A stretch of 60,224 nucleotides of DNA from NCBI GenBank assembly GCA_021646405.1, contig SOER01000004.1, positions 91,163 through 151,386 on the forward strand, written 5' to 3'. How positions within the stretch are numbered: the stretch's first letter is position 1; each line of letters starts with the position of its first letter. The stretch is from Candidatus Loosdrechtia aerotolerans. GTDB taxonomy: Bacteria > Planctomycetota > Brocadiia > Brocadiales > Brocadiaceae. The notes beneath the pieces were generated by a model, which was not told where the DNA came from, did no database searches, and saw only the letters and a program-made list of their open reading frames with translations. Below are positions 1 to 60,224 of this stretch, piece by piece. The position numbers were made by a program, and so were the translations under genes.

Positions 1-2
1 TT

Positions 3-344
3 CTTGAAAAGAACTATATAATCGGTGATGAAAAAAGACTTTATGAAGGAAAAACCAAAGATGGTATTCAATGGAAAGTAACCGAGAACAGTAACAATAA
101 TGATGAAGAAATAAAGGTAGATACAGGCTTTATGCTTTTAAAGGATAAGAAGGGTGATAATACCAAACTTTCTCTCCCTAAAGGAGTTATACTTCTTAAC
201 ACAGAAGTTGGGGTAATAAATATCGATACTGTTTTTTTTACCGGCGAATCAACAGATGAATTATCAGACCCGGATAGTGAGGGTCTCACTGAAGACGAGA
301 AAACGGACCGTACTTCTATAGTTGACGATGATGATCTGGAGTGA
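3..344 (+). CDS. gspI: Type II secretion minor pseudopilin GspI-like, C-terminal part
   Basis: The reading frame is open from the left edge, so the N-terminus with the prepilin leader lies outside the window. About 113 residues are visible and end in an acidic tail. An early stretch with a G..W pattern (G20, W23 of the visible part) fits the globular domain of GspI-type minor pseudopilins. The main support is position: the next genes are clearly gspJ, gspK, gspL and gspM, and I normally precedes J. The stop overlaps the possible GTG start of gspJ, so translation is probably coupled. The product would be a periplasmic tip subunit of the type II secretion pseudopilus. GspH is a less likely alternative. 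Confidence 0.6.
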   Translation, partial: LEKNYIIGDEKRLYEGKTKDGIQWKVTENSNNNDEEIKVDTGFMLLKDKKGDNTKLSLPKGVILLNTEVGVINIDTVFFTGESTDELSDPDSEGLTEDEKTDRTSIVDDDDLE

Positions 345-1093
345 TTTCTCTCAATGAAATTAATATTCAAATGAAATGCAATAAAGGCTTCACATTATTT
401 GAACTCCTTATAGCGGTGTTCATCGGTACTATCTTAATTATGTCAAGTGCCTATGCTATAAGAATGGGTTTATTTTCAATGGACAGAGAAGAATCATGGT
501 TTAATGATTCGACAAAAGAAAAGGCAGCCTTTCATTTCTTCTGGCAGCAGGTCTCCTCATTGTATGTTTTAAAGGAACCGGATGGGAAGAAAACCGATAC
601 CCCATTCATGGAAAACAGAGCACCAATGGAAGATAAATCAAAAGAGGCGTTTTTCTTTATAGGGGAGAAGGATGTACTCTCTTTTGCATCACCACTCTCA
701 TTAAAAAAGCATTATGGCCAGGGAATGATCATAGCTAACTATAAAACAGTAATTCGTGAAAATGGTAAACGTGATTTAGTATATTTGGAATTTAAGGTAG
801 ACTCCGGATTAAAAGATGTATCTGAAGAACTCGAAAACAGGTTAATTACCGGTAAGGAAAATACGATATTCTTTGCAGATTGTGATACGATTTCGTTTAA
901 ATATCTTGTTAAAGAGGAGACTGGTAGCGGAGAGAATATCAAAACATCAATTCAAAGTGCACTCGATAAAGAAATCAGAGATGCGAAATGGAAAGAAGAA
1001 GTAAAAGGGGAAATCCCAAAGGCGATAAAACTAATAGTATCAAGGAACGGAGACCAACAGGAGATTATATCGCCAATCATGGCTACGTATTAA
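341..1093 (+). CDS. gspJ: Type II secretion minor pseudopilin GspJ
   Basis: The protein has a type IV prepilin N-terminus: a short basic leader ending in Gly, then Phe-Thr-Leu-Phe-Glu, with the conserved Glu at +5, followed by a hydrophobic helix of about 20 residues. Prepilin peptidase would cut after that Gly. The rest is a soluble domain of about 200 residues, as expected for GspJ, which forms the pseudopilus tip with GspI and GspK. The GTG at 341 overlaps the gspI stop; an ATG at 371 gives a shorter, more typical leader (MKCNKG) and may be the true start. The 3' end overlaps gspK by about 100 bases. Confidence 0.8.
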   Translation: MISLNEINIQMKCNKGFTLFELLIAVFIGTILIMSSAYAIRMGLFSMDREESWFNDSTKEKAAFHFFWQQVSSLYVLKEPDGKKTDTPFMENRAPMEDKSKEAFFFIGEKDVLSFASPLSLKKHYGQGMIIANYKTVIRENGKRDLVYLEFKVDSGLKDVSEELENRLITGKENTIFFADCDTISFKYLVKEETGSGENIKTSIQSALDKEIRDAKWKEEVKGEIPKAIKLIVSRNGDQQEIISPIMATY

Positions 1094-2094
1094 TTTTTAG
1101 TCTTTGGGTAATAGTACTTTTTGGATTTATTGCATTAAGTTTTACACGAAACACCAGTGTGGCAATAAAAACAGAGACTGCTTATACAGAACATATAAAG
1201 AGTGTGTATGCAGCCCGGGGAGCTTGCATTTACGCCACCCGGAAGTTACTTGCTACCGGGAGACAGGAAGTTGAGAATGAAGATGAGGATGAGGATTTTA
1301 AAAAGCTAACAAAGAATGAACTTATAAGTACGGAAGAAGATCGTTTAACAAGTAAGTTAGCAGACATTAAAAAGAAGGGTATCATTGCAAGCACACGCCC
1401 CTGGGTTCCGAGAAGCCGCCCCTACTCCTTAAAAATAGGGGATACAAATTGTAATGTGTTTATTTATGACGAGAGTGGAAAAATCAATATAAATAAAATA
1501 ACGGATGAAAATAAGGTTAATTTTGTTAAATTCCTTACTTCTTACACAATAGATGAACTTACCGCAGAGACTATTACCGATTCAATTCTGGATTGGATTG
1601 ATAGCGATGATCTCCATCATATAAATGGTGCAGAAAAGGATTATTACGCTTCTCTGGCAGAACCCTATGAACCGAAAAACGGACCATTTGAATCCATTGA
1701 GGAGTTAACACTGGTAAAGGGTGTTACTCCCCGGATATTTGAACTGATACGGGATAGCCTGACAATTTACGGTACAGGTAAGATAAATGTAAACTTTGCA
1801 TCGAGAGAAGTTCTAACCCATATTCCTCTCATTACCCGGGAGGCTGCCGATGCAATAATTCTGCTGAGAGAGGAACAGAGAGGTATTCAGAAAATAGATT
1901 TCCTGAAGGATATCCTGGGGAAATATGGTATCGTAGGTAAAGATTTTCAGAAGATTATGAATTACTTAACAGTTTCTTACTCAAATTATATGACGATTTA
2001 TGCAATTGCTTCTGCAGATAAGGTAAGAGGTTCTTATAAGATCGTTGTTCAAAAGGGAGTAAATGAGTGTAAAATTATTGCAGTATATCCTTAA
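988..2094 (+). CDS. gspK: Type II secretion minor pseudopilin GspK
   Basis: The protein has 368 residues. After a long basic leader (about 32 residues) comes a Gly followed by a hydrophobic segment with LWVIVLFG, the hallmark of GspK, which lacks the usual Glu at +5. The central part (GKININKI, then an SILDWIDSDD stretch) matches the calcium-binding and alpha-helical domain of GspK, with helix-hairpin-helix-like segments (VKGVTPRIFELI). GspK caps the pseudopilus. The first usable ATG lies deep inside gspJ. A good AGGAG motif at about 1058-1062 is followed only by ATT/ATC codons, so a rare start nearer 1069 cannot be excluded. Confidence 0.85.
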   Translation: MERRSKRGNPKGDKTNSIKERRPTGDYIANHGYVLIFSLWVIVLFGFIALSFTRNTSVAIKTETAYTEHIKSVYAARGACIYATRKLLATGRQEVENEDEDEDFKKLTKNELISTEEDRLTSKLADIKKKGIIASTRPWVPRSRPYSLKIGDTNCNVFIYDESGKININKITDENKVNFVKFLTSYTIDELTAETITDSILDWIDSDDLHHINGAEKDYYASLAEPYEPKNGPFESIEELTLVKGVTPRIFELIRDSLTIYGTGKINVNFASREVLTHIPLITREAADAIILLREEQRGIQKIDFLKDILGKYGIVGKDFQKIMNYLTVSYSNYMTIYAIASADKVRGSYKIVVQKGVNECKIIAVYP

Positions 2095-2114
2095 AATATT
2101 TTAAAGTTTGTGCT

Positions 2115-3398
2115 ATGAGTAAAATACCATTCGCTAATATGTTTATCCAAAGGGCAATGGGGTTGTCTTTAGAGGGGGATGACCTTATTGTAACAATCAT
2201 TCATAAAAGATTCATTCGTTATTCTCATGAGACAGTGTATATTAAGGATTTTGTATCCAAAGACCCCCTCCAATTAGAGCTTGTATTTTCTTCATTAAAG
2301 AAATTTCAGGGAGAAATTATTCTTTCCTGGCCAAGAGAATATGCCATAGTTAGAGAAATACAATACCCCCATAGTAATCTGAAAGAATTTAAAGAAGCAC
2401 TTGGCTATCAACTGGATAGTTTCATACCGTTCAGTAATGAGGATGTTTACTTCGATGTACACTTTGATTCTCATTCATTATCACAGAGCAGGCAGGATAC
2501 AAAAGTTTTTATTGTTGCTGTAAAAAAGGTAGAGTTGGACCCTATTCTGTCAAAATTGCGTACCCTTGAGGTTACTCCTGCAAGGGTTATTATCTCGCCT
2601 TTTGCCTTTCTCCCTGTTTTCAGGGAATGTGAAGGTCTTATTGCTTTAGTTCACAAAAATACGGAAAATTATAGCCTTAATTTATACGCTAATAATCATC
2701 TTGTATCATCGTCAATCATACAAACAGAAGCTGAACTGATAAACCGGATAAAGGTAAACCCTCCGGACGAAATAGGATTTGTGAATATTGACAACGGGCG
2801 TTCCTTCCCGGAAATGAGCCACATTTCTTCCCGGACATTAGATGATAATTCTGAATCCCATGGTGCAGCGCTTTACGGCCTGTCAGATTATTCATGTGAT
2901 TTAAGTTTAATAAAATCACAGAAGAGGCGGTTAAATCCACAGATCACCTTGATGTGTTTTCTTGTTGGTGCTTTGATATTCTTTGCGTTCCTTATACCGT
3001 ATATCCAGAAGGTAAATAATACTGCAGCGCTAAAGACGGTTAATACTCAGATTCAATCGATTAAAAAAGATGTCTTTGCTATGGAGAAGTTGCGGGAGCG
3101 GATAGGAATACTCGATGAGGCTGTTAACAAAATCAATGAAATAAAGATAAAACATACCCCAAGGATCGATGCGATTTTAGAGCTGGCAAAGGTATTACCG
3201 TATGATGCATGGATAAAGGCCATCACGTTTGAGAAAAATAGTTTTGAAATAGAAGGCGATGCGGTATCTTCCACAAACCTGATACCTATTTTAGAGAATT
3301 CACCAATCTTTTCTGGTGTAGGTTTAACGTCTCCTGTTACAAAAACACAAAATGGTCGGGAAAAATTTCGGATACGGGTAAATATTAAAAACAGTTGA
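2115..3398 (+). CDS. gspL: Type II secretion inner-membrane platform protein GspL (PilM/PilN-like)
   Basis: The protein has 427 residues. The first 270 or so form an actin-like cytoplasmic domain related to PilM and GspL. The conserved SWPREYAIVREIQYP segment and the following LGYQLDSFIPF motif are typical. A single membrane segment follows at about residues 277-297 (LMCFLVGALIFFAFLIPYI). The remaining periplasmic part resembles PilN, with a coiled coil and a small ferredoxin-like domain. GspL links the cytoplasmic ATPase GspE to the pseudopilus through GspM. It sits four bases upstream of gspM. Confidence 0.8.
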   Translation: MSKIPFANMFIQRAMGLSLEGDDLIVTIIHKRFIRYSHETVYIKDFVSKDPLQLELVFSSLKKFQGEIILSWPREYAIVREIQYPHSNLKEFKEALGYQLDSFIPFSNEDVYFDVHFDSHSLSQSRQDTKVFIVAVKKVELDPILSKLRTLEVTPARVIISPFAFLPVFRECEGLIALVHKNTENYSLNLYANNHLVSSSIIQTEAELINRIKVNPPDEIGFVNIDNGRSFPEMSHISSRTLDDNSESHGAALYGLSDYSCDLSLIKSQKRRLNPQITLMCFLVGALIFFAFLIPYIQKVNNTAALKTVNTQIQSIKKDVFAMEKLRERIGILDEAVNKINEIKIKHTPRIDAILELAKVLPYDAWIKAITFEKNSFEIEGDAVSSTNLIPILENSPIFSGVGLTSPVTKTQNGREKFRIRVNIKNS

Positions 3399-3402
3399 AG
3401 AT

Positions 3403-4005
3403 ATGAAAAAGTTTTTAGAATTGTTTAAAAGATTCAGGGTAAGAGAAAGAATACTGCTCGTTGCAGCGTTAATCGTTATCCTGTACATTGGAATTGATAA
3501 GATTGCAATTACTCCCTTTCTAGAATCAATTCGTGAGACAAATGAGCGGTTGGAAATGCAGGAGAAATTACTAAAGAAATACCGTTCGTTTGTTGCTAAT
3601 AAGGAACAGTATGAGAGCAGGTTACATGATTTGGAAAACTATTATACAGGGCTTCAGGAAGGTTTTTTATCGGAAGAGACCGAAGAACTTGCATTTGCAA
3701 AGTTTCAGGAAATGATGAATAACCTGGCGACCAGGAACGGATTAGTTGTATCAAGGAGCACAGCTTTAAAAAAAGAAGTAGTGAGTAAAAAACCATACCT
3801 CGTTGCGTTATCAATCAATATTGAAGTAAATGAAATAGACAGCTCACAAAAACTGCAGAATTTTCTGTACGAGATAGAGTACAACAGTAGTAAATTCCTT
3901 TTTATAGATAACCTGAAAATCAGGACATTTGGTTACGATGTTATAAAAGGGGCTGCCATTTCTTCTACCGTAACGGCAATTGCTTCTATAGAAAGGAGGT
4001 CATAA
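3403..4005 (+). CDS. gspM: Type II secretion assembly protein GspM (PilO-like)
   Basis: The protein has 200 residues: a short cytoplasmic basic N-terminus, one membrane helix (about residues 15-33, ILLVAALIVILYIGI), a coiled coil, and a periplasmic ferredoxin-like domain. This is the layout of GspM/PilO, the partner of GspL in the inner-membrane platform. The gene follows gspL after four bases and ends next to an AGGAGG ribosome-binding site used by the next gene. Length is within the usual 160-210 residues. Confidence 0.75.
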   Translation: MKKFLELFKRFRVRERILLVAALIVILYIGIDKIAITPFLESIRETNERLEMQEKLLKKYRSFVANKEQYESRLHDLENYYTGLQEGFLSEETEELAFAKFQEMMNNLATRNGLVVSRSTALKKEVVSKKPYLVALSINIEVNEIDSSQKLQNFLYEIEYNSSKFLFIDNLKIRTFGYDVIKGAAISSTVTAIASIERRS

Positions 4006-4011
4006 TAAGTT

Positions 4012-4650
4012 ATGAAACTTATACATATTCCGTTACTACAACGCATTGTGGATGTTTTGAAAAAAAGACTAAAACAATGGAAGTACTATTTGCCCATAAT
4101 AAATCTTGCTTTTCTTATAGGAGCAGCCAGTCTTGCAGTTATAGGTATAGTGCACGTTTATTATCCTCCGGAACGCATAATAAAATCAGAACAGCACGGA
4201 GAAGGAACCCCTGCTAACGAAGTGTCGTTACCTCTTTTTAAAGGAGAAGCGAAAACGATAGATTACTATGAACCTATACTCTCAAGTAACCCATTTTCTC
4301 CGGAACGGACTGCCTGGATCTCTCCGGGAATAAATAAGAGTGAAGAGACAATCAACGATGATGATTATGAGATGGTTGATGCTGAACAGACCGCGCAGAT
4401 TACAAAAGGACAACAAAAACCTAAGGGGATGCCTGTAAAAATTACCCTGCAAGGAATACTTGTCCTGGGAGATGTAAGAAAGGCATTAATCGAAAATCCG
4501 GATAAAACCGGTAACAAAAAGGCCTTTATTTTTGTTGAAGAGGGTGAAGAGATTGCAGACTATACGGTAAAGCGTATAGAGGAAGACCTTGTCAGGCTTG
4601 ATTGGTATGGTGAAGAACAGATCGTTGTCATGAGACCGAATTTGAAATAA
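4012..4650 (+). CDS. GspC/PilP-like type II secretion protein
   Basis: The protein has 212 residues with a cytoplasmic basic start, one membrane helix (about residues 27-46) and a periplasmic part. The periplasmic part has the pattern ILSSNPFSPER, then after a low-complexity linker a small beta domain (VKITLQGILVLGD...KKAFIFVEEGEEI...). This matches the homology region of GspC and the related PilP, which couples the inner platform to the secretin. No PDZ domain follows, so it is shorter than classical GspC. Its place after gspM rather than at the head of the operon is unusual. The family assignment rests on layout and motifs only. Confidence 0.6.
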   Translation: MKLIHIPLLQRIVDVLKKRLKQWKYYLPIINLAFLIGAASLAVIGIVHVYYPPERIIKSEQHGEGTPANEVSLPLFKGEAKTIDYYEPILSSNPFSPERTAWISPGINKSEETINDDDYEMVDAEQTAQITKGQQKPKGMPVKITLQGILVLGDVRKALIENPDKTGNKKAFIFVEEGEEIADYTVKRIEEDLVRLDWYGEEQIVVMRPNLK

Positions 4651-4666
4651 GAATTGTTTACAGGTT

Positions 4667-5869
4667 ATGAGTACTTTTAAATACAGATTATTAACCACAT
4701 CCAGCGGTATTATCGAAGGGGAAAAGGAAGCCGCTAGCAAGGCAGACCTGGTAAATGAGCTACGCAGGTCAGGGCATATTATTTTACACATTAATCAAAT
4801 AGATAAGAATAAAAGATTTGGATTCCTTTTGAACCGTGCAAATAAAAAGGCTGTTTTGCCTTTTACCCAGGAACTTGCAACACTCCTTGAAGGAGGAATT
4901 CCGATTGATAAAAGCCTGTCTATCCTCCTGTCGTCCCAAAATAATAACACAATGAAAAGTGTTATTGAAGATATCTTAAATGGAATCAAGTCTGGAAAAT
5001 CTTTCGCCGAGGCCCTTACCAATCATAGTAAACTGTTTTCCGGTGTTTATATAAACATGATACGCGCGGGGGAAGAGGGTGGTGTATTGCCACAGGTACT
5101 GAAGAGATTAGGGGCATATCAGGAAAAGCTGCAGAAAGTCAGGGGTGAGATTATTTCCGCAATGATTTACCCGTTATTGCTCAGCATTACCGGTTTAATT
5201 TCGATCAGTGCCCTCATTGTCTACGTAATACCAAAATTCTCTGAAATATTTGAGGGAATGGGAATCGCCCTTCCTTTTTCAACACAGGTACTTATTGGTA
5301 TGAGTCATTATGCGATACGATATGGTTGGATTTCAGTGCTTATTGTCGCCCTGGTATTCTTTTCCTATAAAAAGGCTATGAAAGACAGGAGAATATCGGT
5401 AAAAATAGATCAAAAAAAATTGAAAACCCCTGTTATCGGCAACCTCCTCTGGAAGATACAAATATCCAGATTTGCCAGGACCCTTGGTACCTTACTGGAG
5501 AATGGCGTATCCTTGCTGAAGTCTATGGACATCGTTAAAGATGTATTATCGAATCACTACCTTACCGATATTCTTATCAATGTGAAGGGCAGTGTAAAGG
5601 ATGGATCGGGTCTTACCATATCACTTGCAAAAAGGGGATTTCTGCCGGAAATCGCCGTTCATTTATTAAAGGTTGGTGAAGAGACAGGAAACCTTGATAA
5701 AATGCTCCTGAAGGTTGCTGATAATTTTGATGCCGATACAGAACAACGAATGAAGAGGCTTGTAACGGCAGTAGAGCCTGTATTGATCTTGCTTATGGGG
5801 ACAATCGTTGGCGTAATCGTAATCTCCATGCTTACCGCGATATTGAGTGTGAATGATCTGAAGTTTTAG
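4667..5869 (+). CDS. gspF: Type II secretion inner-membrane protein GspF
   Basis: The protein has 400 residues, the standard length for GspF/PilC. It has two repeated T2SSF domains, each with the FTQELATLLEGGIP or FARTLGTLLENGVSL type of signature (about residues 66-79 and 265-280). Three membrane segments lie at about 168-190, 220-240 and 370-390. GspF is the polytopic core of the inner-membrane platform and probably the rotor that adds pseudopilin subunits. It is the last gene of this operon in the window; gspE, gspD and gspG are not here and must lie upstream or elsewhere. Confidence 0.93.
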   Translation: MSTFKYRLLTTSSGIIEGEKEAASKADLVNELRRSGHIILHINQIDKNKRFGFLLNRANKKAVLPFTQELATLLEGGIPIDKSLSILLSSQNNNTMKSVIEDILNGIKSGKSFAEALTNHSKLFSGVYINMIRAGEEGGVLPQVLKRLGAYQEKLQKVRGEIISAMIYPLLLSITGLISISALIVYVIPKFSEIFEGMGIALPFSTQVLIGMSHYAIRYGWISVLIVALVFFSYKKAMKDRRISVKIDQKKLKTPVIGNLLWKIQISRFARTLGTLLENGVSLLKSMDIVKDVLSNHYLTDILINVKGSVKDGSGLTISLAKRGFLPEIAVHLLKVGEETGNLDKMLLKVADNFDADTEQRMKRLVTAVEPVLILLMGTIVGVIVISMLTAILSVNDLKF

Positions 5870-5920
5870 AATGCCAGGAAAAGGACACAAAACGATCTAA
5901 AGAAAGAAAAAAGGAGTAGA

Positions 5921-5951
5921 ACATCTAAGGAAAGCAGGAATGGCAGGAGAG
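5921..5951 (+). repeat. Purine-rich dispersed repeat (CATCTAAGGAAAGCAGGAAT type)
   Basis: This segment between gspF and the DUF433 gene closely matches sequences at 8025-8050 and 7981-8006, and in inverted form at 8081-8106. A shorter inverted match covers about 6497-6513 at the truncated end of the DUF5615 gene. The shared core reads CATCTAAGGAAAGCAGGAA. Its function is unknown. Confidence 0.6.
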
Positions 5952-6072
5952 AGAAAATTGGTAGGGGGTATAGCGATATGCCTTTACATTTCATAATCTT
6001 CTTGTTTCTTAATCATATTGAACGAACTTTCCTGTTTATATTTTTCAGCATATGAAAATGGGAGAAACAAAT

Positions 6073-6315
6073 ATGAATCCTCTTTTACATCGTATTTCGA
6101 TCGATCCCGGCGTCTGTTTCGGTAAGCCCTGCATTCGTGGCACTCGTATCTGGGTATCGCTGATCCTTGATTTTCTGGCCAATGGTGGGAGTATTGAGGA
6201 GATTCTTGCAGAATATCCTCAGTTAACGGAGGAAGATGTCAGGGCGGCTATCGCATATGGTGCTGAAATGGCACGAGAACGATATGTTGAAATACCAACC
6301 GAGACCACAGGATGA
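6073..6315 (+). CDS. DUF433 antitoxin (VapB45-like)
   Basis: The protein has 80 residues with the DUF433 pattern: RISIDPGVCFGKPCIRGTRI followed by a winged-helix region with the ILAEYPQLTEEDVRAAIAYG motif. DUF433 proteins are antitoxins or regulators paired with DUF5615 PIN-like toxins. The stop overlaps the start of the next gene by four bases (ATGA), the usual TA arrangement. I chose ATG 6073 because GGGAGA lies 8-12 bases upstream; ATG 6052 would add seven residues. Confidence 0.88.
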   Translation: MNPLLHRISIDPGVCFGKPCIRGTRIWVSLILDFLANGGSIEEILAEYPQLTEEDVRAAIAYGAEMARERYVEIPTETTG

Positions 6316-6509
6316 AGTTTAAACTCGACGAGAACTTTGGAATACGAACACAAGAAAATTTTCGTATAGCAGGTCACGACATTCAAACAGTCCGTGATCA
6401 AAAACTTCAAGGATGTTTGGATCAAAATCTCTATGAGGTATGTTGTAAGGAAAAACGTTGTCTGGTAACACTGGATTTGGATTTTGCGGATGTAATCCGC
6501 TTTCCTTAG
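6312..6509 (+). CDS. DUF5615 PIN-like toxin, C-terminally shortened
   Basis: The protein has 65 residues: MKFKLDENF at the start, GHDIQTVRDQKL in the middle and LVTLDLDFADVIRFP at the end. These are the conserved N-terminal and central parts of DUF5615 (Mut7-C-like, PIN fold) toxins, with acidic residues D6, E7 and the DLDFAD group. Family members are usually about 110-120 residues and continue past the RFP motif. Here a stop follows at once, next to a dispersed repeat and an IS630 remnant. The protein is therefore probably inactive, though the acidic residues remain. Confidence 0.75.
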   Translation: MKFKLDENFGIRTQENFRIAGHDIQTVRDQKLQGCLDQNLYEVCCKEKRCLVTLDLDFADVIRFP

Positions 6510-6516
6510 ATGCTAT

Positions 6517-6783
6517 AGTTAAGCTGTATAGGGATGAATCGTTTTCCCACGTACTTTTTTACGTAAGCAACCACACCGTTACCACTCCAGCGACCATTTC
6601 TTATCCCACTCCGGCGTGGGACTTTTGTACTGTCTGATACAGTATCTCAAACTTTTCTTTAGCCAGATATGGTTCTTGATGACTTTTGAACTCTGCCACC
6701 AAACCCCCTATTCCTTTCTGACTAAGACTATATCCCCACTCACGTACTGTTTGACGTCTCCGGTAGATGTGCCTGGCAATAAA
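6517..6783 (-). mobile_element. IS630-family transposase remnant
   Basis: On the minus strand this stretch is clearly homologous to the IS630 transposase gene at about 11620-11890. It encodes the same RRRQTV, GGLVAEFKS and EKFEILYQ segments. It begins at 6517 with TAGTTAA, identical to the outer tip of the IS630 terminal repeat, then jumps directly to internal transposase sequence. The copy has therefore lost its catalytic half and one end through internal deletion. Stops and divergence show it is old. Homology ends near 6783. Confidence 0.8.
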
Positions 6784-6889
6784 TTGTCTTAATATTTGCA
6801 TATGCAAAATATTTGAATTGCATTATACTATCTATATGATATACTACTTCAATTCCGGAACAATAACTTTTTCGTATATGAGGTGTACT

Positions 6890-7276
6890 ATGATAACTTC
6901 AAAAGAGATTAAAGAACTTCGCGAGAAACTGGGGGCTACGCAGGGTGAATTTGCAAAATCGCTCGGAGTGAGCTTCTCAACAATAAGCCGGTGGGAAAGC
7001 GGACAATCACAGCCAACCGATATGCAGGAAGAGCAGCTCGTTGCGTTGAAACAACTAATCGAAAATAAAGAAATAGACATTGATAAGAAAAAACTAAGGA
7101 AAATGCTCGGTTTAATAGGTATCAGCGGGGTCATTACCACTGCGGTAATCGCGGGATTTACCATATCCAGTCCCTGGGGAGCTGCAGTTACTTCACTCAT
7201 AAAAAAATCATCCAACGCTGGAAAAATACGGGACCTTTTCAGAAAGAATAAAAAACAGGATAAAAACACGGAATAA
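6890..7276 (+). CDS. XRE-family regulator with C-terminal membrane segment
   Basis: The protein has 128 residues. Residues 5-58 form a Cro/C1-type helix-turn-helix (ELREKLGATQGEFAKSLGVS...ISRWESGQSQP). Residues about 79-100 are hydrophobic and could span a membrane (LIGISGVITTAVIAGF), followed by a basic tail. ATG 6890 is chosen because GAGGTG lies just upstream and the HTH starts normally; an earlier in-frame start at 6767 would run through the IS remnant. It may regulate the gene 40 bases downstream. A membrane-tethered regulator is unusual but not unique. Confidence 0.8.
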   Translation: MITSKEIKELREKLGATQGEFAKSLGVSFSTISRWESGQSQPTDMQEEQLVALKQLIENKEIDIDKKKLRKMLGLIGISGVITTAVIAGFTISSPWGAAVTSLIKKSSNAGKIRDLFRKNKKQDKNTE

Positions 7277-7315
7277 AAAGTTTTCTGCAGACCTTATGAA
7301 AAGAAAGGAGTGTAC

Positions 7316-7969
7316 ATGGCTTTAATAGATTTTTTGAGTAAGCATAGAGACGCGATAGACAAAACAAGGAACATATTCGATACCATTCAAACGCTGGAGG
7401 AAAATGCGATGAACAGACCCGTAACGTCTGATGAGAAACAGTATTTGTTAAACATGATAAAAGGCACCAGCATAGAATCCCCCAAAAACTTTATTGAAAG
7501 CGTAACCAAAGGTACCTTTACCGTTACAGAAACACTGGTCAATGAGATCATAAAAAACACTGCACCCGATTTCAGCGTAAAATTCGGGGATGGACACTTC
7601 ATATTAAACACTCCCTATTTTGTGAAGCCAATGCTTGCTTACGATTCCTGCAACTTTACCGGCACTATGAGATCCGTCACCATAAAACTATTAAACCTTA
7701 CCTTTATACCCGGTGCGCTATTCAAAACGCTTGCAGCAAAATTCCCTTTCATCGAATTGGGACAAGCCGTTGATAAGACAAAGCTCATCACCTGCCATTT
7801 AAACAAAATTCCCAAATTAGAGGACAACAAGATACTCAACAGCCCTTACCTGCAATACGTTACCATAGACCATCTTACTTGTGAAAAAGGAAAGGCCACC
7901 ATCAAATTAAAGGTAAAATCTGAGGCGCTGTGGGTCACATTATTGAACAGCACATTTGCCAAAAAGTAA
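7316..7969 (+). CDS. Hypothetical protein
   Basis: The protein has 217 residues and no family I recognise. It has a helical, charged N-terminal half (about 1-90), then a beta-rich part with a hydrophobic patch (FIPGALFKTLAAKFPFIELG) and a C-terminal segment ending near KVKSEALWVTLLNS. I see no signal peptide, metal-binding motif or P-loop. AAGGAG lies five bases before ATG 7316; a GTG at 7310 overlaps that site and is less likely. It probably forms a two-gene unit with the XRE regulator. Confidence 0.6.
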   Translation: MALIDFLSKHRDAIDKTRNIFDTIQTLEENAMNRPVTSDEKQYLLNMIKGTSIESPKNFIESVTKGTFTVTETLVNEIIKNTAPDFSVKFGDGHFILNTPYFVKPMLAYDSCNFTGTMRSVTIKLLNLTFIPGALFKTLAAKFPFIELGQAVDKTKLITCHLNKIPKLEDNKILNSPYLQYVTIDHLTCEKGKATIKLKVKSEALWVTLLNSTFAKK

Positions 7970-7980
7970 TTACCGGGATG

Positions 7981-8106
7981 ATCTGAGGAAGGCAGAAATA
8001 GCAGGAAAGAAAAAGAAGCAGGGCATCTAAAGAAAGCAGGAATAACAGGAAACAAAGAAACAAATTTTTTTATAACATACTCCTGTATTTTCTGCCTTCC
8101 TCAGAT
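7981..8106. repeat. Inverted-repeat element with three purine-rich repeat copies
   Basis: The ends (7981-8006 and 8081-8106) are inverted repeats of about 26 bases with roughly 24 matches, based on ATCTGAGGAAGGCAGAAA. A third copy lies inside at 8025-8050 in direct orientation to the left arm. The whole could fold into a long stem-loop between the 7316 gene and the zinc-protein gene. Related copies occur at 5921-5951. Confidence 0.65.
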
Positions 8107-8148
8107 GCAAAAAATTTTTTTTACTTTTTTCAAAGAAAGGGGTTAAAT

Positions 8149-8361
8149 ATGACGACTCGTGATTGTAATGTATGCGGTGGTAGTGGATATACGAATGAAG
8201 TGTGTCCAAGCTGTAATGGAAGTCCTTCCAAGTATATTGACGATAAGGGACATCTTAATGATTGTCCGGCATGTGGCAATGATGGGTATGTAGAAGAAGT
8301 TTGCAGCAGTTGTGGCGGTTCGGAGAGAATTGAAGATGAGGAGGAAGGTGAAGAAGATTAA
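8149..8361 (+). CDS. Small DnaJ-type zinc-ribbon protein
   Basis: The protein has 70 residues with four CxxC motifs: CNVCGGSG, CPSCNG, CPACGNDG and CSSCGG. The spacing resembles the cysteine-rich zinc domain of DnaJ, which binds two zinc ions. There is no J domain, and the tail is strongly acidic (EDEEEGEED). AGGGG precedes the ATG. Such small stand-alone proteins may be chaperone-like or protein-binding; the function is not known. Confidence 0.75.
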   Translation: MTTRDCNVCGGSGYTNEVCPSCNGSPSKYIDDKGHLNDCPACGNDGYVEEVCSSCGGSERIEDEEEGEED

Positions 8362-8609
8362 ATGGGTAGTTCGACAAAAAATGCAGGGTGTGTTTTGAAC
8401 AAAATTGAGATATAGTGATCTCAAAACAAAATGTCATATAGTATAGCAGAATTTCCAAAAAATAGAGGGCTTCTAAAGACTGTAAAAGTGACATTCTGTT
8501 TTTATAGAACTATAGCATTCTCTCGGTATTTGAAAAATTTTCATCATTCATACTTTTGAACTTTAGGTTTATGTTTTAGAATGTTCTAATTATAGTGTAA
8601 GGATAAGAT

Positions 8610-10646
8610 ATGCTAAACACTGACGAATATAAAAACAACCTTCAGCAACACATTACTGAAATAATTCAAACATTGGAAAAATTCAAAGATTTACCAAACC
8701 TCAACCTAATCAACGAACAACTGATTGAATCCATTAAAAGCATAAATGAAATAATTGATAAAGGGATTTGCCATATAAAAAAGGACATAGAAGATATTAA
8801 AAACAATATTAGTTGGGATGTTTTAAATATTGCTTTTTTCGGCGAAACAAATGCAGGAAAAAGCACGTTGATCGAAGCCCTGATAAAAGGTAATGGTAGT
8901 TCAATAGGTGAAGGGCGTAAAGATTATACAAAAGAATTGAGTACTAAAAAATTTAAAGAGAAAGGATTTTCTAATATAAAGTTATTGGATATGCCAGGTA
9001 TTGAAGGTAATGAGAGTAAATATAGAAAAGAAATTAAAACAGCTGTTGAGAAATCACATATAATATTTTATGTAATTGGGACTGATAAAGAACCGGAAGA
9101 AGGAACAGTGAGAAAAATTAAGTCCTTTTTAAAAGATGAGGCAAAGGTATATTCTATTTTAAATGTAAGCGGAGAAGCATCAAGGTACAGACAAAAAACA
9201 GTATTGAAGGATGAAAAAATATTAAAAATCGAAGAGAGAACATTTGATAAATTTAAGGGACTCTTTTTTGGACATTATAAAGGAAATATTGTTCTGCATG
9301 CTAAATTAGGTTTTTTGTCAATTGCAAGATTAAATATCCCTGGAAATACTGAAAATGAAAGAAAATTTATAAAGGATCGAGAAAAAACCAAAGAAGTGTT
9401 TGTCTCTCTTAATAACGCATATAATTTTAGCAATCTGGAGGAATTACAAAAAACTATTACAGAACTTTCCCTGGACAGTGTGAATGAAATTATTGTTTCA
9501 AATACTTATAAGTTTTTAAAATCTTTAGATTCTGTGTTAACTAAAATTTTAAGAGAAAAAAAGAACTTTGACAAAACTTTTAAGGAATTACAAAAATTGA
9601 TAGACAGCACTTCTAATACTACTTCTGCAGTATTAGCAAAATACAATAGTGAAATACTTCATGCAATTGAAATTAAAATTGATCGGGCAAAAAGCGAGAT
9701 TCTAGAACATATTTATAGTGGAATAGATGCTGAAAATGATGAACATGTTATAAAGAAGGGAATAGATAGTATAAGCCATAAATGTAATAAAGAAATAGAA
9801 AAAGAGTGTAAAAATTTATTAGCAGATGCAAAAGAAGAAATCGAAACATTACTCAAAGAGTTTAAGAAGAGGGTCGATTTAAGTTTTAAATATAGTAATA
9901 TGAAAGGTGATATAGATATTACTAAAATAATTGAAAAAATTGAAATAAGTTTTAAGTATGTAATGGGCCAAATCACAGATGTAGGTTTATCAGTATGGGG
10001 AGTTATTGCTACTTATGCAATACATCCGGTAGTAGGAATAATTACCACGATATTATTTATATTAAAAAAAATATATGACTGGTTTTCTTATGATCCTAAT
10101 AAACGGAAAAGAGAGGCAAAACAAAAGGCATATTCTGATGTGGAATCGTCGTTTAATAAAATGAAAGCTGAAGTGCAAATAAATATAAAAAAAGAATTTG
10201 AGAAAATAAGGAGTAGTGTAGAAGAAACACTAAAAGAAATTCGTTATTATTTAAAAGGTATTAAAAATTTTGGATTTTCCATGAATGAAAAAATAGAACA
10301 ACTTAATAATACAAAAACAGAAATAAGTACATTATTAACAAAATATATTATTGGTAATAATGTAGAAATAGCATACGTGGACTTACAGCTTGAGAAAATG
10401 TGTATCATAGGAAAACAACTACCTGATAAAATGGGACCCTTTCGGATAAAAGATATTAGCATTTATGAAAATGCAGGAGATTTACTTAATGCTATACTTG
10501 TTAAAACTAAACACGATTTCGAAAAGAATAATAGTATGTTGGTTGTAGATAAAAATATAGACGAATTTAAATACAGGGCTTTGGATACTTTCATCAAAAG
10601 AGATACATTTATTGGGTTAAAAAGCGTAAGAAGGAGGGTATTATGA
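8610..10646 (+). CDS. Dynamin-like GTPase (membrane-active)
   Basis: The protein has 678 residues. The GTPase domain has a P-loop GETNAGKST (about residues 77-85) and a switch II DMPGIEG (about 128-134). Long helical stretches rich in Lys and Glu follow, as in the stalk of bacterial dynamins. A hydrophobic region at about 453-490 (VGLSVWGVIATYAIHPVVGIIT) could insert in a membrane like the dynamin paddle. Tandem dynamin-like genes, such as the LeoA type, are known in bacteria and act in membrane remodelling; some have been linked to phage protection. The stop overlaps the next start by four bases. Codon use is AT-rich compared with the secretion operon, which suggests transfer. Confidence 0.8.
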   Translation: MLNTDEYKNNLQQHITEIIQTLEKFKDLPNLNLINEQLIESIKSINEIIDKGICHIKKDIEDIKNNISWDVLNIAFFGETNAGKSTLIEALIKGNGSSIGEGRKDYTKELSTKKFKEKGFSNIKLLDMPGIEGNESKYRKEIKTAVEKSHIIFYVIGTDKEPEEGTVRKIKSFLKDEAKVYSILNVSGEASRYRQKTVLKDEKILKIEERTFDKFKGLFFGHYKGNIVLHAKLGFLSIARLNIPGNTENERKFIKDREKTKEVFVSLNNAYNFSNLEELQKTITELSLDSVNEIIVSNTYKFLKSLDSVLTKILREKKNFDKTFKELQKLIDSTSNTTSAVLAKYNSEILHAIEIKIDRAKSEILEHIYSGIDAENDEHVIKKGIDSISHKCNKEIEKECKNLLADAKEEIETLLKEFKKRVDLSFKYSNMKGDIDITKIIEKIEISFKYVMGQITDVGLSVWGVIATYAIHPVVGIITTILFILKKIYDWFSYDPNKRKREAKQKAYSDVESSFNKMKAEVQINIKKEFEKIRSSVEETLKEIRYYLKGIKNFGFSMNEKIEQLNNTKTEISTLLTKYIIGNNVEIAYVDLQLEKMCIIGKQLPDKMGPFRIKDISIYENAGDLLNAILVKTKHDFEKNNSMLVVDKNIDEFKYRALDTFIKRDTFIGLKSVRRRVL

Positions 10647-11392
10647 TAGAAAGTTTTATAGAAAAAAAGCAGGAATTACTCGGTAAACTAAAGAGATTAA
10701 ATGAAAAATTTTATGAGTTTGAAAATTCTTACGAATTGGATTTAAGTGAACTTAAAGCAAAAGTAAACGAGTTAACTGAAAATCTTGCGAAAGAAAAATT
10801 TTCTATTGCTTTAGTTGGCGCTTTTGCAGAAGGTAAATCTACTATAGTGTCAGCCATTACAGAAAGATTAGACATTAAAATTGCACCAGAACCTAGTACA
10901 TGTGATATTATGCGTTATGAATATGATGATTGGCTTATTGTTGACACACCCGGTCTATTTTCTGAAAAACTACTACATGATGAACTTACAAGGAAATATA
11001 TCTCAGAAGCAAATATAGTTATTTATACCCTCGATCCTGTTAATCCATTAAAGAACAGTCACCAAGTAACAATAAAGTGGCTTTTGTCAGATATAAACAA
11101 GATTAATTCCACAATCTTTGTGATAAATAAAATGGATGAAAGGGCTGATCTGGAGGATGAGGAAGATTATAAGAGAATCAGTGATATCAAAATAGAAGTT
11201 GTTGTTGATACCCTAAAACAAATTATTGAATTGAAATCTTTGCCTAAGATAGTATGTGTTTCTGGCGACCCTTATGGGTATGGTTTAAAACATTGGTTTG
11301 AAAACTTAAACGAATATAAGAAATTATCAAGAATAGAAAATCTTTGTAATGAAATTAATCGTTTTATAAAATCGGCAAGGGACAGACTATAG
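10643..11392 (+). CDS. Second dynamin-like GTPase, truncated by IS630
   Basis: The protein has 249 residues. After a coiled-coil start come the P-loop GAFAEGKST (about residues 59-67), switch II DTPGLFS and the G4 motif NKMDE, so a full G domain is present. Dynamin-type proteins normally continue for several hundred residues; here the frame ends exactly where the IS630 element begins, and the TAG stop consists of the first bases of its terminal repeat. The missing C-terminal part is not found on the other side of the element. It overlaps the upstream GTPase gene and was probably its heterotypic partner. Confidence 0.8.
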   Translation: MIESFIEKKQELLGKLKRLNEKFYEFENSYELDLSELKAKVNELTENLAKEKFSIALVGAFAEGKSTIVSAITERLDIKIAPEPSTCDIMRYEYDDWLIVDTPGLFSEKLLHDELTRKYISEANIVIYTLDPVNPLKNSHQVTIKWLLSDINKINSTIFVINKMDERADLEDEEDYKRISDIKIEVVVDTLKQIIELKSLPKIVCVSGDPYGYGLKHWFENLNEYKKLSRIENLCNEINRFIKSARDRL

Positions 11393-12549
11393 TTAATAAC
11401 AAATGAAACCGAACAGGAAATAAAATTGTTTAAAAGGATACTTCTGTACGTTATGAAAGTTTGTAAACAAGTTATACGAGGAGGTATCCTATGCTTCAAT
11501 TGGATCCGAAATGGGGAGAAACAGCAGAAACCCTGCTTCAGAAAAGTATTGCTACTGAAAATAAGCGTTTGAGAGAACGATATCTGGCATTGGCACTTAT
11601 TGCCTCTGGCAAATCGGTACAGAGTGTTGCCAGGCAAATCCACCGGAGACGTCAGACCGTAAGTGAATGGGTGCATAGTTTTAATCAGAAAGGAATAGAG
11701 GGTTTGGTGCCAGAGTTCAAAAGCCCTCAAGAACCATCTCTGAGCAAAGAGGAATTTGAGGTCTTGTATCAGGCAATACAAAAGCCTCCACGCCAGAGTG
11801 GGATAAAAACTGGTCGCTGGAGTGGTAAGAGTGTGGCCGCTTATATAAAAAAGGTATTTGGGAAAACGGTTCATCCCCATACAGCACGGCGGTATTTGCG
11901 TCGGTTGGGCTTTGTACTGAAGAAGCCCCACAAGAAGTTTATCAAAGCCAATGAAAAAGACCAGAAAGCATTCGCCATGGCTCTTGAGCACGTGGAGCAA
12001 AGTCGACCAGGCAAGAGTGTTACGGTCTGGATCGATGAAGGACATATCTGGCAGGATGCCCTTCTCAGACGAATGTGGTGTCCCAGGGAACAAGAGGCCA
12101 TAGTTGATTCTCTGAGCCCTGGCAAGAAGAAACTCTCTTTTTATGTTGCTGTAGTACGACCTCTGGGGAAAATTATCACGCTGCAAGTGAAGAAGTTTAA
12201 TCAAGAAAACACTGCTCGATTTCTGAAGAAAATCCGTGCTTGTTTGCCAGGCTATCATATTGATGCTATTTGGGATAATGCACCTTATCATCTGGGTACT
12301 ATTACAAAACAGACGGGGAAAGAAACCGATATTCATATACATCATTTACCTTCTCATAGTCCAAAGATGAATGCAGCTGAACAATGGATTCGATGGGCGA
12401 AAGAAGCCCTTTCCTATAATATCTGTTGGGAAACTCTTAAGACGTTAATTCGATCGTTCAATGGCTTTGTTGCCTCTATGGCTCAGAGAACTTCTGAAGT
12501 ACTTTCTCGGTGTGTTTCTTATTTGTTCGGTTTCAACTGCTGTTAACTA
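11390..12549 (+). mobile_element. Complete IS630-family insertion sequence (1160 bp)
   Basis: The ends are 26-base inverted repeats with 22 matches, starting TAGTTAA and sharing TGAAACCGAACA. They are flanked by TA on both sides (11388-11389 and 12550-12551), the TA target duplication expected for the IS630/Tc1 group. The single transposase gene fills most of the element. Insertion truncated the upstream GTPase gene. The transposase stop codon also lies within the right terminal repeat. Confidence 0.9.
11491..12546 (+). CDS. IS630-family transposase
   Basis: The protein has 351 residues. The N-terminal half has helix-turn-helix segments (SVQSVARQIHRRRQTVSEWVH), then a second winged helix with RYLRRLGFVLKKP. 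The DDE catalytic domain has D in VWIDEGH, D in IWDNAPYH and E in MNAAEQWIRWAKE. It carries out cut-and-paste transposition at TA. AGGAGG lies just before the ATG. Unlike the second IS630 at the right edge, it is one uninterrupted frame, so this copy may be active. Confidence 0.95.
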   Translation: MLQLDPKWGETAETLLQKSIATENKRLRERYLALALIASGKSVQSVARQIHRRRQTVSEWVHSFNQKGIEGLVPEFKSPQEPSLSKEEFEVLYQAIQKPPRQSGIKTGRWSGKSVAAYIKKVFGKTVHPHTARRYLRRLGFVLKKPHKKFIKANEKDQKAFAMALEHVEQSRPGKSVTVWIDEGHIWQDALLRRMWCPREQEAIVDSLSPGKKKLSFYVAVVRPLGKIITLQVKKFNQENTARFLKKIRACLPGYHIDAIWDNAPYHLGTITKQTGKETDIHIHHLPSHSPKMNAAEQWIRWAKEALSYNICWETLKTLIRSFNGFVASMAQRTSEVLSRCVSYLFGFNCC

Positions 12550-12580
12550 TAAATGTAACCTTTTAACAGGAGAACAATCC

Positions 12581-13333
12581 ATGCGTCAATTCATTCTATC
12601 CGTATTGTTTATCATCGGCTTCTTAGGATACGCTCAGTCCCTTCAGGCAAAGGTATACACCCCTGTAGTCATAGAGCCGTACAGTGAGGAGAGCCTCAGG
12701 ATAATCAACTGGTCTCTCAGCTCATTTAAGACAAGCTTCGACCGGGTGAAAGAGGACAGTGCCGGTTTACTTCAGGCGGTTAAAAAGAATAAGGCAAATC
12801 AGACCCCGGAGAATGCTGCTCATGTAACAGAGAAGGCAGGACAGGTACTGTATACTACTATAGAATTTGTCAGGAATGGGCAGGAGTCTATTCAGAAAGT
12901 AGTCCCTGAATTACAAAATTACAGAAAATACTTACTCAAGATTTCTGCCAGTATGGAAAATGAGGAGAATTCATTACTTTCGGAACGGGCAAACTGGGTA
13001 AAAGAGGAGGCAAAGAACATCGAGAGGTTAATAAATGGGCTGGGAAAGACGGAGAAGGACTTAAAGCTGATAAAGAATGATCTGGCGATGTTAACAACGG
13101 CATGGCTCCATAGTGAACAAATCAGAAGAGAATTACGAAAGGGTTTTGGAGGAGGGAAGATTGGCAGCCTGTACAGGGATTTATCAGGGGTAGTTGATAC
13201 ACTCTCGGATATTAAGGGGATTATTACCGGTTTGTTAAAGGACAGCAGCCTTGGATCAGTGGAGGAATACGAAGAAGGGATAGAGGCATACAATACCTCA
13301 GTACGGAATTACTTCGGTGGTGTACGAAGGTGA
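12581..13333 (+). CDS. Exported coiled-coil protein of unknown function
   Basis: The protein has 250 residues with a signal peptide (basic start, hydrophobic FILSVLFIIGFLGYA, likely cleavage after SLQA). The mature part is almost all alpha-helical with long charged heptad-like stretches and a glycine-rich turn (GFGGGKIG) near residue 207. I recognise no family. AGGAGA precedes the ATG; its 5' region begins only 32 bases beyond the IS630 end, so its original promoter may have been replaced. It resembles the next gene in size and layout, and the two may be periplasmic partners. Confidence 0.65.
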   Translation: MRQFILSVLFIIGFLGYAQSLQAKVYTPVVIEPYSEESLRIINWSLSSFKTSFDRVKEDSAGLLQAVKKNKANQTPENAAHVTEKAGQVLYTTIEFVRNGQESIQKVVPELQNYRKYLLKISASMENEENSLLSERANWVKEEAKNIERLINGLGKTEKDLKLIKNDLAMLTTAWLHSEQIRRELRKGFGGGKIGSLYRDLSGVVDTLSDIKGIITGLLKDSSLGSVEEYEEGIEAYNTSVRNYFGGVRR

Positions 13334-13408
13334 GGATATTGAAAGAATGTTGAAACCACGGATTTCACAGAAGGTTAAGTTTTCATACAGAAATCTCAGA
13401 GTGATGAT

Positions 13409-13437
13409 TGTAGAGCGAAGAGCCTCTTCGCTCTACA
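13409..13437. repeat. REP-like hairpin (GTAGAGCGAAG type)
   Basis: This is a near-perfect palindrome: TAGAGCGAAGAG, then CTCTTCGCTCTA. It is one of roughly two dozen copies in the window and sits between the two exported coiled-coil genes. The family is probably mobilised by the RAYT protein at 22119-22739. Confidence 0.85.
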
Positions 13438-13464
13438 GGTAATTTTTTATAAGGAGACATTACC

Positions 13465-14064
13465 ATGTTCAGGATAATACCATTAATAATGTTTGCTATA
13501 ATTTTCGTGCAGAATGTTTTTATTCCCAGCGTATTTTCTCAAGTTAATACTGCTACAACCCAGCAACAAGCAGAACAATCAGATGAGGAGAAACAGACCA
13601 TAAGACAGAGGGAGGAGAATGGGTTGAATCTGGCAAGGCAGGCTATATTACTGGCGGACCCTTATCCCGGTTTAAAAAAATCAGTAAAGATGAAGGGTGA
13701 ACAAATTCAGGAGCTTACGAAGAGGAAAACAGCTATTCAGGCAATGATCCAGAGGACAAAGATAGAGTTGAATAAGAAAACCAGTGAATTTGCGAATAAT
13801 CCACATATACTGGAGATTGCCAGGAAACTTTATACCAAAAAGATGAATGAATTGAAGCAGGAGCTTGCAGAGATTGATACAGTATTACCGGGGATACAGA
13901 TAGAATTAACAGAGGATACGATAGAACTCCAGGCTGAGGAGCTTGTACGGGTAAAAGAGAAGAACGCTTCCGGGGAGATGGACGATATCTATGAGAAGGC
14001 CGTTATGGACCGGTTCCAGCATGGCGCTCAATTGTTAGATTCGACGAATCTTGATAAACCTTAA
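13465..14064 (+). CDS. Exported coiled-coil protein of unknown function
   Basis: The protein has 199 residues with a signal peptide (hydrophobic IIPLIMFAIIFVQNVFIP, likely cleavage after VFS). The mature protein begins with a Gln-rich stretch and continues as a charged helical region predicted to form coiled coils, with no cysteines. No family is recognised. AAGGAGA precedes the ATG. Its neighbour at 12581 has the same layout, so a paired envelope role is plausible but not shown. Confidence 0.65.
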   Translation: MFRIIPLIMFAIIFVQNVFIPSVFSQVNTATTQQQAEQSDEEKQTIRQREENGLNLARQAILLADPYPGLKKSVKMKGEQIQELTKRKTAIQAMIQRTKIELNKKTSEFANNPHILEIARKLYTKKMNELKQELAEIDTVLPGIQIELTEDTIELQAEELVRVKEKNASGEMDDIYEKAVMDRFQHGAQLLDSTNLDKP

Positions 14065-14756
14065 CGTTAACAAGGAGAGGTTACAAAGGGGCCTTTTCAA
14101 TTTCAGAACCTCGGTCTTTTATGGATATGACATTCAAGAGGTTTCAGATGAAGAGGTTCTCAATAATATATGTGCAGGTGTTAAGATAATTCAGTGCGTG
14201 GGAAAGGAGAGAGAAAAGACAAAAGATCCCTCCCCCTTCGATAGTGAAATCCGAAATGCTAAATCCGAAATACGAAACAAATTCTCAATTTTCAAATGTT
14301 CAAAGTACGGTTTTCTCCCCCTCTGGAGGGGGCGAAGGGGGAGGGAAAAGCTATCGCTCTGCACCAGGCCCCATGGTAGCTCTGATGGTATGATACATCA
14401 GCCTTACAAGAAATTTTTCCAACGTGACAGGGAAACCTCTTGGATGTCAGATCTATCTTGGTGTCTTGGTGTCTTTGTGTGAGGATCAGAAAAAGTACCG
14501 CATTGTTCCTTAGCTTGATGCATATGGCCGAAGGGGGAGGGAAAAAGTTTAGTAACAAAATATACTTGAAAATATTTTCAAACGTGTTATAAATGGAATC
14601 CTTCTTAGATAAGAAACATCCCGTGAACATGGTAAACGTATTTCTGCGGTTGAAGGTCTTCAGCCTGTGAGATTGCCGATGCTGCCATTGCTATCTTAAA
14701 ATTTGTATCGTATTTCTGTTATTCATAAACAGTCTTGAAAGGAAAGAGAATAGGAT
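14065..14756. other. Gene-poor stretch with low-level repeats
   Basis: I find no credible gene here. Frames in this stretch start within degraded, C- and G-run sequence and lack ribosome-binding sites. A palindromic CCCCCTC/GAGGGGG segment lies at about 14318-14345, a type also seen at 55146-55371, and a related partial GAAGGGGGAGGGAAAA string lies at about 14530. Confidence 0.5.
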
Positions 14757-15596
14757 ATGGGCTGTACTTTGCATGTGACAAAGAAAGATTATGAACAGAT
14801 CAGGGAAACGGCAAAAAAGATGGTATCTCCTGCCGCCAGTGTTTTAATGAAAAACTACAAAAACGCTGTTAACAAACTTGATTCAAAAACCAGAGAGTAC
14901 CTGCAAGACTTATTCAAGAACCAAAAAGTAGATACAATGAAGCTTGTTATGGCAATGGCAAACGGAAATGTATCACAAAAACAGATTGCGTCATTACCAT
15001 CTGCCCTCAAAAACATTGAAAGTAAGAACAGGAACGTCCTGGACTTATTTAACCGCATTCATCATTCATCCTGGAAATCCGGAAATGCTGATAGCATGGT
15101 ATATAAGGTGCTGGCCACTTCCCGGTTGCTAAATCGGTCCGGTAATGGGTTTTCTATAAAAAAAGATGATTCGTTTGTTATTGGCCGGCATTTAAAGGTA
15201 CAGTATCCCACTTCCAGATCTAATACAGATTCTCTCCTTCACGAAGCCGTTGATACGATGAAGGTCTTTGCTAAAGAGGGTGTGAGTTTTCTGGAAGATT
15301 CACTAAAGGTATTTATGCCTCAACCGCATGGCCTGGAATCAGACCTTACGATACGTCGCGGCGGACAAAGCATTGGCGTTGATTTTAGCTACAAGAAGGG
15401 TGATAGCAATTGTACGGTAAGCAAAGAAAAGCTTCAACAGATTGCAGACAGTTTAGAGACTGGGCGCTTTCGGGAATATCATATCGTGAGTAACAGCAAT
15501 TTTACCAGGGAAACAAGACAGATAGTTGAAACGATCAACAGCGAACTGGAAGCATCCGGGAAACATACAATAGGGCTTCATGAAAAGGTAAGCTAG
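14757..15596 (+). CDS. Hypothetical protein, possible PD-(D/E)XK-like C-terminus
   Basis: The protein has 279 residues and no recognised family. The N-terminal half is helical. The C-terminal part has LESDLTIRRGGQSIGVDFSYKKG (broken here as LESDLTIRRGG and SIGVDFSYKKG), in which E/D, D and K are spaced roughly as in PD-(D/E)XK nucleases, followed by a helix and a VSNSNFTRETRQI segment that often carries the last core strand in such folds. This is only a motif-level suggestion. The window places it next to a MITE and a SUKH protein, a context common for toxin or defence genes. Confidence 0.5.
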   Translation: MGCTLHVTKKDYEQIRETAKKMVSPAASVLMKNYKNAVNKLDSKTREYLQDLFKNQKVDTMKLVMAMANGNVSQKQIASLPSALKNIESKNRNVLDLFNRIHHSSWKSGNADSMVYKVLATSRLLNRSGNGFSIKKDDSFVIGRHLKVQYPTSRSNTDSLLHEAVDTMKVFAKEGVSFLEDSLKVFMPQPHGLESDLTIRRGGQSIGVDFSYKKGDSNCTVSKEKLQQIADSLETGRFREYHIVSNSNFTRETRQIVETINSELEASGKHTIGLHEKVS

Positions 15597-15599
15597 TTA

Positions 15600-15722
15600 T
15601 AGTATCCAGGGGATGAAACCGAACAGTATTTTAGACCGGGTGGCACGGACAAACTTGTTTGTCCGTGATGGTGTAATTAAATCCTTGTTCATTTTTGTTC
15701 GGTTTTCGTATATGTAATACTA
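15600..15722. mobile_element. IS630-type MITE (123 bp)
   Basis: The element starts TAGTATC and ends in its complement, is flanked by TA on both sides, and both ends share AAACCGAACA with the terminal repeats of the IS630 at 11390-12549. It has no coding capacity. Its centre holds a perfect 11-bp hairpin, CACGGACAAAC paired with GTTTGTCCGTG. This fits a miniature element mobilised in trans by an IS630 transposase. Confidence 0.75.
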
Positions 15723-15807
15723 TAAATCGGCATTTGTGATTTTTTCGAAAACCGCAGGTAACCGTGGAATTCCCATACATAAATAATGTCTTCGGCTAAT
15801 TTTTTAT

Positions 15808-15836
15808 GTAGGGCGAAGTGTCACTTCGCCCTATAA
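15808..15836. repeat. REP-like hairpin (GTAGGGCGAAG type)
   Basis: Palindrome GGGCGAAGTG/CACTTCGCCC, a G-variant of the REP family. It covers a possible GTG start of the following gene, and I therefore place that gene's start downstream at 15884. Confidence 0.8.
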
Positions 15837-15883
15837 TCAGCGCATTAAAATTTTCATATATTCAGATTACGGAAAAAAGTAGA

Positions 15884-17521
15884 ATGGCGCCGGCATTAGC
15901 TTTAGCAGAGGATGCATGGTATGAAACCCTCCAGGAATTTTCAGGTGAAATAAAAACCTCACATCCGGTTTCGGATGAAGATATTGAAAAGGTTGAACGT
16001 GAGTTGGGACTTACGTTTCCAACCCCTTACCGGAATTTTATCAAAAAAGCCGGGATACTTCAGGCAGACTACCTCGGTATTTATGGGATTTTCCCGGATG
16101 ATCCTGAAACCTTTTCCGTTTCTGATCTTACCGCATTTCTGCGCCTTTTTGATTCAGATTTTCCGGGAAGTTTTTTGCCATTCCGGGAACTCGGGGAAGA
16201 GAAATTTGCCTGCCTTGACTGTTCAGAAGACGGTTCGTCGCACGTTATTCTCTGGGACTGCAATTCGAAACCCGGGGAAAAAAAGAAGACACTGGATGAA
16301 GGCTTTGAGGAATACCTGAATCGTCTTATAGATAACTGGAGGTGGTGGAAAAGGGGGCTGGAACGGCTTGAACAGCATATCAACAGGATCGGCTTTCAGT
16401 ATGACCATCAGGAAGGTGGACAGTTACCCCGCAGCCATATATGGAGACCATACCGGTTCTGTGTTCAGGATATAGTATTAGGTATCACCGTGATCAGGCA
16501 CGATAAACAGTACAACCGTTTGGTGGTGGACGTATTTTTGACCGCTGAGATTCCCGAGTATGAAGCTGACAGTGGTTGTCGTGCTCTGGTATTAATTCTT
16601 TTATCTGATGCTTACAAGACTGGTGGATCAATGGAGATCCGGTTTACAAAAAACGTAGAGGGGGGCCGGGTTCCCCGTGAATTGTGTGAACTGGCTGAAA
16701 GATTGGGCGTTATCCTTGCCCACGTATCAGAAGGTGGTATTACGCCGAAAGAGTCAAAAGACCTGTATCTTGCCCTGTCCGAATTCCGGAAGGAGCTGAG
16801 GGATAAAATCATGGTGCTCGATAAAGCCGGCAGCCTCTCTGCCGTAAGTGCAGCATATGCCGTTCACCGCGGGGTATGGACACATCAGGAATTTGAAAGT
16901 CTGCTCCTCAGTAGCCGGTTTCCTGAATCACTGCAGAAGGGAAGCTTTCCTCCGGAAATCTGGCATCTCTTTTATTATGATTTAATTCACTGCCGTATGG
17001 CCACTATGGGTGGTTACCTCGACCGGCAGTTAACGAGGCGCGATCATGTCCTTTCAGAAGAAAGCCAGGGGGCAGTCCTGGAACTGGAAGATGACGAACG
17101 TAATGTGGAAATCGAATTTGACCCGGCATATTGCGCCAAGATTTATAAATTCTCTGACCCTGATGAAACGGTCACTGTTCCATGGGTTTTTCATGAAGAT
17201 GCAGTTCGGGAATTATCATACGGACAAACATTAAAGGTGCTCATACGTGCCCATGAATTTGAGGACATGGAGCACTATTGGCAGGATGATCTGAACCGGG
17301 CAAACGAGCTGAAAAACAGGGATAATCAAAACGGTCTGTCATCATTTGTCTGTGTAATGTACCTGTCCGATTTCAAAAGGCTTGAGCCGGATGTTATTAG
17401 CAGGATATCTGAAGAATTCAAAAATACGGAGATACCGATCATTATTTGTCCTGATTTTGCAGCTCTGTTGGACCAGGAGATTGTCCGTCGTTTGGAATCA
17501 GTCAAGGTTATGCGGCAATAA
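15884..17521 (+). CDS. SMI1/KNR4 (SUKH) domain protein
   Basis: The protein has 545 residues. Residues about 20-135 match the SUKH fold: VSDEDIEKVERELGLTFPTPYRNF, then a GIYGIFPDD turn, a PFRELGEEKFACLD strand and ending LNRLIDNW. SUKH proteins are often immunity proteins against polymorphic toxins or nucleases. The long remainder (about 150-545) is not recognised; it has alternating beta and helical stretches and no clear catalytic motif. An upstream GTG at 15818 lies inside a REP hairpin, so ATG 15884 is preferred. No obvious toxin lies alongside unless the neighbours at 14757 or 18047 act as one. Confidence 0.7.
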   Translation: MAPALALAEDAWYETLQEFSGEIKTSHPVSDEDIEKVERELGLTFPTPYRNFIKKAGILQADYLGIYGIFPDDPETFSVSDLTAFLRLFDSDFPGSFLPFRELGEEKFACLDCSEDGSSHVILWDCNSKPGEKKKTLDEGFEEYLNRLIDNWRWWKRGLERLEQHINRIGFQYDHQEGGQLPRSHIWRPYRFCVQDIVLGITVIRHDKQYNRLVVDVFLTAEIPEYEADSGCRALVLILLSDAYKTGGSMEIRFTKNVEGGRVPRELCELAERLGVILAHVSEGGITPKESKDLYLALSEFRKELRDKIMVLDKAGSLSAVSAAYAVHRGVWTHQEFESLLLSSRFPESLQKGSFPPEIWHLFYYDLIHCRMATMGGYLDRQLTRRDHVLSEESQGAVLELEDDERNVEIEFDPAYCAKIYKFSDPDETVTVPWVFHEDAVRELSYGQTLKVLIRAHEFEDMEHYWQDDLNRANELKNRDNQNGLSSFVCVMYLSDFKRLEPDVISRISEEFKNTEIPIIICPDFAALLDQEIVRRLESVKVMRQ

Positions 17522-17539
17522 AGTTACGGGGAACAAATA

Positions 17540-17987
17540 GTTTTGCAGAGCGAAGAGCCCCTTCGCTCTCTATGAAAAAGTCGCTACCAAAAGCAGTCTC
17601 ATTTACTGTCTGGAAAATTCAAAATTGTAGAACGAAGCGATTGCTTCGTCACGGGCGAGGTACCACTTCGCCCTCCATTGACAAAGTTGCAAAAGGCCTA
17701 ATCAAATTCGGGCAAAATGCTGTAAATAACAGATATATCCGGAAAATGGCATAAAAGCCCTGTAATTATCAGATTATTCTTATAGACAGATGGGCTTGCA
17801 TTGTTTTATTGTATGGAAATTTTAAAATTGCAGTTGTAAAGCGAAGAGTCTCTTCGCTCTCCATTGAAAAGCGTGGCGGAGATCTATCGAATGTATTGAA
17901 ATTTTAAAGCTATATACTGGAAAGTTCAAAGTTGTAGAACGAAGCGATTGCTTCGTTTACGGGCGAAGTAGCACTTCGCCCTACATA
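17540..17987. repeat. REP cluster (four elements)
   Basis: The stretch 17522-18046 has no gene. It holds single hairpins at about 17542-17568 and 17835-17862 and two double hairpins at about 17623-17679 and 17935-17986. Each double unit is ACGAAGC/GCTTCGT followed by GGGCGAAGT/ACTTCGCCC. Conserved flanks recur: an AAATTTTAAA-like stretch before the hairpin and AAAAAGTCGCCGAAGGCCTAA-like sequence after it. Confidence 0.85.
17721..17810. repeat. 90-bp dispersed repeat, copy 1
   Basis: This 90-base stretch aligns without gaps to 48221-48310. Shared blocks include AATAACAGA, TATCCGGAA, AATTATCAGAT and TAGACAG. It lies within a REP cluster here but alone at the other site. It is not part of a gene. 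Confidence 0.65.
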
Positions 17988-18046
17988 AAAAAATTCGCCG
18001 AAGGCTTAATTCAATTAACGGTTACAGCAGAGCAGAACCATAATAC

Positions 18047-19234
18047 ATGAGCACAGCCAGATTACAAATGTATATCTTACCCAAAAAACACTGGGAAAAA
18101 CAGGACGACCCCGTAGCAGATATCTCATGCTTTGTTGCAGACGCCCTTGCCATTGAGCGCCGTTTGAAAAAGGGGGTTAACATGACAAACGAAAGGATGC
18201 GTTACCGTCTTTGCTGCCGAAGAATCCAGGCTGCCGTATCACGTTTCAGGGATTCAGGGGAGAAAGAGACATTGGGTGAAAGTTATCTTGCCATTTTGCG
18301 GTTCCTGTACACGGACGTCAGAACATCTGCAGATGCTGCCAAATCAAGGATTGCCACAAATTTCTTTCCGCCTGAAAAGATCAGGGAACAGATCGGGGAA
18401 TTCAGTAATATTACTTCCCTTGCCGGGTTGAGTGAAAATAATGACGTGAAGAGACGCCTTGCCTTTTTAAATACTGCCTTAACAAAAGGAGATGGAATAA
18501 TAGAGGTCCAGGAATTCTACGTAAATGATACACAGGCTGCCGGAGATGCTGGAGATATTGTCAGCCTTGCCCGGCTAACGACACCCCTTTACCCTTCACA
18601 CGATGCAGCATCGCAGAAGACAGGGTTTGGGATGGAAGACTGCCTTTCACCGAATGAAAGACGTGAGATACTGTCTGTTTTCAAGGCACAGATAGAAAAG
18701 GCTATGCAGACGGGAGGTACTGTAAATTTCAGCAATCAGCCGCACTTCATCATAGCGGATGCCCTCAATGAGTACGTTTACAAGGTGCACACCGGTCAGG
18801 AGACAAAAATGATAAGGGTCATATACATGGATGGTTCGGAGGCAGAGCCCTTTCCCCTCCGGTGCTTAACAAAATTAGAGCATAAAGAGCCGGAAAGTGG
18901 TCCGTTAAAGGTTTCTCTGGTCAGTATGAGACACCTTGAGATGGACAGCAAGGTAGATCTTGCCTGGTATCGGAACCGCGACGTTTCAGTGCCGCGTCCC
19001 TTTGCCGAGACCGATGCCCTCTGTACAGAAAAAACGTACGAACAATTACAGGAAGTAGCCGGCAGGAGGTTTTCCATACATCTTTATCAAACCGGGCTGG
19101 AGACAGCAGTCGTTGGTTTTTACCGGGGTCTCGTGCGGTTCATACGGGAACAGAACGAAAGACAACTAACAGTTGTTCCGTATTATTTTGACAAGAAAGA
19201 AGGTATATATAATAGGGGGCGTTTGTGGGGATAA
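18047..19234 (+). CDS. Hypothetical protein
   Basis: The protein has 395 residues, no signal peptide and no recognised family. It starts with a helical region (FVADALAIERRLKKG, then repeated Arg-rich helices) and ends with a segment of mixed strands (FSIHLYQTGLETAVVGFYRGLVRFI). A glycine- and aspartate-rich DTQAAGDAGDI lies near the middle. The gene lies between SUKH and the large P-loop protein on the same strand, but gaps of over 200 bases with repeats separate them, so an operon is uncertain. Confidence 0.6.
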   Translation: MSTARLQMYILPKKHWEKQDDPVADISCFVADALAIERRLKKGVNMTNERMRYRLCCRRIQAAVSRFRDSGEKETLGESYLAILRFLYTDVRTSADAAKSRIATNFFPPEKIREQIGEFSNITSLAGLSENNDVKRRLAFLNTALTKGDGIIEVQEFYVNDTQAAGDAGDIVSLARLTTPLYPSHDAASQKTGFGMEDCLSPNERREILSVFKAQIEKAMQTGGTVNFSNQPHFIIADALNEYVYKVHTGQETKMIRVIYMDGSEAEPFPLRCLTKLEHKEPESGPLKVSLVSMRHLEMDSKVDLAWYRNRDVSVPRPFAETDALCTEKTYEQLQEVAGRRFSIHLYQTGLETAVVGFYRGLVRFIREQNERQLTVVPYYFDKKEGIYNRGRLWG

Positions 19235-19477
19235 TGGTATAATCACCAGATTGCTTTTGATATTTTTTCAAGGAACCCAATATTGAATATCAAACAAGGA
19301 AGATCAGAAACCTCATGATTCGAAATTCCTTGTTCGATATTCGTTATTCATTACACGGTTAAATTAATCTGTAAATTTAACTTAGAGCTTATTTGGGTAA
19401 TGGGAAGCAGTGGTTTGGGTAACAAAAAGAGTAATTTATCTCTTCCGGCTTGTTAGGTTTGGTAAATAAAACAATTC

Positions 19478-21832
19478 ATGGCATACGAATATCAATCCAA
19501 CTGTAAAGACTGTGGAAAGGAATTTGGGTACTCGGAGGCATCACTCCAGGGCGGGAGTGTCCGCGGCCTGTCACGTCCTGAACGGTGCCCGAATTGCCGG
19601 GGAATTCACAGCAGGGAGGGAAGATCCATCGGCATATCCCAGATACCTGTCAGGGCAAGGATGCCGCGTAAACCAACCGAAGAACTCATGCCCGGCAGGC
19701 TGGGAAAACTCTCGCATCCCGAGAGGATGCACAAAAAAACACACGTTGAGAGTAAATTCAGCCGTCCTGATAAAGGTGGCATAGAGTTTGGCATTACGGA
19801 CGATGACATCCGCCGGTTGGCTGAAACAACACGGAAATATCAGGTATCGGTAATCGTGGGTCCTACCGGCAGCGGTAAATCCACAATGTCAGAAGCAAAG
19901 GTTACCTTTATTTACGATGTAAGTAATTTGACCAGCAAGAATGAACCGCCCGGCGCACAGCTTTACCGTCACATGTTGCTAAAACTGCTCAGGGCATTAG
20001 TTTTCTATCATCCCGGATTTGTTGGTGATATTACCTTGAAAATAAAATTAGCGCACAGGCGTATACATTATCCCCGGGCATACGATCTTGACCTGGCAAA
20101 CCAGGGTTACCTTAAGGTCAAGGTTGACAGAGAGGTATGGTTTACCGCCATAAACGAAAAGGACGTAAAGAGCATAATGCTCTGTTTACAGGATTCACTG
20201 GGTTTTAAGAACATCAGGAATACTTCTTATGAAATGATGCCATATTCAGAATGGGATACCCCATTCATGGCAGCCGCCGATATGATTTGTAATAAGACTT
20301 TTGGTATTGCAGCAGAGTGCAAACAAAACATGGAAAGATTTTATAAACAGTTATTAAGAAACTTTGGCAGAAGGGAAGACAGAATCTTCTTTTATTGCCC
20401 ATCAGATTATGAGATTCCTGAAAATATCCTGACTAATTATTATCAGGACAAACCGGGTGAATTCATTGCTGATTATAATAGTCTGGAACGCCGTAAACAT
20501 AAAATAAGTGATTTTTGTCTGTTGATGCCTGCCCTGGAGGCTTCAATTAAAAAACTGCATCAGATTCATAATCCTGAAGAATACGATAGTATACTTACAC
20601 TGGCCGATAACTTTCTTAAAGAGAGGTTATATAGCAAATTCGACGTGGTGGAAAGACTAATTAGTATGGTAAAAAGACGCTTTGATGAAATAGCAAATAA
20701 AGATACTGCCGACCCCGTCTGGGATGCCAATACATACTTCTACCATGATATCAGTCTGAGGTATTACAACCATACTTCCAATGTCGTTATGGCTGGAAAA
20801 CAGAGAAAAAATGCCACAAAAATCTTTAACAGGTTTATGCAAACTGATATCTTACAGGTAAGAGAGTATCATGAATTTCTCAATCGCACGAGTGTCACAA
20901 CAACGAATGAGTTCGCATTTAAAAAGGCCATCTCGTATTTAACGCCGCTGGAGAAGAAAGAGGACCTCATTTGCGAATTACTTTCCGACGGCAAGACGCC
21001 CTTAGCAAAAAACGAGGTATTAGGTAAGGTATGCGGGTCCATGGCGCAGAATTATAGCTTTTGTGGGGAGTATGATAAGGCTGATGAGTATTTTAACAAG
21101 GCAAAATACCATCTGGGAGAAAAGAATTCCATGCAGGCCTCTTACCGGGCACATCTGGCAGTTGACCGGGAGGATAAAGTGTCTTACGAATCTGAAATAT
21201 GCCTGCTGTTCAAACAAGAAACATTCCCCGGCGTATCCGTGTTGTTGAATCAGTGTACGGGGAATGTCGATCAGGATATAATTGTATTCAACCTGCATCT
21301 GCTCTTAAAGGGGATACTGACATTTTATCCCGGAGAGGGTATGCTTATAAGTGAATTTATTGAAAAAAATGAAATTAACCAGCGCTTTGAAACGTTTAAA
21401 TCACATCCGTGGGCATTGGTTTTCATAGTTATTGGACGTCTTTTGCAAAAGCAAGGCAAGATTAATGATGCGCGCACATTCTGGCACGCCGCTGCACAAT
21501 TCCCCCGGGAAAAAGAAGAAGTCACGTTTGTCATGTTCGGCCACTGTGCCAGGGCATGGAACGCGCTTTCGTGGCTGGAAGAACAGAATATCCAAAAAGC
21601 AAAAGAAATAATAGATCAGATACGCGCCTATTTTATTCAGATGAAACAAAATACCTGGAATCTCGGTATATTCAATCCTGATAATAAGCAGGAATATGAT
21701 GGCAAGGTGTGGCCGGGATGGTTTGATGATGTGGGCAAGAAACTCCTGGAAAGAACTGATGTAGCCGACCGTGCTGAATTGCAGTCTATACTCGAAGAAT
21801 TCGTCAGCCGTTTTACGTTTAATTACTGGTAG
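19478..21832 (+). CDS. Zinc-ribbon and P-loop protein with long TPR-like C-terminus
   Basis: The protein has 784 residues. The N-terminus has a zinc ribbon (CKDC near residue 8, CPNC near 37). A clear Walker A, GPTGSGKST, lies at about 127-135. Just after it the sequence changes character (MSEAKVTFIYDVSN...) with no helicase or AAA motifs following, so this may be a fusion or internal deletion. The middle has FMAAADMICN, loosely like the end of RNase H-type DUF3800 proteins. The C-terminal half is helical and TPR-like (GEYDKADEYFNKAKYHL). No family is assigned with confidence. Confidence 0.6.
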   Translation: MAYEYQSNCKDCGKEFGYSEASLQGGSVRGLSRPERCPNCRGIHSREGRSIGISQIPVRARMPRKPTEELMPGRLGKLSHPERMHKKTHVESKFSRPDKGGIEFGITDDDIRRLAETTRKYQVSVIVGPTGSGKSTMSEAKVTFIYDVSNLTSKNEPPGAQLYRHMLLKLLRALVFYHPGFVGDITLKIKLAHRRIHYPRAYDLDLANQGYLKVKVDREVWFTAINEKDVKSIMLCLQDSLGFKNIRNTSYEMMPYSEWDTPFMAAADMICNKTFGIAAECKQNMERFYKQLLRNFGRREDRIFFYCPSDYEIPENILTNYYQDKPGEFIADYNSLERRKHKISDFCLLMPALEASIKKLHQIHNPEEYDSILTLADNFLKERLYSKFDVVERLISMVKRRFDEIANKDTADPVWDANTYFYHDISLRYYNHTSNVVMAGKQRKNATKIFNRFMQTDILQVREYHEFLNRTSVTTTNEFAFKKAISYLTPLEKKEDLICELLSDGKTPLAKNEVLGKVCGSMAQNYSFCGEYDKADEYFNKAKYHLGEKNSMQASYRAHLAVDREDKVSYESEICLLFKQETFPGVSVLLNQCTGNVDQDIIVFNLHLLLKGILTFYPGEGMLISEFIEKNEINQRFETFKSHPWALVFIVIGRLLQKQGKINDARTFWHAAAQFPREKEEVTFVMFGHCARAWNALSWLEEQNIQKAKEIIDQIRAYFIQMKQNTWNLGIFNPDNKQEYDGKVWPGWFDDVGKKLLERTDVADRAELQSILEEFVSRFTFNYW

Positions 21833-21852
21833 CAGTAAGGATTTTAAGGTTG

Positions 21853-22092
21853 TAGTTGTAGAGCGAAGTGCCACTTCGCTTAATGTTCGAGAGTCATCAG
21901 AGGACTGATTTTGTATATCCGCCGGGAACTTAATGTATGTATAGAGATTCTCGGGCTGTAATTACAGAGCGAAGTGCCACTTCGCTCAACATTTAAAAGC
22001 CGCAGGGTACCTGTTTTAATGCCTGGGAAATTAAAGTTGTAGCACGAAGCGATTGCTTCGTCACAGGCGAAGTGGCACTTCGCCCTACATCA
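21853..22092. repeat. REP cluster upstream of the RAYT gene
   Basis: Single hairpins of the AGCGAAGTGCCACTTCGCT type lie at about 21858-21880 and 21965-21987, and a double unit at about 22036-22090. They stand directly in front of the RAYT gene, the usual arrangement for REPtron units. Confidence 0.85.
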
Positions 22093-22118
22093 AAAAGTCA
22101 CTGCCTGATCAGGTATTT

Positions 22119-22739
22119 ATGAAAAATCATAAAACATTTTACAGACGCAACCTGCCCCATTATCAACCTGTTGGCGCAACATTTTTTGTGACGTTCAGAT
22201 TAGCAGGTTCGCTGCCCCGTGAGGCAGTCATTCGTTTAAAAGAGGAACGAATGCAGGATGAAGAACTGCTTTTCAAAATAAAAGACGAAAAGGTACGAAA
22301 GAAGAGAATGGCTGATCAGCACAAACGTTATTTCAGTGCGTTTGACAGGATGCTGGATAGTGCTGTAAATGGCCAGAACTGGCTGCATGATGAACGTGTG
22401 TCTCATATAGTTGCAGAGGCAATACATTTTCGGGATAGAAAAGCATATGATTTATTAGCTTACTGTATTATGCCCAATCATGTGCATATGGTTTTTACCG
22501 TAGAGCGAAGTGCCACTTCGCTCTGTATAATTCTTCAATCATTAAAGGCATATACCGCAAGGAAAGCTAATAAAATACTCGATCAAAAGGGCACCTTCTG
22601 GCAGCGTGAGAGTTACGACCATATAGTGCGTGAGGGAAAAGAACTGGAACGGATCATTCATTACGTTTTGCACAATCCCGTTAAGGCTGGTATGGTTACA
22701 AACCGGGAACAATGGAAATGGAGTTATTGCCGGAAATAA
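22119..22739 (+). CDS. REP-associated tyrosine transposase (RAYT)
   Basis: The protein has 206 residues of the IS200/Y1 transposase superfamily. It has YQPVGATFFVTFRL at the start, the HUH-type metal motif in MPNHVHMVF (about residues 119-127), and a catalytic Tyr in SLKAYTARKAN. GTFWQRESYDHIV and IIHYVLHNPVKAGMV are classic RAYT signatures. RAYTs cut and move single-stranded REP hairpins. ATG 22119 is preferred because the longer frame would begin inside a REP unit. A REP hairpin lies inside the coding frame (22500-22527) and is translated as VERSATSLC. It is flanked on both sides by REP clusters. Confidence 0.92.
   Translation: MKNHKTFYRRNLPHYQPVGATFFVTFRLAGSLPREAVIRLKEERMQDEELLFKIKDEKVRKKRMADQHKRYFSAFDRMLDSAVNGQNWLHDERVSHIVAEAIHFRDRKAYDLLAYCIMPNHVHMVFTVERSATSLCIILQSLKAYTARKANKILDQKGTFWQRESYDHIVREGKELERIIHYVLHNPVKAGMVTNREQWKWSYCRK
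22500..22527. repeat. REP hairpin inside the RAYT reading frame
   Basis: The sequence TAGAGCGAAGTG/CACTTCGCTCT matches the free REP copies and lies in frame within the RAYT gene, between the HUH motif and the catalytic Tyr. It adds about nine residues starting at Val128 without breaking the frame. Confidence 0.85.
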
Positions 22740-22756
22740 TGTCGTATTATTTATTA

Positions 22757-23043
22757 ATTGTAGAGCGAAGTGGTACTTCGCTCATAACAAAGCAGTGCCC
22801 TCTGGCTCGAAAATACGGCTGGCTGTCTAGTAATTAAACATTTTCATGGTTTCAGAGTGCCGCAAGAACGGCATGATGACTGTGTCTGTTACTCTGAGGT
22901 TCAGGACATGAAATCTTTAGTAATTTTTCAGTGCAGAGCGAAGTGGTACTTCGCTCTACAGTACAAATTGCCGAAAGCCTAACCTGATGTGTAGAAATTT
23001 CGAAGTTGTGGTTGTAGAGCGAAGAGCCTCTTCGCTCTACATG
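22757..23043. repeat. REP cluster downstream of the RAYT gene
   Basis: Three single hairpins lie at about 22759-22783, 22935-22961 and 23014-23041. The last two are followed by the conserved tails TTGCCGAAAGCCTAA and GCCGCCAAATGCCTAA. The stretch 22740-23241 has no other gene. Confidence 0.85.
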
Positions 23044-23241
23044 AGAAAGCCGCCAAATGCCTAACTTAAGTTTGAAGATTGTGCTGAAAAAAATTCGCAT
23101 CTTAAAATCTTAAAAAGAAAATACTATAATTATGTAATAGCAATGATATATCTTTTGTTAGAAGAGCATGAACAATGCAATTAATAAAAAAGTTTTTACA
23201 TGCAAACGTAGTATCTGAATATTTGAATGGAGGTACTTTAT

Positions 23242-23580
23242 ATGGCTAAAGTTGAATTAACAGTGCCTGATAAACTTTCTAAAATAGACCCTGACTTAAG
23301 GGATAAACTATTAGCAGGCGCCATACGGGAAGTGGCGTCTGTACAACTCAGGGAAAAGGAGGAAGAGTTAAAAGAGGCAAAAAAGCATGTACTTGAATTT
23401 GAGGATAAATACAAAAAAAAACTGGAACATTTCGAAAAAGATTTGCCGGAAGATGCTGATTATAAACTGCATGAAGATTTGGTCGAATGGTCTTTCTGGA
23501 GTGATGTACTTGTAAAGGTTCAGGGTCTCGTAAAAGATTTGAGATTTGTACTGGCAAAGACAAATGAAGGAAATTCTTAA
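23242..23580 (+). CDS. tumA: Antitoxin of a TumA/TumE-like pair
   Basis: The protein has 112 residues, is charged and helical, and has a central coiled coil (LREKEEELKEAKKHVLEFEDKYKK). It lies directly before a TumE-like toxin and overlaps it by 17 bases. TGGAGG lies about eight bases before ATG 23242; the ATG at 23227 overlaps that site and is less likely. The antitoxin role rests mainly on position and size. The family is not recognised by motif alone. Confidence 0.65.
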   Translation: MAKVELTVPDKLSKIDPDLRDKLLAGAIREVASVQLREKEEELKEAKKHVLEFEDKYKKKLEHFEKDLPEDADYKLHEDLVEWSFWSDVLVKVQGLVKDLRFVLAKTNEGNS

Positions 23581-23899
23581 TGAATTTACCCATATAATAA
23601 AAGAGATTGAATCTTCTCTAACAATTGAGAAGTATGGGTTCAAATTTTTAAAGATGAAACTTCGCCTGACAGACGGAAGCAGTTTAAGGATATGGGAAAA
23701 GAGTTTTGCAGATTGTTTACAGAGGTATAGTTACTACTGGCTTGATGAAGTTAACAATCAGATAATAGGATGGGATAACGCTCCTCACCATCAAGACATG
23801 GAAACTTTTCCAGACCATAAGCACGTGAGTGGCAGGGTGTTGTCTTCCAATGATAAGCTAATTGACGTTCTAAAGTTCATTTCAGAAAGATTACAATAA
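23564..23899 (+). CDS. tumE: TumE-family toxin (DUF6516)
   Basis: The protein has 111 residues. It shows LTDGSSLRIWEKSF, then YSYYWLDEVNNQIIGWDNAPHH and TFPDHKHV, the conserved pattern of DUF6516/TumE proteins (YSYHWQD, RWDNAPHH, FPHHxH). TumE is the toxin of a type II toxin-antitoxin system. ATG 23564 overlaps the antitoxin gene; a TTG upstream is less likely. The conserved His residues are all present, so it looks intact. Confidence 0.85.
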   Translation: MKEILNEFTHIIKEIESSLTIEKYGFKFLKMKLRLTDGSSLRIWEKSFADCLQRYSYYWLDEVNNQIIGWDNAPHHQDMETFPDHKHVSGRVLSSNDKLIDVLKFISERLQ

Positions 23900-24279
23900 T
23901 TGTTTATTTCATAGTTGATTCGATCGCCCACGGTTGAATCGAAACGTTACGCATGTTTCATATGTCGGAAGTAATCCAAAACGTACGGTCTCATGCTAAA
24001 CAAAAGGTTCAATCTACAAGCTTGTCCCGTACTTGATACGAGAATTGAACCAGCCATAAGGGCGAAGGTTTGCTAATCTTTTTCCTTGTCCCTTGCAACT
24101 TGCTCCTAGTTTTATTAAGTTATTTTCAGGGGTGGTACAGGGCTGTTCAAGAGGTCCCAAATGCTAATTTTGATGTACACCTGTAGAGCGAAGTGGCACT
24201 TCGCTCTACATATATTGCATAGCTATTGCGTGTAGAAAGACTTTTTAGACGATCCCGTGTTACGGTGTTTTACTTGAAC
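23900..24279. other. Intergenic region with one REP hairpin
   Basis: No gene is seen. A REP hairpin of the AGAGCGAAGTGG/CACTTCGCTCT type lies at about 24183-24209. Another inverted repeat, GGTTCAAT paired with ATTGAACC, spans about 24008-24052. Confidence 0.55.
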
Positions 24280-26052
24280 ATGAAAACACAAAATACCAAA
24301 AATTCCAATAGTTCAACAGCCAGACACACAGCAGACATCTTCCGCCAGAAATTACTTTCACATTACAAGGAGCCCATGTCCCTGAAGATTGAAGGACACG
24401 CAAAGAACTGGGTTTCCGATAAAGACCTGGCCGGCGCAAATTTTGTCATCTTTATCAACCCCGGTATCCGTATCCTTTTAATATTTGAACTCCTCTTTGT
24501 GGAGAATATCGACACAAAGGTAGTCAACAGGCTTCAGGAGCTTACCAATCTGAACGCCGTGGATCAGACCATTCTGTTTACCTTCCATAACTGGGGAAGA
24601 GATATCCGGGAGAACATAAAACATCATCCATCCCTGCACATCGTAAGGCAGTACCCTGAAGATGTATTTACCGGTCATCCCAAAATGTTTTCCGATTTCT
24701 ACTACACAAATACACTGCCGGCTGAGGAACTCTTCAGGATCAATGCCTGGGTCGATGTATTCATGCTGAGGCTGAAGAAGATATTCCACCTCGTACTATC
24801 TGAATACGCAGCGGAGACGTACGATGAGTCATACGGGAAGGCGAACTTTGCTACACAGTGTATAAAGGACTTTGAAGAAAAGGTAGTCGCGGATACGCTG
24901 GAATCCGTTCCATCAAAACAGCTAGTCATGGATATCGGCTGCGGAACAGGCCGCCACAGTTTTTTGCTTCTCGATATGCATAAGTTTCACAGCGTAATTG
25001 GATTTGATTTCTCACCAAAGATGATAGAGGTTGCCCAGAGGAAAAAAAATGAAAAGGCAAAGGCGGATAATTTTGATCTCTCGAAAATAACCTTTATGAG
25101 GATGGACGTTGAGGATGAGGAATTTTCACAGGAACAGGGCAGCGCCGATCTCGTGTGCGCCAGTTTCGGGATGGGGAGTTTTGTAGAGAATATTCACAAC
25201 CTGCTCAAGAAATTATGGCTATTGCTGAAGGACGAAGGTATCCTCATCATATCCTTTTACAACAAAAATGGTATTCAGTATCAGGTCAATCCCGTGTGGC
25301 GCGACAGTTCACTTTCCGCAAAGCTGTCGGGCAATGACGAGTTAAAGGTCAACATCGGCGGTAACGTTTTTACTATTTACTGCAAGCCGTATGAATTTGA
25401 AGAAATACGGGGCATATTGAACCGCTATTTTGGCATCATCAACCAGTATTCATTTCCGACCCTTTCTGCCTTTATGCCCAACAGTATCTTTGCCGAAAAC
25501 CAGTATGCCTGCAAGGTATTTAAGGACATAGACGCAGCAATTGCCCAAAAAAACGACATGATGCATGGCGCATACTTCCTTTTCATTTGTAAAAAGGAAC
25601 CCACGGAAATTGCCGATGCCTTCCACCGGATCAAAGACGTCCTGAACGAACATAAATTATCGGAGGGTATTAACTATGAGGTCATCTCACACGAAGCCGT
25701 GGTAGATTTTGGCGCCCTGGAAAAGGTATTGAACGTCCCGCGAAACCAGATGGTGAAGACCATATTAGTCGAAAATAAAAACCAGGGAAACATGCAGGCC
25801 GGCACATCAAAGGGATCATTATATGCCTTTGCAGTGCCCGGTCATAAGAAATTGGATATGAAAAAGGCGGCGAAGGTATTGGGGGCAAGGCAAAAAGACA
25901 TTCGTATGGTCGTCCAGAAACAGCTTGCGCAGAAGGTGGAATCTCCTGTATGCGGTATAGCGTCATTTCTGGAGAGCGGCCGGGTAATCCCCGTGTATTT
26001 TGATGAAGGGTTAAGAGGGCATGAATATCTGTATACCCCATATTGGGGATAA
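24280..26052 (+). CDS. Methyltransferase fused to YbaK-like aminoacyl-tRNA deacylase
   Basis: The protein has 590 residues in three parts. Residues 1-190 are unrecognised. Residues about 210-370 form a class I SAM methyltransferase with VMDIGCGTGRH (motif I), a GFDFSPKMIEVA turn and a LLKDEGILIISFYN strand. The last 150 or so residues resemble YbaK/ProX aminoacyl-tRNA deacylases: VVDFGALEKVLNV, MVKTILVE and a FAVPGHKKLDMKKAAKVLG core. The combination suggests RNA- or tRNA-linked chemistry, but the substrate is unknown. ATG 24280 is chosen; a GTG at 24226 would add 18 residues that begin just after a REP hairpin. Lys and His of the YbaK core appear to be present. It lies just upstream of the CRISPR locus, about 190 bases from the CARF gene. 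Confidence 0.75.
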   Translation: MKTQNTKNSNSSTARHTADIFRQKLLSHYKEPMSLKIEGHAKNWVSDKDLAGANFVIFINPGIRILLIFELLFVENIDTKVVNRLQELTNLNAVDQTILFTFHNWGRDIRENIKHHPSLHIVRQYPEDVFTGHPKMFSDFYYTNTLPAEELFRINAWVDVFMLRLKKIFHLVLSEYAAETYDESYGKANFATQCIKDFEEKVVADTLESVPSKQLVMDIGCGTGRHSFLLLDMHKFHSVIGFDFSPKMIEVAQRKKNEKAKADNFDLSKITFMRMDVEDEEFSQEQGSADLVCASFGMGSFVENIHNLLKKLWLLLKDEGILIISFYNKNGIQYQVNPVWRDSSLSAKLSGNDELKVNIGGNVFTIYCKPYEFEEIRGILNRYFGIINQYSFPTLSAFMPNSIFAENQYACKVFKDIDAAIAQKNDMMHGAYFLFICKKEPTEIADAFHRIKDVLNEHKLSEGINYEVISHEAVVDFGALEKVLNVPRNQMVKTILVENKNQGNMQAGTSKGSLYAFAVPGHKKLDMKKAAKVLGARQKDIRMVVQKQLAQKVESPVCGIASFLESGRVIPVYFDEGLRGHEYLYTPYWG

Positions 26053-26240
26053 CCGGAGGACGTTAAAGATCAGGTCTGAAGGACTGTTTCTGATATTAAA
26101 GCCGGAGTTTGTGGTGTGTACTTAGGTAAAGGTCTTAGGAGAATTTCTGTTGCAAAATACTACAAATACAAGCATGAGAGAATAGTACTATTTAGTTAAT
26201 TTTGTATTGAACCATTCAACAAAATCAAGGGAGGGAATGA

Positions 26241-27542
26241 ATGGAACCTTTTACCGATTTAGTTCTCCTTATTGGAACAAACCCATTGCCAAATTTTGTG
26301 GTAACGGAGTATTTTTTAAAGGATAATACATATAAAAACGCCTTGAAGAAAATTTGGTTAGTTCATTCGGAATTAGTAACAAATTTACAAGATGGAACAG
26401 GAGATCAGGCGAAAAACCTTGAAACACTTTTGCGTAAGAGGCATCCCACGTTAAAAGATTCATTTGAAATGATTAAGCTTCCAGATGTTAGCAATGCAAC
26501 AAGCATTATTAATGCTGTTAATAAAAAGCTCTTTGATGATAAAAGTGGTTTGCAAAGAGACTGTAAGATACATTTAAATTACACAGGTGGTACGAAGGTT
26601 ATGGGTAATCATGTATATCGTGCTATAGAGCGGAAAGTTGAAGGTTTTCCTTATCAGTATTTTTCTTATCTTGATGCTAGAAATTTTCAAATTGTAAATG
26701 ATACCGGCGGCGTAATTGTTACTAATTTGCGTAAAGAGGTAAAGATAGAATTTCAGGAACTTATTGAACTACATGGTTTTAAAATAATTGAAACTCAAAA
26801 ATTAGATTTTTCTGCTGCGGTTAATATCTTTAGTCAATTGATTAATGAAAACTGTCTGGATAAATATTTTGATGTGAAAAACGGTGGTTATGACCGTACA
26901 TTCTTTGAAAAGAAAAACAGACCAGGATGTTTGGCAACGGGGAAAAATGAACTCGATATGGAAAAGCTTGTAAAAAACTTCAAGCCAAATGAGATTGTTA
27001 AAAATATTATAAATGCAATGCCGGCAAAATATAAACTGTTTGATGAATCTGGTTCGTTTATAGGTAACAATGAAACTTTTGACGATGCAATTAAATTTTT
27101 AGATGGTAGATGGCTTGAGGATTATGTTGAAGGGGTTTTAAAAGAAAAATTTGTACAACAATTTAGACAACAAAAGGATTCTCCGATTGAAATTTTGAAA
27201 AACAAAGAGATTAGAAAACCTGACTGGGACAAAAATACTAAATTTGAACTAGATGTAATTTTAATTAAGGGTTATCATCTCATTGGTATTTCATGTACAA
27301 CCGCGCCTAATAAAAGTCTTTGTAAACATAAAGGTTTTGAAATAATCCATAGAACGAGACAAATAGGAGGTGATGAAGCTAGAGCAGTAATTGTAACAAG
27401 ATTAAAAAGAGAAGAAAAAAATGAGTTGAAAAAGGAATTAGAGATAGATACTGGTGGAAATTCAAAGAATATATTAGTCCTTGGTAGTGAGGATATAAAG
27501 AAAAATACATTATTTAAAGAAATAAATGATTTTATGAAATAA
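26241..27542 (+). CDS. can2: Can2/Card1-like CARF nuclease (DUF1887 type)
   Basis: The protein has 433 residues. The N-terminal CARF domain has LLIGTNPLPNFVV and the ligand-loop motif NYTGGTKVMGNH (about residues 112-123), as in Card1/Can2 proteins that bind cyclic tetra-adenylate. After a linker, FLDGRWLEDYVEGVLKE and KFELDVILIKGYHLIGISCTT form the PD-(D/E)XK-type nuclease part. Asp in ELDV is present, but the usual Lys (ISCKN or IECKT) is replaced by Thr. The gene lies upstream of cas10 and would be the signalling effector of the type III system, cutting nucleic acid once Cas10 makes its messenger. GGGAGG precedes the ATG. Confidence 0.8.
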   Translation: MEPFTDLVLLIGTNPLPNFVVTEYFLKDNTYKNALKKIWLVHSELVTNLQDGTGDQAKNLETLLRKRHPTLKDSFEMIKLPDVSNATSIINAVNKKLFDDKSGLQRDCKIHLNYTGGTKVMGNHVYRAIERKVEGFPYQYFSYLDARNFQIVNDTGGVIVTNLRKEVKIEFQELIELHGFKIIETQKLDFSAAVNIFSQLINENCLDKYFDVKNGGYDRTFFEKKNRPGCLATGKNELDMEKLVKNFKPNEIVKNIINAMPAKYKLFDESGSFIGNNETFDDAIKFLDGRWLEDYVEGVLKEKFVQQFRQQKDSPIEILKNKEIRKPDWDKNTKFELDVILIKGYHLIGISCTTAPNKSLCKHKGFEIIHRTRQIGGDEARAVIVTRLKREEKNELKKELEIDTGGNSKNILVLGSEDIKKNTLFKEINDFMK

Positions 27543-27628
27543 AAGCCATCTCAAAAAACTGTATTATTTTGGAGTGAAACGGACTAAAGAATTTACCAAG
27601 GTTTTCAATCGCCCAAAAAGGAGGTCTA

Positions 27629-29203
27629 ATGAATGTTTACGCAGTCTTATTAGATGTTGTATCTATCCAAAAATACATATTTGGAAGCAAAAAATTAAAA
27701 GGGAATCTAGGCGCTTCTTATTTGATTGAAGAAATTTATCTTTCTCATCTTCAACAGGCGATTAAAAAAATTTTAAGCTATGATAAAATGAATTTTGTTT
27801 CTTGGAAGGGAAAACCCGATGAATGTTTAATTAAAGATACTAAAGTTTCCTTTGAGATTGGATATATTGGCGGAGGAAATGCATTATTGTTATTCTCGGA
27901 AATAGACAAGGCAAAGGATTTTATTAGAGAATGGACAAAAATACTTATGGTGGAAGCACCTGGAGTTATAACAGCAGTGGCTTGCAATAAATTTGATCTA
28001 AATAATTTTAAAAAGAGCGTTAAAGAACTGTTCGGTAAATTATGGGAAAATAAATATCAGCATGTTCCTCAGACGATTATTCCTCGTCATGGTATTACAG
28101 CAGAATGTCCATATACGGGTTATTCAATGGAAATATGGCATGACAAGAAAAAGGAATACATGTCAAGTGTTGCAAATGCCAGTATTAATGTTTCGGAATC
28201 TGCAACAAATAATCTCGAAAGGGATTTTGAAGAAGAACTCAAAAAAGGAGAATTTTCCTTTACGGAAAATCTCGATAGTTTGGGGCAAAGTAAAGGAGAG
28301 AATAACTACATTGCGATAGTTCACATTGATGGCAATGAGATAGGAAAGATGTTTCGTGAATCGGACTCACTTCCTAAAATAAGAAACCTGGCAATAGACG
28401 TTGATACGGCAATTATAAAAAGTTTCAAGCATCTCTTGAATAACATTACAAATAAAGATAAATACGTAAAGATTATGAAGTTCCTTGGACATGATACCCC
28501 AGAGAAACAGAGGAAACTTATTGAAGCAAATGGCAAAAAAAAACCTATTCTTATCCGGCCAATTATTTTAGGTGGAGATGATATTACCTTTGTTTGTGAT
28601 GGTAGGCTCGGGATTTGGTTTGCCAAAATCTTTATAGAGGCATTTGAGAAGCAAGAGATAAAAAATGGCCAACCGTTAACCGCTTGTGCTGGAATTGCTA
28701 TTACAAAAACAAAATATCCCTTCTATAGAGGATATGTGTTAGCAGAAGAATTATGTAAGAATGCAAAAGAAGTGAGAAGAGAAAAAAACAATAGCGGTTC
28801 GTGGTTAGACTTCCATATTTCTTCGGGAGGCTTTTCTGGAACGTTAAAAGATATCAGAGACTCCAATTACAAACACATACAAGGGGAACTATTCTTCAGG
28901 CCTTACAAAATAGGAACTGATAGGGAAAAGGGGGTTGATATTTTACTTAATAAAATTGAAGAAATCAGAAATAATCTTCCAAACACAAAGATCCAAAAAT
29001 TAAGAAAGGTTTTAACAATGGGTAAAGAGGCTACGGAGACATTCATTAATGAACTGAAAGCAAGAAATAAGGAACTACCTTCTTATAGTCGGTATAAATA
29101 TCATATTGCCCTCTTTGAAGATGAAAAGACTCCATACTACGATATGATTGAGTTAATGGATTTTTATCCTGATTTTGAGTTAAAAGAAAAGGTGCAATCA
29201 TGA
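27629..29203 (+). CDS. cas10: Cas10 (Cmr2/Csm1 family), HD-less
   Basis: The protein has 524 residues, short for Cas10 because the N-terminal HD nuclease is missing. It begins directly with the palm region (LLDVVSIQKYIFGSKKLKGN). The cyclase palm has DGN (residues 234-236, in VHIDGNEIGKMF) and GGDD (residues 315-318). A zinc-binding segment seems reduced to one Cys (CPYTG). The intact GGDD predicts cyclic oligoadenylate synthesis, which fits the CARF gene upstream and csx3 downstream. The stop overlaps the next start by four bases. It is the large subunit of the effector complex. Confidence 0.93.
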   Translation: MNVYAVLLDVVSIQKYIFGSKKLKGNLGASYLIEEIYLSHLQQAIKKILSYDKMNFVSWKGKPDECLIKDTKVSFEIGYIGGGNALLLFSEIDKAKDFIREWTKILMVEAPGVITAVACNKFDLNNFKKSVKELFGKLWENKYQHVPQTIIPRHGITAECPYTGYSMEIWHDKKKEYMSSVANASINVSESATNNLERDFEEELKKGEFSFTENLDSLGQSKGENNYIAIVHIDGNEIGKMFRESDSLPKIRNLAIDVDTAIIKSFKHLLNNITNKDKYVKIMKFLGHDTPEKQRKLIEANGKKKPILIRPIILGGDDITFVCDGRLGIWFAKIFIEAFEKQEIKNGQPLTACAGIAITKTKYPFYRGYVLAEELCKNAKEVRREKNNSGSWLDFHISSGGFSGTLKDIRDSNYKHIQGELFFRPYKIGTDREKGVDILLNKIEEIRNNLPNTKIQKLRKVLTMGKEATETFINELKARNKELPSYSRYKYHIALFEDEKTPYYDMIELMDFYPDFELKEKVQS

Positions 29204-29877
29204 AAATTATAATAGAGCTTAAATCTGATACATTAATAGGTTCTGGAGAGGGATACGGTGATATTATTGACTCTGATATTGTCTTTGATGATTTAGGAAT
29301 TCCTTATATTCCGGCAAAAAGGATAAAAGGGTGTTTAAGGGAATCTGCGCATGAGGTATGCATGATGCTTGAGAGTAGTGCGCTAACCTCTATTCTTGAT
29401 TTGAAAAAATATACTAATGATAATACAAAATATGAAATTGTCGAAAAAATATTTGGTAGCCCGGGTCAAGATGAACCTGCGCCGGTCTATTTTTCAAACC
29501 TAACTATTGATGATTATGAAAAAAACAGGTTGTTTTTGAAATATTTGGCAGAAGAATTCCCTCGTGTCATAACAAAAGGAGGTATATTATCCACTTTTAC
29601 TGTAATTAGACAACAGACCGCTATTGATGATGAATCGGGTGTAGCAAAAGAACATTCACTCCGCACTGTCCGGTTAATTAGGAAAGGCGAGATATTCAAG
29701 GGGAATGTGCAGGTAAAAGGTGACAATAATTTCGTTACGTTGATGGCATTGGCATGTACAAACCTGAGAGGTATTGGTACAAAGCGAAAACGTGGTTATG
29801 GAGAAGTTGAATGTAACTTACTTAATAAGGGTAATATAATACCAATTAAAAAATTGGAGGATCTATGCCGTGTGTGA
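29200..29877 (+). CDS. cas7: Cas7-type RAMP (Csm3-like)
   Basis: The protein has 225 residues. It has the RAMP start strand (KIIIELKSDTLIGSGEG), acidic DIIDSD, then GIPYIPAKRIKGCLRESA, the helix after the thumb region of Cas7, and the glycine-rich loop GIGTKRKRGYGEVEC near the end. Csm3-like subunits form the backbone around crRNA and cut target RNA with an Asp in the loop near the start; candidates here lie in DIIDSD. It overlaps cas10 and csx10. Confidence 0.85.
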   Translation: MKIIIELKSDTLIGSGEGYGDIIDSDIVFDDLGIPYIPAKRIKGCLRESAHEVCMMLESSALTSILDLKKYTNDNTKYEIVEKIFGSPGQDEPAPVYFSNLTIDDYEKNRLFLKYLAEEFPRVITKGGILSTFTVIRQQTAIDDESGVAKEHSLRTVRLIRKGEIFKGNVQVKGDNNFVTLMALACTNLRGIGTKRKRGYGEVECNLLNKGNIIPIKKLEDLCRV

Positions 29878-31474
29878 CCTGCACAAATTACAATATTGCA
29901 TAACTACTCTTTCACCTATCATTATTACAACACATGTTGGTGATACTAATATGGTTGCTACAGTGGATTTTGTTCCGGGTAGTTCAATCCTCGGTGTTTT
30001 TGCTAATGAATTTATTAAAAAGAATAATTTAAACAAGCCAGACGGAAAACCAGCGCATGAGGATGACACTTTTTGCAAATGGTTTTTAAATGGACATTTG
30101 ATATTTACCAATGCCTATATAGTTTCTTACGAGAATGGAGAAGAAAGAAGGAACTTTCCTCTGCCCATTTCCATGCAGCATGAAAAAAACAATCCGAAAA
30201 ACATTTATGATTTGTTACGTTATACTATACTGGTTGACACTCAAACCACCAGCATCGGTGATTTCGGAAGTTTAATGAATAGTTATCTATACAGAGAGTC
30301 TGTAAAAAAGTCCCTTAATTTTCATCATCAACGTGATTATGAAACTGGTACCAGTAAAGAAGGTTTTATTTTTAATTACGAATCTATTGATGCAAGCCAG
30401 ACCTTCTGTGGCAATATCTTAGGTAGCAAAGATGACCTGAACACATTTCTTGAATTATTTAAAAACGAAAAGAATCTTACTATAGGCCGTTCAAGAAACG
30501 CCCAATACGGAAAGATCAAATTCGAGATTAGTTCTCGGTGTACAGATAAATATAACACGGAGAATGATTTTTTAATATCAGAGTCTGATGTTGCAGAAAC
30601 AAATAATATAAGTATATCACTCACATTTCTTTCCAATACGATTATTTATAACGACGATGGGTTTCCCACAACCAAAAAGGAAGTATTGGAAAAGATTTTA
30701 CAAAAAAATACAGAAAACGCGGGGCTAAAAATAGGCAAAGCTTTTATAAAACCAGATATTGAAGAAGGTTTTGTATCAGTGTGGCGGTTGCGTAAACCTT
30801 CTGAAACGTGTTTCTTGGCCGGTTCATGTTTTTTAATTGAAGGTGTTTCTGTAAATGATTATCAGAAATTAATTGAATTGCAGAAAACAGGCATCGGCGA
30901 AAGAAGGGGCGAAGGATTTGGCAGGATTAGCCTTGGATGGCAAAACACAGGTGAACCAGAACTTGGGTCACTTCCCACTAAGGTAAATGAACCAAATTTT
31001 GAAGAAATACCTCTGAAGACTAAAAATATTGTAATAGAAATAGTTAATATCTTTATTATAAAACAAGTAGAGCTTGAGGCATTGAAAGATGCGAGTAAGT
31101 TTATAAAGCTGCCCTCAGGTTCCCTCATTGGGAGACTTGAAGCTGCAGTTAAGGATAAAAAAGTACTTAAAGAATATCTTGTCCCAATGCGCTCCATAGC
31201 AAAAGGCCAGTTAGAAGGATGCATAAATAAGCACGAGTCATCAGAAATATGTCGTAAATATCCAACACTTCTAGCCTTTTTAGAAGAAAAGAATATTACT
31301 ATAGCCGAATTTCTAAACAAACAAGAGGTTGAAAGTGCTAAAATTAGAGAACTTTGTACCCGCGTAAAGTATGATATCGAGAACAACAGTAATTTTGAGA
31401 AGAAACTTTATCACGCTTATTTTACAACCTTTTTTTCTGCATTAAGAAAGATTCGAAAAGCAGGAGATAATTAA
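29870..31474 (+). CDS. csx10: Csx10-family RAMP (Cas5-type, type III-D)
   Basis: The protein has 534 residues. The first half begins with a RAMP strand (YCITTLSPIIITTHVGD), then VDFVPGSSILGVFANEF, a Cas5/Cas7-like motif. FLEL...NLTIGRSRNAQYGKIKFE and GIGERRGEGFGRISLG are glycine-rich loops typical of Csx10. Csx10 stands in for Cas5 in type III-D complexes and binds the 5' handle of crRNA. It overlaps the upstream RAMP gene by eight bases and ends two bases before the next gene. Confidence 0.85.
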   Translation: MCDLHKLQYCITTLSPIIITTHVGDTNMVATVDFVPGSSILGVFANEFIKKNNLNKPDGKPAHEDDTFCKWFLNGHLIFTNAYIVSYENGEERRNFPLPISMQHEKNNPKNIYDLLRYTILVDTQTTSIGDFGSLMNSYLYRESVKKSLNFHHQRDYETGTSKEGFIFNYESIDASQTFCGNILGSKDDLNTFLELFKNEKNLTIGRSRNAQYGKIKFEISSRCTDKYNTENDFLISESDVAETNNISISLTFLSNTIIYNDDGFPTTKKEVLEKILQKNTENAGLKIGKAFIKPDIEEGFVSVWRLRKPSETCFLAGSCFLIEGVSVNDYQKLIELQKTGIGERRGEGFGRISLGWQNTGEPELGSLPTKVNEPNFEEIPLKTKNIVIEIVNIFIIKQVELEALKDASKFIKLPSGSLIGRLEAAVKDKKVLKEYLVPMRSIAKGQLEGCINKHESSEICRKYPTLLAFLEEKNITIAEFLNKQEVESAKIRELCTRVKYDIENNSNFEKKLYHAYFTTFFSALRKIRKAGDN

Positions 31475-31475
31475 A

Positions 31476-32831
31476 ATGACAAAAGGAAGATTTATTTTAA
31501 AAGGTAAAGTCACACTTCTTTCACCGGCACTAATCGGATGTGGCATGGATGATCGTTCAGATATTGATCTATTGCGAGATCATAATGAAAAACCATTCAT
31601 TCCTGCAACTTCTTTTATAGGCGTATTGAAATATATCATTAAACCATCTGAAAATGAGTATAAGGTTCCTTTAAAGATATTCTGGGGTTTCACAGAAGGG
31701 CAAAAAGGCCAGCAAAGTGCGATTAGCTGTTCCAATTTATGTTGTTGCATTGAAAATCCAAAAACTACTATACGTGATGGTATCAAAATTATGAGTCAGA
31801 CAGGCACAGTTAGGAAAGAGGCAAAATACGATTATGAGATAATCGAGCAGGGGACACAATTTGATTTGTGTCTTGAAATAAAATTTAATGATGAAGATTC
31901 TAAAAAATTTTCCCAAAAAATGTTAGCTACTATTTGTGATATTCTAGAAAATGGGAAAATTCACATTGGGGCAAAAACAAATAGCGGGTTAGGTAAGATG
32001 GAACTCTCAAAAAGAGAAGTGTTTGAGTTTGACTTTGGAAACAAACAAGATGTACTTCAATGGCTAACGAAAAATACTTATTCAAGAGAAACGTCTCTTG
32101 AAAATATTCAGAGATTGCCAATAAAAGACACAGAATTTATTATTAATGCCACATTTTTATTGAAAAATTCTTTGATTGTACGCTCATACCCGTCAGATCC
32201 CCTCATGCCTGATGCCGTCCATATCCAGTCCGGCGATAAGCAAGTTTTGCCCGGAACCTCCCTGAAAGGCGCCATTCGCTCAAGGGCAGAACGGATTTTA
32301 AATACTATTTTTGATAATGATACGAAAAAATCCAAAGGTGTTCTTGTAAAATTGTTTGGAGATGTGGATGATGAGACACGCTCAAAAATTGCAGTCAAGG
32401 GGAGAATCTGTATAGATGAGGTGCTTTTACCGAATTTTGACACCGAACTCCAAACCCGAATCAAAATTGACCGTTTTACCGGCGGCACAATTGAATCTGC
32501 CCTCTTCGAGACTATGCCCCTTTTCTCGGGGGCTGACAAAGGTAAACAGATCAAGGACGTTAGGATAACCATTAGAGATTATAAAAAGCATGAAGCAGGT
32601 CTGATGCTTCTGGTTTTGAAAGACTTGTGGACGGGCGACCTTGCTATTGGCGGTGAAAAGGCTGTTGGCCGTGGCATGTTTGAAGGCGTCAGGGCGGATA
32701 TTACGTGGGATAATACCACGATAACATTAGAAGATGGGCTTACTGGGCTCTCTTCTGAGAATAAAAAGCAATTGGAGAATTTCGTTACTGCACTGAAAGA
32801 TTTTAAGGAGGAAGCACATGGAAGAAGCTAA
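31476..32831 (+). CDS. Two-domain Cas7-type RAMP
   Basis: The protein has 451 residues with two RAMP domains in tandem. The first has FILKGKVTLLSPALIGCGMDD and PFIPATSFIGVLK, with a loop HIGAKTNSGLGKMEL. The second starts near residue 210 (NATFLLKNSLIVRSYPSD), has VLPGTSLKGAIRSRAERIL, and ends with LAIGGEKAVGRGMFEG. Each domain is Csm3-like. Natural fusions of this kind provide two backbone positions and point toward the gRAMP-like arrangement in type III-D/E systems. Asp in GMDDRSDIDLL and SDPLMPDAV could be catalytic. Confidence 0.85.
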   Translation: MTKGRFILKGKVTLLSPALIGCGMDDRSDIDLLRDHNEKPFIPATSFIGVLKYIIKPSENEYKVPLKIFWGFTEGQKGQQSAISCSNLCCCIENPKTTIRDGIKIMSQTGTVRKEAKYDYEIIEQGTQFDLCLEIKFNDEDSKKFSQKMLATICDILENGKIHIGAKTNSGLGKMELSKREVFEFDFGNKQDVLQWLTKNTYSRETSLENIQRLPIKDTEFIINATFLLKNSLIVRSYPSDPLMPDAVHIQSGDKQVLPGTSLKGAIRSRAERILNTIFDNDTKKSKGVLVKLFGDVDDETRSKIAVKGRICIDEVLLPNFDTELQTRIKIDRFTGGTIESALFETMPLFSGADKGKQIKDVRITIRDYKKHEAGLMLLVLKDLWTGDLAIGGEKAVGRGMFEGVRADITWDNTTITLEDGLTGLSSENKKQLENFVTALKDFKEEAHGRS

Positions 32832-33393
32832 TGGACTGCAACTGCAAGAGATAAAATCTCAGTCAAATCCCTTTCCAATTGACAACATTGAAACTATGGA
32901 GAATTTGGAAAAGTGTATCGCCGCTCAAATACAGGATAAATCATATGTCGTTGCATACCTTGACTACAAGGTGCTCATCGGAACGTTTGAAAATAGGGGG
33001 TTTCACTTTTTTCAAAATGAAGAATTTGATCCAAAATACATCCAGAAAATCCGTGTATTTAATCAGACACAGGAATTGTACCTGTGGCGCTCATCTGATG
33101 GAATGAGGGGAAGATATCGTACCGACGAAGAAGGAAAAGAAACCTTCGTTGTTGATGCTGAACAGGTACTATTCGGAACAAAGGCAGAACCACCGGATGG
33201 CGGTTTTACAAAAATTACCGAAACCAGAGGGACAGAATTGACCCTGCCTTTTTCTAATCTAAGCGTTGATGATAAAAGAAGCAGGGTATTTATTAAGACC
33301 AGGAATTACATTGATTATAATGAAGTTAAACAGGCAACGTATGTAGATTGCAGGTTTATGGGATTCTGGAATAATGGTAAAGAACTGACTTAG
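32818..33393 (+). CDS. csx19: Csx19 family protein
   Basis: The protein has 191 residues and overlaps the upstream gene by 14 bases, with AAGGAGG before its ATG. It shows the Csx19 (TIGR03984) pattern: KVLIGTFENRGFHFF, the KIRVFNQTQELYLWRS strand, and C-terminal TRNYIDYNEVKQATYVDCRFMGF. Csx19 is diagnostic for type III-D loci and is probably a small structural subunit; its exact role is not known. Confidence 0.85.
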   Translation: MEEANGLQLQEIKSQSNPFPIDNIETMENLEKCIAAQIQDKSYVVAYLDYKVLIGTFENRGFHFFQNEEFDPKYIQKIRVFNQTQELYLWRSSDGMRGRYRTDEEGKETFVVDAEQVLFGTKAEPPDGGFTKITETRGTELTLPFSNLSVDDKRSRVFIKTRNYIDYNEVKQATYVDCRFMGFWNNGKELT

Positions 33394-33410
33394 ATGTTTT
33401 GGGAGAAATT

Positions 33411-33680
33411 ATGGCAATTCATAAAGCTCAAATAGAAAGGATCTGTACCCTCGCAAAGGCTTATGGCGCGACCCACCTGATCCTTTTTGGAAGCGCTGCT
33501 GAAAAACCGGAGGAGGCAAATGATACAGATATTGCCTGCGATGGAATCCCCGGTTGAAAGCTATTCGAATTTGCTGCAAAGATTGAAGATGAATTGGGGA
33601 GATCACTGGATATAGTTCCATTAAGTCCGTCATCCAGATTCACGGAATACATTAAAACTAAGGGGAAGGTTTTGCTGTGA
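33411..33680 (+). pseudogene. MNT-type nucleotidyltransferase with a nonsense codon
   Basis: ATG at 33411 with GGGAGAAA in front. The frame shows LILFGSAAEKPEEANDTDIACD, the GS-x(n)-D-x-D motif of MNT nucleotidyltransferases, then TGA at 33555-33557 where the family normally has Trp (in PGWKLF), followed by LFEFAAKIEDELGRSLDIV and a normal stop at 33678-33680. A single G-to-A change explains it. If TGA is read as stop the product is 48 residues. The gene normally acts as an antitoxin or nucleotidyltransferase partner of HEPN proteins. Confidence 0.75.
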
Positions 33681-33841
33681 CACCTGATGAGCTTAAGGAG
33701 GAAATAAGTATTGAGCATGTTGTCTATCATGGATATGGATTTCAACTTGAGTGGAACAGGATGAAAGAAGGAATGGAGAATATAGATGATGTGTTCTCAA
33801 TATTTAATGCAAAACTCTTAGACTTTCTGCAAACTCTGTAA
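33677..33841 (+). CDS. Small ORF overlapping the MNT pseudogene
   Basis: The frame has 54 codons starting with GTG that overlaps the MNT stop by four bases, the coupling typical of MNT partner genes. The peptide is acidic and helical (TPDELKEEIS...GFQLEWNRMKEGMENIDDVF). It is much shorter than HEPN partners (about 100-130 residues), so it is probably a remnant or a different small partner. Support is position only. Confidence 0.45.
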   Translation: MTPDELKEEISIEHVVYHGYGFQLEWNRMKEGMENIDDVFSIFNAKLLDFLQTL

Positions 33842-33908
33842 CCCTATTTTCGGCTGGTAGTGATTGAAGCAATAGGTAAAGGAAGAATTAATTTGGAGGA
33901 AACACCTC

Positions 33909-35909
33909 ATGTCTGACTGGAAAGAATCGCTTGCTAAAATTGCAAAGAAAAATTTCGGGCTAACGCTCGTACCTCACCGGGAACTTTCTCAAATTGAAAA
34001 AGAGGCATTAAAACTGAATCATGTAAATCACATTTCCTCCGGCAAACAGGCAAAAGCACCTTATAATTTTATTCCTTTGAATGATAAGGTTGTTATGTCT
34101 AAAGAGCTACCCGGAGAAGGTGAGTGTACCTTTGATAGATATCATAAATCAAAAAATACCGGATACATTAAACTAACAATAAAAACAGAAACACCGCTTT
34201 ATATAAGAGATACATTAGATAAGGATGAAGTACAGCTGAATGATGGAGAAAAAAATCTTATAAATCCTGATTTCTTCTCCCCTGGTAAAAAGATTCGTAT
34301 TCCGGGAAGCTCCCTGCGCGGAATGATACGGACGATGGTTGAGATGCTGAGTTTTGGAAAGTTCGGATTCTTTGATAATAAAAGGTTGTGTTTCCGGGGC
34401 GTTGCAGATCGTTCAAGGCTGGGTTCAGATTATAAGGATATAATGATAGATGAAAAAGATAATTGTTTTCCAAATATTAAGGCTGGTATATTAAAAAAAC
34501 TCAATCAATCGTATGTAATATATCCTTCAAAAAGTTTGCCTGTTGGGTCTGGTGGAACACAAATATACAGGATAAACTTTGATAAAACTACAAAAATTGT
34601 AGATGGTACAACGGGGTTTGTGGTGCCTTGTTTTGAATTTAGAGATGTCTATTTTAAACCGCTAAAACCCCAACCCCACACTCATTATCGGTGGAATAAC
34701 TATAAAAAAGTTAATGAGCCTTATAAATTGAAGTATGCAAAACTTGCTTCGGTAAGTGATACAAAAGACGCACAGCATCCTCAGAAGGGTTTTATTATTG
34801 CATCAGGCGAATTTGGCACAAAGAAACATCTGCACTGGGTAATCAATGAGCCAGATAGCAAACCAGATAACAAATATATTCCTGTTGATGAAAGGGTAAT
34901 AAAAGAATACAAAGACGACTCCTCTCGTGATGAAGGGGCAGACCTGCTGGAAAAATTAAAAGTCTACAAATCAGGTGTTCCCTGCTTCTACATTCTCAAT
35001 GACCGGAACGAGGTCACGTCTTTCGGACACACTGGAATGTTCCGGCTTGCCTACGAAAAAACCATCGGTGAACACATCCCACCTGAATTACAAGATGAGA
35101 CGAAAGTAGATATTGTTGAAGCAATCTTTGGAAATGAAAAGAAATTTGCCGGGCGGGTCTTTTTTGAAGATGCCTTTTTGCAAAAACCCACCGACGATGA
35201 CTATGAAGAAGTACGAATATCAAAGACGCTGCTCGGACCAAAACCCACCACGTTTCAACATTATTTGGTACAGACAGAAGAAAATCTAAATAACCACCCC
35301 AGGAATTTAGCCCATTACAATTCATCGAATGCTATTAGAGGTAATAAACTTTATTGGCATAAGTCTGCCCAATGGGAAAAGGATAATCAAAAAGAATTTA
35401 ATCCCAAAATCGAGATACAAATGAGACCAATAAAATCAGGCAGAACCTTTATTGGCAAAGTTCGCTTTGAAAACCTCTCCGACATTGAGCTTGGCGCGCT
35501 TTTGTTTGCCCTGGAATTGCCTCCGGATTGCTGCCATAAACTCGGTATGGGGAAACCGCTTGGATTGGGTTCCGTTAGAATTACACCAACACTTATTCTG
35601 TCTGACCGGAAGAAACGATACACGGATTTGTTTACAGAGTGGCCTCTAAAAGAATCTGCCTTTCCAAATAAAGGTATTGCATATTTCAAAGGGAAGTTTG
35701 AGAAACACATCCTTGAAGAAATTAAAGAAACAAAAACAAAATTATGGAAAGTGGACAGGATGAAGGAATTAAAGACCATGCTCATTTTTGATAAGAGCCG
35801 TTCCGATGAAAAAACCCGGTATATGACGATTGAACCTGATAATGAATTTAAAGAGAGAAAGGTCTTGCCAAAACCTACCAACGTCCATCCTTTACCGGCA
35901 GAACAATAA
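33909..35909 (+). CDS. Large RAMP of the TIGR03986 type, copy 1
   Basis: The protein has 666 residues. It has APYNFIPLNDKVV, then YIKLTIKTETPLYIRDT, a RAMP strand, and IRIPGSSLRGMIRTMVEML followed by GKFGFFDNKRLCFR. Later DIVEAIFGNEKKFAGRVFFEDA and LGALLFALELPPDCCHKLGMGKP, the glycine-rich RAMP loop, fit the family TIGR03986 found with type III-D loci. It probably supplies a Cas7-like and associated subunit in one chain. It is homologous to the next gene across its whole length. GGAGG precedes the ATG. Confidence 0.85.
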   Translation: MSDWKESLAKIAKKNFGLTLVPHRELSQIEKEALKLNHVNHISSGKQAKAPYNFIPLNDKVVMSKELPGEGECTFDRYHKSKNTGYIKLTIKTETPLYIRDTLDKDEVQLNDGEKNLINPDFFSPGKKIRIPGSSLRGMIRTMVEMLSFGKFGFFDNKRLCFRGVADRSRLGSDYKDIMIDEKDNCFPNIKAGILKKLNQSYVIYPSKSLPVGSGGTQIYRINFDKTTKIVDGTTGFVVPCFEFRDVYFKPLKPQPHTHYRWNNYKKVNEPYKLKYAKLASVSDTKDAQHPQKGFIIASGEFGTKKHLHWVINEPDSKPDNKYIPVDERVIKEYKDDSSRDEGADLLEKLKVYKSGVPCFYILNDRNEVTSFGHTGMFRLAYEKTIGEHIPPELQDETKVDIVEAIFGNEKKFAGRVFFEDAFLQKPTDDDYEEVRISKTLLGPKPTTFQHYLVQTEENLNNHPRNLAHYNSSNAIRGNKLYWHKSAQWEKDNQKEFNPKIEIQMRPIKSGRTFIGKVRFENLSDIELGALLFALELPPDCCHKLGMGKPLGLGSVRITPTLILSDRKKRYTDLFTEWPLKESAFPNKGIAYFKGKFEKHILEEIKETKTKLWKVDRMKELKTMLIFDKSRSDEKTRYMTIEPDNEFKERKVLPKPTNVHPLPAEQ

Positions 35910-35965
35910 TGCGGGAAAATACAGCATTAGTGTTACCTTTTTCTAACCCTGCTATATAGAATTTG

Positions 35966-36090
35966 AATGTAGAGCGAAGAGCCTCTTCTCTCGAAATAAA
36001 AAAATCATTAAGTTTAATATACAGGAATTTAAATATTGTAGAACGAAGCGCCTGCTTCGTTATGAGCGAAGTAACACTTCGCTCTACATT
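35966..36090. repeat. REP single and double hairpins between two RAMP genes
   Basis: A damaged single hairpin lies at about 35968-35993 and a double unit at about 36036-36088 (ACGAAGC/GCTTCGT then AGCGAAGT/ACTTCGCT), with the tail AAAAACCGCTGCAGGCCTAA. They interrupt the CRISPR operon between the two paralogous RAMP genes. Confidence 0.85.
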
Positions 36091-36150
36091 CAAAAACCGC
36101 TGCAGGCCTAATTTGTTATAGAAATACATATAATATGGGGAAAATAAACC

Positions 36151-38616
36151 ATGGAAAAAGCAAAAATCGAAAAGGCAAAATTAGATATTTCGAAAAATAA
36201 TAAGGGGCGCTTTGTTGTTAAAGCAGTTTTTGCTAATAATAGTCAAATGACAGTTCCAATGAAAGACTATCCTGACATAGCATCGCTCAATGGAAAAGAG
36301 GTGGATGTTGAGAGAATAAACGGTCAAATTGAAAAAGTCATTTATAATGGTGAGACTGTATATTCTAAATCACAAACACCTCCACAAACCCATATTCAAA
36401 ATTCTCAGCGGAGAAATCCGCAGACAAGAAATGCGAACCTTCCTCGAAGTACTCACACGCAAAATAATCGTGCAATGAATGTATTAGAACCCGCAGACGC
36501 GCCATATAATTTTGTGCCTTTAAACGATAGGGTAGTTGGAGCAGAACCTATTCCTGATTTTAACACGTATCACCATAATAAATATACCGGTTATATCGAT
36601 CTCACTATTGAGACAAAAACCCATCTTTATATAAGAGATACATTAACAGCAGCAGAGATGAAGAAAAAGGAAGAACTGGAGCGTGATGAAAAAAAGAAAT
36701 ATAAATATATTAATCCTGATTTCTTCTCTCCGGCCGGAAAGATTCGTATACCAGGGAGTTCCCTACGTGGAATGATTAGGAATTTGGTTGAGATGGTAAG
36801 TTATGGGAAGTTTGGGTTTTTTGAAAAAGACAGGAAATATCATTTTCGTTCATTTGCAGACCGATCCCTTGATTTGAGAGATAAATATGCAAATAAAATG
36901 CTTTATGGAAATAGACAAACAGGTTTTTCGCAAAACGTAAGCGCTGGTTATCTTATAAAAAACGGTACTGAATATAAAATTAAGCCTGCTCAGGTAATTG
37001 GTGGAAGTCAATTTTTCAGAGTAGAAGAGGATATGGTGATAAGTAAAAAGATATTATCAGAGCGTATGAATAAAAAAATTACCGATAAAGATAAAACCGG
37101 TAAGACAATAATTAAATATGAAGACAATAAAAATTATCAAGTTACCTTTAAGAAGATAAGATTTACGTATAATGCACCTCAGATACACAACAAACATTCA
37201 GTACCCATGTATTATGCGGAAATAACTGATATTTGTAACGAAAATCAATCCTTACAAAATTCTATTGAAGGAACATTGGTTTGTAGCGGTTGGATGCGTG
37301 GTCCACGTGGGCGCAATAATGGGAGAGGAAAACATTTACACTGGGTTATTGGTCCTGCAATGAATACTGAAATTGAATTTTCTCCGGGTGTGATCGAGGA
37401 TTATAAAAATGATGCTAATAGGCACGGAGATGCCAATCTGTTGAGATATTTTAAAGATAATAAACGTAAAGAAATTCCTTGCTTCTATCGTGAAGAAAAT
37501 GGAAGAGTAAAATCATTTGGACATACTGGTTTATTCAGACTCGCCTATGATAAAAAACTGAATGATTTCCTGCCGAAGGAAATGCAAAAATTCCAAAACG
37601 ACAGAAAAACAGATATTACGGAGGCTATCTTCGGAAATGAAACAACATTTGCAGGACGTGTTTTCTTTGAAGATGCAAATTTATGCGAGAGTCAATCAAA
37701 TATTCTTATGAACGAAAGTATACCACAAGTTCTCTCAACTCCCAAGCCTACAACGTTTCAACATTATTTAGATCAAAAGCAGTCAAAGATAACACAAAAA
37801 TTCAACAGAGCAGGAGAGTTTAGTGGATATAATGGCATTAAAGACTATAATGACGATACCCTTATTCGCGGCAACAAGCTCTACTGGCATAAAACAGGAA
37901 ATGTATGGCAGGAAACGGAGATAAGTTTATCAAATGCTGACTTTCAACAGATTTTGCAACAGAACCAGAAGATAAAGACTGATTTTGATAATGCCATTAC
38001 CGATGATGATAAAGGGCATAAAAAAATAGTTAACTTGGAAAAGTTGCCAAAAGATTTGAAGCCGGTTATTCTTAAGGCCATTGGTATCTGTGAAACCCAG
38101 CACACGAAAATCACCCCTGTAAACTCTGGAAAGACCTTCACTGGTAAAATCCGCTTTGAAAATCTTTCTGATGTTGAATTGGGAGCGCTCCTGTTTGCCT
38201 TGGAGTTACCATTAAACTGCTGTCATAAACTGGGTATGGGGAAGCCGATTGGCCTGGGTTCAGTTAAAATCACACCAACGCTTATTTTATCTAACAGAAA
38301 GACACGTTACACAGATTTATTTGCAGAGTGGCCTCTAAAAGAATCTGCGTTTCCTGATAAAAATAACGAACATTTCAAAGAATCATTTGCGGTTTATATT
38401 TTGAAGAGTATTGGTCAGAAAATAAAAGAAGAACCTGTAAATTGGTTAAGGTTATGGGAAATGGACAGGATGAAGGAATTAAAGACCATGCTTGATTTTG
38501 AAAGGAAACCTGCTGATGAGAAAACACAGTATATGCAGATTAAGAATAAGAATAATATGAACGAATTTAAGGAAAGAAAGGTCTTGCCAGGACCCACGGC
38601 GGTCTGCCCTCTTTAG
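36151..38616 (+). CDS. Large RAMP of the TIGR03986 type, copy 2 with N-terminal extension
   Basis: The protein has 821 residues and is a paralogue of the gene at 33909: it shares APYNFVPLNDRVV, IRIPGSSLRGMIRNLVEMV, ITEAIFGNETTFAGRVFFEDA, GALLFALELP and CCHKLGMGKP. It has an extra N-terminal domain of about 110 residues: a small beta region (KGRFVVKAVFANNSQMTVPM) and a Gln/Asn/Arg-rich linker, which may bind RNA. A further insertion lies before the last third (DADFQQ... to NLEKLPKDLK). Duplication and divergence of this subunit implies two non-equivalent positions in the complex. Confidence 0.85.
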   Translation: MEKAKIEKAKLDISKNNKGRFVVKAVFANNSQMTVPMKDYPDIASLNGKEVDVERINGQIEKVIYNGETVYSKSQTPPQTHIQNSQRRNPQTRNANLPRSTHTQNNRAMNVLEPADAPYNFVPLNDRVVGAEPIPDFNTYHHNKYTGYIDLTIETKTHLYIRDTLTAAEMKKKEELERDEKKKYKYINPDFFSPAGKIRIPGSSLRGMIRNLVEMVSYGKFGFFEKDRKYHFRSFADRSLDLRDKYANKMLYGNRQTGFSQNVSAGYLIKNGTEYKIKPAQVIGGSQFFRVEEDMVISKKILSERMNKKITDKDKTGKTIIKYEDNKNYQVTFKKIRFTYNAPQIHNKHSVPMYYAEITDICNENQSLQNSIEGTLVCSGWMRGPRGRNNGRGKHLHWVIGPAMNTEIEFSPGVIEDYKNDANRHGDANLLRYFKDNKRKEIPCFYREENGRVKSFGHTGLFRLAYDKKLNDFLPKEMQKFQNDRKTDITEAIFGNETTFAGRVFFEDANLCESQSNILMNESIPQVLSTPKPTTFQHYLDQKQSKITQKFNRAGEFSGYNGIKDYNDDTLIRGNKLYWHKTGNVWQETEISLSNADFQQILQQNQKIKTDFDNAITDDDKGHKKIVNLEKLPKDLKPVILKAIGICETQHTKITPVNSGKTFTGKIRFENLSDVELGALLFALELPLNCCHKLGMGKPIGLGSVKITPTLILSNRKTRYTDLFAEWPLKESAFPDKNNEHFKESFAVYILKSIGQKIKEEPVNWLRLWEMDRMKELKTMLDFERKPADEKTQYMQIKNKNNMNEFKERKVLPGPTAVCPL

Positions 38617-38731
38617 CTGCTTGTTAAATTAATAAAAGCATTTTGATTTTGTAAAATATGAAATCTTTTACACACATTAAGATTGGCGAAACGATACCAT
38701 CCTGTAATCGTCCTGGGCTTATACGGGAGGA

Positions 38732-38745
38732 GTTGAAATGACCGG
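38732..38745. repeat. Partial CRISPR-repeat-like sequence joined to a REP hairpin
   Basis: The 14 bases GTTGAAATGACCGG match the first part of the repeat-like sequences at 39933-39969 and 40265-40301. The match then breaks and a REP hairpin follows at about 38752-38779. The preceding 15 or so bases (GGCTTATACGGGAGGA) are shared with the copy at 39933. Confidence 0.45.
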
Positions 38746-38751
38746 TTCAAT

Positions 38752-38779
38752 GTAGAGCGAAGAGTCTCTTCGCTCTACA
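38752..38779. repeat. REP-like hairpin
   Basis: TAGAGCGAAGAG/CTCTTCGCTCTA palindrome between the second large RAMP gene and csx3. Confidence 0.8.
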
Positions 38780-38859
38780 ATAGTAAAATTGAATTTCCAT
38801 AATATTATAAAGAATGATGCCTGCTTGATTTCTGTTGGTTCTGAATACTGGAGAATAAC

Positions 38860-39105
38860 ATGTCAGTAAATATTATTGATATCTCACAATTCTTTTCTGA
38901 ACAAGCCAAACTTTCAGAACTGGATACATACCTTTTGAAAGCTAAAGACATTGCAGGTGAAGGGAACGATGTGATACTTACCGGTGCAGGCCCCGTGTGG
39001 TTGTATCTCAAAATAGCCCACACCCTCCATGGGAAAGCAAAAAGCCTTACATACCGTTCTCCTGTTACAGGCGATATATTGATATTTAACCACAATCCCC
39101 TGTAA
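38860..39105 (+). CDS. csx3: Csx3-like ring nuclease
   Basis: The protein has 81 residues: NVILTGAGPVWLYLKIAHTLHGKAKSL style motif (here VILTGAGPVWLYLKIAHTLH) and YRSPVTGDILIFNHNP. GxGPxWLY and AHxLHG are the Csx3 signature. Csx3 breaks down cyclic tetra-adenylate and would switch off the CARF nuclease response. It is slightly shorter than archaeal Csx3, which is common in bacterial versions. GGAGA lies before the ATG. It is separated from the effector genes by about 240 bases with a REP hairpin. Confidence 0.8.
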   Translation: MSVNIIDISQFFSEQAKLSELDTYLLKAKDIAGEGNDVILTGAGPVWLYLKIAHTLHGKAKSLTYRSPVTGDILIFNHNPL

Positions 39106-39932
39106 TACCCGGGAGTGATTGCTAAAGATTTTTGTTACAACAACCAATTAGACGTTCAGATAGTATCCGGTTATTTGTTTTCGGAGCATAACTCAATACT
39201 ATGTTACTTCCGGCGGGGTGTCAAAAAAGTTTTTCTACACACAACATACATGCATTATATGTAGAGCGAAGTGCTACTTCGCTCCAGATATCTGGCAGGT
39301 TCAGGTTTGTAATCTGAACCCCGCAGAAGGTTGTAACAAGGACTTGATTATAGATCATCAATGTGTTAAAGTACCCTCGCTTCGAGTAAAGGTATATGCT
39401 ATACCACGAATGCAATGATTTGTTTGAATGGGATAGATTACATTGATGGGGTATTTTTCGTATAAAAACCTGCCGTGCCAATTACAAAATTGGCAAAATA
39501 GTACCATCCTGTAGTAAGCCATCTGTCTGGGCTAGAAGGGTGGTGGGAAGAGAAACCTTTATAATATCTGCCCTGCAAGGTCGAGGAGGCTGGTAACTGA
39601 GTATTGAAGCGGGTTTGAGCGAAAATCCAAAAAAACACACAAAAATGGAGAAATCTCTGTAACCTCTTGTATTTTAGTGGCTTATATTCATAAAAAATAA
39701 AGACAAACGCCAAACACCTAAAGAGAAAAATCCAAAAATTCATAAAATATGTCATAAAGTATTAAAATATAAGATGATAGGGGATATTTTAGAAAATTGG
39801 TTGTTTACCCGTTTAATTTCAAGCACTTACGTGAAAAATGATGAAAAACAGGAGGTAAAAAAATGTGGATAACCGGGGGTGTTTGGAAATGGCATTTTAA
39901 ACCCTTATTTCACAATGGCTTATAAAGGAGGA

Positions 39933-39969
39933 GTTGGAATGACCGGCCCGATGAAGAGGGCACTGAAAC
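39933..39969. CRISPR. Isolated CRISPR-repeat-like sequence
   Basis: A 37-base unit starting GTTGGAATGACCGGCCC and ending AGAGGGCACTGAAAC. It recurs about 300 bases further at 40265-40301 with about 31 matches, and in part at 38732-38745. The GTT start and GAAAC end resemble CRISPR repeats. No regular spacing is seen, so this is at best a decayed array or a solitary repeat. Confidence 0.4.
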
Positions 39970-40009
39970 CAAAATCCGCATTTTTCTGCGAGAATGTCTG
40001 CCCCAATGT

Positions 40010-40036
40010 AGAGCGAAGAGGCTCTTCGCTCTACAA
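40010..40036. repeat. REP-like hairpin
   Basis: TAGAGCGAAGAGG/CTCTTCGCTCTA palindrome in the gap after csx3; the flanking 28 bases to its left are repeated with the hairpin at 41060-41115. Confidence 0.8.
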
Positions 40037-40264
40037 CCATAACCTTAAATTCCCTTTGATTTTATTTGCGGCTGTGCTGCACCAGGATATTACGGGGTTA
40101 TTTAGAGGATTTTTCCTTACGCTGTCCTGGATAGAATGGGATCTGCTGTTGATTTTGTTTTTTCTCCGACTGGTTCATGTACTTAACCTGAATCTATAGG
40201 GTAATGTGGACAGTGGCGTTGTGAGTAATCAATATAGTGTCAAACAAATAACCCTTTAAGTTAA

Positions 40265-40301
40265 ATTGAAATGACCGGCCCGATGGAGAGGGCACTGCGA
40301 A
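40265..40301. CRISPR. Second isolated CRISPR-repeat-like sequence
   Basis: This starts ATTGAAATGACCGGCCC and continues GATGGAGAGGGCACTG, then diverges in the last bases (CGAA instead of AAAC). It is the more degenerate copy; degeneration at one end is what terminal repeats of arrays usually show. Confidence 0.4.
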
Positions 40302-40544
40302 GGGAAGTGACTAAAGTTAGAAGTGTCTAAAGTGAACTAAAGTATATGGATAACAAAGAATTTTCGAGGGAACCTGAAAAACACACACTGAATTTTGCAG
40401 TAAAGATAATTCGTTGTCTATGTGGATTCAATCGTTCTCCTCGTTATCAAGAATGATGAGATCACACGCCGGGACTTTTCTAAAAAGAATGGGAAGATAC
40501 TACAGGGAATTTCAAATTAAATATTGGATAGCTCTTCGCCAGAA

Positions 40545-40754
40545 CTAAATCAGTTCTTTAAATTTTTCATCAGTAAGGCCTGCATCCTTTATAATGGATT
40601 TAAGAGTATAAGGGTTTATTCTTTTATGTCTGGGAATAGTTACTCTATGGGTGCTGTCGGACATACCAATGTGTTTTCCTTGTTTGATAATCTTAAATCC
40701 AACTTTTGAAAGGGCATTTACTATGCGTTCGGATGAGAGGTCTGTAAACAACAT
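40545..40754 (-). CDS. hicA: HicA-family mRNA interferase toxin
   Basis: The protein has 69 residues with the HicA layout: RIVNALSKVGFKIIKQGKHIGM (catalytic His in GKH), then HRVTIPRHKRINPYTLKSIIKDAGL. HicA folds as a double-stranded RNA-binding domain and cuts mRNA. It lies on the minus strand two bases downstream of hicB, so the antitoxin comes first, which is less common than hicA-hicB order. It appears intact. Confidence 0.9.
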   Translation of the reverse strand: MLFTDLSSERIVNALSKVGFKIIKQGKHIGMSDSTHRVTIPRHKRINPYTLKSIIKDAGLTDEKFKELI

Positions 40755-40756
40755 CT

Positions 40757-40951
40757 TTACACATTTACCTCTACTTCGTAAATAGATCCTTTAGTTTCTT
40801 CTGCTATCATTTCCAGATACGTAGTAATTGCATCTTTGATGTTTTCTAAAGCATCTTCAACCGTATCACCTTGACTATGGCAACCTTTTAGAATAGGGCA
40901 ATGAACATCATAACCATATTCGCTTTTGTGGACAACGACCGGATATTTCAT
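40757..40951 (-). CDS. hicB: HicB-family antitoxin
   Basis: The protein has 64 residues: YPVVVHKSEYGYDVHCPILKGCHSQGDTVEDALENIKDAI is the partial RNase H-like HicB domain (here YPVVVHKSEYGY, CPILKGCHSQGDT, EDALENIKDAI). It lacks a C-terminal DNA-binding domain, as in short HicB versions. It neutralises HicA encoded immediately downstream. AAGGAAAG lies before the start. The pair sits on the opposite strand in the gap between csx3 and the RT gene and may stabilise the locus. Confidence 0.9.
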   Translation of the reverse strand: MKYPVVVHKSEYGYDVHCPILKGCHSQGDTVEDALENIKDAITTYLEMIAEETKGSIYEVEVNV

Positions 40952-41059
40952 TTCAATCTTTCCTTTTAAAAAATTGTGGATTTTTTTAACAGCTTCATCA
41001 AAAAAATAATTCTAAGAAAACTAACTGACACAGTCAAACGTTTTCCTAAGTTCACCTTA

Positions 41060-41115
41060 TTTTTCTGCGAGAATGTCCGCCCCAATGTAGAGCGAAGAGG
41101 CTCTTCGCTCTACAA
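41060..41115. repeat. Duplicated segment with REP hairpin
   Basis: TTTTTCTGCGAGAATGT-CGCCCCAATG followed by the REP hairpin TAGAGCGAAGAGG/CTCTTCGCTCTA. The same block occurs at 39981-40036. The stretch 40952-41660 holds no other gene. Confidence 0.7.
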
Positions 41116-41255
41116 CTACAACCCGGAATTTCCTTCATGAAAAAATATGTAAATAGCATCGAAAAATAGGTGCGTGGTGCCTCATGACCGGCAAAATCTA
41201 CGAACAAAAACCTTGATTTCATAAGCCTTTTTCGCCATAACTGCGAAATTCGGGT

Positions 41256-41304
41256 TATAGTATTCAACAGATGAAAAAGAACGCATCCTCTGTTGAATAC
41301 TATA
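41256..41304. repeat. Perfect inverted repeat ending in TATAGTATTC
   Basis: Two 16-base arms, TATAGTATTCAACAGA and its exact complement, surround a 17-base loop. The TATAGTAT ends resemble those of the MITE at 15600-15722, so this may be a very small relative. A damaged REP-like half lies nearby at about 41390-41410. Confidence 0.6.
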
Positions 41305-41660
41305 GTGCTTGTGGATGTACCCACCTGAGGGGAGCCGGATGTTTCCCTACATCAGAATATTATTGCAGAACAGGGCGCCTGTTTTGTTATGAGCGAAGTG
41401 TCAATTCGATACTTACTGGTAATGGAGTATTGGGTTTCTTTCACGATAATAATCCGTCACTCCACTACTTTATTGCTCCACAGAAAGGATCCCGGGTGCG
41501 TCTGCGTCGTGCCAGGATATTTTGGGGTTATTAAGGGTATTTTTATTCAGGCTCTCCCGGATATAATGGTGTCTGTTATTGATTATGTTTTTTAGCTCTC
41601 GTGTGCTGATTAGGAAATCCGAAATGCACTACAACAGCAGAAGAGGAGGAGGAGATAAGG

Positions 41661-41819
41661 ATGAAAACAAAACGAATCAGGGCTCGTCTGCCCAAAGGGG
41701 TGCATCTTAAGCTCCGCCAGGGTGGTGCACATTCTACGCCAAAGGGCAAAAAGGGATATGACCGGAAACGGGAGATGAAAAGGGTAAGACGGGAAATAGA
41801 AGAAAATCTATACCCATAG
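41661..41819 (+). CDS. Small basic protein
   Basis: The frame has 52 codons and is very rich in Lys and Arg (KRIRARLPKGVHLKLRQGG, then KGKKGYDRKREMKRVRREIEE). A long purine-rich GGAGGAGGAGATAAGG stands directly before the ATG, the strongest ribosome-binding site in this gap, which is why I regard it as real. It may bind nucleic acid, but no family is recognised. Confidence 0.5.
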   Translation: MKTKRIRARLPKGVHLKLRQGGAHSTPKGKKGYDRKREMKRVRREIEENLYP

Positions 41820-41969
41820 GCAATCATGGGGGCGGGGGCATTGTCTATATAAGTACCTGACCACAAATTTTTGTACATTTTATTAATAAGGATTTCACTA
41901 TGCAAATATTTATGTACAGATACTTACATCGGGCTAAGGAAAATCGCAATAAGGAAAGGAGAAAATCGT

Positions 41970-42959
41970 ATGCTGTTTTCCAGACAGAACCTGTATAAGA
42001 AGGTTCATACAGATGAAAATATCCACGAAGCATGGCGCCATATACGGCCAAACAGCAAGCTGGCAGGTGTGGATGGTGTGAATGTATATGTGTTTCAGAA
42101 TGATCTGCTCAAAAACCTGAAACGGTTGCAGGATGAATTACGAAGGAAGAAATACTCCCCGCGGCCAATAAAACGGTTTTGGGTAGCGAAACCAGACGGG
42201 ACAAAGCGCCCGCTGGGTATATTATCCGTAAGGGATAAAATCGTGCAGAGGGCAGTCTATCAGGTCATTGAACCGATATTTGAGGACGGTTTTGAGGATT
42301 GCAGTTATGCCTTCAGAAGAGGAAGGTCTGTGGAAACGGCAATAGCGAATGTAAATTACCTTGTCAATCAGGGGAATTACTGGGCTGTTCATGTGGATAT
42401 TAAACACTTTTTTGATTACGTTGATGTTAAACTGTTATACACGTTTATTACCGAAAAAATTAAGGATAGCGATGTACGAAGGTTGATGAAGGTATGGCTC
42501 GATGAAGAGGCAAGTGTTTTCGGGAAAAAATGGTTTTTTACGAACTCGAAATTGAAGGGGATACTTCAGGGAGGGATACTATCACCCCTGTATGCAAATG
42601 TCTATTTAGACCGTTTCGATAAACAGGCTATAGAGAATGGTCTGAAAATAGTACGTTTTGCAGATAATATCATTGCATTAACACCCAGAAAAAGCGATGC
42701 AAAAATAGCATTAAAGAAAATCCGATGGATACTGAAAAGGCTCCATTTACAATTGAATGAGAAGAAGACGCGCCTGACGCATCTGGAGAATAAGATTACA
42801 TTTCTTGGGAAAAAACTGGTCCTTATGAAATCCGGGAAAAAGGCATGGCTCGATGTACGGGATCCACAGGCTAACCGGTCTAACCAGAGGTTAATCCAGC
42901 TGCAGGAGACCGGGTTTGATCAAAACGATGCAGGCAGGCAAACAAATTTTATCAGGTGA
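41970..42959 (+). CDS. CRISPR-associated reverse transcriptase with FADN active site
   Basis: The protein has 329 residues, related to group II intron RTs: SKLAGVDGVNVYVF, KRPLGILSVRDKIVQRAVYQVIEP, the palm motif VDIKHFFD (residues 142-149), GILQGGILSPLYANVYLDRFD and RFADNIIALT. The catalytic YADD/FADD box reads FADN (residues 230-233), so the second Asp is Asn. No maturase domain follows. It lies directly before cas1 on the same strand, as in systems that acquire spacers from RNA. ATG 41970 with GGAAAGGAG upstream is chosen. Activity is uncertain because of the Asn. Confidence 0.9.
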   Translation: MLFSRQNLYKKVHTDENIHEAWRHIRPNSKLAGVDGVNVYVFQNDLLKNLKRLQDELRRKKYSPRPIKRFWVAKPDGTKRPLGILSVRDKIVQRAVYQVIEPIFEDGFEDCSYAFRRGRSVETAIANVNYLVNQGNYWAVHVDIKHFFDYVDVKLLYTFITEKIKDSDVRRLMKVWLDEEASVFGKKWFFTNSKLKGILQGGILSPLYANVYLDRFDKQAIENGLKIVRFADNIIALTPRKSDAKIALKKIRWILKRLHLQLNEKKTRLTHLENKITFLGKKLVLMKSGKKAWLDVRDPQANRSNQRLIQLQETGFDQNDAGRQTNFIR

Positions 42960-42993
42960 TATGATTCAAAAAAGAAAGGAGTTGGGCTCAAAG

Positions 42994-43983
42994 ATGAGTA
43001 TACTCTATGTTCATGACCAGGGTGCATCGATTACAAAGACTGACGGAAGGATTGTGGTAAGGAAGGAGCGTGAAATCCTTGAAGACCTTCCCGCCAAAGA
43101 TATTGAGCGCATTGTTGTTTTTGGTAATGCACATATTACAACACCTGCCATGCGGTTCTTTCTGGAACGGGGAATCGATGTCAGCCTGCTGAGTTATGGC
43201 GGGCGATACAAGGGCAGGCTTCAGCCGGAATTTTGCAAGGATGCGGAGCTAAGAAGGATACAGTACAGGCAGTCCTGCAGTAAAAAGACGTGTCTGCACG
43301 TCAGTAAAGCAATAGTCACCGGGAAACTGAAGAATATGGAATTCTTTCTTAAAAGACAAAAAAAACATACCAGACAGGTTACACAAGCATTGAAAACGAT
43401 ACAGAGCGGTATCAGCAGTGTATCAGCCGCGTCTGAAATAGATTCCGTAAGGGGGTATGAGGGAAGCTCTGCAGCACAATACTATAAGGCGCTGAGCAGC
43501 TTGTTTACTGAAGACTATCGGTTTGAAAGACGGACCCACTATCCACCAAGGGATAAGACAAATGCACTCTTAAGCCTGGGGTATACACTTCTGTATAATA
43601 CCTTTTATTCGATAATAAACGTTGTAGGGTTTGATCCCTATCTGGGTTTTTACCACCAGGTGCGTCACGGCCATGCATCACTGGCTTCCGACCTGATGGA
43701 AGAATTCAGGGCCATTATTGTTGATTCGACCGTTCTTCTGCTTGTCAATAAAGGTGAGATTACCTCAGAGGATTTTGTGGAAAAGCAGGAGAGGATAGTA
43801 ATAGGAAAGGACGGTCTGAAAAGATTTCTCACACGGTATGAGAATAAGCTGCACAGCGAGATCTTACACCCGGTACAAAAAATACACCTGAGTTATTATC
43901 AATGCCTTGTGGCACAGGTGAGACATTTTGCCCGTGTTGTTTCAGGCAAGGAGAGGAATTATACCCCTTTCGTAATTTCCTGA
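42994..43983 (+). CDS. cas1: Cas1 integrase
   Basis: The protein has 329 residues. It has LYVHDQGASITKTDGRIVV, FGNAHITTPAMRFFLERGIDVSLLS, and the catalytic residues in YEGSSAAQYY (Glu), FYHQVRHGHASLASDLMEEFR (His and Asp). It integrates new spacers with Cas2. ATG 42994 gives the usual Cas1 start; ATG 42961 would add 11 residues. The gene follows the RT after 34 bases and precedes cas2. Confidence 0.95.
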   Translation: MSILYVHDQGASITKTDGRIVVRKEREILEDLPAKDIERIVVFGNAHITTPAMRFFLERGIDVSLLSYGGRYKGRLQPEFCKDAELRRIQYRQSCSKKTCLHVSKAIVTGKLKNMEFFLKRQKKHTRQVTQALKTIQSGISSVSAASEIDSVRGYEGSSAAQYYKALSSLFTEDYRFERRTHYPPRDKTNALLSLGYTLLYNTFYSIINVVGFDPYLGFYHQVRHGHASLASDLMEEFRAIIVDSTVLLLVNKGEITSEDFVEKQERIVIGKDGLKRFLTRYENKLHSEILHPVQKIHLSYYQCLVAQVRHFARVVSGKERNYTPFVIS

Positions 43984-44024
43984 TTTCTGATGCATGCTGC
44001 CCGGTTTCAATTTCAGAAGACCCT

Positions 44025-44300
44025 ATGTTTGTAATCGTTATATACGACATTCCGGATAATAAGAGAAGGACAAGGTTGTTTAAAGCCTTGAAGGGTTTTG
44101 GTACGCCTGTACAGTTTAGTGCCTTTGAATGCATACTGACAGATAAACATTTTCGTGAAATGCAGGAGGTAATACGGAATATTATCGATTGCAGTAAGGA
44201 TAAATGCCGCATCTACACCCTTTGCAACGGTTGCAGGGTTTCAATAAAGAATGTGGGAACAGGCGAAGTTGTAAAGGATAGAAACGTTATTATCGTTTAG
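44025..44300 (+). CDS. cas2: Cas2
   Basis: The protein has 91 residues with the Cas2 ferredoxin-like fold: MFVIVIYDIPDNKRRTRLFKALKGFGTPVQFSAFEC style start (VIYDIPDNKRRTRLFKALK) with the conserved Asp, and IYTLCNGC at the second core strand. It forms the Cas1-Cas2 integration complex. It starts 41 bases after cas1; no clear ribosome-binding site is seen, so translation may be coupled. Confidence 0.95.
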   Translation: MFVIVIYDIPDNKRRTRLFKALKGFGTPVQFSAFECILTDKHFREMQEVIRNIIDCSKDKCRIYTLCNGCRVSIKNVGTGEVVKDRNVIIV

Positions 44301-44439
44301 GATTTTATTGTTGATTTTTTATTGGGGAGTAAGTAAATTGTGCTCACGTATTTTTAGCAGCGTATATGAATAGTGTTTCTCAATATGAGGAACTTTGCAG
44401 CCGCACACCCTCCCCCTTTTTTAAGAATGGAACTATACG

Positions 44440-45426
44440 ATGGATGCCGGACTTATGAAACTATTGGCACTTGCTACTCTTTCACGATATACATTTCGGT
44501 TAAGACCTATCGGCAGGATTGTTCTTCCGGGATTCAAAGGCATACCGTTTAGAGGTGGGTTTGGTAAGGCATTGTTACAGACCGTCTGTCCAGAGAACGT
44601 GTGCAAACAAGATGATTGTCCACAACTATTTCATTGTGCGTATTCATACATCTTTGAGACTCCTGTTCCTTTAGATGCAGAGGTGCTGAGGTTGAATAAA
44701 AATGTAGCACATCCCTTTATTATCGGGCTTTCTGACGATTCAAGGATTACGTATGAATATAATGATATACTTGAGATGAATCTTACTCTCATAGGCAAGG
44801 CCGTGGAATATCTTCCTTACTGTATACTGGCATTTGAAAGACTGGGCATGACCGGTATCGGGAAAGGGAGGGGGAAATACCTCGTTGAAAGCGTTAGTAC
44901 CTTAAAGGATGATGTGGAAACAATGGTTTTTTCCGGTAAGGAGAAAAGATTATCCGGGAAGGGGTATTCTGTCTCTTTTGCAAGTATTATGAGTGGAAGA
45001 GAAGCCGACAGACAGCGGTGGTTTCAAAAACGATCCCTGGAAATCACATTTGTAACCCCGGGCAGATTTGAATATGATGGTGAAGTGGTTACCAGGGAAC
45101 TGGAATTTCATATCCTCTTCCGCTCCATACTCAGACGCCTTTCTACGCTGTTATATTTTCACTGTAATAACGTAACACTTCCTATCGATTATAAACAATT
45201 CATCGGGGATGCCATGTCGGTGAAGATAGATGGAAATAATCTTTCCTGGCAGGATTACAGAAGGTATTCAACGCGGAGAGAAAAGAGGATGACGCTCGGT
45301 GGATTAACCGGCACGATACGGTACCAGGGAAATTTGGAACCTTTTATTCCTTTTCTCCTCCTTGCAGAATATATCCATGTGGGAAAATCCGTTTCGTTTG
45401 GGTTCGGGAAGATATCCGTTCGCTAG
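44440..45426 (+). CDS. cas6: Cas6 crRNA-processing endoribonuclease
   Basis: The protein has 328 residues of the Cas6 RAMP type found with bacterial type III systems. It begins with a RAMP strand (YTFRLRPIGRIVLPGFKG), has PFRGGFGKALLQ, a Cys-rich CPENVCKQDDCPQLFHCAY segment, and ends with the C-terminal motif GGLTGTIRYQGNLEPFIPFL and HVGKSVSFGFGKISV. It cuts the precursor crRNA within repeats. It follows cas2 by 140 bases. Confidence 0.88.
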   Translation: MDAGLMKLLALATLSRYTFRLRPIGRIVLPGFKGIPFRGGFGKALLQTVCPENVCKQDDCPQLFHCAYSYIFETPVPLDAEVLRLNKNVAHPFIIGLSDDSRITYEYNDILEMNLTLIGKAVEYLPYCILAFERLGMTGIGKGRGKYLVESVSTLKDDVETMVFSGKEKRLSGKGYSVSFASIMSGREADRQRWFQKRSLEITFVTPGRFEYDGEVVTRELEFHILFRSILRRLSTLLYFHCNNVTLPIDYKQFIGDAMSVKIDGNNLSWQDYRRYSTRREKRMTLGGLTGTIRYQGNLEPFIPFLLLAEYIHVGKSVSFGFGKISVR

Positions 45427-45509
45427 AAGAAGTACCGGAGTAATCCTGACAAAACGGGGGACCAATCAAATACGAAACCTCAATCGAGGAATATCGTCAG
45501 GAACGAATA

Positions 45510-46304
45510 GTGCATTCTTCTGGGGAGAGAACGGCCCTATTGGAAGTAAAAGATCCACGAAACATCCGACTTGCCTCAAAAATCCAGAAGGCTGTATCCC
45601 TGCAATCTGATGTCATACTTGCAAAGGCAAAGGAGGTCCTTAATTGGTACGCATCTGACCAAGAATGTAAAAACGATCTCTCGCGATCAGGTATTATTCT
45701 TTCAGTGGTTCAGGAATCTATGAAGTTTGCCATCCCTAACTTTCATCCGACGATACAGTTTGGATTCCCTAAGTTTATTGAATACATGCAGTTTGTTTGT
45801 AAGCAGACCCAATTGTGCGTGGTTCGTCCCCAAAATAATCAGGCTGTTTTAAGATTTCGTGATTCAGTCAGAAAGGGTGTTGAAATTCTTCCGGATCTGG
45901 ATGCGCAGGATCTCCATACAGTTGAGGGTTATCGATCTCTCTTGGCAACAGGCAACTCAACCTTCCGGTTCCCTCAGGCAAACGAAATGCAAGCGGTTAC
46001 AACTTGGATTATACAGCATCCACCAGAGGCAATGGACCTTGGTTCGATGATCGAAAAAACTGTTACTGGCCTTAACGGCCTGGTGTCGTCAGAATCGGTA
46101 AAACGTGCTCTGTTGTGTCTGGTGTCTGCTGAGGCATTTGATCGTCAGCCAGAGGGTATGTCACTCTCGGAACAAAACCTAACGTTGCGGAGTGATGTGT
46201 GCAGTTCTTCAGCATTGAGAGACAGGTTGCTGAAGGCAGCAAAGGAGAAGTTGGTCATGGTTCTGGGGCAAGTGAAAGATGACATAATTGAAAATGTTTT
46301 GTAG
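45510..46304 (+). CDS. LOTUS/OST-HTH-like protein, probably 5'-truncated
   Basis: The frame has 264 codons. Upstream of GTG 45510 the same frame stays open for about 20 codons (PIKYETSIEEYRQERIV) up to a TGA near 45449 with no start, so the gene seems to have lost its N-terminus. Residues about 40-115 resemble an OST-HTH/LOTUS RNA-binding domain (SVVQESMKFAIPNFHPTIQFG, then KFIEYMQFVC), which often follows a NYN nuclease. A REP hairpin begins just after the stop. The rest is unrecognised. Confidence 0.5.
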   Translation: MHSSGERTALLEVKDPRNIRLASKIQKAVSLQSDVILAKAKEVLNWYASDQECKNDLSRSGIILSVVQESMKFAIPNFHPTIQFGFPKFIEYMQFVCKQTQLCVVRPQNNQAVLRFRDSVRKGVEILPDLDAQDLHTVEGYRSLLATGNSTFRFPQANEMQAVTTWIIQHPPEAMDLGSMIEKTVTGLNGLVSSESVKRALLCLVSAEAFDRQPEGMSLSEQNLTLRSDVCSSSALRDRLLKAAKEKLVMVLGQVKDDIIENVL

Positions 46305-47233
46305 AGCGAAGAGCCTCTTCGCTCTCTGTTAAAAAGTTGTTGCCAACAGCATAAAACAATAGTAACAATTGAGTTTTTTGAAAACCCTTACACGGAGATA
46401 TTTATTGTAGGGGAGGGTTTTAAACCTGCTTCTTACCCGATGAAAGACTATCCCGCTGGTTATTGTGAGGGTCTTTTCCGAAGCGATCGTTCGACAGCCC
46501 ACGACGAAGTCCCACAGGCAGAGATTGCGGAGCCTGTTCCGAGCGTACCAGCAAGGGTCTCTTGGTTTGCTTCAGCTTCCACCTCGCAACCGATTCGCTC
46601 CTCGCAATGATATTTTTCAGGATTCTCAACTTCACTATTTGCTTACTGTATCAGAATGTTTTTATTCCCGTTTATCATTGGTAACTCCCCCTCTTTCCTC
46701 TCCATCCCTACATCCTCTACTCTTTTCTGGTATTTGAACGTGAGTGTGCGCAGGCTAAAGACCTGCTGCTGCTTGTCCGATGTAGCCGCATCCCTTCAGG
46801 GTGCGTTTCATGCCTAAATGCGGAAACAATGCGGTACTCTTTTCTCCTCCCCGTACCTATACTCTCCTCCCTGTTACCCTTTCCTCCTGCCAGTTTGTAT
46901 GTATACCCTCCATCTTTTCACCCTGAATGGAACGAAGGGTCTCGTTTTCTGTTATTCAGGTACAAGCAATATATTATCTGTCCGGTATCAACTCCCCTCA
47001 CCGAGTTAAAAAAAGATATGGGTAAGGACGAACTCCAGAGGGGGACAACCGCTGCTGCTCACTGTTGTAGCACGAAGCGATTGCTTCGTCACGGGCGAAG
47101 TGGCACTTCGCCCTACAACAAAAAGTCGCCGAAGGTCTCATTTAACGTTCAGGAATTTCAAAATACCGGAGATTACAGGTATATCTGCCGGATTTTAATT
47201 TTTGACTATAAAAGGTAAAGTATAAACAACAAT
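46305..47233. other. Gene-poor stretch with REP elements
   Basis: No credible gene. A REP hairpin lies at 46305-46329 directly after the LOTUS-like gene, and a double REP unit at about 47066-47117 before the regulator gene. A GC-rich segment at about 46465-46615 (TTGCTTC, CGCTCCTCGCAATGA) resembles widespread non-coding repeats. Frames here are not supported by start signals. Confidence 0.55.
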
Positions 47234-47998
47234 ATGAAAAAGGCAAAAACAACAGAGAAACCTTCTATTCTGATTATCGATAGTGATATGAAATTCTCAC
47301 TGAGTCTTTCGATACGGTTAGAGAATGAACTTACTGTTATTACCGCCTCAAACGGGAAGGACGGGCTTTCTTTGTTCTATGCCAAACCGGTATCAATGAT
47401 ATTGCTTGATCTGGTTTTATCTGATATGAACGGTTTGGAGGTACTGAGGAAAATAAGGGAAAAATGTAACAGTACAGAGGTGCTTGTAGCTGCAAGCAGC
47501 CGTTGTTATGAGTGGGCAGCTGCCTGTGCAGATCTCAATATCCAGGGGTACGTTGAAAAGCCGGTTGATCCGGAAGGGCTGGCAGAAAGGATCAGGAAGA
47601 TGATCGGCGCCGGAGATGTTATGTTTTTGCAAAGCCTTTGGGGAAAGGAATACGAAACGCGGGTGGCATTAATAAGTTATAAGATTAAAAAGGTGATGGA
47701 TTACGTTCACCAAAATTATTGCCGGGATTTTTCCAGAAATGAGGTTGCTAAACATGTTGGTTTGTCCCCTGATCATCTGAGCAGGCTCTTCCATAAAGAA
47801 TCCGGACGGCGATTGAAAGATTATGTTACGGCGTACCGGATATTTAAAAGCAAAGAGCTGCTGACAAAACGGCCCGACATGAGGATTATAGATATTGCCG
47901 CATCGACGGGCTTTTCTGATGATAATTATTTCAGCCGGTTTTTTAAAAAATATACCGGGCTTACTCCGGGAGAATTTAGAAGAAATTCATCCCTGTGA
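47234..47998 (+). CDS. Response regulator with AraC-type output domain
   Basis: The protein has 254 residues. Residues 11-125 form a receiver domain with acidic D16 and D18, phospho-acceptor D59 (ILLDLVLSD) and the switch Lys 109 (VEKPVD). Residues about 155-252 are an AraC-family double helix-turn-helix: VMDYVHQNYCRDFSRNEVAKHV, LSPDHLSRLFHKESGRR, then IDIAASTGFSDDNYFSRFFKKYTGLTPGEFR (shortened). It activates or represses target genes when phosphorylated. No kinase gene lies beside it. The targets are not clear. Confidence 0.93.
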   Translation: MKKAKTTEKPSILIIDSDMKFSLSLSIRLENELTVITASNGKDGLSLFYAKPVSMILLDLVLSDMNGLEVLRKIREKCNSTEVLVAASSRCYEWAAACADLNIQGYVEKPVDPEGLAERIRKMIGAGDVMFLQSLWGKEYETRVALISYKIKKVMDYVHQNYCRDFSRNEVAKHVGLSPDHLSRLFHKESGRRLKDYVTAYRIFKSKELLTKRPDMRIIDIAASTGFSDDNYFSRFFKKYTGLTPGEFRRNSSL

Positions 47999-48385
47999 GA
48001 TCTGGCTGAAGAAGATCCAAACAGATTCCTGGGGAAATATTTTTAGGGATATGTTGTCACAAGTGTTCTAGGAAAACACGGAGGCACAGAGGCACTGAGA
48101 AAAACGAATTTAAATAGATTATACGTAACTACTGGGTTCAAGGTTCAGGGTTAAAAGCGTTATACATAACGCTGCAAGCCGCACTAAATCCACCTTGTTA
48201 AATTCGTGCATGTTGGATACTGTCAATAACAGAATTATCCGGAATATGACAGAACTATCCCATAATTATCAGATCATTCCTGTAGACAGTCAGGCTTTGC
48301 TTGTTTTATATTCTACTGCTTATTTATGAGTTGGTCCATGTGCTATGGTACGAATAGAATTTAAAGGAATAATGGATGATAACCT
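47999..48385. other. Intergenic region with the second copy of a 90-bp repeat
   Basis: No gene is seen. It contains the dispersed repeat 48221-48310, and a short perfect palindrome AGCGTTAT-AC-ATAACGCT at about 48157-48174. Confidence 0.5.
48221..48310. repeat. 90-bp dispersed repeat, copy 2
   Basis: Aligns without gaps to 17721-17810. Here it stands without a REP hairpin next to it. Confidence 0.65.
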
Positions 48386-50275
48386 ATGAACATAAAAAAA
48401 ATACATGAAGTTTTGCATATGCTGGTAACCCATAGATCCCCGGAGAAACCGAAAAGGTACTCACTGGTAAAGACCTTTCTCTCAACCCTCCTGCCAATGA
48501 TCGGGGATTCTGTAGAAAATGATGGTAAGCAGGGCAACAGGTATTATGAACTTGTACACGGGATTGTTGGTGTGCTGCAGTCAGTAAGGAATGATTCAAC
48601 AACGGCACCGGTCCGGTTTCCGTCGGAGGCTCTTTTTCAGGAGTTTGCCCTTGCTCTCTATACACATTCGGACAGGATGCTTTTTGAAGAATATGTGTTT
48701 ACTCTTGCAGCATGGTTTGAGAATAAGTTTACCGGAGGGAAACATCCCTTCTGGGCCGTATTTCTGGACAGGGCGGTACTGAAACCGTGCAATATCAGTT
48801 CAGAGAAAATAGTGCCTTTGGTATTTATGCCTGTTGAAAGTGTGGTACATGCGCTCGATGACTATATCGATACGGCACATGCTGCACCCTCGGAGAGTAT
48901 GCTTGATATGGGACTCACTACTCTGTCGCTGGTTTTGATGCCCCGTCTTTTTCAAAGTGCTGCCGGTATCACGGGGTATGAAGACATCCATGATGTATCA
49001 GTTAACACCTTTAAAAGTTTTACCGGCGCATTTCAGAATACGATACAAGTCCCGCAAGTAGAAGACGAGACTCCCCGTATGATAAGAGAGGCAAGAGGAG
49101 ATTTCGACAGAGAGATAGATGCTGCAATGTACAACATTAATTTCCGTACAAAAGGGACTACCGGGGCCTTTCTGAGCCCCCTTGTTTCACTCCTGCCGGA
49201 ACATGCCGAAAGGATAACGAAGGTATGGGATTCTCTCTGGCTCGCCCGTGCTACAGAGATGTGTGCTAAGGATGCAGTGTTCGATGTTGAGGCTGATATA
49301 CTCAACCGTGATCATACACCGGCCTCCGCATGGGCAGAGGATTTCGGGGTTGGTACGCCTGAATGGTGCAAGCGGATAGATGTCCTTTTTGAAAGATATC
49401 TTACGTTGTTTTCCGCCTCGTTTTTAAACCATTCTGTACTGCCTGTGGATCTTGTTACAGAGGTAAAAAACAAGGTCCACAAAAACAGGTTCATGACCGA
49501 GGCGCTTGTCTCAAAAAAATGTATAAACCTTCCGGCAGGTTTGACGAAATTGAAGAAGGTATACATGATTGGTTCCGGTAAGGGAGGGGTTGGCAAGAGT
49601 ACGGTCTCATGGCTTATTGCGAATAAACTCCGGGATTCCGGCAGAAGGGTTGGGGTAATAGATGCCGACATCTGGGGGCCATCACAGGATATCCTGTTTG
49701 GCGGGAAATCAAAGGTCTCGTTTGATGGACTTGATCTTGTTCCCTGTACAGAAGGCGGCTTAACACTGGTAACACTGGGGCAATTTGTAGCCCGCAGTGA
49801 TGCCATTCTTTTGAGGAGTTCCATGGCGGCAAATCTGATAAAGAGGATGGCTCTGTCTGTACGGTGGCCTGAAATTGAGTATATGGTAATTGACCTGCCG
49901 CCGGGTGCATCGGATATACATATCCAGCTCTGTTCTGTATTTCCTGAGGCAGAGATTATACTCGTGACCCTTGCGCAACCGCTGGCACTGGCCGATACCT
50001 CCCGTACCGTAAATATATACAAAGGGCTCAATAAAAAGATAAAGGGCTACGTCCTCAATATGACCGATATCACCTGCAGCAGATGCGGAGAAGGTAATGC
50101 TTTAGGGAACCCGTTTGTGGAAGGGTTCAAAGGACTCATGCCCGATGAAATACCACTCCTGGCAAGGCTGCCGTTTGATAACAGGTTGATAAGATGTCAT
50201 ACAGGAAGGTTAGACGGAGGCCGGGATGGTCTGGAAGATGCAATGTCCACTCTTACCCGTGATCTTATGTCCTGA
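48386..50275 (+). CDS. Mrp/NBP35-type P-loop ATPase with long unknown N-terminal domain
   Basis: The protein has 629 residues. The C-terminal part (about 390-629) is an Mrp/ApbC ATPase: deviant Walker A GSGKGGVGKST (residues 396-406), VIDADIWGPSQ, YMVIDLPPGASDIHIQL, and CSRC, the cysteine pair that holds a bridging [4Fe-4S] cluster. Mrp proteins carry iron-sulfur clusters. The first 380 residues are helical and unrecognised; HALDDYIDTAHA has a DDxxD pattern like polyprenyl synthases, but I would not assign one. The fusion is unusual. A FadL gene and a uppS fragment follow, which suggests a lost lipid-related cluster. Confidence 0.8.
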   Translation: MNIKKIHEVLHMLVTHRSPEKPKRYSLVKTFLSTLLPMIGDSVENDGKQGNRYYELVHGIVGVLQSVRNDSTTAPVRFPSEALFQEFALALYTHSDRMLFEEYVFTLAAWFENKFTGGKHPFWAVFLDRAVLKPCNISSEKIVPLVFMPVESVVHALDDYIDTAHAAPSESMLDMGLTTLSLVLMPRLFQSAAGITGYEDIHDVSVNTFKSFTGAFQNTIQVPQVEDETPRMIREARGDFDREIDAAMYNINFRTKGTTGAFLSPLVSLLPEHAERITKVWDSLWLARATEMCAKDAVFDVEADILNRDHTPASAWAEDFGVGTPEWCKRIDVLFERYLTLFSASFLNHSVLPVDLVTEVKNKVHKNRFMTEALVSKKCINLPAGLTKLKKVYMIGSGKGGVGKSTVSWLIANKLRDSGRRVGVIDADIWGPSQDILFGGKSKVSFDGLDLVPCTEGGLTLVTLGQFVARSDAILLRSSMAANLIKRMALSVRWPEIEYMVIDLPPGASDIHIQLCSVFPEAEIILVTLAQPLALADTSRTVNIYKGLNKKIKGYVLNMTDITCSRCGEGNALGNPFVEGFKGLMPDEIPLLARLPFDNRLIRCHTGRLDGGRDGLEDAMSTLTRDLMS

Positions 50276-50624
50276 TTATGCAGGATTTTCATGTTCAGCA
50301 AGATTTTTTGAATAAGAGAAGTTATCACACAAAGACACGAAGACACAAAGAATTAGGGTTTGGTGATAGGGTGTAAGCAGGTGGTAGGAGATAGGAGATA
50401 GGTTGACATTCTAACACCTATAGTATCTATCAGATGAAACTGAACAGAATTATGTAAAGTTTGGGGCATTGAGTTTTTTTGTCATTTGAAATTGTTTCGT
50501 ATCCGTTCGCTCCGCTCAGGACAAGTTTCGATATTCGTATTTCTGATTTTGTTGCGGCCAAAGGCCGCGCCAGGTATTCCGTGTGTTCCGTGGTTAATAT
50601 AATTGGAGAGGGATTTCAAGCAGG
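50276..50624. other. Intergenic region with a solitary MITE-like end
   Basis: No gene is seen. TAGTATCTATCAGATGAAAC at 50421-50440, preceded by TA and followed by TGAACAG, matches the left end of the MITE at 15600-15722, but I see no right end. The rest looks like eroded non-coding sequence. Confidence 0.5.
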
Positions 50625-51882
50625 ATGAAAAATATCTTTGTAAACAGATTCCGGCTAACCATAATCTTTATATTTTTATCGTTATTGCTGCACGGTGTTG
50701 CTGCAGCTTCCGGTTTCAGAATTGTTTCGCAAGGGGCAAAGGCAACGGGCATGGGGAATGCCTTTACTGCAACGGCAGATGATCCATCAACCATTTTTTA
50801 TAATCCTGCCGGGCTTATTCAAATGAAAGGCACGAACATTTATATTGGCACGGCAGCCGTCATTCCTGCCACGAAATATACTTCTCCGGCTGGACCCTAT
50901 GAATATACTGATGATCAGGTCTTCTTTCCCCCGCATCTTTATGTGTCGTCAGATTTTGGCATGGAAAAGATGTCCTTTGGGGTTGGCGTGTATTCCCCGT
51001 TCGGCCTCGGCACAAAGTGGGATGAGGAAGGGATAGTGCGATACGAAGCTACTGAGACTGAACTAGCAACACTGAACATAAATCCAACTGTTTCTTTCAA
51101 CATACTTCCAAATGTATCACTGGGGTTCGGTATAAATTATATGAGGTCAAGCGTACTACTTGAAAAGATGGTGGACCAGTCCCTTGTTAGCGGAAACGAT
51201 GGGAGGTTTCGTCTGGAAGGAGACGGTGACGGTTGGGGATACAATGCAGGTATCCTATACAAGCCTGTTGAAAGAATGAGTATCGGACTGGCATATCGCA
51301 GCAGAGTAAAGATTGATTACCGTGGTTCTGCAAGGTTGAAAAACATTGCACAGGCAGTACAGCAGGCCTTCGGAGGTGATTATTACGAGACGGATGCGGA
51401 TACCGGTATTGAGTTTCCGGATATTTTTAACATCGGTATTGCTTACCGGTTGACTGAAAGGTTTACCCTTGAGGTGGATGGTGAATGGACGCGGTGGTCT
51501 GCCTTCGACAGTCTTGATGTAAAACTGGATAAAGAGGTGATACCGGCTGGCTTTGTTGATAGTTCAACACGAAAGGATTGGAACGATGAATGGGCGGTAA
51601 AGCTTGGCATTGAGTACAGGGCAGCAAAGGGTTTTTTTTCTCAGGGGCGGATATGTGTATGACAATAACCCTGTCCTGGAAAAAACCCTGGATCCACGAC
51701 TTCCAGACTCTGACCAGCATAATGTATGTATCGGTGTTGGGTACAAAAGGAGCCGCTTTACTATCGATGCCGCTTATCTGGCTGCTTTTTATGAAGACAG
51801 GGAGGTAAATAACGACGTGTTTAAGGGAGAATACGAAAGCTTTGCACATTTTGTTATTTTGAGTATTGGCTATGTGTTTTAA
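50625..51882 (+). pseudogene. OmpP1/FadL-family outer-membrane protein, frameshifted
   Basis: The protein has a signal peptide (about 27 residues, IFIFLSLLLHGVAAA), then SGFRIVSQGAKATGMGNAFTATADDPSTIFYNPAGL (shortened: QGAKATGMGNAFTA, PSTIFYNPAG), the classic FadL start with the NPA motif. Alternating beta strands fill the rest. The frame breaks at a run of eight T at about 51632-51639: the upstream frame ends at 51662, and the downstream frame (GGYVYDNNPVLEKTL to YESFAHFVILSIGYVF) carries the last strands with the C-terminal Phe. FadL proteins import hydrophobic molecules. Either the gene is broken, or slippage or a base-calling error at the T run is involved. Confidence 0.85.
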
Positions 51883-51969
51883 GGTGTTGCAGGCAATGTC
51901 AATATACACCGGATTGAATAAAAAGATCAGGGGACTTGTCTTCAGCCTGTTTGTCACGGAGGCATAATC

Positions 51970-52092
51970 ATGGATTTATTGATCATACCGGACGGCAACA
52001 GGAGATGGGCGAGGGAGCGCGGCAGGGATTTTGATTTCGGGTACAGTCAGTTGCCCAGGAAAATAGCCTTTTGTTGTCATTTACCCTGGTAA
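51970..52092 (+). pseudogene. uppS: Undecaprenyl diphosphate synthase (UppS), N-terminal fragment
   Basis: GGAGG precedes ATG 51970. The first 27 or so codons (LLIIPDGNRRWARERGRDFD) match the start of cis-prenyl transferases, where Asp-Gly-Asn-x-Arg-Trp binds the diphosphate. The homology stops at about codon 28, close to the start of the 125-bp repeat at 52060, which provides the remaining codons and a stop. The rest of the gene (about 200 codons) is missing. Confidence 0.8.
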
Positions 52093-52184
52093 TTTACTGG
52101 CGCTTTTTACAAATTCTTACACCCCCTGTTGACTAGCTCCTCCTTTATTTATCAGGGGCTTTTAGTTTATGCGTAGACTCTATA
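52060..52184. repeat. 125-bp direct repeat, copy 1
   Basis: This 125-base sequence occurs again at 56597-56721 with one mismatch. It begins AAAATAGCCTTTTGTTGTC and ends GCGTAGACTCTATA. It lies directly at the point where uppS is cut off. It may be the end of an insertion sequence or a small mobile unit; I see no inverted ends. Confidence 0.85.
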
Positions 52185-52340
52185 CGTAAATAAAATGTGG
52201 ATATAAGACTTTACAAGATACATTTTTTTAGCGAAAAGACAACAAGAAATTATTCATCTTTTTATAACAAATTTAATAACAAATTAATTTTCAAAAAGTT
52301 TCTAGAAACATTAGATTTCATTTTTATTAATCTGGATAAA

Positions 52341-52370
52341 GGGCTAAGCATTTGAACACATGCCTAGCCC
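52341..52370 (-). terminator. Rho-independent terminator after fdhA
   Basis: The stem GGGCTAAGCA/TGCCTAGCCC with a ten-base loop lies 12 bases after the fdhA stop on the minus strand. On the plus strand a T run follows (CTGTTTTTAG), on the minus strand TTTATCC. It could act in both directions. Confidence 0.7.
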
Positions 52371-52381
52371 CTGTTTTTAGG

Positions 52382-55069
52382 CTAAATCTTCTCTACTTTT
52401 ACGGCACACACCTTATACTCCGGGGTGAGCGCCAATAAGTCTTCTCCGGGACCCGTCAGGACATTCGTTGGGGTTTCCGGGAAGTGGAAGGACAGGAATA
52501 CACTTCCGGGTCTGGATTTTGTCGTGACATGTGCCTTCACTTCCAAAGAACCGCGTCTTGATCTTACCCTCACGGTATTCCCTGTTTTTATGCCCAATCT
52601 TTCAGCCTCACTGGGATGGATTTCGACGAATTCCTCCGAACTGATCGACCGGATTTCTGGGTTTCGTAATGACATGGAGCCGTTGTTGTAATGGTAAAGG
52701 CGGCGACCTGTGGTTAAATACAAAGGATAGTCGCTATCGGGCAGTTCCTCCGAAGGGGTGTACAGAAGGTCATTCAATTTCCCTTTTCCTCTGGTGAATG
52801 TGTCTTTATGCAAAATGGGTGTGCCAGGATGTTTCTTGTCCCAAACAGGCCATACCAATCCGTCTCCCTCGATTCGTTTAAAATCGATTCCTGCAAACTC
52901 CGGGGTAAGGCTGGCAAGTTCATCCATAATTTCGCCCGGATGATTATAATGCATGGGATATCCCATAGCGCTGGCAATCAGGCATATAATCTCCCAATCG
53001 TGTTTTGTTCCCTCAGGCAAAGGAATAGCCTGATTGAGCCGTTTGACCCTTCTTTCTGCGTTTGTAAAGGTGCCGTCCTTCTCAAAGAAACAGCCGGCAG
53101 GGAGTACTACATGGGCCAGTTTGGCGGTCTCTGTCATAAAAATTTCTTGTACCACAAGGAGATCAAGCTTCTTCATGGCTGACTTCACATGATTTATATT
53201 TGCCTGTGTCGCAGCGGGGTCGTATCCAATGATATACATCGCTTTTAGTTTTCCTGCCAGGGCTTCCCGGTACATCTGAGGTTCCTTGAGTCCTGGTTTT
53301 GCAGGAAGCTGGCGACCCCATGCATCTGAGAATTTCTTATTTGCAACAGGATCGTCTACCTTCTGATAACAGGTGTAGACGTCTGGCAATGCCCCCATGT
53401 CGCACGAACCCTGGACATTATTCTGTCCACGAAGCGGATTGATTCCGGTATTTGGTCTTCCTACGTTGCCCGTAATTAAAGCCAAATTGGCCAGTGACAT
53501 GACACCATGCGAGCCGGCCTTATGTTCGGTCATCCCCAATCCGTAGACAATCATGCCCTTCCTTGTGCCTGCATAGATTCTGGCGGCCTTGATAATATCT
53601 TCTTTTGGCACCCCGGTAATTTCCTCTACCCTTTCAGGTGTATATTGGGCTACCACTTGCCGCAACATGTCTATGTTCTCTGTCCTTTGCTGGATAAATT
53701 CCCTGTTTTCCAGGCCTTCTTTTAAAATGACATGCAGCAGACCGTTGATAAGGGCTACGTTGGTGCCCGGTTTTAAACGGAGCCACACGGTTGCGTACTG
53801 GACGAGTTCTATCTCACGCGGATCAATTACGATGAGCCTGGCCCCGTTCTGCCGTACCGCTTTTTTGATCTTTAAAGCTGCTACAGGATGGGCCTCGGTG
53901 GTGTTGGAACCGCTGACAATAAGGACTTCTGCACCCTCAATATCAGCCAGGGAATTAGTAGCTGCTCCACTTCCTAACGCAGCCCTGAGTCCTGTTACTG
54001 AGGGGGCATGACACACACGGGCACAGTTATCCATGTTGTTGGTTCCCATTACGGCACGAGCAAATTTTTGAGCCAGATAATTTTCTTCGTTCGTGCCTCG
54101 GGAGGAACTGAGGCATCCCAATGCGTCCGGACCATATTTTTGTTTGATCTCCACTAACTTCCTGGCTACAAGGCTAATTGCATCATCCCAGTCCGCCTCC
54201 CGAAATGGCTGGTCAATACGATCCCGGATCAAAGGGGACTTTAAACGGTCCGGGCTCTTGTAAAACTCGAATCCATATCGCCCCTTGACACAGAGACTGC
54301 CATAATTTGGGGCATCATGGGTATCGGCTGTTACCTGCAGAACTTCTCTATTTTTTACATGAAGCACAAGGCTACATCCCACACCGCAGTAACAACAGAC
54401 AGTCCTTACCTTCCTGGTTTCCCATGGCCGTCCCTTTTTTATGGCTGGTTTGTCCATAAGGGCACCCACAGGACATACGGAAACGCAGTGTCCGCAAAAT
54501 ACACAGCCAGCATCTTTTAAGGGTTTTTCAAAGGCCGTTGCGATTGAGGTTTGCATCCCGCGGTTTGAAAATGCCCAGATGTGCTGGTTTTGAACCTCAT
54601 CACAGATCCTGACACACTTTCCGCAGAGGATGCATTTATTCATATCCCGATAGATTCCGGGATTTGAATCGTCTGGTGTTGGGGGCGGATTCTGTTCTCC
54701 AAACCGTGATGTCTTCACATCGTATTCATACATGAGTTTTTGAAGCTGGCATTCTCCTGTTTTATCGCATGTCAGACAGTCGTTGGGATGGTGAGACCAG
54801 ATAAGTTCCAGGTTGAGTTTTCGTGCACGAGTTACTGATTCGCTCCGGGTAGAGACCTTCATACCTTCTGACACAGGGGTTGCACAGGAAGCGACCAGGG
54901 ATCGTGCACCCTCTACCTCTACCACACACATCCGGCAGGCTCCGGAAGGGGCCAGACGCGGGTCGTGGCACAAGGTGGGAATATGAATCCCCACTTTTTG
55001 TGCTGCCTGCAAAATCGTTTGAGAAGATTCAGCCTCCACTTTTTTCCCATCTATTAATAAAGATACCAT
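52382..55069 (-). CDS. fdhA: Formate dehydrogenase alpha subunit (molybdopterin type)
   Basis: The protein has 895 residues. From the start: a [2Fe-2S] domain (PTLCHDPRL, CRMC, SCATPV), the His-Cys cluster site HPNDCLTCDKTGECQLQ, two [4Fe-4S] sites (CILCGKCVRIC and CVFCGHCVSVC), then the Mo/W-bis-MGD region with CCYCGVGC and LCVKGRYG. The catalytic residue is Cys in NCARVCHAPSV, where selenocysteine occurs in relatives. C-terminal GRRLYHYNNGSMS binds the cofactor. It oxidises formate or reduces CO2 in the cytoplasm; there is no Tat signal. GAGGA lies just before ATG 55069, while longer starts run into a REP-like tail. No partner fdhB is seen. Confidence 0.93.
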   Translation of the reverse strand: MVSLLIDGKKVEAESSQTILQAAQKVGIHIPTLCHDPRLAPSGACRMCVVEVEGARSLVASCATPVSEGMKVSTRSESVTRARKLNLELIWSHHPNDCLTCDKTGECQLQKLMYEYDVKTSRFGEQNPPPTPDDSNPGIYRDMNKCILCGKCVRICDEVQNQHIWAFSNRGMQTSIATAFEKPLKDAGCVFCGHCVSVCPVGALMDKPAIKKGRPWETRKVRTVCCYCGVGCSLVLHVKNREVLQVTADTHDAPNYGSLCVKGRYGFEFYKSPDRLKSPLIRDRIDQPFREADWDDAISLVARKLVEIKQKYGPDALGCLSSSRGTNEENYLAQKFARAVMGTNNMDNCARVCHAPSVTGLRAALGSGAATNSLADIEGAEVLIVSGSNTTEAHPVAALKIKKAVRQNGARLIVIDPREIELVQYATVWLRLKPGTNVALINGLLHVILKEGLENREFIQQRTENIDMLRQVVAQYTPERVEEITGVPKEDIIKAARIYAGTRKGMIVYGLGMTEHKAGSHGVMSLANLALITGNVGRPNTGINPLRGQNNVQGSCDMGALPDVYTCYQKVDDPVANKKFSDAWGRQLPAKPGLKEPQMYREALAGKLKAMYIIGYDPAATQANINHVKSAMKKLDLLVVQEIFMTETAKLAHVVLPAGCFFEKDGTFTNAERRVKRLNQAIPLPEGTKHDWEIICLIASAMGYPMHYNHPGEIMDELASLTPEFAGIDFKRIEGDGLVWPVWDKKHPGTPILHKDTFTRGKGKLNDLLYTPSEELPDSDYPLYLTTGRRLYHYNNGSMSLRNPEIRSISSEEFVEIHPSEAERLGIKTGNTVRVRSRRGSLEVKAHVTTKSRPGSVFLSFHFPETPTNVLTGPGEDLLALTPEYKVCAVKVEKI

Positions 55070-55084
55070 GATTGCATCCTCCAT

Positions 55085-55851
55085 TAAAAAACCTTTAATT
55101 AGGCCTTCGGCTACTTTTAAATACAAATTTTTACGACAGTGGGCCACCCCCCTTCACCCCCGCCAGCGGGGGACAATTGGTTGTCCCCCTCAGTGAGGGG
55201 GATTAAGGGGGAGGAAATTTTTGTTTGAAATTCCTTAGCGTTAAATTAGATTTGGTTTTGCGATGCAAAACCAAACGGCTTTTATTTCATGTATAAAATT
55301 TTACCCACCCCTCAATCCCCTCCCAGGAAGGGACTTTTAAAAATCCCCTCTCGAGAGGGGACTAAGGGGTGTGTTGCCATCTTTTTAGAGGGAAATAACT
55401 ACAGCGCTCCCCTTCATCGTTCGACTGAGCTTACGCCAAAGAATCGAGAAGAAGTCTGTGTATATCTGCGGGAATCTGCGTCCCCATGAAAACAGATTGT
55501 CCAATTAACTATTGGACGAAGTGACGGTATCTTTTCCTGGTAAGATGAAGCTGAGATGGATGGGGGATAAGAATTCTTGCCGGATGATATAAGTACAGAG
55601 CAAGGTAGGGGTGCCCCTTGCATTTTTCGGGAATGTACTACAGGTAATCCTTTAAGAGTCTATACCTTGTCCACTTAACCTGGAAATGGCACCGCCACTT
55701 CAGTAAGTGCACTCACCCGTATTTAAATGATGTGCAGTTTTTCCAGATCATAGGTTAGACCCAAAAAAAGATGACAATATAAATTAAACTACCACCATAA
55801 TAGTTTGAATTCTAAATTCAAATTATACAAGCGAGCCGATATTTTGCAATA
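55085..55851. other. Intergenic region with palindromic repeats
   Basis: No gene is seen. A REP-type tail without hairpin (AATTAGGCCTTCGGCTACTTT) lies at about 55097-55118 in front of fdhA. CCCCC/GGGGG palindromic segments lie at about 55146-55213 and 55304-55371. A perfect 11-bp hairpin TTTGGTTTTGC/GCAAAACCAAA lies at 55251-55275, followed by CGGCTTTTATTT, and may be a plus-strand terminator. Confidence 0.55.
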
Positions 55852-56500
55852 TCAAAAAGTTACGATATCCTGTATCTTTTCCAAAGACTCCCATCGTTGA
55901 TAGGCTTCTGCCAATTCACGTTCCAGGGACGATACCCTGGCTTTGATATTCGTGATCTCCTCTTTCCCCTTTTGAAAAAACATGGGGTTACTCATGGTTT
56001 GATACAGTTGTTGTTGTTCTGCTTCCTGCTTCCAGGACTTCAATACGCTGTGGCAAGGCTTCCAGTTCGCGCTGTTCCTTAAAGGTAAGCTTGCGGGGCC
56101 GTTCGCACTGCCTGCGCACCGGTTCTGTCTTCGCCGAAATTTTCTCCGGAACGTCTTTCTTTTTTCGTTCGTTCTGGCGCTGCCAATCGTCATACCCGTC
56201 AATATACTCACTGACCTTCCCTTCCCCTTCAAACACAAAGGTACTGGTTACTACATTATTGAGGAAGGTTCGATCATGGCTGACGAGGAGAAGAGTACCC
56301 TTATAGTCTAAAAGCAATTCTTCCAAAAGCTCCAGGGTCTCCAAGTCCAGATCGTTCGTGGGTTCATCCATCACGAGGACATTTGACGGTCTGGCAAATA
56401 GCCGTGCCAGCAGGAGACGATTGCGTTCCCCACCAGAGAGGGCATTCACTGGGACGCGTACACGATCGGGGGAAAACAGAAAATCCTGCAAATAACTGAT
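55852..56500 (-). pseudogene. uup: Uup-type ABC-F ATPase, truncated and frameshifted
   Basis: On the minus strand a frame opens near 56500 without a start and reads YLQDFLFSPDRVRVPVNALSGGERNRLLLARL, the ABC signature region (in short LSGGERNRLLLARL), then VLVMDEPTNDLD (Walker B) and LLLVSHDRTFLNNV. It then has the linker to the C-terminal coiled coil. Near 56000 the frame shifts: the coiled-coil end (SLERELAEAYQRWESLEKI) continues in another frame to 55852. The first ABC domain and the Walker A of the second are missing. Uup acts on DNA or ribosome-linked structures. This copy cannot be functional. Confidence 0.8.
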
Positions 56501-56596
56501 AATTGGGTAAATTTAATCATCTTATTATACAAGATGGGCGCTCTTATTTTGTAATTTAATCCCTCTTTCCTCTCTCTTTTTTTGCCTTTTCCCGGT

Positions 56597-56721
56597 AAAA
56601 TAGCCTTTTGTTGTCATTTATCCTGGTAATTTACTGGCGCTTTTTACAAATTCTTACACCCCCTGTTGACTAGCTCCTCCTTTATTTATCAGGGGCTTTT
56701 AGTTTATGCGTAGACTCTATA
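56597..56721. repeat. 125-bp direct repeat, copy 2
   Basis: Matches 52060-52184 with one C/T difference. It lies about 100 bases beyond the truncated end of uup. The two copies bracket a 4.4-kb segment holding fdhA and the uup remnant. Confidence 0.85.
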
Positions 56722-57344
56722 GTATATAGCGGATGGCATGATAGCAATTTGATTTATCCAAGTCAATTATTATCTGCTTAATTATTATTGATCTATCTTT
56801 GTGTTGGTTTCGTTTGTTCTACTTTTCTTTTGGTGAATATAGTAGGGAGATTTATCTGTTCTTTCCTGTTTTACTTCAAGATATCATCGGTATCATACCT
56901 GAATAAGCATACCTAAATAAGCGTCAGCAAGTAAAAAAGATTGAAGTGTATAAAAGAAAGTGGTAATATGCCTCAAATAATTACGTAATTTGTCTGTCGA
57001 TACTTTAGGAATGGGCAAGTCTTAAATAAAAGAGGAGAGGCAAAAAACATGGAATTAAAACAACGTGATTATGATTTTGTGAAAGTTTTATAAAAATTAG
57101 ATGTACACGAAAACAAAGAAGGTCACGGTGTCCGAAGCCCGGTTGATGGGTTGTAGGTCGGATTATACAGTTTGTATAATTCAGAACTGGCAGAAGGACA
57201 AAAGTATTAGTAACCATTGGCATGAAAGACGTTAAAGAAAATCGTGAGAAGATTAGAGAACTTCTTATACAGAAAAGGATAGTTTGTGTTTCCCATTTTA
57301 TACAGATTATATAATCATAGTTATACTGAAAAGGGCTAGCCGCT
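56722..57344. other. Gene-poor stretch
   Basis: I see no intact gene. GAGGAGAGGCAAAAAAC precedes an ATG at about 57050, but the frame stops after about 14 codons, and the following sequence (several in-frame stops up to about 57280) looks like a decayed gene that I cannot identify. GTTATAC at 57320-57326 could be an integron-type core site (see 57969-58050). Confidence 0.45.
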
Positions 57345-57974
57345 GTGAGCGATAAGTATCTCTGGCGCTACACGGACCTGCCAGCCCTCATCTACCTCTT
57401 AAACGAGCACAAGCTTACGTTTCTCGACCCGTTGTGGAATTGGGATGACGGCAACGATACTTACTACCTCTCTTTGTATCGTAAGAAGAAGCGCTTGAAA
57501 TCTCTCTTGGTAGTCTGTTTTACGCAGGCTAAAGAGACATACCACCATTGGCGTGTGTTTGCGCCGGGTTCGGGAGGGGTCTGCATCAAATTCATCCGCA
57601 CGAAGTTACTCAAGGCCGTCAAAAAACAGTCCGGGATCCGATTAGAACCTGTCAAGTACCTGAAGGTGTCGGAGCTTCGAGATCTGAAGCTGAAGGTACA
57701 CGATCTCCCATTTCGCAAGCGATATGGGTATGAGCAAGAAAACGAGTTTCGAATGATTTACGAAAACGAATCAGAGTTAGTACCGAAACTCGATATCGAT
57801 ATTTCGTTGTCTTCGATCGAACGAGTCATCTTGAGTCCCTGGATTCACCCGGATTTGTCAGATCATGTTAATGAAACAATCCGATCGATCCGTGGCTGCT
57901 CGAAACTAAGCATCGTCCGGTCCACCTTGATTGGCAATAAGGAATGGAAGAGACTTGGTAAGGACGCAGTATAA
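57345..57974 (+). CDS. DUF2971-family protein
   Basis: The protein has 209 residues and starts with GTG: LWRYTDLPALIYLLNEHKLTF, then FTQAKETYHHWRVFAPGSGGVCIKF and RYGYEQENEFRMIYEN, the DUF2971 pattern (short start, GVCIxF strand, E-x-E-FR). The family is of unknown biochemical function and is common in mobile islands and integron cassettes. Base composition is somewhat richer in GC than the flanking stretch. An attC-like palindrome begins at its stop codon. Confidence 0.8.
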   Translation: MSDKYLWRYTDLPALIYLLNEHKLTFLDPLWNWDDGNDTYYLSLYRKKKRLKSLLVVCFTQAKETYHHWRVFAPGSGGVCIKFIRTKLLKAVKKQSGIRLEPVKYLKVSELRDLKLKVHDLPFRKRYGYEQENEFRMIYENESELVPKLDIDISLSSIERVILSPWIHPDLSDHVNETIRSIRGCSKLSIVRSTLIGNKEWKRLGKDAV

Positions 57975-58050
57975 AAAGCTGTTTCACCTGACGCCGGACT
58001 TCGTTTCCTTCGGTCGCTCGGTCTGCCGCAGGTGAACACCAGCGTTATGC
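57969..58050. repeat. attC-like imperfect palindrome
   Basis: This begins GTATAA at the stop codon of the DUF2971 gene and ends with GTTATGC. The inner parts TTCACCTG and CAGGTGAA pair, as do CGAAG/CTTCG-like segments toward the centre. Integron attC sites have this layout: a palindrome just after the cassette gene that ends in GTTRRRY. The 5' core site is degenerate, so this is tentative. Confidence 0.4.
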
Positions 58051-58140
58051 TCCTTACTCAAATCAGCGACAATTGAATTGACAAATTAGACAATTTATTG
58101 ATTAACTGATGATATTTTCACAGATCTCGAAAGAGTTGCT

Positions 58141-59412
58141 ATGGTAGGCTTAAAAACAACTTCTGTACGCATATCCAACTACAAGTGTTTTGGTTCAAAT
58201 GAACATGGCTATGACAGTATACTACCCGTAAATTTAATCATTGGCAGAAATAATACTGGAAAGTCTACCCTACTCGATTTGATTGATTATGTAACCGCAC
58301 CAAAGGACTTGGGATACTTAGGGCATAATGGGAAGCCTCCGCAAATTTCATTATCCCATATACTTAGCGAAGATGATCTGCGTAAAGTTTTTGACGAAAA
58401 TAGTCACGGTGGTCCTATAGCTGGCAATCACTGGAAATTTGGGCACAAATGGATAGGCAAATCTATTACTTGGAAAATCAGACCGAAAGGTTTCGAGTTC
58501 ATCAACATAAACCCACCCTTTGGAAATAGCAACTTCAGAGATTATGAGAGCAGATTGGCTGAGGCAATGGGAAATCCCTTTTCCTATTCTGTTTTCAAAC
58601 GTCTATTCGCAGATCGAGATATTACACCAGAAATAGACTCAGACGAGCTGCAAATCCAATCAAACGGACAGGGAGTTACGAATGCGATTCAAAACTTTAT
58701 CAATAGAGCTTCTCTTTCCAGTGCTCTTGTAGAAGATACATTCTTAAAAGATTTGAACTTTATTTTCGAGCCTGATGGTCGCTTTACTGATATTGTCACG
58801 CAGAAACTGGGAGATGGTCGCTGGGAGATATATCTCGAAGAAACAGAAAAAGGCCGAGTTCCACTGTCGCACACAGGCAGCGGGTTAAAAACCATCATTC
58901 TTGTTTTAGCGTTTTTGCATCTAATTCCTTTTATTGAGAACAGGTCGTTGTCTAATTATCTTTTTGGTTTCGAAGAGCTCGAAAACAATTTACACCCAGC
59001 ACTTCAACGTCGTCTTCTTCTTTATTTGCGAAAAAAAGCTGTCAACCAGGACTGCATATTCTTTCTAACCACGCATTCCAATATAGCAATTGATCTATTC
59101 TCAAGCGATGACAAGGCACAGATACTCCATATCACACATAATGGTAAATACGCCTCTGCCAAACGTGTCACAACCTATGTCGAGAATAGAGGAATACTCG
59201 ATGACTTGGATGTTAGAGCCAGTGACCTTTTACAGGCAAATGGAATTATCTGGCTTGAGGGGCCCTCTGATAGATTATATTTCAATCGATGGATTGAGCT
59301 ATGGTCCGATGGCGAACTGAAAGAGGGATCTCATTATCAGTGTGTTTTTTATGGCGGCAGACTTCTAGTCCTGCTTCTATTTAATTTTTCAACATATGGT
59401 ATTTGCTTTTAA
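58141..59412 (+). CDS. OLD-family ATPase/TOPRIM protein, truncated by an IS630
   Basis: The protein has 423 residues in this frame, of which about the last 16 come from an insertion sequence. The ATPase part has VRISNYKCFG and Walker A GRNNTGKST (about residues 36-44), SHTGSGLKTIILVLAFLHL (signature region) and FGFEELENNLHPAL (Walker B), and TTHSNIAIDLF (H-loop). The TOPRIM part begins with IIWLEGPSDRLYFNRWIELW, with its conserved Glu, and is cut off after FYGGRLL near 59363. OLD-like proteins are nucleases that often defend against phage, as in Gabija GajA. The truncated protein lacks the catalytic end of TOPRIM. Confidence 0.85.
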   Translation: MVGLKTTSVRISNYKCFGSNEHGYDSILPVNLIIGRNNTGKSTLLDLIDYVTAPKDLGYLGHNGKPPQISLSHILSEDDLRKVFDENSHGGPIAGNHWKFGHKWIGKSITWKIRPKGFEFININPPFGNSNFRDYESRLAEAMGNPFSYSVFKRLFADRDITPEIDSDELQIQSNGQGVTNAIQNFINRASLSSALVEDTFLKDLNFIFEPDGRFTDIVTQKLGDGRWEIYLEETEKGRVPLSHTGSGLKTIILVLAFLHLIPFIENRSLSNYLFGFEELENNLHPALQRRLLLYLRKKAVNQDCIFFLTTHSNIAIDLFSSDDKAQILHITHNGKYASAKRVTTYVENRGILDDLDVRASDLLQANGIIWLEGPSDRLYFNRWIELWSDGELKEGSHYQCVFYGGRLLVLLLFNFSTYGICF

Positions 59413-60166
59413 GTTTTTCACGAGCAGTGTCTTTTGTAAATTTCCAGCTTACCGTTGTCCCTTTTTTATTACGATTTTCAACCCATGCAAGGACCTCTTT
59501 TTCCAGGGTTTCCCTCTTGGGGATACGTCGGGCGAGGCATTGCCGAGAAAGAGCCGAGAACTCTATTTCGGCCATATTAAGCCAACTACCCTTTTTAGGC
59601 GTATAGTGTACCTGAAACTTTTGAGCAAGGTCAAAAGCCTCTTCAGGAGGAAATACTTCATAAAAAGAACCAGGTGTATGGGTATTCAAATTGTCTTGAA
59701 CAAGACGAATATATTCAACCCCAGGATAATGTACCTGAATGAACTGTTTCATAAATTCGGCATAATCAGCCGCAGTACGCCTTGCTCTTACTTGAACATA
59801 ACGAAAGCCAGTATGGGGCTCGAAAGCAAGCAAAACACAACAGGTACCATTGCGCTCGTATTCATAATCTTCACGTTTAGGTTTTCCTGGTTTCATGGGT
59901 ATCGGAACAATACTATCACCAAGAAGCTGACACGGTCGTTCATCAAAACAGATCAGAGGACGCAAAGGATCATAGGGTTGAGCATACTGATGGAGAACAT
60001 CTTCCATATGCCAGATATAATCGCCAGTAATTTTCCCTATACACCATCGCTTTTTCAGCCATGGTTTCAGGTCGTTTTTTTTAAAGCCTTTCTTACACTT
60101 TCTAAACAAATGGATTCTACTACTTTTAACTCTACCAGTTTCTCTCCTAGTAACTCCAGTGTCCAT
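59381..60166 (-). CDS. IS630-family transposase, ORF B (catalytic part)
   Basis: The frame has 261 codons on the minus strand. It has LICFDERPCQLLGD (first Asp), YIRLVQDNLNTHTPGSFYE (second Asp), and GSWLNMAEIEFSAL (Glu), the DDE triad of IS630. The first 30 or so residues of this frame are not natural: in the -1 neighbouring frame the upstream sequence reads RWTLELLGEKLVEL, the normal transposase start, up to TGA near 60061. The frames meet at an A8 run (60075-60082 region, TTTAAAAAAAAC on the coding strand). The protein is therefore probably made by -1 frameshifting, and the true N-terminus is outside the window. Confidence 0.85.
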   Translation of the reverse strand: MDTGVTRRETGRVKSSRIHLFRKCKKGFKKNDLKPWLKKRWCIGKITGDYIWHMEDVLHQYAQPYDPLRPLICFDERPCQLLGDSIVPIPMKPGKPKREDYEYERNGTCCVLLAFEPHTGFRYVQVRARRTAADYAEFMKQFIQVHYPGVEYIRLVQDNLNTHTPGSFYEVFPPEEAFDLAQKFQVHYTPKKGSWLNMAEIEFSALSRQCLARRIPKRETLEKEVLAWVENRNKKGTTVSWKFTKDTAREKLKSKYHMLKN

Positions 60167-60224
60167 CGTGCAGCCCCCTGGGGAGGCTCTGAACAGGCTA
60201 TCATGGAAACGGCAGATTCCACTC
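60061..60224 (-). CDS. IS630-family transposase, ORF A end (DNA-binding part)
   Basis: On the minus strand the frame entering from the right edge reads PPQGAARWTLELLGEKLVEL and ends VRKALKKTT before TGA just after the A8 run. This is the end of the helix-turn-helix part. It must be joined to ORF B by frameshifting to make the full transposase. Its start lies beyond the window. Confidence 0.65.

Follow-up and report, generated by a model that had tools for sequence, protein, structure and literature searches.

REPs that lie in frame inside a transposase gene have been described by Quentin et al. 2018 (PMC6006769), who in the main text of their paper report them for subclass 2.4 of TnpAREP and judge the region of insertion to be remote from the DNA-binding site. 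REPs inside many genes were also found by Di Nocera et al. 2013 (PMC3733652), and REP hairpins bearing GTAG are bound and cleaved by TnpAREP in vitro (PMC8266576).

The gene studied here lies in a stretch of 60,224 nucleotides, which was analysed at its full length and is called the window in the following. By the description in the main text of PMC6006769 it is another case of the published subclass 2.4 phenomenon (group 4 of Bertels). As in that subclass, the gene encodes an HUH/Y1 transposase with NHVH and WQ motifs, has an insertion that separates the HUH strand from the next helix and varies among homologues in length and REP, and combines an in-frame REP between HuH and Y with REPs flanking the gene. 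The NHVH of the window RAYT fits the NH[IFV]H motif of the subclass, its Y motif is YVLHNP where the subclass has YIxNNP, and the 'double foot' GT[AG]G...C[TC]AC is present in the free copies and in the in-gene copies of the homologues L002 and L003, whereas the in-gene copy of the window has the left foot only. Categorical novelty of an in-gene REP is thus ruled out by PMC6006769. The matched inverted pair and the synonymous-site signal reported below were not found in the main text of that paper, to which this comparison is confined.

With the E. coli TnpAREP/RAYT (4er8, subclass 2.2) the window system shares the fold, the HUH and Tyr residues and GTAG-tagged REPs. Unlike the window REPs, those of E. 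coli have a bulge, and the post-HUH loop of the E. coli rayT is short and, unlike that of the window gene, contains no REP. Intragenic REPs and Rickettsia palindromic elements (PMC3733652) are likewise palindromic mobile repeats translated in frame in genes, but they occupy unrelated host genes at varied sites, whereas the type described here occupies the cognate transposase gene at a fixed site. The inverted REP pair in the Clostridia relatives is like a REPIN; unlike in a REPIN, the pair brackets RAYT coding sequence, and the window gene has one in-gene REP.

The RAYT gene and its in-frame REP

The ORF at 22119-22739 (+) encodes 206 amino acids from an ATG start. It matches the profile NF047646 (REP-associated tyrosine transposase) above the cut-off with an E-value of 7.8e-25 and Pfam Y1_Tnp with 3.5e-9, and is the sole full match of its kind in the searched genome of 3.26 Mb. 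The AlphaFold model of the protein (mean pLDDT 88.8) aligns over 138 residues with the E. coli RAYT-REP complex 4er8 (Z 15.9, rmsd 2.5), which outranks the IS608 and ISDra2 transposases as structural match. Both FWQ (the WQ motif) and the HUH motif N-H-V-H at residues 120-123 (22476-22487, +) are present. H121 and H123 are invariant in 42 homologues, as is Tyr182 (22662-22664, +), the presumed nucleophile. Most of the 42 aligned homologues have YIxxNP or YxxxNP where the window RAYT has YVLHNP. By its HUH motif, downstream Tyr, Y1 domain and GTAG-tagged flanking REPs, the ORF is identified as a RAYT/TnpAREP.

The in-frame REP, GTAG-AGAGCGAAGTGCCACTTCGCTCT, is located at 22500-22526 (+) and codes for V128 to C136, after the HUH motif (N120-H123) and before Tyr182. 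Its hairpin AGAGCGAAGTG-C-CACTTCGCTCT spans 22502-22524, the 5' foot GTAG begins at 22500, and the translation V-E-R-S-A-T-S-L-C keeps the frame. A preliminary description of this DNA had proposed that a REP hairpin lies in frame inside the RAYT gene, in the interval from HUH to Tyr, and the hairpin, its translation and the matching free REPs bear this out. In the DSSP assignment of the AlphaFold model the REP encodes the loop 129-134, preceded by the HUH strand (121-128) and followed by a helix (135-154), and the post-HUH loop with the REP is a surface loop. The right foot has decayed in the window copy (CTCTGT, not CTCTAC), and both feet, GTAG...CTAC, are intact in the in-gene copies of L002 and L003.

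As single-stranded DNA the REP segment folds with -11.5 kcal/mol (z -5.6). When synonymous codons were redrawn over the whole gene, this segment was the strongest folding excess of the window gene (z -3.7), which rules out the amino-acid sequence alone as cause of the folding. A chance palindrome is ruled out by the codon-controlled folding, the z of the single-stranded fold and the count of REP arms against shuffles given below.

Free REPs around the gene

Allowing at most one mismatch, the REP arm has 35 matches in the window, against 0.55 expected from shuffles. We counted 25 REP hairpins in the window, where about twenty free copies had been noted before, and the hairpin is indeed repeated as a free element. 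Some of the 25 form two-hairpin elements. The local cluster with these 25 hairpins extends from 13409 to 47113, and 20 of the 22 palindromes with the exact core in the whole 3.26 Mb genome are inside the 34 kb around the RAYT, suggesting a recent or local spread of a REP family that is nearly confined to this region. In the relative G003, 70 exact REP copies are distributed over many contigs.

Two free REPs upstream of the gene, at 21862-21880 and 21967-21987, have a core identical to the in-gene hairpin, loop included. Further free REPs are found just 3' of the RAYT (22763-22783), downstream of it (22935-22957) and, with both feet, at 23013-23041 (TGTAG...CTACA) and 24182-24210. The in-gene copy is the only REP of the window within a gene of known family; one REP doublet lies in an unverified ORF of 129 amino acids.

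A two-hairpin form recurs alongside the one-hairpin form and consists of ACGAAGC-GATT-GCTTCGT, a short spacer and GGGCGAAGTGGCACTTCGCCC. It is present at 17632-17673, 17938-17981, 36042-36084, 47072-47113 and 22044-22084, the last being just 5' of the RAYT with GGCGAAGTGGCACTTCGCC as its second hairpin.

REPs in the loop of homologous RAYTs

The same REP is found at the same codon in homologues with 59-76% identity, many of the homologue loci coming from metagenome bins. These are L002 (76%, same GTDB family), L003 and L031 (67-68%), L007, and L032 (59%, Bacteroidota); in L050 the same REP occurs at the same codon with one base pair changed. It had been considered that all homologues might carry an unrelated sequence in this place, which fails for L002, L003, L007 and L032. 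At positions with identical amino acids the codons of the REP segment are identical in 8/8 (L002), 7/7 (L003) and 6/7 cases (L032), compared with fractions of 0.60, 0.56 and 0.40, respectively, outside the segment.

More distant relatives, from Ignavibacteria, carry single different REPs in the same place, namely GTAGGTCGGAATGACATTCCGACCTAC in L036, TGTAGAACGGTTTTTAAAACCGTTCTACA in L042, GTAGGGCGACGAGGCTCGTCGCCCTAC in L128 and GTAGGACGACCAGACTGGTCGTCCTAC in L129. Two-hairpin REPs occupy the loop in L034, L037, L040, L041, L062, L063, L068 and L097, and in L061 the post-HUH loop holds a tandem, in-frame array of some six REP units (5399-5650). The sisters L032 and L033 have the first arm GTAGAGCGAAGTG in common, and comparison with L032 shows that in L033 a two-hairpin REP is nested in the resident in-gene REP (5389-5470) with the frame kept. 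The nested REP resembles a free REP adjoining the L033 gene, and this nesting is the clearest sign that REPs may enter the loop as elements. The nearest homologues free of a palindrome, L035 and L044, have a loop of the same length as the window gene, so the window copy could possibly have arisen by replacement or by change of the loop sequence in situ.

When 391 genomes of the Ignavibacteria class were searched with the pattern MPNHVH, 6-36 nt and GTAGNNCG, 15 loci matched. GTAG begins on a codon boundary, in the same reading phase, in all 15, and a palindrome is present in 14, the exception (L133) being a broken gene. In the window's own class the pattern was found in 3 of 75 genomes. Together with the homologues and the Clostridia cases, the Ignavibacteria loci rule out that the in-gene REP is unique to the window.

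In 95 RAYT genes, the majority taken from the same homologue search, the post-HUH zone holds 2.5 perfect inverted repeats per kb and the remainder of the gene 0.46 per kb. On a RAYT tree built with the loop left out, 16 of 42 genes bear a REP, with 4 state changes against 13 for shuffled labels, and 0 of 500 shuffles were as low as 4. The REP-bearing genes are largely confined to one part of the tree, and within this group the sequence and number of REPs vary.

Directly beside the RAYT of L003, one on either side, lie two hairpins (GTGCGACGA...) at 1463-1490 and 2123-2144, which differ from its in-gene REP and resemble the ends of an element.

Codon-controlled folding and match with local REPs

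With synonymous codons redrawn as control, the set of window-type genes has a folding excess at the post-HUH loop only, and the Clostridia set at exactly two loops. The fold window with the lowest z falls in the post-HUH loop in 31 of 80 window-type genes (13.7 expected); among the 50 Clostridia genes it falls in one of the two loops in 40 (15.1 expected). The sequences indicate that codon choice favours the hairpin beyond the need of the protein.

We compared the in-gene REPs with the flanks of the genes, 5-20 kb in extent. A REP matching the gene's own in-gene arm was present in the own flank of 11 of 23 genes compared to 19% for the flanks of other genes (permutation p 0.0007), and in 7 of 17 compared to 16% (p 0.0125) when near-copies were removed, in permutation tests that treat genes as exchangeable and correct incompletely for relatedness. 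Outstanding matches with the own flank are L037, L038, L063 and L068, of which L037, L038 and L068 are 5-kb loci. The test counts the bases directly adjoining the gene, and leaving those out misses flanking REPs. For roughly half of the relatives the fetched flanks held no matching REP, and several of the in-gene REPs have one or few copies in their whole genome. A large population of free REPs is therefore not the general rule. In G234 only two REPs of the in-gene type were found outside the gene in the whole genome, both flanking the RAYT and both differing from the in-gene REP by one compensated base pair. Set beside the 70 copies of G003, these two argue that the in-gene copy is not a mere reflection of a large free population. 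The question whether the segment is conserved where the genome has no such REP is answered in part by G234, which keeps the in-gene REP, but where the two flanking REPs exist.

Paired in-gene REPs in Clostridia RAYTs

Among the hits of the homologue search were also RAYTs of Clostridia, whose palindromes lie in the post-HUH loop and in an N-terminal loop. From a search of 148 genomes of this class we drew a sample of 50 RAYT genes (L158-L207), selected for E-value and for how complete the match was. Under a strict rule of a perfect stem of 7 bp, at least one in-gene REP is present in 26 and both in 15 of the 50, which is an undercount because many Clostridia REPs have a bulge that is common to both copies. 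An alignment test was used instead, in which the N-terminal segment was aligned with the reverse-complemented post-HUH segment in 47 Clostridia RAYTs. The mean local score was 17.9 within a gene, compared to 8.6 between genes and 7 for control zones (p 5e-5). As the score within genes is far above that between genes, the two copies are inverted and matched within a gene. By this alignment, most of the sampled Clostridia RAYTs carry two inverted in-gene REPs that are matched within the gene and very different between genes. The matched pair is widespread, which suggests that the arrangement is maintained rather than merely tolerated.

REPs matching the in-gene copies were found in the own flank of 10 of 26 Clostridia genes, compared to 4% for other flanks (p 5e-5). 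In G466 the REP of its RAYT is found elsewhere in the genome, and it was not found in six tested genomes with other RAYTs. The near-invariant Gly51 and Pro113 of the Clostridia RAYT family appear to be REP-encoded.

Origin and role of the embedded REP

We interpret the in-gene copy as the resident REP of the REPtron, which sits in a permissive loop and stays cognate because further REP insertion or homogenisation renews it, and we give this reading a probability of roughly 0.7. In this reading, the loop that follows the HUH strand would house a 'double foot' REP (GTAG-hairpin-CTAC), and varied sequence would be tolerated there by the protein as long as the frame is kept. The RAYT would recognise the embedded REP as it does the free REPs, and REPs could enter the loop by RAYT-catalysed insertion of a single strand, with one clear case of a REP inserted into a REP (L033). 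Renewed insertion, strand transfer or recombination would keep the in-gene copy in step with the flanking REPs, so the transposase gene would always travel with its own cognate REP. One of two origins proposed in the preliminary description, in which the REP was inserted into the gene of its own transposase and tolerated there, is supported by the GTAG foot, the site in the loop, the confinement in the tree and the single, double, arrayed and nested REPs of the relatives. The other origin, with this segment of the gene as the source of REPs that escaped and became free elements, is highly improbable. The identity of in-gene and free copies near the gene and the clustering of REPs around the RAYT agree with it, but in the REP-bearing clade the in-gene sequences of related RAYTs have changed completely, unlike the remainder of the gene, and they resemble the local REPs. 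Moreover, other RAYT branches without an in-gene palindrome (L046, E. coli rayT) still have REPs outside, and the L033 element went into an in-gene REP that was already resident.

An abundant mobile REP might also decorate a harmless loop passively; it would then be functionless and bear no particular relation to the RAYT. REPs are known within many unrelated genes (PMC3733652), and the loop is at the surface in the model, in a region judged remote from the DNA-binding site in the main text of PMC6006769. We nevertheless consider passive decoration unlikely: the RAYT is alone in carrying a REP among the window's genes of known family, the in-gene REP persists in G234 where free REPs are nearly absent, the hairpin is kept by codon choice and matched inverted copies are kept in two loops in Clostridia. 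A role in cis is about as doubtful, in which the RAYT would bind the hairpin, either in its mRNA or in the gene while this is single-stranded at the replication fork, and thereby limit its synthesis or direct cutting. Conservation of the hairpin beyond the need of the protein and its match with flanking REPs are consistent with such self-targeting, as are the REPIN geometry of the inverted in-gene pair in Clostridia and the binding and cleavage of GTAG REP hairpins by TnpAREP in vitro (PMC8266576). However, the same sequence pattern would result if the REPs were homogenised by repeated insertion or by recombination, and RAYTs without in-gene REPs exist, such as the E. coli rayT. Tentatively, the resident REP may belong to a wider design in which a RAYT gene is organised around cognate REPs that are embedded in it and kept as hairpins, with one or two REP-encoded loops tracking the surrounding REPs and a REPIN-like inverted pair inside the Clostridia coding sequence, all acting in cis as targets of the enzyme for self-limitation or self-seeding of the REP family on transfer.

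The arrangement bears on the way in which RAYTs and REPs remain matched and on the beginnings of a REP family in a new host. If a transposase gene always carried its own REP, the matching of RAYT and REP would be solved physically. The cognate REP of a RAYT would also be predictable from the gene alone, and self-targeting becomes testable with synonymous mutants.

Other repeats in the window

The window also contains a long inverted repeat of about 250 nt at 6523-6779 and 11627-11885, with 83-87% complementarity and a distance of about 4.8 kb between the copies. A direct repeat of 134 nt is found at 52051-52184 and 56588-56721, with 97% identity.
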